A stretch of DNA of 24,738 nt from a virus: the IMG/VR virus record IMGVR_UViG_3300021964_000503, positions 1 to 24,738 of that record. One strand, written 5' to 3'. The position numbers were made by a program, and so were the translations under genes. The notes under the pieces are model-generated. The model had not been told where the DNA came from, ran no database searches, and was given only the letters and a program-made list of their open reading frames with translations. Within the stretch, counting starts at the first letter, position 1, and each line of letters starts with the position of its first letter. This document shows positions 1-24,738 of this stretch, piece by piece.

Positions 1-2
1 CA

Positions 3-1145
3 GCATTTACGCTCAAGAATAATGCATCCCCCACAGCAGGCAGAGTGGAATGTCCTAGCACAAACTTTGGCACCTTCTTTGCAAACCGCTTGATCGTACC
101 ACAGCCAAGCGATTCGCAGTACACCGTGATCATGTCCGACCTTTTGGATACGGATAATTTCTACCCCGCAGAGTCGCAGTTCAGGATCAATCGTGGAACC
201 GCAGATCGCTTGGTAGGATTTACTCCATACCTGGAGAATCAGTTACTCGTATTTTTCCGCAACTCGATCCACATGATTAACAATGTGGCAATATCATCAG
301 CGGCAGGAGTCTTTGAGATTACCCGCCAACGGGGATGCGTGGCCCGCAAGAGTGTTGCCGCGAGTGGACCGCAGATATACTTCCTATCCGATGACGGTGT
401 ATTTACCCTGCAACAAGGCTTAGACCCCGCCAAAGGACTAGGAGTTGCAATCTCGAAGGTGAGCGGAGAAGCAATCCCGCTATCCCGCCCGATACAGGAT
501 CAATTCAAGGAAGTAAACTTCGCCTCTGCGAACAAAGCATGTGGTATTGTATTTGATAATAAGTATTACCTCGCAGTCCCCACAGGTTCATCCACCGATA
601 ATAATAAAATCTTAGTATATGATATCCTTAATACAGCATGGACTTCAGTAGATTCCTTTCCCGCAGGATTTGTAATAGATGATTTCGTCACCGTATTACA
701 TGGTAGCGATCCCACCAAGCGCAGACTCTTTGCAGTCAACGACAAGGGATGGCATCTAATCGAGGAAGGCACCACCGACATCACGGGAACGGTAGGGAGC
801 GCAAGCACCACCTCCACCGCGATAAGTGCCAGGCTGAAGACCCGCTCCTTCACATTCGGAAATATCGATGTAAAGAGTTGGAAGAGGGGGCAGTTGGGAT
901 GCGAAGTGAGCAACGGGGATCAGTTCACGATCAAGGTCAATACAATAGACCCGGATCGGACGAACACGGTACACACCGAGAATGCGACAACGAGCGAGGA
1001 GAAACTGATTCGCTTTGGAAGTGGCAGAGCGAGAGGTTACGCCGCGAGCGTAGAAGTAGATGTGACAGCCGGGCGGCCTAGCTTTCGCCATGTATCGCTA
1101 GAAGCGATAGCGGGCGGAGCGAATGCCAGGAGGGAGATTGCATAG
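3..1145 (+). CDS. Tail or head-tail connector structural protein, 5' end cut by the window
   Basis: The reading frame is open from base 3, so the true start lies upstream. The first internal start codon is a GTG at 45, but in-frame coding sequence (AFTLKNNASPTAGR) precedes it. The visible part is about 380 residues of beta-rich sequence with short hydrophobic strands, for example LLVFFRNSIHMI and the phrase IYFLSDDGVFTLQQG. Such strand-rich repeats are usual in propeller-like phage stabilisation or tail proteins of the P22 gp10 type. That family assignment is from overall resemblance, not from a diagnostic motif. The gene ends in TAG, which shares its last base with the GTG start of the next gene, so the two are translationally coupled. 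It is the first visible member of the rightward virion operon. Confidence 0.6.
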   Translation, partial: AFTLKNNASPTAGRVECPSTNFGTFFANRLIVPQPSDSQYTVIMSDLLDTDNFYPAESQFRINRGTADRLVGFTPYLENQLLVFFRNSIHMINNVAISSAAGVFEITRQRGCVARKSVAASGPQIYFLSDDGVFTLQQGLDPAKGLGVAISKVSGEAIPLSRPIQDQFKEVNFASANKACGIVFDNKYYLAVPTGSSTDNNKILVYDILNTAWTSVDSFPAGFVIDDFVTVLHGSDPTKRRLFAVNDKGWHLIEEGTTDITGTVGSASTTSTAISARLKTRSFTFGNIDVKSWKRGQLGCEVSNGDQFTIKVNTIDPDRTNTVHTENATTSEEKLIRFGSGRARGYAASVEVDVTAGRPSFRHVSLEAIAGGANARREIA

Positions 1146-1456
1146 TGGCTATCACCGCCACAGTTACCCGTGGTTTTACCTTCGCCACAGGCGTGGAGGC
1201 CGATGCCGCGTCTCTTAATGAATTGGGCGAGCCTACCGTCACCGTAGACTCCATCTCCGCCACCTCCGTTACCCTGGAGAATTTCACCGTAAGCACACTA
1301 CCCGTAAATGGAACAACGGGCAGGATGATATATGTCAGCGATGGCGATGGTGGCAACCCGTGCCTTGCCGTGGATAACGGCACGAATTGGTTGCGCGTAA
1401 ACCTCGGAAGTGCGGTGAGCGCCACCGATGCAGACGAATACCTAATGGCAGAATGA
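1145..1456 (+). CDS. Small virion-associated protein, possibly tail-fibre related
   Basis: The 103-residue product starts at GTG. A strong ribosome binding site (AGGAGGGAG) about ten bases upstream supports that start, as does the one-base overlap with the previous stop. The protein is rich in T, V, S and G. It has a central segment RMIYVSDGDGG followed by CLAVDNGTNWLRV. Short segments of this kind are common in phage tail-fibre or appendage proteins, where a small beta domain displays an adhesin. It has no signal peptide and no membrane segment. The stop overlaps the next start as ATGA. Placement between a connector-type protein and the internal virion genes fits a minor structural role. The exact function is unknown. 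Confidence 0.6.
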   Translation: MAITATVTRGFTFATGVEADAASLNELGEPTVTVDSISATSVTLENFTVSTLPVNGTTGRMIYVSDGDGGNPCLAVDNGTNWLRVNLGSAVSATDADEYLMAE

Positions 1457-1791
1457 ACATACTAGAACAAGCTAAGAGGTTTTACGATAAATCAGGCGGT
1501 AATATGTTTGCGGATATATCGGCATACTCTGCCAACGGATATGTGTTTATTACCCCTACCACACTACTTCTTGGTAAGGCAGTAAGGACGGACATTGATA
1601 CACACCCTGACGATCAATGGAATCCACCTGGAGCGGATGCATGGTATGTGCGAACCGCTATAGGGGATGATAGTATAAAAGAATTTATCTCACGCATACC
1701 TTACCCATTACCTTTTGTTGGATGGATGCGTGAACTGAAAAAAAGACCAATTAAGTGGTACGACTTTAATCGAATTAATCGGAGGAAATAA
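1453..1791 (+). CDS. Conserved-looking small phage protein of unknown function
   Basis: I place the start at the ATG at 1453, which overlaps the preceding stop (ATGA). The frame is open further upstream, but only in antisense-like, arginine-rich sequence. The product is 112 residues and begins MNILEQAKRFYDKSGG. It contains an aromatic stretch GYVFITPTTLLLGKA, a DAWYVRTAIGD segment and a basic C-terminus. No signal peptide or clear transmembrane helix is visible. I do not recognise a named domain. Its position, tightly packed between the fibre-like protein and the internal virion proteins, suggests a virion or assembly role. The GGAGG ribosome binding site of the next gene lies at its 3' end. 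Confidence 0.65.
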   Translation: MNILEQAKRFYDKSGGNMFADISAYSANGYVFITPTTLLLGKAVRTDIDTHPDDQWNPPGADAWYVRTAIGDDSIKEFISRIPYPLPFVGWMRELKKRPIKWYDFNRINRRK

Positions 1792-1794
1792 ACA

Positions 1795-4170
1795 ATGGGC
1801 GGCGGATCACCAACTTACAACTATCCTGAACAACCAAGCTACGGCGAGGGCATGGCAGATGCTCTCAAAGCACAGGTCGAGCTACTCACGGGTACAGGAG
1901 ACTTTGCAAAAACAGGTTCGCTCGAATCCCTCCTTCCGCTCGAAGAGAGTATTCGTAAAAAGACAGCACAGACGGATACGGATATTCTGCGTCAGACCTT
2001 GTTGGGTAGCGAGCAAAAGGTAAATGTTGTTAAGGACCCAAAGACAGGTAAATACGGCATACCTGGTGGTAAAGTTGTATCAGATTTAGAAGGCACAGTC
2101 TCAAATCGGTTTCAGGTTTTTCTTAGCGATCCTCCGGAAGCCTGGAAGGGGATGGATGTAGGCCGTAAATACGAAATTCTCGATACGGAGACAGGGGCAG
2201 TCGTTACCCCTACTATGGAAGAATTTTATTTAAGTAGTGGTCAATTAAAGAAAAACAAAGACGGCACATATACAAAAGGCGATAAATTCAATGAGGCTTT
2301 AGCGCAGATAAAAAAAAGGGGTAGTACTTTTACTCCTGAAAGGTTTTTTGATGATATGACTTCTCGGGCCAAAAGCGGGCGAGCAATGGATTTCTATGAT
2401 AATACTAAAATCAACCAACAACATTTTTCTGATTGGTATAAATATAAAACGGGTGGAGCATCTGAGCAGGACTTAGAAACAGTATTCAACTTTACAAACC
2501 CTAATACGGGCGAGCCTTTTGATATAACTGAAGGTAAACAAATTACTGTTCGTGAAGGAGATGGAATGGTTGATCTTCTTGGAGACAAACGCACGGTATC
2601 CGAGTTTACCACCCGTCAAGCCACACAGGAAGATGTTGCCGCAGGACTTGCATCCGAAGTAGGTGAATCAATCACAGAAGCAACAGGTGGGCGTAAGGCA
2701 GGTTTTGATGCAGAAGGTAACTTTCTTGGTCTTGCGGCACTCTCCGAAGATATACAGCGAGGCAACCTATCCCGCCAACGCGAGGCAGACCTGGCGGATG
2801 TTGAGCGCTTATCTGATCGCTATCAGGGAGTAATGGAGGATTACAGACCCGCCGCTACTAGCGGATTGGATGATGCCCGTCTTCTGCTTGAGCAACAGCG
2901 CGAAAACCTCACAGGATTACGCAAAGCCACACAAGCAGATGTGGACGCAGGAACTGCAACAGAGGTGGATGAGATGATTCAGACAGGTACCGGATCAGGC
3001 GGACCCGTCACAATACCCAAAGATGATACCTATGGAGGCGATGTAACAGGCGCAACGATGGATGCCGCAGAAGTTGCAGATCCATTGAAGTTAACGGCAA
3101 ACACACAATTCCAGGGACAACTCGCAACAGGTGCGGGTAATGATGACACTCTTAGATCCGCACTTTTAGGAGATGCAAAGACTGCACTAGACACAGGTCT
3201 TACGGATCGCGAGCAAGCACAGATCGCAAATGCCGCCCGTGCAAGACAGACTCTCATGGGTAGAACATTTGACCAAAGCGGTGCAATCGCAGAAGCGGAA
3301 GCTCGCGTCCAGGAGGATAATGCTCGCCGTATGCAAAACCGCTCATTTGCACAATCCGTACTTGGGCAGGAAGCAGGATTACAGCAGGGCGACATCACTC
3401 GCGGTATGGCACAGGAGAGTGAGCAGGCAGGATTACAGCAAAGAACAGACCTCGCCCAAGCACAGATGGATCAACAGGCTAACGCATTTGGTGCGCAATC
3501 CACTCAGCAGGCACGAATGGCAAACCAAGCACAGCGTCAACAGGCTAATCAGTTTGGCGTTGGGGCCGAAATGGATGCGGAGCGTCTGAACGAAACACTC
3601 CGTCAGCAGGGATTAGCTAATTACATCAATGCGGTGGGTAACCTCGCACGGATGGAAGATCAGTATATGCTCGATCCGTTCCAGGCATTACTTGGACGGG
3701 GTGGAGGAGGAAGCCTGCAAGCCGGGCAGTCTGTATTCGGACAGGCGGGCTACGGGCTAAACTCAGGACCGCAGTACCTCAACCCGGAAGCGGGATTAGG
3801 ATACATCTCCAACATGGCGGCCAATCAGGCAAATATGTATGCCGCAAATGTAGCCGCAGATGCGAGCAGAAGTTCGGGTATAATGAGCGGACTAGGTGCG
3901 TTAGGAGGGGGTCTATTAAGTGGAGCCGGAGCCGCCGCAAGCGGAGGTGGGACATTATTAGGAGGTTTCTGTTGGGTAGCACGCGAAGTGTATGGTCCCA
4001 CAAATCCGGCATGGATGCAGTTCCGCGAGTGGATGTTCACCGAATCTCCGCAATGGTTCTTCGAGCTTTACCGCAAATATGGCGAGCGCTTCGCATCCTG
4101 GATAAGCGACAAACCTCGCCTCAAAGCAATTATCCGCAAGTGGATGGACTCTAAAATAGGAGATAAATAA
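1795..4170 (+). CDS. Large internal virion or ejection-type protein with C-terminal CFI-box-like domain
   Basis: The product is 791 residues, with a GGAGG site ten bases before the ATG. It starts MGGGSPTYNYPEQ, a glycine-rich N-terminus. Residues about 470-640 are a Gln/Ala-rich helical region full of AQ, QQ and MA repeats, likely coiled coil. Residues about 690-722 are Gly/Ala-rich and hydrophobic (GLGALGGGLLSGAGAAA), like a membrane-inserting segment. The last 65 residues begin FCWVAREVYGPTNPAW and resemble the short CFI-box C-terminal domain found on many bacterial and phage proteins. Residues 274-292 and 376-394 carry a duplicated motif. The Ala/Gln-rich helical build and the run of three such genes suggest a podoviral ejection protein. 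This is an inference. Confidence 0.7.
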   Translation: MGGGSPTYNYPEQPSYGEGMADALKAQVELLTGTGDFAKTGSLESLLPLEESIRKKTAQTDTDILRQTLLGSEQKVNVVKDPKTGKYGIPGGKVVSDLEGTVSNRFQVFLSDPPEAWKGMDVGRKYEILDTETGAVVTPTMEEFYLSSGQLKKNKDGTYTKGDKFNEALAQIKKRGSTFTPERFFDDMTSRAKSGRAMDFYDNTKINQQHFSDWYKYKTGGASEQDLETVFNFTNPNTGEPFDITEGKQITVREGDGMVDLLGDKRTVSEFTTRQATQEDVAAGLASEVGESITEATGGRKAGFDAEGNFLGLAALSEDIQRGNLSRQREADLADVERLSDRYQGVMEDYRPAATSGLDDARLLLEQQRENLTGLRKATQADVDAGTATEVDEMIQTGTGSGGPVTIPKDDTYGGDVTGATMDAAEVADPLKLTANTQFQGQLATGAGNDDTLRSALLGDAKTALDTGLTDREQAQIANAARARQTLMGRTFDQSGAIAEAEARVQEDNARRMQNRSFAQSVLGQEAGLQQGDITRGMAQESEQAGLQQRTDLAQAQMDQQANAFGAQSTQQARMANQAQRQQANQFGVGAEMDAERLNETLRQQGLANYINAVGNLARMEDQYMLDPFQALLGRGGGGSLQAGQSVFGQAGYGLNSGPQYLNPEAGLGYISNMAANQANMYAANVAADASRSSGIMSGLGALGGGLLSGAGAAASGGGTLLGGFCWVAREVYGPTNPAWMQFREWMFTESPQWFFELYRKYGERFASWISDKPRLKAIIRKWMDSKIGDK

Positions 4171-4172
4171 TC

Positions 4173-5288
4173 ATGGCAAGACGACCATTCTTTTCAGGTA
4201 ACTACGGATCCGCGCTCGGCTCAACCGCCAATGCCGCCAACCTCATCGCAAGGGCAGGGGCCACGCAAGGGCAAATGTACGCAAACATGGGCCAACAGAT
4301 AGGCGGCATGATTCAGCAGTACGGGCTTAATAAGGAGAAGCGTAATAAGCTTCAGGCAACGCTAGAAGGGCAGTTATCCGCTGATCCAAGTATCGTACAG
4401 CAACTCACAATGACCGGAGACGAGGATTACGATAAGAAGAACATGAAGCTCTTCAATAAGGTACAAAGCGGAGACGCAAGTATTGCTGACCTGGAGCGTG
4501 CAAACGGATTGCTTGCGGGTAAGACAACGCAGGAGAATGCGATGATGAAGAAATCTGCATTTGAAATGTCTCAAGTTGCACAGCAGTTGTTGAATGAAAA
4601 TCGCAGGCTGAGAAATAAATATGAAGCAGGTACACTTGATGCAAGAGTAGGGGAGCAAAAAGCCCGTACATCGATAACACAAGCTGAGGCGGACTACGCA
4701 CCGGATCAGCAAGCCTCTACGCTTGCGGCAAAAAGTGCAAGTACTGACGCTACTATACAGAGGACTAAACAGAGCGAAGAGTCTTTTCCTTTAGAGATGG
4801 AGAATCTTCGTAGTCAAATTAGATCAAGGAATATTTTTTCAGGTAAAGCCTTAATGGATGCGGTGGGCATACAAGGTAATGCACCCGCTGACTTAGAAAA
4901 AAGGTTTTCAGAAATTGCCACTCAACTAAACAAGATCGATGATAGTAGGATAAAAGTTAAAACATCAGGTTTATTTGGTGGTGAAGAAAAAGAAATAACT
5001 TTCAAAGACTTTAATGAGAATCCTGACAACTATGCACCTGTAACAAGTGATAGGATTAAGGCATTACAAGCAAGTAAGGACCGATTAGTACAGGAGCAAA
5101 CAGAGGGAATGTTTGATGTGAAAATTCCTGCTTTTGATCCCGAAACAGGCGAATCTATTTTAATAACTTTGCGTCAAAAAATAGAATATGATGAAGCGAG
5201 GAGAAAGAAAAAGGAAGAAGAGGAGCAAGCTTTACAACAAGCTAATCAGATAAATGTACGCTCACAACTCCAAGGTGTAAGGAATTAG
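4173..5288 (+). CDS. Helical internal virion-type protein
   Basis: The product is 371 residues. The start ATG lies two bases after the preceding TAA, with GGAG about 12 bases upstream. The N-terminus (ARRPFFSGNYGSALG, then AANLIARAGATQGQ) is Gly/Ala-rich. The rest is charged and helical, with long stretches of K, E and Q. The end is RRKKKEEEEQALQQ, a probable coiled coil. It has no enzymatic motif and no signal peptide. Size, composition and location between two larger virion-type proteins fit the middle member of a T7-like three-protein internal core. No residue motif proves this, and it could instead be a scaffold or tail-associated protein. Confidence 0.6.
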   Translation: MARRPFFSGNYGSALGSTANAANLIARAGATQGQMYANMGQQIGGMIQQYGLNKEKRNKLQATLEGQLSADPSIVQQLTMTGDEDYDKKNMKLFNKVQSGDASIADLERANGLLAGKTTQENAMMKKSAFEMSQVAQQLLNENRRLRNKYEAGTLDARVGEQKARTSITQAEADYAPDQQASTLAAKSASTDATIQRTKQSEESFPLEMENLRSQIRSRNIFSGKALMDAVGIQGNAPADLEKRFSEIATQLNKIDDSRIKVKTSGLFGGEEKEITFKDFNENPDNYAPVTSDRIKALQASKDRLVQEQTEGMFDVKIPAFDPETGESILITLRQKIEYDEARRKKKEEEEQALQQANQINVRSQLQGVRN

Positions 5289-5289
5289 A

Positions 5290-8200
5290 ATGCTCGATCC
5301 TACTAGGGAATACATATTTGGACAGCAAGAAGAGATTGCTGTACTTGACCCAAATAAGGAATACAATTTTGGAAGCGATCCACAGGAATTATATCGCGAA
5401 TCGCCTGCAACTTTTGGGGAAAGTGCGATTAGTATAGGACTTGAGGTTATTCCCGCCATACTAGGAGGTATTACTCTCGGCCCAAAGGGTGCTATAGGAG
5501 GTTCTGCGGCAGGAAATTACTTTTCACAAAAGTATCGAATTGCACGCGGATTACAGGATAAGGTTGGGCTTGGTGAGCTTGGTGCCGCAACTGCATTAGG
5601 TGCTGTACCTGTTGGTAAGTTTGCTAATGTAGGAACAGCGGGCAAAACAGCAATTCGTGCAGGCCAAGGTGCAGGGTTAGCCACAGCAGAACTTACTGCT
5701 CGTACTATGATTGACGAGGACCGCGCACCAACGCGCGATGAGATTGCAACCACGCTTTTATTTGGTGGCGTATTCGGTGGTACGCTTGGTGCCGCAGAAG
5801 CGAAGTGGATGAGCGACAATATAGGCACAGAGGTCAGCGAAGGCATGACCCGCACAGATGCGGTAAAGGCAATCGGTAAAGATATCAAAGATGCAAACGG
5901 AGTTAATAACGCAAAAGTTGGTAGTCCAATTCTTGAGAAAATAGATACTGAAGGATTATCAAATATTAAAGATCCTGAAGAAGTAGCGGATAAATTATTA
6001 CTAGCTACTGAAGTAAAACTTTTAGATGAGGTGGATACCGCACTAGGCAACTTAGCCAATAGACCACCACTTGAGGAGGGGACTAAATCATTTGACACGC
6101 CTACGATGGAGCGCGGCGGGTTGGAGTCATTCTCGCAGTCATCCTTTTCCACTCCAAGCGGTAGGCAGGGAATCCTGGGTGGTGAGCCTGTGATGGAAGA
6201 TGCGGTAAGTCAGATGGCAAATATACAAAAGACGCTCGATGATGAGATCGCACAGCAAAATGAAATATTTAAACCTATCCTTCGCCAAAACGAAATAGGC
6301 GCGCAGAAGCAAACCGAGCTTGGCATACAGCGACTAGGAGACACGGATGAGATTGCTCGAATAAAAGAGCGATTGTCTATACTCGATCACAGGCCAGGTA
6401 AGAAAAAGGGATCAAAGAAAGAACGCGCTCGTTTAAACGCTGACCTCAAGAGAATCTACAAGCGTAACGGCATGAACCTCTTGGATCTTCAGGACGATAT
6501 GCGTAGAGCGCAAATGAGTCCAACTGAGCCTGCTGTTGGTATGCGTGACCGTCCAATGAAGCAAGCCGATCCCATGACTAAAGAGGATAGGATGGCAGAA
6601 GGGTTTCTTGGGAAAGGTTACGAAAAGTATTTTTCAACAGCATTTACCGCAGGGACAGGTGCGGTTGGGGTTGCATCTATGTTTACTGAGGATGAAGAGA
6701 ATGAGATGAAACAGGCAGGATTTCATCCACTAATGTTTGCAGTCTTAGCCGCCGCAGGATTCGGTCCCAAAGCATTTCGTAAATTCAAAAAGACTCCTAC
6801 CTACAAGAAGACGCAAGCCCAGGTAAAAGCAGACCCGGTAAAAACTGCACCTGATAGCATAAAAGCTGAGAAGATAAACGAGGGGACTGCGGATAATCCG
6901 TTTATACCGCCAAGTCGTGCAAGTCAGGCAATGAGGTATGCAAAGGAGTTTGTAAGCGATGCATTAGTTCCTCTTTCCCGTAAGCTTAAAAATATAAGTC
7001 CTCAAATAAACGCTATATTTAGACAGCATGAGGGTACAATAAATAAAACGACTCGCGAATACTTAGATCGTACCGCACCTTTCATTACCTCAATGACAAA
7101 GCGTCTCAAGGGTAATGAGAAAAAACAAAGAGAGTTTAAACTGCATCTCCTGAATGGAGACATGGCTAAGATCCGAGTCATGCTTGATGACCTAAAAGTA
7201 TCCGATCAAGTGGGGAAGGAGTTTACGGAAATGCAAAAAGCATTTAGCGATATCCGTAATTACGCCAGGCAGGAGGGTGGTATCGATGTAGGATACCAAG
7301 AAGGTTACTTCCCACGCCTTATCAAGGACTATAAATCTTTCAGGTCAGCACTAGCAGGAGACGATTCAAATGCTGTCACAAAAGCACTAGAGGAATACGC
7401 ACAGAAAGAAGGTTTAGATAGTGTAGAATCTATACCTGAAGGAGTTGCCGCAGAAATAACAAGCAGAACATTGCGTGGATTCCCCGTACAACCTGGAGCA
7501 TCATTGCCCGGTAACCTCAAAGAGCGTAAGATTGGATTTATCAGGGATGAGCGAATGATTGATGGATACGCAGATCCCGCAGATGCGTTAAAGAATTATG
7601 TCGAGCGTACCGTGCAGGCAGTAGAGAGACGCAAATTCCTTTACCGTAATCCCAACGCCAAAGGCGAAGAGGTAGGATTTGAGGGTAGCAAGGATAGACA
7701 GGGTGCGGATCTCGGCATGGATATGGAAGTGGATGACACGCTTGCCGGACAAGTGGCGCAGAGACTTCTGAAGGATAGAAATGATTTAAGCCCCGAAGAT
7801 GTAGAGAAATTAAAGGAGATTATACAGGCTCGCTTTAGCGGCAGGACCGTTGATCCATTTATTCAGGGAGTGAAGAATCTGAACTATATCCAAGTAATGG
7901 GTAACTTTGGTTCCGCAATCACTCAGCTTGGCGACCTGGCGTACAGTATTTATTTCAATGGGTTCGATAATACCTTCAAGTCTTTATTTAATCAGAAGGA
8001 GAACTTTGATTTCGTAAAATACTTTAATTTAAAGGATCATAATATTGATGCCGCAACAAGCACGGGTGGATTATCAAGTGCGTTGGATAAAGTGTTTACG
8101 GTCACCGGACTAAAGAAGTTAGATCAGCTTGCAAAGAATACCACCATGAACGCCTCATGGAAAAAGTATAAAGCCCAGGCAATGAAGAACTCGCAGGCAT

Positions 8201-8889
8201 TGCAGGATGATCTTACTCCCGTGTTTGGAAAAGAGAGAGCAGGGCGGATGGTAAAGGAGTTGCGTGAGAGTAATCCCGCATCAGGCGAGCTACCCAAGGG
8301 CGTTGAAGAATTGATTTGGTACAAGTTTTTGGACCTAAATCCTGCCACACTTGGAGAGATGCCTAAGTTCTACAATCAAAGCGGTAATGCCCGTATCATG
8401 TACATGCTTAAAAGTTTTACCGTAAAACAATTTGATGTATTCCGGGAAGCCGCACAAAAGGACATTGATCGAGCAAACGAGTTTTACAAACAGGGCAACA
8501 AGAAGCAGGCCGCAAAAGCCGCCGCTGAAGCAATATCTAAACTCATGGGACTTGGCTTAGTCTTTGGAGCCGCAAATGCGAGTACCGATATGATTAAGGA
8601 TACGCTTTACGGCAGACCCATAAAGCGTGACGAGTTATTCGAGGATAATCTTTGGAGACTAGCGGGTATCAACCGTTACATCGTAAACAAAGCAAGACGC
8701 GAGGGACCTGCAAAAGCCACTCTTGAAATGCTCTTACCACCTACCGCAATCTTCGACAGAGGATGGCAGGATATCAGCGCTATAGTGGGCGATGGGGAGT
8801 ATAAGGGAGCAATGCTCCAGGGGACTCCGCTCGATATGGTATATTGGAAATATCTCGGAGGACTTGACAAAATCCAAGACAGCAAGTAG
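5290..8889 (+). CDS. Very large internal virion or ejection-type protein
   Basis: The product is 1199 residues and is the largest in the window. The ATG follows the previous TAG by one base. Residues 2-28 hold two copies of LDPxxEYxFG, 17 residues apart. Gly/Ala-rich hydrophobic stretches lie at about 47-75 and 95-170, and again near 450-490 (MFAVLAAAGFGP). The phrase EGYFPR at 671-676 and the C-terminal block at about 1085-1195 (GLVFGAANASTDMIKDTLYG, then LLPPTAIFDRGWQDI) recall the very large multi-domain proteins of podoviruses and phage-encoded large polyvalent proteins. In such phages the largest internal protein helps form a channel for DNA ejection. No lysozyme or transglycosylase motif was recognised. 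It is the last gene of the rightward virion operon. Confidence 0.65.
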   Translation: MLDPTREYIFGQQEEIAVLDPNKEYNFGSDPQELYRESPATFGESAISIGLEVIPAILGGITLGPKGAIGGSAAGNYFSQKYRIARGLQDKVGLGELGAATALGAVPVGKFANVGTAGKTAIRAGQGAGLATAELTARTMIDEDRAPTRDEIATTLLFGGVFGGTLGAAEAKWMSDNIGTEVSEGMTRTDAVKAIGKDIKDANGVNNAKVGSPILEKIDTEGLSNIKDPEEVADKLLLATEVKLLDEVDTALGNLANRPPLEEGTKSFDTPTMERGGLESFSQSSFSTPSGRQGILGGEPVMEDAVSQMANIQKTLDDEIAQQNEIFKPILRQNEIGAQKQTELGIQRLGDTDEIARIKERLSILDHRPGKKKGSKKERARLNADLKRIYKRNGMNLLDLQDDMRRAQMSPTEPAVGMRDRPMKQADPMTKEDRMAEGFLGKGYEKYFSTAFTAGTGAVGVASMFTEDEENEMKQAGFHPLMFAVLAAAGFGPKAFRKFKKTPTYKKTQAQVKADPVKTAPDSIKAEKINEGTADNPFIPPSRASQAMRYAKEFVSDALVPLSRKLKNISPQINAIFRQHEGTINKTTREYLDRTAPFITSMTKRLKGNEKKQREFKLHLLNGDMAKIRVMLDDLKVSDQVGKEFTEMQKAFSDIRNYARQEGGIDVGYQEGYFPRLIKDYKSFRSALAGDDSNAVTKALEEYAQKEGLDSVESIPEGVAAEITSRTLRGFPVQPGASLPGNLKERKIGFIRDERMIDGYADPADALKNYVERTVQAVERRKFLYRNPNAKGEEVGFEGSKDRQGADLGMDMEVDDTLAGQVAQRLLKDRNDLSPEDVEKLKEIIQARFSGRTVDPFIQGVKNLNYIQVMGNFGSAITQLGDLAYSIYFNGFDNTFKSLFNQKENFDFVKYFNLKDHNIDAATSTGGLSSALDKVFTVTGLKKLDQLAKNTTMNASWKKYKAQAMKNSQALQDDLTPVFGKERAGRMVKELRESNPASGELPKGVEELIWYKFLDLNPATLGEMPKFYNQSGNARIMYMLKSFTVKQFDVFREAAQKDIDRANEFYKQGNKKQAAKAAAEAISKLMGLGLVFGAANASTDMIKDTLYGRPIKRDELFEDNLWRLAGINRYIVNKARREGPAKATLEMLLPPTAIFDRGWQDISAIVGDGEYKGAMLQGTPLDMVYWKYLGGLDKIQDSK

Positions 8890-8900
8890 CGTCTTAGCAC

Positions 8901-8964
8901 AAGGTATATCATAGTACCTTTTCTTTCTTAAGGACCGTCTTTTAACCGAGGCGGTTCTTTTTTT
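8901..8964 (+). terminator. Tandem hairpins ending the virion operon
   Basis: The first stem is AAGGTA/TACCTT (8901-8906 with 8915-8920), followed by a T/C-rich run. The second is AACCG-AGG-CGGTT (8944-8956), followed by C and seven T (8958-8964), the classic intrinsic terminator form. An alternative longer stem GGACCG/CGGTTC with one G-T pair is also possible. They lie 12-75 bases after the stop of the 1199-residue gene. Confidence 0.75.
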
Positions 8965-8983
8965 AAAAAAATCAGAAAAGTGC

Positions 8984-9013
8984 TTGACGACAAATAAATC
9001 GTATGATTGTAAT
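8984..9013 (+). promoter_or_regulatory. Putative sigma70-like promoter upstream of attP
   Basis: TTGACG (8984-8989) is followed after 18 bases by TGTAAT (9008-9013), a weak -10 box. The promoter would read toward the attachment site and the integrase. A strong Shine-Dalgarno sequence (AGGAGG, 9035-9040) follows, but the ATG at 9044 is immediately followed by TGA. The call rests on box similarity only. Confidence 0.35.
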
Positions 9014-9048
9014 CCCATAACGCTTCATGTGATTAGGAGGAGCATGTG

Positions 9049-9138
<90 letters not shown>

Positions 9139-9156
9139 AGTAGCATTGGTCGTGAA

Positions 9157-9174
9157 TGCGTAATACAATACGCA
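9157..9174 (+). repeat. Hairpin between attP and the integrase
   Basis: TGCGTA-ATACAA-TACGCA forms a perfect 6-bp stem with a 6-base loop. Flanking TGGT and ACCA could extend the pairing. It lies about 30 bases before the integrase start and has no following T run, so it is more likely a binding site or leader structure than a terminator. Confidence 0.4.
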
Positions 9175-9202
9175 ATAACCATATATTAAAAAAATTCACG
9201 CC

Positions 9203-10162
9203 ATGTATACTTTACAAGAATCCGCAGTTAGTTTACACGATTCCGTTACCCCTATGATATCTGATAACGGATTTATTCGCTTTGAAGGTGTACGGAAACA
9301 ATTGCCCATCCCGCAACTCTTCGAAATCTACATAACGCAAACGCTAGTCGCAAAGCGACAGGCGAACCCCCGCACCAAGCGCAATAATGTTCTACGCATG
9401 GAGCAGATCCTGAAAAATTACGGAATCGATCCCGCGGATTCAGACATATCCGCATTTGCTAGTGTAACGGGAGCGGGGATTCCGATCTGCGATGATTGGG
9501 TAGCTCGGCGCGGGAGTAATGAGATGCGTCAGGCGAGAAGTATTTTCAGTAAGGCGTGGATCAAGAGGTATAAGCAGTTAGATATTAATACTAAATGGTT
9601 CAATAATTGGATCGCGTTGAGTTTGGAGGGCGTGCAGGTCACGCCATTTGATGCGAACCGTAAGGAGTTGGACAAGATCCGCGAGGCGTGCGAAGCGCTG
9701 AAGGAGTCTGACCCTGAAATGTATTTGATGTACGCATTAGCGTACGGATTGGGTCTTCGGAGTAGTGAAATCCAACGGGCAAGGTTTGATGATCTGCACG
9801 AAGACTTTGATGGAAACAAACTGATAAGGATACATAGTCCCAAAAGCGGTGGTGAATACCAGGATCGTCCCTGCGATCCATCGTGGTGGGAACTTATCAA
9901 CTCCCATAAAACATCGAACGATGCTTTAATCGTTCCGTGTCAGGAGGACCGCATAACGCGCGAGTTTCCATCTTTCTTAAGGCGGAGGTGCGGGGTGGTG
10001 GATGATCGCCCCGTACACCGTCTGCGGAAATACTGCGGTCACCGGGTGATGAGGAATAATGGGAATAATGCTTTTGTGGCGAGTAAAGCGCTCGGTCATT
10101 CAAGCGTGGAGATCACCTCCCGTGTGTATGTTGGAATGCCTACGATCCAACGGAGCTTTTAG
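9203..10162 (+). CDS. int: Tyrosine-type site-specific integrase
   Basis: The 319-residue product is a phage integrase that joins attP to a host attB, here probably a tRNA-Lys gene. The catalytic set is complete: R186 (GLGLRSSEI), K214 (SPKSGG), H272 and R275 (HRLR), H299 (LGHSS) and the nucleophile Y309 (RVYVG). Residues about 30-140 form the core-binding domain. The length is normal for the family. No good ribosome binding site precedes the ATG at 9203. The upstream sequence is A-rich (ATTAAAAAAATTCACGCC), so translation may be weak. The gene sits 64 bases after the tRNA-derived attP core, the standard layout. No separate excisionase gene was recognised nearby. Confidence 0.95.
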   Translation: MYTLQESAVSLHDSVTPMISDNGFIRFEGVRKQLPIPQLFEIYITQTLVAKRQANPRTKRNNVLRMEQILKNYGIDPADSDISAFASVTGAGIPICDDWVARRGSNEMRQARSIFSKAWIKRYKQLDINTKWFNNWIALSLEGVQVTPFDANRKELDKIREACEALKESDPEMYLMYALAYGLGLRSSEIQRARFDDLHEDFDGNKLIRIHSPKSGGEYQDRPCDPSWWELINSHKTSNDALIVPCQEDRITREFPSFLRRRCGVVDDRPVHRLRKYCGHRVMRNNGNNAFVASKALGHSSVEITSRVYVGMPTIQRSF

Positions 10163-10174
10163 TAGGACTTAAAA

Positions 10175-10190
10175 TTTCTTGCCCAAGAAA
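10175..10190. repeat. Perfect 7-bp inverted repeat after the integrase
   Basis: TTTCTTG-CC-CAAGAAA has 7-bp arms and a 2-base centre. Read leftward it is followed by TTTT, so it could end leftward transcription from the RHH gene. Read rightward it has no T tract. It could equally be an operator. Confidence 0.4.
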
Positions 10191-10226
10191 CAATGCGTCA
10201 TAAAACCACAGAAAAAATAACTACAG

Positions 10227-10469
10227 ATGACTACAATACATACCACATCGGTAATGGACGGTCTTCGCTTGGAGCATGAAGGCGGGAACGAAATTACGAT
10301 AACAGCAGAAACGCCCACAAAGGTGGGCATAGATGTTCTGATTAAAGAACTACTTACTTTTTTACCATCTTCAGATGGAGAGGTAGCGGGAGAGAATGTT
10401 CTTCTGCCCCCTCATCAAGCGCCTCACAGGCGGCTTTCAGTAATAGATCAAATACCTGGGCCTGCATAA
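10227..10469 (+). CDS. Uncertain small ORF opposite the RHH gene
   Basis: An 80-codon frame starts with ATG after A-rich sequence without a clear ribosome binding site. Its first 45 codons lie in otherwise empty DNA and read like a plausible small protein (GLRLEHEGGNEITITAE, then VLIKELLTFL). Its last 35 codons are antisense to the leftward RHH gene and look like shadow sequence, rich in P and H. It also contains a hairpin that may terminate the RHH transcript. I do not recognise a domain. The whole ORF may be spurious. Confidence 0.3.
   Translation: MTTIHTTSVMDGLRLEHEGGNEITITAETPTKVGIDVLIKELLTFLPSSDGEVAGENVLLPPHQAPHRRLSVIDQIPGPA
10313..10328 (-). terminator. Possible terminator of the leftward RHH gene
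   Basis: GCCCAC-AAAG-GTGGGC is a 6-bp, GC-rich stem with a 4-base loop, 25 bases past the stop of the RHH gene on the minus strand. Only a short T-containing tail (GTTTCTG) follows in that direction, so the call is tentative. Confidence 0.4.
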
Positions 10470-10560
10470 GCCCGGTGCTATCACTAACTGCTTTAACTTT
10501 GTCTCTGACTGAAGGTGAAAGCCTCAGAGATACAGGCTTTGTGAGTATTTGTCGTCCCAT
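10354..10560 (-). CDS. Ribbon-helix-helix (Arc/CopG-like) regulator
   Basis: The 68-residue product has the form of a ribbon-helix-helix DNA-binding protein. A strand KPVSLRLSPSV (residues 8-18) is followed by helices VRDKVKAVSDSTGL and QAQVFDLLLKAACEAL. Such proteins bind operators as dimers through the N-terminal strand. The gene is leftward, while integrase and replication genes on both sides are rightward. It diverges from the SSB gene across a 68-base A/T-rich gap (10561-10628). That layout suggests it controls the early promoter or its own. No Shine-Dalgarno sequence is seen before the ATG. The role in the lysogeny switch is an inference. Confidence 0.7.
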   Translation of the reverse strand: MGRQILTKPVSLRLSPSVRDKVKAVSDSTGLMQAQVFDLLLKAACEALDEGAEEHSLPLPLHLKMVKK

Positions 10561-10628
10561 GTGGACAATAAAAACAGATAACTACACGCAAATACAACAA
10601 AAAAATAACAAATAATATAAAAATAATA

Positions 10629-11189
10629 ATGGGATTCTTAGATAACATACAAGATGTTCCGCAAAGCTCTTCGAGCGGAGGCGGTAATTATATGAAATTA
10701 AAGCAAGGTGCGAATCAGTTTCGCATAGTTGGATCTTCCGATGATGGTGGAGTAATTCAGGGTATGCTAGGTTGGGGAACTACCGCTGATGGTGGAAGAA
10801 AGCCTTATCGTTGGAAGATAGGAGAGGATACCCCCGAAGGCGTAGAGGATAAACCAAAACAATTCCTAGCAATGATTGTATGGAACTACGAGGAAGAGAG
10901 AATTCAGATCTTGGAGATACCACAAGTTGGTCTTCGCAAGGAGTTAATCACGCTTGCGAAGGATGAGGATTGGGGAGACCCACGCAAGTATGACTTGAAG
11001 ATTGTCAAGAGCGGTGAGTCAAAAGAAACATCCTATGCGATGACTCCAAGCCCGCATAAGAAGCGTAGCGATGAGATCAATGCGGCGGTAAAAGCTATGA
11101 AGATAAACCTCGAAGCTTTGTTCACCGGGGATGATCCATTTGCGGAGCCTACTCCTGAAGATAAGGCAAAAGAGGAGGATCCATTCTGA
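10629..11189 (+). CDS. ssb: Phage single-stranded DNA-binding protein
   Basis: The product is 186 residues. It begins MGFLDNIQDVPQSSSSGGGN and continues with NYMKLKQGANQFRI, an aromatic and basic core (GRKPYRWKIGED, MIVWNYEEERIQILEI) and LAKDEDWGDPRKYDLKI. This order matches a recognisable phage SSB family. Residues 168-186 form an acidic tail with two DPF motifs, the last ending the protein, like the tip of bacterial SSB that recruits partner enzymes. It would coat ssDNA during replication and recombination. It opens the rightward replication operon after an A-rich leader with no clear ribosome binding site. Its stop shares a base with the next ATG. Confidence 0.85.
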   Translation: MGFLDNIQDVPQSSSSGGGNYMKLKQGANQFRIVGSSDDGGVIQGMLGWGTTADGGRKPYRWKIGEDTPEGVEDKPKQFLAMIVWNYEEERIQILEIPQVGLRKELITLAKDEDWGDPRKYDLKIVKSGESKETSYAMTPSPHKKRSDEINAAVKAMKINLEALFTGDDPFAEPTPEDKAKEEDPF

Positions 11190-11485
11190 TGGCGATTGGC
11201 GACATAAAAAAGATAGTGGCTGATTTCATGGGGACCACGGTGGATGAGATCAACTCCCGTAATCGTTTCAAGAATGTGGCGTTAGCTCGTCAGATAGCGA
11301 TGTTCTACTCGTATCTGTTGGGCAATACCCAGGAGGAAGTGGCTGAGAAGTTTGACCGAGTCCACACCAATGTGACACATGCGGTGAAGAAGGTAAAGCA
11401 ATGGCGTGAGTGCGATCATGAGATTCGTGCAATGCTTGAAGGCATCGAAAGCGAGTATCCCCAACTGAAAGGATTGTCATGCTAA
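11189..11485 (+). CDS. Stand-alone DnaA domain IV-like DNA-binding protein
   Basis: The 98-residue product matches the C-terminal domain of DnaA. It reads IKKIVADFMGTTVDEI, then SRNRFKNVALARQIAMF, then EVAEKFDRVHTNVTHAVKKV. R34 and Q35 correspond to the conserved aRq helix, and VHTNVTHA (58-65) to the signature that binds DnaA boxes in the major groove. The AAA+ ATPase and domain I are absent, so it can bind DNA but cannot act as an initiator ATPase. GAGGAGG precedes the ATG, which overlaps the SSB stop (TGATG). It might mark a phage origin or compete with host DnaA. Binding sites were not identified. Confidence 0.85.
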   Translation: MAIGDIKKIVADFMGTTVDEINSRNRFKNVALARQIAMFYSYLLGNTQEEVAEKFDRVHTNVTHAVKKVKQWRECDHEIRAMLEGIESEYPQLKGLSC

Positions 11486-12456
11486 AGGATGGTATTACTA
11501 ACGCAGAGTACCACGGGTCGGGCGAGTTATCTCGCTCGACTGCGTGGAGTCTCTCACAAACCTGCCCCGCAAAGGTGAGGTATGACATAAATCATCCAAA
11601 ACCAAGCAGTCCTGCCTTGGTGATAGGGAGTGGATTTCATACTGCTACCCTGGAGCCTGAGAAATTGGATGATGAGTTTGCGGTCAAACCAAGTGAGATT
11701 GACGGGCAGGGTCCGAGAACCAAGCACTACAAGGAAGCGTTCGAACTTATGCAAAAGAGTGAACCGGATAAGCAATGGCTCGCTCCTGCGGATTACGATC
11801 TGATTCTCGAAATGGCGGGAAGTGCATTGGATAATCCTGTTCTTCGACACTACATGGCGGATATTGATAAGGTAGTGGAAGGCACGGGATACTTTGAGAT
11901 GGAAGGTGCCAAGTGCAAGGTAAGACCTGATTTGTATATCCCCGGCGCGGGTGTGGTGATTGATTTAAAAAGCACACAGGATGCATCCAATAGAGGATTC
12001 ACCAAGAGTGTGCGTCAGTTTGGGTACTTATTTCAGGCATGTTGGTACATGCACGCCTTGCGATTACTCGGAGAGAAACCCAAGCAGTTCGTATTCATTG
12101 CGGTTGAGAAGACAGCACCATACGCTACTGCGGCCTACACCATAAAGGAGAGCGATATTAACAAGCAATTCTCCAACATGGAAAGAGCGTGCCAATTGTG
12201 GGCCACCTGCCAATCAAGTGGCATATGGCCAGGGTATAGCGACATGGTGGAAACCTTGGATCTCGGATCGCAGATCACGAATAACCGATTAAACATTTCG
12301 CAATTGGCGGATAAGTTTGGGGTCAGTCGTACCTATGTTTACCGGATCATAGAATCATACGAGCTACATAGCGTAACGGTAGGCAACAGGCGTACAATAG
12401 ACATAACTGATTTCGCCAATGCGGTGAGACGCGACTCGGAGGGAAAGGCGGCATGA
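11479..12456 (+). CDS. RecE-like PD-(D/E)XK exonuclease with C-terminal HTH
   Basis: The product is 325 residues. Residues 17-60 contain the family opening (ELSRSTAWSLSQTCPAK, then ALVIGSGFHTATLEPE, with H54). The nuclease core has RPD (D151), IDLKST (D162, K164) and Q186 in a helix, as in phage exodeoxyribonuclease VIII-type enzymes that resect dsDNA for annealing. Residues 262-325 form an added domain. ISQLADKFGVSRTYVYRII is a helix-turn-helix, followed by NRRTIDITDF like an excisionase or MerR-type wing. The start overlaps the end of the DnaA-like gene, with AAAGGA upstream. It works beside the SSB and resolvase. No separate annealing protein was recognised. Confidence 0.85.
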   Translation: MLKDGITNAEYHGSGELSRSTAWSLSQTCPAKVRYDINHPKPSSPALVIGSGFHTATLEPEKLDDEFAVKPSEIDGQGPRTKHYKEAFELMQKSEPDKQWLAPADYDLILEMAGSALDNPVLRHYMADIDKVVEGTGYFEMEGAKCKVRPDLYIPGAGVVIDLKSTQDASNRGFTKSVRQFGYLFQACWYMHALRLLGEKPKQFVFIAVEKTAPYATAAYTIKESDINKQFSNMERACQLWATCQSSGIWPGYSDMVETLDLGSQITNNRLNISQLADKFGVSRTYVYRIIESYELHSVTVGNRRTIDITDFANAVRRDSEGKAA

Positions 12457-12662
12457 ATAAGATCGAACATATGGAAAAGGCATTGCAATTGAGTATGGAG
12501 CATTTGAGTAAAGCAGATACATTTGCGGCACTTACTGTTCTGCAAGCATGTGTGTGCCAAGTGGTGGCTTATTTAAAGAAGGAAGACATGGACGCGGTCA
12601 GCGATCCTGATCTCATCCTGCACTTCGAGGAAGATTGCGGAGACGAGGAGGAGGAAACATGA
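12453..12662 (+). CDS. Small acidic protein of unknown function
   Basis: The 69-residue product starts at an ATG overlapping the exonuclease stop (ATGA), with GGAGGGAAAGG upstream. The body is helical (IEHMEKALQLSMEHLSK, then AALTVLQACVCQVVAYL). The C-terminus is strongly acidic (HFEEDCGDEEEET). It has no known motif. The acidic tail could interact with a DNA-binding partner in the operon, but that is speculative. Its 3' end supplies the GAGGAGGAGG ribosome binding site for the resolvase gene. Confidence 0.7.
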   Translation: MNKIEHMEKALQLSMEHLSKADTFAALTVLQACVCQVVAYLKKEDMDAVSDPDLILHFEEDCGDEEEET

Positions 12663-13120
12663 AGCTTACAATAGGGATAGACCCCGGTAAGTCCGGTGGG
12701 TACGCCATTGCTTGGGGAGGACAGCACAAGATTGCGTTGCATACCCTTGATGAGGACTTCGAGTTTGTGGAGCATATGCAGGACCTTAAGGACCATCCGG
12801 ATGTGACGAGCATCGAGGCTGTGGTGGAGCATGTTCCTCCCTTTGCGGGGAAGATGATTCCATCAAGCACTAGCTTCAAGCTTGGTACTAGCTTTGGATT
12901 TCTTCAAGGCGTACTCAGGGCATTGGAGATTCCGTTTGTCCTGGTGCGTCCACAGGAGTGGCAAAAGGGACTGAGCGGGTTAAGTGGACTAACCTCAAAT
13001 AAGCGCAAGAAAGCGCTCATGAATCACGCCAAGCAATTCTTTCCCTCAACCAAGGGACTAACACTAAAAACAGCAGATGCCATTCTAATTCTGAGGCATC
13101 ATTTAAATAATAATAAATAA
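12659..13120 (+). CDS. RuvC-like Holliday junction resolvase
   Basis: The start is at ATG 12659, chosen because GAGGAGGAGG lies just upstream and the codon overlaps the previous stop (ATGA). The frame is open eight codons further but with low-complexity RRRGGG. The product is 153 residues, near the size of phage RuvC-type resolvases. Residues 5-20 (IGIDPGKSGGYAIAWG) hold the RNase H-fold aspartate D8. IEAVVEHVPP holds E57, and LKTADAIL holds D140 near the C-terminus. The enzyme would cut branched DNA before packaging. It lies in the recombination block with SSB and exonuclease. Confidence 0.85.
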   Translation: MKLTIGIDPGKSGGYAIAWGGQHKIALHTLDEDFEFVEHMQDLKDHPDVTSIEAVVEHVPPFAGKMIPSSTSFKLGTSFGFLQGVLRALEIPFVLVRPQEWQKGLSGLSGLTSNKRKKALMNHAKQFFPSTKGLTLKTADAILILRHHLNNNK

Positions 13121-13133
13121 GGAGAAAAATACT

Positions 13134-14042
13134 ATGGGAATACCACAAATAAATGAAGAGTTGAAAATAAGTGATTATCTGTACGATCCGAGTCGCGATA
13201 TATATGCATCGATAAGGACTATACATCCAAAGGTGGCAGAGCAGATTCTACAAGCAAAGGCAAGCAATCGAGCAATAAGTAGATCAACCGTCAATATGTA
13301 CACAAAATACATGACTGATGGATGTTGGATTCTAAACGGGCAACCTATTATATTTTCCGATAATGTTTTAATTGATGGACAGCATAGACTATCTGCCTGT
13401 GTAAAGAGTAGGATACCACTAGAAGCGCTCGTAGTTGAAATAGGAGACAGGAGGGCATTTAGGACGCTTGATCAAGGTAAGCGCAGAAGTGGCGCAGATG
13501 TGCTTGGAATAGATGGGTATACAAATACCTCAGTTCTTTACAGCGCACTTTGTATATTAGAGAAGATCGCTAGGGATGGTGAGCTTGGATATAATCAGAC
13601 GGGAGGATCTGCCAAAGTAACCATACCAAACCATGAGATTGACTCGATAGTCACAAAGTACCCAGGTATAGAGGAGTCCACTAAGTTAGCTAGAACTTTT
13701 GTAAAAGGCCTTAAAACTAGAGTAGGACCAATTGCTGTACTGCATTATCTTTTGCGTCAAACAGAGTTAGAGTATGCTCCATTTGGTGACAAGGATGCAT
13801 CTTCATTTGCGGATCAATTCATGGATACTTTGGCAACAGGTATGGGATTACAAAAAGGAGATCCGATTCTTTATTTCAGGAATGCCTTGATAAAAAGAAT
13901 ATCTGAGAAGGAAAAAACAGCACCGCATTATATAATTAGGGGAGGCATTCTTACTTGGAACAATTGGATTAGAAATAAGAAAGTTACCAAGTTTGTCTTA
14001 AAGGCAGACCCACGGATTCCTTCTGTACTTAAGCCACTATAA
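13134..14042 (+). CDS. ParB/sulfiredoxin-fold phage protein
   Basis: The product is 302 residues, preceded by AAGGAGAAAAATACT. Residues 64-86 contain WILNGQPIIF and LIDGQHRL. The second is the signature of the ParB-like nuclease/NTPase fold. FRTLDQGKRRSGADVLGI follows at 109-126. Unlike chromosomal ParB there is no obvious central HTH, and no ParA partner is visible, so DNA partition is unlikely. Phage homologues of this shape lie in replication blocks and their activity is poorly known. A role in DNA modification or nicking is possible but unproven. The C-terminal half is helical with no recognised domain. Confidence 0.7.
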   Translation: MGIPQINEELKISDYLYDPSRDIYASIRTIHPKVAEQILQAKASNRAISRSTVNMYTKYMTDGCWILNGQPIIFSDNVLIDGQHRLSACVKSRIPLEALVVEIGDRRAFRTLDQGKRRSGADVLGIDGYTNTSVLYSALCILEKIARDGELGYNQTGGSAKVTIPNHEIDSIVTKYPGIEESTKLARTFVKGLKTRVGPIAVLHYLLRQTELEYAPFGDKDASSFADQFMDTLATGMGLQKGDPILYFRNALIKRISEKEKTAPHYIIRGGILTWNNWIRNKKVTKFVLKADPRIPSVLKPL

Positions 14043-14047
14043 TTATC

Positions 14048-14164
14048 ATGGATGGGATAAGAAATGTACTTAGGTTACTACTTCATGGACTGCTTTTTGC
14101 AGTCTGTGGGGTAGTATTTTTCACAATTATCATAGGACTTGTTTGCACAATTTTAGGATTATAA
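14048..14164 (+). CDS. Tiny single-pass membrane protein
   Basis: This 38-residue gene has one long hydrophobic helix (LLFAVCGVVFFTIIIGLVC) after a short basic N-terminus (MDGIRNVLRL). It starts five bases after the ParB-like stop. Its TAA shares a base with the next ATG (TAATG), which supports real translation. No ribosome binding site is obvious. A perfect hairpin GACTGC-TTTTT-GCAGTC lies inside it (14088-14104). It could be a holin-like or replication-membrane anchor protein, and nothing in the sequence decides between them. Confidence 0.5.
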   Translation: MDGIRNVLRLLLHGLLFAVCGVVFFTIIIGLVCTILGL

Positions 14165-14649
14165 TGACAGACGAAATACAGAAAAAGACAGAACTGCGCA
14201 TCAAGGTTCCTCAATGGATAAGTGATCTTTTGAAAGAGCATTGTGATCTTTATGGAGTTACCGCAGTTTCCACCATTACTCCACTCCTGGTGGAGTATCT
14301 GCGGCATCCCTCGCGCGTGCGCGACAATTGTTCCAATTGTTTTAATATTAGATATAGCGAAAAATCCGCGGTTAGTGGAAAAAAGAAATCAAAAACGAGG
14401 GCATCAAAGATCCCCTCTAATTTTGCCCCTCCCAAAGATATTGCTGAGAAGGAAGGACTCGATCATGAGAAAGCGGTTTCCATCTTCGTGGATTGGGCAA
14501 AAGGGAAGGGACATACTCAGGCTGATTGGATTGCCACATATCGGAATGCGTGCAGGAGATGGATCAAGGAGAAGATGCCACAGGGAAATAACGATCCCAT
14601 TCTCAAAGAGGTCACAATTCCTGAGTATGAGGACGAGGAAGAGTTTTGA
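14164..14649 (+). CDS. DnaT-like replication protein with RHH-like N-terminus
   Basis: The ATG at 14164 overlaps the previous stop. A frame continues seven codons upstream but without support. The product is 161 residues. Residues 10-48 (ELRIKVPQWISDLLKE, then a GVTAVSTITPLLVEYL helix) resemble a ribbon-helix-helix domain. A basic linker follows (70-82, SGKKKSKTRASK). Residues 86-134 (FAPPKDIAEKEGLD, SIFVDWAKGKGHTQADW, YRNACRRWI) match the C-terminal module of DnaT-like and phage O-like replication proteins, which help load helicase on ssDNA. The last residues are acidic. Its place directly before the DnaB gene, overlapping by one base, fits a loader or initiator role. Confidence 0.65.
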   Translation: MTDEIQKKTELRIKVPQWISDLLKEHCDLYGVTAVSTITPLLVEYLRHPSRVRDNCSNCFNIRYSEKSAVSGKKKSKTRASKIPSNFAPPKDIAEKEGLDHEKAVSIFVDWAKGKGHTQADWIATYRNACRRWIKEKMPQGNNDPILKEVTIPEYEDEEEF

Positions 14650-15908
14650 TGGATTTCTTGGTATCAGAACAAGCGGTCCTAGCCGCATGTCTCCGGGATG
14701 ACACAAATCTCTCCACCGCCACCGCAGTTGAGCGCTTAACGGAGAATGACTTCTCCTCGCCCGCGCACCAAGCGATATTCCGTTTGATCGCAGAGCGATC
14801 CGAGTTAAACGAGGTGGATGTGGCGATTGAGTTACCTGAGTATTCCTCGGAAGCTCTTGAACTCGCAGAGAAGTATGGCGGAGGACAGGTGGAGAGATAT
14901 GTGGATCAATTGGTGGAGTCGAGGAACAGACGCGAGGTGGAACGGGCAATCATGGTATCCTCGGATATGCTCAAACAGAATAAACAATCAGATGAGATTG
15001 CCTCGGAGTTTAATCTGAGAGTGGCCAAAGCATTAGCGTCAGGCAAGGGACAGGTAAAAGTGGGGACCGCCACAAAGGAAGCACATTCTGAGTTTCTTTC
15101 CATAGATGCGGGAGAATCATCCGCAGTAAGCACAGGATTCAAACGATTGGATTTTTGTCTGAGCGGAGGATTTCAACCGGGTAAGCTTTATGTCCTAGCC
15201 GCAAGACCTGGAGTAGGGAAGTCAGGACTCGCATTGCATTTCTCTCATGAGATTGCGAAGAGGGGATACCGTGCAAGCTACGCATCCCTGGAGATGAGTG
15301 CCTCGGAATGTGCGGGACGGTTACTCTCCCGCGAGAGCGGGGTTGCCCGTCCACGCATGAAAGGGGATCTTCTCCCCGCCCATCGCAAGAAGCTCGAAGA
15401 TGCCACCAAGAGAATGCAGGGATGGCCCATAACCTTCAAGGATGACAACAAGGCCACGCTAGACTCGATCCGCGCCTTCTTGGCCCAGGAGCGAGTGAAA
15501 GGAGATGTCGGGCTTGCGGTGATCGATTACCTGCAATTGGTGAGCGCTCCGGGTTATGACTCCCGTGTGCAGGAGATCACCGCTATTTCTCGTAGCCTCA
15601 AGCAGATCAGCATGGAGCTACAGATTCCCGTGCTTGCCCTTTCTCAATTATCAAGACAATGCGAGATCAATAACAGAAAGCCCATGCTCTCCGATCTGAG
15701 AGACTCCGGGAGTATCGAGCAGGATGCCGATTGCGTGTTTCTCCTATCCGTGGATGACAAGGTGGATGAAACGAAAGACCGTATCAATTGCCACATTGCC
15801 AAGAACCGTGGCGGAGAGACGGATCTCAAGGTCATGCTTGGATTTGAGAAGAGTACGGGCAATTGGACAACATCCTTGGGTCAAAAAGAAGAATCAAAGA
15901 CTTGGTAG
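14649..15908 (+). CDS. dnaB: DnaB-family replicative helicase
   Basis: The start is ATG 14649, which overlaps the previous TGA and has GAGGAAGAG upstream. A TTG one codon earlier is possible. The product is 419 residues. The N-terminal DnaB domain is at about 5-110 (SEQAVLAACLRDD, FSSPAHQAIFRLI). The RecA-like motor follows, with Walker A ARPGVGKS (185-192), SLEMS with E215, Walker B region DYLQL (293-297), SQLSRQ (332-337) and LRDSGSIEQDAD (350-361). It unwinds the phage fork. No primase domain is fused and no polymerase is nearby. The terminator at 15925-15969 ends the operon. Confidence 0.95.
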   Translation: MDFLVSEQAVLAACLRDDTNLSTATAVERLTENDFSSPAHQAIFRLIAERSELNEVDVAIELPEYSSEALELAEKYGGGQVERYVDQLVESRNRREVERAIMVSSDMLKQNKQSDEIASEFNLRVAKALASGKGQVKVGTATKEAHSEFLSIDAGESSAVSTGFKRLDFCLSGGFQPGKLYVLAARPGVGKSGLALHFSHEIAKRGYRASYASLEMSASECAGRLLSRESGVARPRMKGDLLPAHRKKLEDATKRMQGWPITFKDDNKATLDSIRAFLAQERVKGDVGLAVIDYLQLVSAPGYDSRVQEITAISRSLKQISMELQIPVLALSQLSRQCEINNRKPMLSDLRDSGSIEQDADCVFLLSVDDKVDETKDRINCHIAKNRGGETDLKVMLGFEKSTGNWTTSLGQKEESKTW

Positions 15909-15924
15909 ACTACAGATGGACACA

Positions 15925-15969
15925 AAAAAGCACGATAGAAGCTCAGGAAGGCATCAAATCGTGCTTTTT
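15925..15969. terminator. Strong bidirectional terminator
   Basis: A 12-bp perfect stem (15925-15936 with 15958-15969, AAAAAGCACGAT and its complement) encloses a 21-base loop. It has A runs on one side and T runs on the other, so it can stop transcription from both strands. It sits between the rightward helicase gene and the leftward small-gene cluster, which converge here. Confidence 0.85.
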
Positions 15970-16017
15970 GGGGGTAGGGTCTGATAGATTAGACAGATTT
16001 TACCGCCAAAACGCTTT

Positions 16018-16146
16018 CTAGGTGCCTTCTTGGCGATTTCTCTTATTCCACCACTCAATCACCCTGGGCGCGAACCTCATCGCCAAAAAGACGAGGAGGC
16101 CCAACGCCAGGCGCGCAATTGTGTCGGACTCGTTTGGTTTAGTCAT
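16018..16146 (-). CDS. Tiny membrane protein of the leftward cluster
   Basis: The gene encodes 42 residues: MTKPNESDTIARL, then a hydrophobic stretch LALGLLVFLAM, then an amphipathic basic tail (FAPRVIEWWNKRNRQEG). AAGGAGAAAACC just before the ATG is a good ribosome binding site. The start lies inside the 3' end of the upstream gene, so the two are coupled. It is the last gene before the terminator. A role at the membrane is likely. The function is unknown. Confidence 0.6.
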   Translation of the reverse strand: MTKPNESDTIARLALGLLVFLAMRFAPRVIEWWNKRNRQEGT

Positions 16147-16357
16147 GGTTTTCTCCTTCTAGTTTCGCAATCAAATCCTTTACCTCTTCGCGAACATACA
16201 AAGCGTAACCAAGAGGTCCGTCCATATCATCAACTTGCTTCCAATCGGAAATCATATCGTCAATGCAAGACCATTCTTTTAAAAGGGTAATAACGCGAAT
16301 TACATCTAGTTTATCGTCATCAGTCATTGGTTTCTCTTTCTCTTCAATAAGTCTCAT
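16139..16357 (-). CDS. Small acidic phage protein, unknown function
   Basis: The 72-residue product is acidic and helical (DDDKLDVIRVITLLKEW, then SDWKQVDDMDG and VREEVKDLIAKLEGEN). AAAGGA precedes the start, and the ATG shares a base with the stop of the upstream gene (TAATG). No motif is recognised. Its end overlaps the start of the small membrane-protein gene by eight bases. The coupling with both neighbours supports expression. Confidence 0.65.
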   Translation of the reverse strand: MRLIEEKEKPMTDDDKLDVIRVITLLKEWSCIDDMISDWKQVDDMDGPLGYALYVREEVKDLIAKLEGENHD

Positions 16358-16542
16358 TATCGTATCCTTTCTAGTTCAGTCTCGACCTCTTTCTCCCACT
16401 CATCAATCCACTCCTGATCGTCCCCATGAACATGTGCTTGCGAGCGCTTGAAGGGTATCTTTTCGTACAGATCCGTTTCGAGGTCTCTTATTTTATCCTC
16501 TAGGTCTTGTCGCTCTAGGTCTTTCTCGTTAAAGTAGCTCAT
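16357..16542 (-). CDS. Small charged coiled-coil protein
   Basis: The 61 residues are almost all charged helix (DLERQDLEDKIRDLETDLYE at 8-27, then EWIDEWEKEVETELERIR). The pattern suggests a coiled coil. GGTGAGGG precedes the ATG, and the ATG overlaps the upstream stop (ATGA). No enzymatic motif is present. It may be a dimeric accessory factor, but nothing more can be said from the sequence. Confidence 0.6.
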   Translation of the reverse strand: MSYFNEKDLERQDLEDKIRDLETDLYEKIPFKRSQAHVHGDDQEWIDEWEKEVETELERIR

Positions 16543-16853
16543 CCCTCACCCCCCTCTACTTTGGCGAGGACCTCACGGAGTTTGTCGCGCTCCAGGTCTG
16601 CGCCACTATCCCCGCTATTGATTAAGTGGGTAAGACATTTCTCGAACTCCCTGCATTGCTCCAATAGCTCCGGAGCCGCCGCGATCAATCGCGCGTTGGC
16701 GTGCGCTTCTTTCCATCCGTCCGTAGTGCGTGCAATGACGCTATCTTTTGTGCCTACCTCGAAACGCAACCCCGTGCTTTCTCCTGGAGTGCAATCCTCG
16801 ATTTGCCAAGGTCCTGGCGTGTGTGTGGCGTGTTTCTCTTTTGTTGTAATCAT
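16539..16853 (-). CDS. Widespread small phage protein of the HTPGPW type
   Basis: The 104-residue product has the recognisable pair of motifs THTPGPW (10-16) and ANARLIAAAPELLEQC (52-67). This pair marks a very common family of small accessory proteins in phages and prophages, with no assigned function. A polar central segment (RFEVGTKDSVIARTTDGW) and a charged helical C-terminus complete it. The leader AGAGAAAGAAAATACT lies before the ATG and is shared with two other genes in this window. The stop overlaps the next start. Confidence 0.8.
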   Translation of the reverse strand: MITTKEKHATHTPGPWQIEDCTPGESTGLRFEVGTKDSVIARTTDGWKEAHANARLIAAAPELLEQCREFEKCLTHLINSGDSGADLERDKLREVLAKVEGGEG

Positions 16854-16875
16854 AGTATTTTCTTTCTCTTTGGTT

Positions 16876-17079
16876 TTATAGGTTAAATGTTAATTGCACT
16901 TTCTCGCGCTCCGTGAGTCTCACATGTGCGCGTTTCTCCTTAGCGCGGATCGGCGGGACCGTTTCACGGTCGGAATGATCAACCGCTTTCTCCTTCTCCT
17001 GGAGCGCTTTCCGCTGTTTCTCTCCCATCTCGATCAATTGACTGACCGCTTCCGCGAAAAGGTTAGATGCGTGCTTCAT
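16876..17079 (-). CDS. Small charged protein, unknown function
   Basis: The start is set at ATG 17079 because AAGGAGAAACTAGC precedes it and it overlaps the previous stop (ATGA). The frame is open 24 codons further, inside the upstream gene. The product is 67 residues, helical and rich in K, E and R (EMGEKQRKALQEKEKA, then RAKEKRAHVRLTEREK). No motif is recognised. It ends 22 bases before the next gene. The upstream 22-base junction is nearly identical to another junction in the cluster. Confidence 0.55.
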   Translation of the reverse strand: MKHASNLFAEAVSQLIEMGEKQRKALQEKEKAVDHSDRETVPPIRAKEKRAHVRLTEREKVQLTFNL

Positions 17080-17320
17080 GCTAGTTTCTCCTTTATGAGT
17101 ATTCTTTCCGCAAGTTTTGTGCTCTTGTGCAAAGTCAGGAAACCAAAACAAGCGCGCAGGTTAGTTGCTAAAATGTGCTTGTTATCATGCATCATACACA
17201 TGCTAGCATAGCCTTTCCCAAAAACACTTTCCTCATTGTAAATGTCTATAAAATCTAGCACGCCATTTTTTTGACGCGTCCATTTAAAGTTATCTAATTT
17301 CATGCGAGTTTCTCCTTTAT
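17075..17320 (-). repeat. Duplicated 22-base gene-junction element
   Basis: The segments 17075-17096 and 17299-17320 match at 21 of 22 bases. On the minus strand each reads ATAAAGGAGAAACT, then A or C, then GCATGAA. Each contains the ribosome binding site, the ATG of one gene and the overlapping TGA of the previous gene. The similarity stops abruptly outside the element. Confidence 0.75.
17076..17303 (-). CDS. Small protein, unknown function
   Basis: The start is set at ATG 17303, after AAGGAGAAACTCGC. An upstream in-frame start lies inside the preceding tiny gene. The product is 75 residues: KLDNFKWTRQKNGVLDFIDI, then FGKGYASMCMM, and a leucine-rich end (CFGFLTLHKSTKLAERIL). It ends in IKEKLA, which is simply the translated ribosome binding site of the next gene. 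The segment FKWTRQKNG recalls DNA-binding basic segments, but I cannot assign a domain. It overlaps both neighbours as ATGA. Confidence 0.6.
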   Translation of the reverse strand: MKLDNFKWTRQKNGVLDFIDIYNEESVFGKGYASMCMMHDNKHILATNLRACFGFLTLHKSTKLAERILIKEKLA

Positions 17321-17398
17321 TGTTTGAAGTAATTCCCAAGCGCCTACCATAGCCCAAGGAGCAAGGATGATTAGTGAAATGATGTAATGTGCTTCCAT
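17300..17398 (-). CDS. Tiny 32-residue membrane peptide
   Basis: MEAHYIISLIILAPWAMVG is followed by AWELLQTIKEKLA. The hydrophobic span (YIISLIILAPWAMVGAW) could cross a membrane once. It starts eight bases after the end of the upstream gene, with no clear ribosome binding site, and its TGA overlaps the next ATG. The C-terminal IKEKLA repeats that of its downstream neighbour because both are encoded by the same 22-base junction sequence. Its size makes it easy to miss. Translation is likely but unproven. Confidence 0.45.
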   Translation of the reverse strand: MEAHYIISLIILAPWAMVGAWELLQTIKEKLA

Positions 17399-17405
17399 TT
17401 GTAGT

Positions 17406-17648
17406 CTAAGCCTCGCAAGTTTCTTCCGTCTCAACATGCTCTTTCAATTCATCCCAATCGATTTCTTGAAGGTCTAGCATGTCCGCGAGTATCTTATCAC
17501 ATACATTATCGCTATTAGCTAAAGAGCTTGCCCGCTCCTCAAGCTCCTCCTTGATCCAATCAAGATCACTTTGCGTATGTGGTTCGTACCACAAGTTAAT
17601 CAACCAAGTAGAGCGATTAGTCCAACCATTGTAATTAGTAATTGTCAT
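17406..17648 (-). CDS. Small phage protein with NGWTNRSTW motif
   Basis: The start is set at ATG 17648 after the leader GAAAGAAAAATACT. The product is about 80 residues and opens MTITNYNGWTNRSTWLINLW. This tryptophan-rich N-terminus marks a known family of small phage and plasmid proteins of unknown role. The rest is acidic helix (SDLDWIKEELEERASS, then DLQEIDWDELKEHVE). It is the first gene of the leftward cluster, so its promoter should lie in the 17650-17770 A/T-rich stretch. An alternative start nine codons upstream is less likely. Confidence 0.75.
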   Translation of the reverse strand: MTITNYNGWTNRSTWLINLWYEPHTQSDLDWIKEELEERASSLANSDNVCDKILADMLDLQEIDWDELKEHVETEETCEA

Positions 17649-17796
17649 AGTATTTTTCTTTCTTTCTATATCCACTTAATTGCGAATATACATACCTTCT
17701 AAACTACAGAAGACTGCAATGCAAGCAAATAAAACAAAAATGTGTTTTGTAGTTTATTACTATATAAAAGCGCGTCCCTATTAACGCGGGCCAACG

Positions 17797-17811
17797 GGCC
17801 GGTTCCCGGCC
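17797..17811. repeat. Hairpin GGCCGG-TTC-CCGGCC, sister of 18370-18384
   Basis: A perfect 6-bp stem with a TTC loop is followed by ATA. The copy at 18370-18384 (GATCGG-TTC-CCGATC, then ATA) differs only by two changes on each arm, and the paired changes keep the stem. A 12-bp palindrome GGCCATATGGCC (17808-17819) overlaps this copy. Confidence 0.6.
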
Positions 17812-17888
17812 ATATGGCCAACCGTTTGAACAAATACCCGGACCAAGCGAAAAAGAGGAAAGCGCGGGAACCAGGGAACCGGGAAAGC

Positions 17889-17936
17889 GGGGAAAGCGAT
17901 TGACGCAAATCGAGGGGAAAGCGATTGACGCAAATC
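17889..17936 (+). repeat. Two exact 23-bp direct repeats
   Basis: Copies at 17889-17911 and 17914-17936 are identical (beginning GGGGAAAGCGATTGACG) with two bases between them. GGGAACC units lie just upstream (17866-17872, 17874-17880). The repeats look like iterons or regulator sites. Confidence 0.75.
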
Positions 17937-17982
17937 AACAGAATGTAATGCATTTCTGCACCCATGGCTAAAAAATCACTAT

Positions 17983-17997
17983 TGCAAGTTACTTGCA
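17983..17997. repeat. 15-bp perfect palindrome, operator-like
   Basis: TGCAAGT-T-ACTTGCA has 7-bp arms around one base, the usual shape of a dimeric repressor site. It lies in the non-coding region between two leftward gene groups. Which protein binds is unknown. The HTH protein at 19422 or the RHH protein are candidates. Confidence 0.5.
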
Positions 17998-18019
17998 TTA
18001 AGACATTGCACGCAACCCG

Positions 18020-18061
18020 GCAAACCAAGCAAACCCGGTCCCCGCAAACCAAGCAAACCCG
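18020..18061 (+). repeat. Two 18-bp direct repeats with ACCAAGC core
   Basis: GCAAACCAAGCAAACCCG occurs at 18020-18037 and 18044-18061. A partial third copy (AAACCAAGC) lies at 18066-18074. ACCAAGC also occurs at 17842, 18306 and 18342 in the same direction, so the element may be part of an iteron set. Confidence 0.65.
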
Positions 18062-18369
18062 CTTAAAACCAAGCATGTTTTCCCGCTTTCCTGGCGTGTA
18101 ATTGCGTAAATCGTTGCTATTCAACGCTATCGTTTAGCATGTGACTTAGAATCACGCGCTAAATCGAGACGCGAGCCACGCCTAGGGGGGGAGGGGGTCG
18201 CCGCTCGTCCGCGCTAATTCTGTATTATCATCACCACCCCGCATAATTTTTTCGCCATACGCTTTTCACGCAACTCCTGCCATATGTTTTTCCCCGCAAT
18301 CCTGCACCAAGCGTTTTAGCGTTATGATGCCATCCCCCCGCACCAAGCGGTAGTCTTTGCTTATACGCG

Positions 18370-18384
18370 GATCGGTTCCCGATC
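18370..18384. repeat. Hairpin GATCGG-TTC-CCGATC, sister of 17797-17811
   Basis: A 6-bp stem with a TTC loop and the following ATA match the upstream copy except for paired stem changes. It lies 50 bases past the end of the leftward nuclease gene but has no T tract, so it is a poor intrinsic terminator. Confidence 0.6.
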
Positions 18385-18433
18385 ATACGCTTCCCCCGCA
18401 CCTTGCGAATACCTGAGTATCCGTATGTAGTTG

Positions 18434-18853
18434 CTAGGGCGTTTTAAATAGATCCCACGCCTCGCGGTACTTTTCGTGCTTTGCCTTGGAGGAGGGGTTA
18501 TGAGCGTAGAGGGATATGCGCAGGGCTTGGTTTATTTCGAGGCATGGTATTATGTACCAAGTGGGTATGGCTTCGACATAAGCGGCAAGTATATCGACCT
18601 TGGTGCAATCGATGGTCATTTTCTTGGAAGTACCTGAAGCGGTGGTGACCATATATCTGCCCTGTCCTTTATTTGCTTTATCAAATACTTTATCCTTAGT
18701 GCCTTTTATTTGTACTTTGAATATTTTGCCCGCTTGGTTCATGACTAGGCAATCCTGTGGGAGGTAATCGCCCAGGGGTGTAAATACTTCGAGATTACGG
18801 GCTAGAGCTTCGGTGAAGAAAGTTTGTTCGTAGAGGGATCCTCTACGCTTCAT
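18434..18853 (-). CDS. PD-(D/E)XK endonuclease-like protein
   Basis: The start is set at ATG 18853, which overlaps the end of the upstream gene by 11 bases. The frame is open further with only basic, proline-rich shadow sequence. The product is 139 residues. The nuclease pattern is clear: E9 in LYEQTFF, D34 in LPQDCLVM and Q48-x-K50 in FKVQIKGT. A strand DILAAYVEAIPTWYIIPC follows at about residues 86-103. This fits small resolvase-like PD-(D/E)XK endonucleases such as those encoded by mobile introns and phages. Substrate and cut type cannot be read. It follows a terminase-small-like gene on the same strand, opposite to the terminase large subunit. Confidence 0.75.
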   Translation of the reverse strand: MKRRGSLYEQTFFTEALARNLEVFTPLGDYLPQDCLVMNQAGKIFKVQIKGTKDKVFDKANKGQGRYMVTTASGTSKKMTIDCTKVDILAAYVEAIPTWYIIPCLEINQALRISLYAHNPSSKAKHEKYREAWDLFKTP

Positions 18854-19361
18854 CGGATATTTCGATGACCTTATCCTCGGAGGCTTCCTTGGGGAGGGAA
18901 TCTGTGGCCTTCTTGGCACCCTTGAGGATTGATCGTACCTTATCCGGGGTCATATCGGAGGCACCTAGTTTTACATTGGCAGAAGCGGTGATGTTTGTGG
19001 GTCTGCCGTTAATGGTCATGAGTTTGTCGAAGAGGACTGAGAGGGTATAGGCGAGGTTTTGTGGGGGTATCTGATCGAGTTTTTCGTGGATGAGGTTGAG
19101 ATTGTCTCCGACTATGGCGGATAGTTTGTTGGATACGGCGTTTAGATATTCCTGCTCGGTCATCTCCAGGCGGTAGCGCAGGAAGTGGCGAGTATAGTCC
19201 TGTATATCCTTTTGTTTCTTTGTGGGGTCGTTTGCCTTAGCCTGGAGCTTGCGGGTTTCGGAAGCTGCATTTGCTTTCTTCATGGCTATTTTTGCGGCTG
19301 AATCGATGATATCGTTTTTTAGGTCCTTACGGAGCGCTTTCACGGTGGCTTTATTACCCAT
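18843..19361 (-). CDS. Helical protein, faint similarity to small terminase or HTH subunits
   Basis: The product is 172 residues. The first 60 are very basic (KALRKDLKNDIIDSAAKIAM, then KKANAASETRKLQ). The middle is helical (TEQEYLNAVSNKLSAIV, then IPPQNLAYTLSVLFDKLMTI) and ends in NGRPTNI. A DK-x5-G-x-PT phrase like this occurs in several phage packaging small subunits and related helical proteins. The C-terminus is acidic. It diverges from the HTH gene at 19422 and is coupled to the nuclease gene downstream. No better candidate for a small terminase was found, but the assignment is weak, and a general DNA-binding role is as likely. Confidence 0.6.
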   Translation of the reverse strand: MGNKATVKALRKDLKNDIIDSAAKIAMKKANAASETRKLQAKANDPTKKQKDIQDYTRHFLRYRLEMTEQEYLNAVSNKLSAIVGDNLNLIHEKLDQIPPQNLAYTLSVLFDKLMTINGRPTNITASANVKLGASDMTPDKVRSILKGAKKATDSLPKEASEDKVIEISDEA

Positions 19362-19385
19362 GATTTATTTTTTTGCACAAAAGGG

Positions 19386-19397
19386 TTGACAGGTCAA
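19386..19397. promoter_or_regulatory. Palindromic operator between divergent genes
   Basis: TTGAC-AG-GTCAA is a perfect inverted repeat in the 60-base gap between the leftward 19361 gene and the rightward HTH gene. It also supplies TTGACA (rightward) and TTGACC (leftward) as possible -35 boxes, but no good -10 box lies at proper spacing. The HTH protein may bind it to regulate itself and the divergent gene. Confidence 0.45.
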
Positions 19398-19421
19398 TGC
19401 ATAAACTACAGAAGGTGACAC

Positions 19422-19862
19422 ATGGATACGGAAAGGGCGGGAAAGATTTTGGAGAGGCATGGTCTTACGAAGAAGGCGTTTGCTGATATGATGGGGGTTA
19501 AGCCTAGTACCGCGAGGATGGCGTTCAGTCTGAAGAGGTTTAGCAAGAAGATGGTTGCCAAGTTGGAGGAGTTGGAGGGCGAGTTGGTGGTTGAGCAGGA
19601 GTTGGCGGAAGTCGATGAGATGATAGACAAGGCCCAGGAGAAGAGGGTAAGTATTATTGAGGGGATGGTAAGGCAGAGTACGGGGAATGCTATTGTGCAG
19701 GAGGCTAGGATATATGGAGTGCCTAAGAATAGGTTTCTGAGGTTAATTGAGTTTGGGGATGGTTCGCATGGTAAGTTTAAGTGCAAGCCCGGTAAGTATT
19801 TGAAGTTGGGAGAGAGTGTGCAGGTGAGGCATTTGGATAGGGATATGTGGGAGATTGCTTGA
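19422..19862 (+). CDS. XRE-like helix-turn-helix regulator
   Basis: The product is 146 residues, with GAAGGTG upstream of the ATG. Residues 14-40 (GLTKKAFADMMGVKPSTARM, then FSLKRFS) form the helix-turn-helix. A long charged helix follows (40-85), then a C-terminal beta-rich part with GVPKNRFLRLIEFG and a DRDMWEIA end. The first part would bind DNA. The last could bind a ligand or make dimers, but I do not recognise it. The gene diverges from the helical-protein gene across a palindrome. Its TGA overlaps the ATG of the methyltransferase second frame, which lies two bases ahead of the GTG of the methyltransferase itself. It may control both. Confidence 0.65.
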   Translation: MDTERAGKILERHGLTKKAFADMMGVKPSTARMAFSLKRFSKKMVAKLEELEGELVVEQELAEVDEMIDKAQEKRVSIIEGMVRQSTGNAIVQEARIYGVPKNRFLRLIEFGDGSHGKFKCKPGKYLKLGESVQVRHLDRDMWEIA

Positions 19863-20860
19863 TGTGGATAGTACCCAAAACATTATCAGCTTTTGTACCG
19901 GATACGGAGGGATTGAACTTGGACTTAGAAGAGCGGGCGTGGATGTTAGAGTCGTCTGCAATGTGGAGATCGAAGCCTTCGTCCAAGCAAACCTGGTTGC
20001 GAAGATTGAAGAAGGACGAATGGATGACGCGCCTATCTACTCGGATCTTAAAACCTTCCCTGCACGAATCTTTCGAGGAAAAATTCACGGCCTCATTGGA
20101 GGATATCCCTGTCAGCCATTCAGTTCAGCAGGGAAGCGAAAAGGAGAAGACGACCCAAGACACTTATGGCCCTACATCCGACAGCACATCCGGGCAATTA
20201 GACCTGTTTGGTGCTTTTTCGAAAATGTCCGAGGCCACACCACGATGGGGCTATGGCGAGTCCTGTCCGATTTGGAAGAAGATGGTTACCGAACGGAGTG
20301 GGGACTGTTCTCAGCGGAGGAAACAGGCGCGCCTCACCAACGCATCCGAGTGTTCATCCTGGCCCACACCGCGAGCCGGGAACCCCGGCAGTCGCAAGCC
20401 CGGAACGGGGGGCAAGATACTAGCGGAGGAAGCGAAGAAGAATTGGCGGACTCCAAGCGTTGCGGAAGTGCAGAATCAATGCAACTCAACGCAGATTTAT
20501 CTACAAAACCAAGTGGGTGCGACAGAGAAGAAGGGCAAGAATTGGGACCAACACGCTGGCCCGCCCGCCCCGGAGAAGAGCAGTACGAGTGGGAAGAACC
20601 ACGGGTCGTGGCCGACCGCTCGGTCAAGCGATGCGGAGGGCGGAAGGATAAAGACGGAAAGGACGGAGAAGGGATTTCGGAGCAAGAGGGAAAAGAGCGA
20701 TCAATACTTCGGAGCAAAATTGAGGGATGCGGCGGAGATGGAGAAACCACCCACAATGAAGCTCAATCCGAATTGGGTGGAGCAGTTGATGGGCTTACCC
20801 ATCGGGTGGACAGACTTAGGCTCCTGGGCAACGGAGTCGTCCCACAAACAGCAGAACTAG
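19862..20860 (+). CDS. Overprinted second frame of the cytosine methyltransferase locus (beta-like subunit)
   Basis: This 332-codon frame is open across almost the whole methyltransferase gene, from the ATG that overlaps the HTH stop (TGATG). GGGAG lies about ten bases upstream. It contains QLDLFGAFSKM (112-122), three similar units SWPTPRAG, NWRTPSVA and SWPTARSS (from 166, 194 and 249), and a C-terminal KLNPNWVEQLMGLPIGWT (300-317). The last resembles methyltransferase motif IX, which is missing from the other frame. In the enzymes M.EcoHK31I and M.EaeI a beta polypeptide encoded in another frame inside alpha supplies motif IX, as I recall. Here the overlap is about 1 kb. Translation of the N-terminal third is the least certain part. 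Confidence 0.6.
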   Translation: MWIVPKTLSAFVPDTEGLNLDLEERAWMLESSAMWRSKPSSKQTWLRRLKKDEWMTRLSTRILKPSLHESFEEKFTASLEDIPVSHSVQQGSEKEKTTQDTYGPTSDSTSGQLDLFGAFSKMSEATPRWGYGESCPIWKKMVTERSGDCSQRRKQARLTNASECSSWPTPRAGNPGSRKPGTGGKILAEEAKKNWRTPSVAEVQNQCNSTQIYLQNQVGATEKKGKNWDQHAGPPAPEKSSTSGKNHGSWPTARSSDAEGGRIKTERTEKGFRSKREKSDQYFGAKLRDAAEMEKPPTMKLNPNWVEQLMGLPIGWTDLGSWATESSHKQQN

Positions 20861-20889
20861 CGTGGAGAACTTTATGGCAAAGAATTTAA
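19864..20889 (+). CDS. C5-cytosine DNA methyltransferase (Dcm-like), alpha-type
   Basis: The product adds a methyl group to C5 of cytosine using SAM. The likely start is GTG 19864, giving 341 residues; a TTG lies three codons earlier. Motif I is SFCTGYGG (9-16), motif IV GGYPCQPFS with catalytic C83, motif VI ENV (120-122), motif VIII QRIRVFILA (159-167) and motif X LLGNGVVPQ (320-328). Between motifs VIII and X lies a long, charged, low-complexity segment. No motif IX (TPxExxRLxGFP type) is seen before motif X. The missing motif is found in the overlapping frame. It could protect phage DNA from restriction or affect regulation. No partner restriction gene is recognised. Confidence 0.9.
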   Translation: MDSTQNIISFCTGYGGIELGLRRAGVDVRVVCNVEIEAFVQANLVAKIEEGRMDDAPIYSDLKTFPARIFRGKIHGLIGGYPCQPFSSAGKRKGEDDPRHLWPYIRQHIRAIRPVWCFFENVRGHTTMGLWRVLSDLEEDGYRTEWGLFSAEETGAPHQRIRVFILAHTASREPRQSQARNGGQDTSGGSEEELADSKRCGSAESMQLNADLSTKPSGCDREEGQELGPTRWPARPGEEQYEWEEPRVVADRSVKRCGGRKDKDGKDGEGISEQEGKERSILRSKIEGCGGDGETTHNEAQSELGGAVDGLTHRVDRLRLLGNGVVPQTAELAWRTLWQRI

Positions 20890-20981
20890 GAGCAGTCCTT
20901 CCTGTGGGCTTAACGGCGCTAGGAAAACAAGGATACCTCCGCGACACTCGGCGGGGAAGGATTGCTCTGCATTTAGTATGA
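20874..20981 (+). CDS. Tiny basic protein
   Basis: The 35 residues read MAKNLRAVLPVGLTALGKQG, then YLRDTRRGRIALHLV. GGAGA lies eight bases before the ATG. The start lies inside the methyltransferase 3' end, and the stop overlaps the next ATG (ATGA). The signals support real translation. The protein is basic and has no known motif. Confidence 0.45.
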   Translation: MAKNLRAVLPVGLTALGKQGYLRDTRRGRIALHLV

Positions 20982-21175
20982 GAATTACAATAGAGACAGA
21001 CGATAAGCAGACCGTCACGATTGAGCGCAAGGGATACATACAGGTGCATGATTACATCGAGGTATTCAAGGGTGCGTTGGTGGCTATAGGTTTTCATCCA
21101 AGGTTATTGGATGAGCATTTAAATGAGGGTGAATGGTATGAGGAAAGTGATACTACTGATAGCATTACTCATTAG
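20978..21175 (+). CDS. Small conserved-type phage protein
   Basis: The 65-residue product starts at the ATG overlapping the preceding stop. RITIETDDKQTVTIERKG is an exposed beta segment. FKGALVAIGFHPRLLDEHL is a helix of a kind seen in many small phage proteins. The acidic end (WYEESDTTDS) overlaps the start of the next lipoprotein gene. The function is unknown. Confidence 0.6.
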   Translation: MRITIETDDKQTVTIERKGYIQVHDYIEVFKGALVAIGFHPRLLDEHLNEGEWYEESDTTDSITH

Positions 21176-21269
21176 CGGCTGTGCAAAAGACCCGCACCCC
21201 GAACATATTCCTGGTGTGAGTTGCCCGAAGCCCGGTCATGGAAAATGTCCTTTTGGATGCGATGGATGA
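21138..21269 (+). CDS. Small lipoprotein with lipobox
   Basis: This 43-residue gene begins MRKVILLIALLISGCAKD. A basic start, a hydrophobic core and LISGC form a lipoprotein signal, with C15 as the lipid-modified residue. The mature part of 29 residues (CAKDPHPEHIPGV, then CPKPGHGKCPFGCDG) is rich in G, P and C. GAGGGTGA precedes the ATG. It would be anchored in the envelope of the infected cell. Rz1-type outer spanins are similar small lipoproteins, but this one has no Rz partner gene beside it, so superinfection exclusion or envelope modification are also possible. Confidence 0.65.
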   Translation: MRKVILLIALLISGCAKDPHPEHIPGVSCPKPGHGKCPFGCDG

Positions 21270-21483
21270 CATGGATTATCTATATGGCACACTTCTTAGC
21301 ACGGAAGAGATCAACCGTGGATGGCAAAGGTTTTGGTCGAATTGCGAGTTACGCTACCGCGAGGGTGAGCGAGATCCCGATTGTCCGCCCAATACCTGGA
21401 GGACTGATATTCAGCGCAAGATGCCCAAGGCTAAGACGGAGTTGAATTTTAAAAATGAACGCAAAAAGAAAATTAATACATGA
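21238..21483 (+). CDS. Small protein, unknown function
   Basis: The product is 81 residues if it starts at ATG 21238; ATG 21262 is an alternative with less overlap with the lipoprotein gene. It has ENVLLDAMDDMDYLYGTLL and NRGWQRFWSNCELRYREGE, then a lysine-rich tail (ERKKKINT). No clear ribosome binding site is visible. The overlap with neighbours on both sides fits the dense run. No domain is recognised. Confidence 0.55.
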   Translation: MENVLLDAMDDMDYLYGTLLSTEEINRGWQRFWSNCELRYREGERDPDCPPNTWRTDIQRKMPKAKTELNFKNERKKKINT

Positions 21484-21646
21484 ATTAAAGAATACTTTCC
21501 ATAGATGGGAAGAGGAGAGTGATTTGTTCGATGATAGTATTATCGATGCGTGCAAGAAGGCATTACGGGAATACTACGATGAGCAGGTGATCTCTTTTGA
21601 TAGTGATATCGAGTTGGTGGAAGACGAGGAAGAAGAGGAGGAATGA
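21455..21646 (+). CDS. Small protein with acidic tail
   Basis: The product is 63 residues: a basic N-terminus (NAKRKLIHELKNTFHRW), a helical middle (DSIIDACKKALREYYDEQ) and an acidic end (VEDEEEEEE). It overlaps the previous gene by 29 bases and its stop overlaps the next ATG (ATGA). No motif is recognised. The two-sided coupling supports expression. Confidence 0.6.
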   Translation: MNAKRKLIHELKNTFHRWEEESDLFDDSIIDACKKALREYYDEQVISFDSDIELVEDEEEEEE

Positions 21647-21831
21647 ATGTGTATAAACCAACGGGGGAGAAGATGGAGAGTTGGCCCCAATGGGTGGGTC
21701 GTTTATCCGAGGATAATCTCGAATTGAAGAAGAAGGTGGAGCAGTTGGAGAGGGAGAATGCGGAACTAAAGAAGAGATGCTGTGATTTATTTAGCGAGGT
21801 AATCGAGGCAAAGGCGAGTCATGCAAAGTGA
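21643..21831 (+). CDS. Small coiled-coil protein
   Basis: The product is 62 residues. After NVYKPTGEKMESWPQW comes a leucine-zipper-like helix: LSEDNLELKKKVEQLERE, then NAELKKRCCDLF. The heptad pattern is clear. GAGGAGG lies in the preceding gene just before the ATG. Dimerisation is likely. The function is unknown. Its end overlaps the following GTG start. Confidence 0.65.
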   Translation: MNVYKPTGEKMESWPQWVGRLSEDNLELKKKVEQLERENAELKKRCCDLFSEVIEAKASHAK

Positions 21832-22034
21832 AAGTACCACCGGGATGGAATCCGATTTTTTGGAAAAAGTATGGGCGAGCAATACCACTATCTGTTCAAA
21901 ACTTACCACGACCCGACTTGAAAAGCCTGGGTCCCCCACCATCGAAATTCGACCAAGAAACATTGGAACGGATACGGAAGGCTTCTGTGTCGGAGAAGCG
22001 CAAATCCCGGTCCAAACGCTCAAAGAAGCAATAG
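21828..22034 (+). CDS. Small basic protein, frame uncertain
   Basis: A 68-codon frame starts with GTG, overlapping the previous TGA (GTGA). It opens KVPPGWNPIFWKKYGR and continues with LPRPDLKSLGPPPSKFDQ, then a basic tail (EKRKSRSKRSKKQ). The proline- and aromatic-rich opening and helix-forming middle look genuine. A rival frame on the same strand (21821-22066, 81 codons, ATG start) covers the same bases and ends with a TGA overlapping the next ATG. I favour the first by its composition, but the second has the better junction. Both may be translated. Confidence 0.5.
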   Translation: MKVPPGWNPIFWKKYGRAIPLSVQNLPRPDLKSLGPPPSKFDQETLERIRKASVSEKRKSRSKRSKKQ

Positions 22035-22062
22035 TGGTGGGTATGGAGATACAGGCGAGGGC

Positions 22063-22494
22063 ATGAGACCCAAGTACGAGACACAGGCAGACCTCGATAA
22101 TGAGAAGGAGGTATGTGGATTTCTGAGCAAGGTATGGGATTGTGTGTTCCATAAGCTTAATCCTGTGAAGTACAAGGTGGATTTCCTGATTGAGAAGGGT
22201 GATCACTACGGATGGGCGGAGTTAAAGTGTTTAAATATTAACTACGGGCAATTCCCGTTTATGATTTCGTACAAGAAGATCGAGGCGGCCAAGCAGTTAT
22301 ACGAGACAAGCGGTAAGAAATTTACTCTGATTTTCAGATGCAAGGATGCATTATGTTTTCATACATGGGATTTCAGTAAGGATTATAAGTTTGAACTAGG
22401 AGGCAGGACGCGAGCAACCCGTGATCCCCAGGATATAGAACCAATCTTCCGTATAGACCCAAAGGATTGCACGATAGTGGAGGGGTATGCCTAA
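22063..22494 (+). CDS. PD-(D/E)XK nuclease-like protein next to terminase
   Basis: The product is 143 residues, with GGCGAGGGC before the ATG. The nuclease-fold pattern is E16 (in DNEKEVCGFL), D40 in KVDFLIEKG and E53-x-K55 in WAELKCLNI, then a helix KKIEAAKQLYE and a strand KFTLIFRCKDAL. This spacing fits the PD-(D/E)XK superfamily. The E-L-K triplet is the core. It overlaps the terminase gene by eight bases, so it may assist packaging or degrade host DNA. No subfamily is certain. Confidence 0.7.
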   Translation: MRPKYETQADLDNEKEVCGFLSKVWDCVFHKLNPVKYKVDFLIEKGDHYGWAELKCLNINYGQFPFMISYKKIEAAKQLYETSGKKFTLIFRCKDALCFHTWDFSKDYKFELGGRTRATRDPQDIEPIFRIDPKDCTIVEGYA

Positions 22495-24166
22495 GATAAC
22501 TTACGCAGATGAGGTAGATGCTCACTTTGGTATCCCCTGGATAAATGATTTAAAGTATGAGAAGGGCGAGCTTGCCTGTGCATTATCGAGCGAGGAGATC
22601 GATGCCTTACCGCAGGAGCGCGCGGAGACCTTGTCCCGTTTGATATTGGACCAACCGGAGTCGGAGAAGGAAGATCCAATCCAATGGGGTTGGACTCTTC
22701 CGGGATGGAGACGGGTGATGGATAATTGGAAAGATAATAAGATCCATGTGGTGCTTGGTGGAAACCGGAGTTCCAAAACAACTTTCGCGTCCCGTCTGCT
22801 TGTGCATATGGCACAGACTATTCCTGAAGCAGAGATTCGTTCTTTGCATGTTTCGGAGGAGCGCAGTATTTCGGATGCCCAAAGGTACATATGGGAAGCA
22901 CTTCCCATGAGGTACAAACGGGCAAAGAAGAAGAGCGAGAACCATTCCTTGCAGTACACACAGAAGAATGGATTTAACTCCGCCAAGGCGATCCTACCGC
23001 CAACCACACCAGGTGCGGAACGGGGGAGTACAATATCTTTTAATAACTACAGGCAGTATCAGGCAGATCCACAGATATTCGAGGGATGGTCAGCACATTG
23101 CATCCACATGGATGAGGAGGCACCTGAGAGTATCTTTGAAACATTGGTAGGTGGTAGAACGGTGGATTACCACGGACGGGTGCTGTTAACTTTCACGACA
23201 TTGCAGGGGTGGACCCCATTGATTAATAGTCTGTTGAAAGGAGCGGAGACTGTGGAGTCGCGATACAGCGAATTGATGGGTCGCGAGCTACCCGTGGAAC
23301 AGGTGTCGATGAATTGGCCTGATTGTCGAATTTATTATTTTTGGTCTGAGATGTCCCCTTTTGTTGACTACAACGAACTGATCCGAACCTACTCCAAACA
23401 ACCGCAGGAAGTGAAGCTTGCCCGCCTATACGGCATCCCAAGCAAGGCGATGGAGGGGAGATTCCCTAAGTTCAGCAGAGACACCAATGTCGTCCCCCAT
23501 GAACGAATCCCCTTCATCGCCGATCCTACGGTACGGACTACCCGGTACTTCGTGTGCGATCCCGGTGGGAGTAAACCGTGGGTGGCGATATGGGCGGCAG
23601 TCCTGGAGGATGGTACGATCTATGTGTACCGCGAGTTCCCTGATTCATCGATGGGCCAATGGGCATTACCACATGTGAATGGGTTGGGCAAGAGCGTGGG
23701 GAAACCGGGTCCTGCACAGCGTCCGCTTGGATGGGGATATGCCGCATACAAGGAGCATTTCGAGGCGTTGGAGCAAGGCGAGGATATCTTTGAGCGAATT
23801 GTTGATCCCCGCATGGGAGCCGCCACGGTGCGCGAGAAGGAGGGGGAGAGTAATATAATTAACACTATGGCGAACCTTGACTTTGTTATGCGACCTGCAC
23901 CGGGCGTGGAAGTGGAGGCGGGTATTGCGAAGATCAACGATGCCCTGGCATGGGATGATACGGAGCCGATGTCGGAGAAGAATAAGCCAAAACTCTTTGT
24001 GTCTGACAGGTGTGATAACTTTATTACCTCGATGCTTGAATATACGGGCAGTTCCCGTCAGGAGCATTTTAAGGACTTTGTTGATACTATCAGATACCTA
24101 ATGGTCAGCGGACCTGACTATGTGGGCGGTGGAAGCCTTATGTGTACAGGTGGTGGAGGATATTGA
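22487..24166 (+). CDS. terL: Terminase large subunit
   Basis: The product is 559 residues, normal for a packaging motor. The ATPase part has Walker A GGNRSSKT (91-98) and Walker B CIHMDEEAP (205-213), with TFTTLQGW (235-242) as the coupling motif. The C-terminal nuclease part has D358 in FVCDPGG, D440 in RIVDPRMG and D533 in HFKDFVDTIRYL, the RNase H-fold metal site. It cuts concatemers and pumps DNA through the portal into the prohead. GGAGGGG precedes the ATG. The portal gene follows. A matching small subunit is not next to it. A faint candidate lies at 18843 on the other strand. Confidence 0.9.
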   Translation: MPKITYADEVDAHFGIPWINDLKYEKGELACALSSEEIDALPQERAETLSRLILDQPESEKEDPIQWGWTLPGWRRVMDNWKDNKIHVVLGGNRSSKTTFASRLLVHMAQTIPEAEIRSLHVSEERSISDAQRYIWEALPMRYKRAKKKSENHSLQYTQKNGFNSAKAILPPTTPGAERGSTISFNNYRQYQADPQIFEGWSAHCIHMDEEAPESIFETLVGGRTVDYHGRVLLTFTTLQGWTPLINSLLKGAETVESRYSELMGRELPVEQVSMNWPDCRIYYFWSEMSPFVDYNELIRTYSKQPQEVKLARLYGIPSKAMEGRFPKFSRDTNVVPHERIPFIADPTVRTTRYFVCDPGGSKPWVAIWAAVLEDGTIYVYREFPDSSMGQWALPHVNGLGKSVGKPGPAQRPLGWGYAAYKEHFEALEQGEDIFERIVDPRMGAATVREKEGESNIINTMANLDFVMRPAPGVEVEAGIAKINDALAWDDTEPMSEKNKPKLFVSDRCDNFITSMLEYTGSSRQEHFKDFVDTIRYLMVSGPDYVGGGSLMCTGGGGY

Positions 24167-24207
24167 CTTGCCATGTCAACTACAAAAGGTTACATTATGC
24201 TACGCAT

Positions 24208-24738
24208 ATGCAGTCTGCCGCCGATCCCGAACTTTTATATGTCAGTAAGGAGCCTGATGTTGACTATCTTGCGGAAACTTATCGCAGGACTCAGTCGGAG
24301 TTGGGCGAATGGTTAGACCGTAGACAAAGAGATTACGATGTAAGAAACTGCTTATGGGCAGGGAAGTCGGATGATTTCAAAAAGCACTCCCACCTAAGTT
24401 CCACCGGAGATGTATTTCCGTGGGATGGGGCCTCCGATCAGGAGATCCGCATGGTGGATAATCAGATAAATAAGTGCGTGGCGATGTCCTGCAATGCGGT
24501 AAGATCCGCACATATCGTGGCTACCCCTGTGGAATCAGGTGATATCGAGCGTGCAAATGTGATATCGATGTTCCTGCGATGGTTAATGAACTCCAAGATG
24601 GAGGAGTTTTACGATCAATTGGAACTCGGACTTAACCACTTTTTCGAGAAGGGCCTGATGGTCCATTATGTTTATTGGGATTCCAAGGAACTTAAACAGC
24701 AACAAACCATCCGCCTGGATGAGATCGCACAGGTACTT
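24208..24738 (+). CDS. Portal protein, 3' end cut by the window
   Basis: The frame is open from ATG 24208 to the window end, giving 177 residues of a longer protein. It has RDYDVRNCLWAGKSDD, then the phrase VFPWDGASDQEIRM. An acidic/aromatic PxPWDGASD segment is characteristic of large portal proteins of podoviruses and some siphoviruses. It is followed by DNQINKCVAM. An upstream start is possible, since the frame is open to the terminase stop, but the ATG is the first one. No strong ribosome binding site is visible. It follows the terminase directly, the standard order. Confidence 0.75.
   Translation, partial: MQSAADPELLYVSKEPDVDYLAETYRRTQSELGEWLDRRQRDYDVRNCLWAGKSDDFKKHSHLSSTGDVFPWDGASDQEIRMVDNQINKCVAMSCNAVRSAHIVATPVESGDIERANVISMFLRWLMNSKMEEFYDQLELGLNHFFEKGLMVHYVYWDSKELKQQQTIRLDEIAQVL

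Follow-up and report, generated by a model that had tools for sequence, protein, structure and literature searches.

Two-polypeptide C5-cytosine methyltransferases with motif IX on the small subunit are already known, and the locus described here appears to be a variant of these enzymes. In M.EcoHK31I (YGGCCR), the small chain is encoded within alpha in another frame, and M.EaeI is likewise composed of two polypeptides, with a beta chain in another frame of alpha that supplies motif IX. The C5-methyltransferases of the Bacillus phages SPR and phi3T are single chains that harbor several exchangeable target-recognition units between motifs VIII and IX. The large chain of M.EcoHK31I holds motifs I-VIII and X and the small chain motif IX, the latter as stated in the first-pass annotation of this DNA, and the target-recognition domain (TRD) is predicted on the large subunit (PMC3404938). 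M.AquI is split inside the variable region, and its smaller chain bears both IX and X (PMC3404938); ShiLan-domain phage methylases contain an out-of-frame HNH endonuclease (PMC11855218).

The present locus lies in the window, i.e. the whole 24,738-nt stretch of viral DNA that was analysed, where two frames on the same (+) strand, alpha and beta, share 997 nt (Table 1). The first-pass annotation had described alpha as a frame opening at GTG with motifs I, IV, VI, VIII and X and without IX, and beta as a long open frame starting at ATG and ending in motif IX; motifs and coordinates of both are correct. As in M.EcoHK31I, the large chain bears I-VIII and X and the small chain IX, and the large-chain gene contains the small chain in a different frame. 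However, beta here opens two bases ahead of alpha and covers almost its entire length. The modules of this locus also evolve as beta codons instead of residing on the large chain, a difference that may not be true, as the TRD location in M.EcoHK31I is only predicted. M.AquI and BsuMI-type enzymes share the organization of two polypeptides forming one enzyme (BsuMI is named solely on account of the YdiP annotation of two P. larvae phage records), but whereas M.AquI has IX and X on the small chain, X is here on alpha. In contrast to the SPR/phi3T-type methyltransferases, the array is placed in a second frame, and every module is open in the alpha frame too. ShiLan-domain methylases resemble the locus in having a hidden second frame within a phage methylase gene whose first frame is open, yet their second frame is a homing endonuclease insert rather than an enzyme subunit (PMC11855218). 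In the open-licence literature on overlapping methyltransferase genes, nothing closer was found.

Table 1. Features of the methyltransferase locus (window coordinates)
Feature	Position	Strand	Remarks
Shine-Dalgarno-like GGAG	19850..19853	+	8 nt 5' of ATG 19862
Shared start TGATGTG	19860..19866	+	stop of upstream HTH-like gene, beta ATG 19862 and alpha GTG 19864, overlapping
Beta, 332 aa	19862..20860	+	helical N-terminal region, W.TP modules, motif IX; open for 332 codons
Alpha, C5-cytosine methyltransferase, 341 aa	19864-20889	+	PF00145, E=2.8e-32; phrog_363, E=6e-55
Beta module 1, WPTPRAGNPGSRKPGTGGKILAEEAKKN, type 0	20360..20443	+	type 0 in 40/55 representatives, at varied array positions
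Alpha linker, about aa 170-321	20371..20826	+	DNA of the beta modules and motif IX read out of frame; disorder predicted
Beta module 2, type 59	20444..20608	+	only in the window gene; shared tail GPPAPEKSSTSGKNHGS
Beta module 3, WPTARSSDAEGG..., type 2	20609..20758	+	type 2 in 12/55 representatives
Beta motif IX KLNPNWVEQLMGLPIGWT	20759-20812	+	beta aa 300-317
Alpha motif X GNGVVPQTAELAW... and C-terminal helix	20827..20889	+	helix 327-340, pLDDT about 90-97 (AlphaFold2)

Related loci occur in several groups of viruses and cells. The Paenibacillus larvae phages Bloom (gp56/57) and Lily (gp62/63, 'internal gene') as well as gut phages encode nested alpha/beta homologues in the same relative frame, again with IX in beta, X in alpha (L001) and W.TP modules in beta. 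In these nested forms, however, the start of beta lies about 150-200 nt into alpha, the N-terminal region of beta is missing, and the alpha codons ahead of beta evolve freely. Among 80 bacterial or archaeal genome loci and named phages, about 76, classed by pattern and not by hand, have IX in the same relative frame, nested or full-length. Hence, of the earlier proposal of a phage version with a 997-bp overlap, the overlap is real, but this phage is not alone in having the architecture. Among named phages that combine the full-length form with a related terminase, Phage C75C1 (terminase 30.5%) is the nearest. Five nested gene copies with identical coordinates and scores (L198-L202) are present in one Roseovarius chromosome assembly (OX638333.1). 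In the mycobacteriophages ShiLan, Fancypants and Phasih, IX and X are located in one chain and one frame, the arrangement to be expected if the two frames divide one common domain order between them. Single-chain mycobacteriophage methyltransferases (L162, L163, L169, L410-L439) also display an open beta-like frame of 150-190 codons, possibly a remnant or a further product.

Alpha contains motif I (FCTGYGG) at 19891 (aa 10), motif IV (PCQPF) at 20107 (aa 82), motif VI (ENV) at 20221 (aa 120), motif VIII (QRIRVF) at 20338 (aa 159) and motif X (GNGVVP, aa 322-327), i.e. motifs I, IV (PCQ), VI (ENV) and VIII (QRxR) of PF00145 in order. No motif IX was found in the alpha frame; IX and X are both in the locus, on beta and alpha, respectively. 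M.HaeIII and M.HhaI are the alpha relatives of known structure in the PDB. In AlphaFold2 models, for which alignments were built from the window and related-locus rows only, the alpha core (aa 1-170) reaches a pLDDT of mostly about 80-96, with aa 85-93 below 50, and aa 172-322 are mostly below 50 (about 34-45). AlphaFold2 yielded no confident model for beta (mean pLDDT 50.8), for which no fold match was detected in viral structures. At the sequence level, beta aa 73-319 match phrog_1008 'DNA methyltransferase' (E=1e-22), whereas neither Pfam nor NCBIfam gave a match.

Two scans of viral contigs provided about 157 loci, some contigs being picked up by both. The locus set comprises 75 distinct complete genes, with 55 representatives below 90% alpha identity, and the overlap measures 835-1477 nt in relatives. 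The overlapping start, at which one ribosome binding site could serve both frames as suggested in the first-pass annotation, recurs in this set: 40 of the 55 divergent representatives open with ATGTG and 12 with GTGTG (52/55 in total), and the two starts are apart but near each other in three divergent loci. A Shine-Dalgarno match of at least 4 nt precedes 41 of the 52 [A/G]TGTG starts, compared to 27% of random positions, and 51 of the 52 loci lack a further start at residues 2-9. In 23 of them, GTG is the sole ATG/GTG/TTG start of the alpha frame past the last in-frame stop; another upstream alpha start is formally possible in 29, the window among them (TTG 19855). Together, these patterns support a single initiation site common to both frames, which may fix the subunit ratio. 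The TGA stop of a small HTH gene (19422-19862, +) overlaps the beta ATG, and translational coupling to the methyltransferase start is therefore possible.

Both frames are kept open across the family. When marine viral loci are chosen by beta, all 72 of them have an open alpha, and when the choice is made by alpha, beta is open in 74 of 75, in line with the first-pass reading, for which many stops in the beta frame of homologues would have been damaging. The lone complete relative with an early beta stop (L050, 1233-2089; codon 130) has an intact alpha, and the stop may reflect either a sequencing error or a real loss. With the alpha protein of the window gene fixed, resampling by codon usage gives about 12 beta-frame stops and shuffling of its own codons about 5, against none observed (0/300 shuffles in each case); as such whole-gene test regions end at the first beta stop, a fixed 160-codon region was relied on instead. 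Over the first 160 alpha codons, the 55 genes contain no beta stops, although codon usage predicts about 6.9 per gene and a shuffle of the gene's own codons 3.1; the third frame contains about 17 stops per gene. Alpha stops are likewise avoided, in that beta codons with T as a possible third base never have it before AA, AG or GA (0/2324, versus 1385/4780 in other contexts), but this set was picked for intact alpha, and the unbiased claim of openness hence rests on the 72/72 and 74/75 counts. Judged by sequence, both frames are maintained, and chance is excluded as the origin of the open beta frame.

Rates of change indicate where beta constrains alpha. Across 35 independent nearest pairs, alpha codon positions 1/2/3 differ at 0.158/0.101/0.179, compared with 0.173/0.118/0.374 in the neighbouring genes, a comparison confounded by methyltransferase recombination (L096/L108: pS 0.02 in neighbours, 0.19 in alpha), and ratios and sister-family contrasts are therefore preferred. 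The ratio of position 3 to position 1 in alpha is below that of the neighbouring genes in 34 of the 35 pairs, and four-fold sites of the neighbouring genes, at 0.341, change more than those of alpha 1-165 in 34 of the 35. In the full-length family, change at four-fold sites of alpha is 0.099 in codons 2-50 and 0.115 in codons 60-160, without a step. In contrast, the nested family shows 0.460 and 0.203, respectively (32/38 pairs, P=2e-5), with the rate dropping from 0.50 in codons 51-60 to 0.28 in codons 61-80, where nested beta opens. Synonymous change in alpha codons 2-50 is thereby about 4.6-fold below that of the nested sister group, in which beta starts about 58 codons inside, and the reduced synonymous change that the first-pass annotation had named as a check is indeed observed. 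Single-chain pairs, too, exhibit low synonymous change at alpha 121-160 (0.04-0.08, 6 pairs), declining toward codon 160, and part of the constraint there may consequently not stem from beta. The alpha tail past the beta stop offers only 85 four-fold sites, too few for rates.

The same data address the strongest of the alternatives, namely that two proteins are made but functional beta begins internally, for example at ATG 20024 (aa 55), its N-terminal half being merely open. Nested relatives do begin beta within alpha, and an SD-like AGAAGGA is positioned 7 nt before ATG 20024. However, the equally low rates in codons 2-50 and 60-160, different from those of the nested family, disfavour such a start. 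Likewise, changed beta codons 2-55 are conservative in the full-length family (mean BLOSUM62 1.13, versus -0.49 in the nested family), and the N-terminus MWI[IVL]PK is conserved almost throughout relatives. For selection on beta amino acids, only this contrast of architectures was used; shuffling within codon types keeps the bias under test. We consider an internal beta start improbable.

Between motifs VIII and IX, beta is built from units beginning W.TP, of which there are 1-7 per gene and about 60 types; their number correlates with alpha length (rho 0.91). Within module types, beta position 3 changes fastest (type 0: 0.061, 0.029, 0.262 for positions 1, 2 and 3), and for types 0-2 identity amounts to 91-97% in the beta reading as compared to about 70% in the alpha reading. 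Hence, the modules are beta protein, which alpha passes as an out-of-frame linker. Inside the modules alpha codon position 1 is fastest, and conservation there hence does not concern the alpha amino acids. In motif IX, sites at alpha position 1/beta position 3 are again the fastest (0.249, versus 0.117 at alpha position 3/beta position 2), which shows selection on the beta frame there. The original view that beta supplies motif IX accordingly holds, IX being found only in beta, but it was too narrow, as beta also encodes the selected modules between VIII and IX.

The module arrays form 54 different strings among the 55 representatives, and in 522 of 581 pairs, modules of one type resemble each other more closely than do the cores of the genes that carry them. 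For instance, modules of L082 have about 96-99% nucleotide identity with those of genes whose cores are 56-59% identical. At the level of sequence, the modules have been swapped between phages. As in multispecific methyltransferases, the stretch from VIII to IX in this locus family thus harbors multiple TRD-like units that can be exchanged. The W.TP units are most likely target-recognition modules, and each may represent a TRD for a different site.

Alternatively, alpha alone could be the enzyme, with the beta frame arising accidentally from composition or from the conserved motifs of alpha. Most catalytic motifs do reside in alpha, alpha conservation gives some similarity in the beta frame, and single-chain mycobacteriophage genes match beta positions 76-180. 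This explanation is nevertheless very improbable and already contradicted by the step in synonymous rate at the start of beta: synonymous sites in alpha 2-50 are suppressed only where beta reaches that far, the 160-codon region is free of beta stops in all 55 genes, the modules and IX evolve as beta frame, and IX is missing from alpha. Just as improbable is programmed frameshifting that fuses the frames into a single chain ordered I-VIII, TRD-IX and X, which would fit the domain order on the DNA, identical to that of a single-chain enzyme, but is disfavoured by the frame geometry (a +1 shift from alpha to beta and a -1 shift from beta to alpha, i.e. two events per protein), by the lack of slippery sites (only 1 of 55 loci has an X_XXY_YYZ heptamer in the stretch from IX to the beta stop), by the conserved start and N-terminus of beta itself and by the sister families that begin beta inside alpha.

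Based on these comparisons, we propose that one transcript region is read in two frames to yield a two-subunit C5-cytosine methyltransferase. Alpha would supply the SAM-binding and catalytic motifs I-VIII together with the motif X helix, and beta, begun two bases upstream at ATG 19862, would contribute the N-terminal region, the target-recognition modules and motif IX. Both proteins are presumably made and would assemble as one active enzyme, with the out-of-frame middle of alpha serving as a flexible tether from VIII to X. A two-subunit, two-frame C5-methyltransferase with exchangeable beta modules is very likely the best explanation of the locus. Conservation supports the two-subunit reading, which had been put forward in the first-pass annotation, as does the synonymous constraint, which sets in where beta starts. 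Recombination of modules would alter the set of DNA sites that the phage shields from host restriction, and known phage C5-methyltransferase biology is compatible with an anti-restriction role in which specificity would change by module exchange. We lean slightly towards the fuller scheme, in which dual coding extends over nearly the full length, one ATGTG start fixes both subunits, and recombining cassettes that are stop-free in two frames would provide combinatorial specificity for restriction evasion.

Other genes of the window include an integrase at 9203-10162, and the phage is hence probably temperate. A PDDEXK_14 phage endonuclease (22063-22494, +; PF24579, E=3e-21) is situated between the methyltransferase and the large terminase and is possibly the nuclease partner of the methyltransferase. 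Upstream of the methyltransferase, on the opposite strand, a PD-(D/E)XK endonuclease is encoded (18434-18919, -; PF11645, E=2e-12), which PADLOC labels as a homing endonuclease.

To our knowledge, few long overlapping genes with two confirmed functional products are known outside small viruses. In the present family, dozens of marine phages have overlaps of about 0.8-1.5 kb, and selection on both frames is clear. In Synechococcus phage Ssp-JY39 (L002, 2427-3633), only beta is annotated, as 'hypothetical', and the catalytic alpha is unannotated; alpha does carry an annotation in Yong-M2-251 (L168). As gene callers usually report one of the two frames, specificity subunits of phage methyltransferases have probably been missed. 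The ATGTG start allows a direct test of how initiation is divided between two frames from one ribosome-binding site. The modules, in turn, represent a natural library for how C5-methyltransferases read their targets and for how phages may change their methylation to escape restriction.
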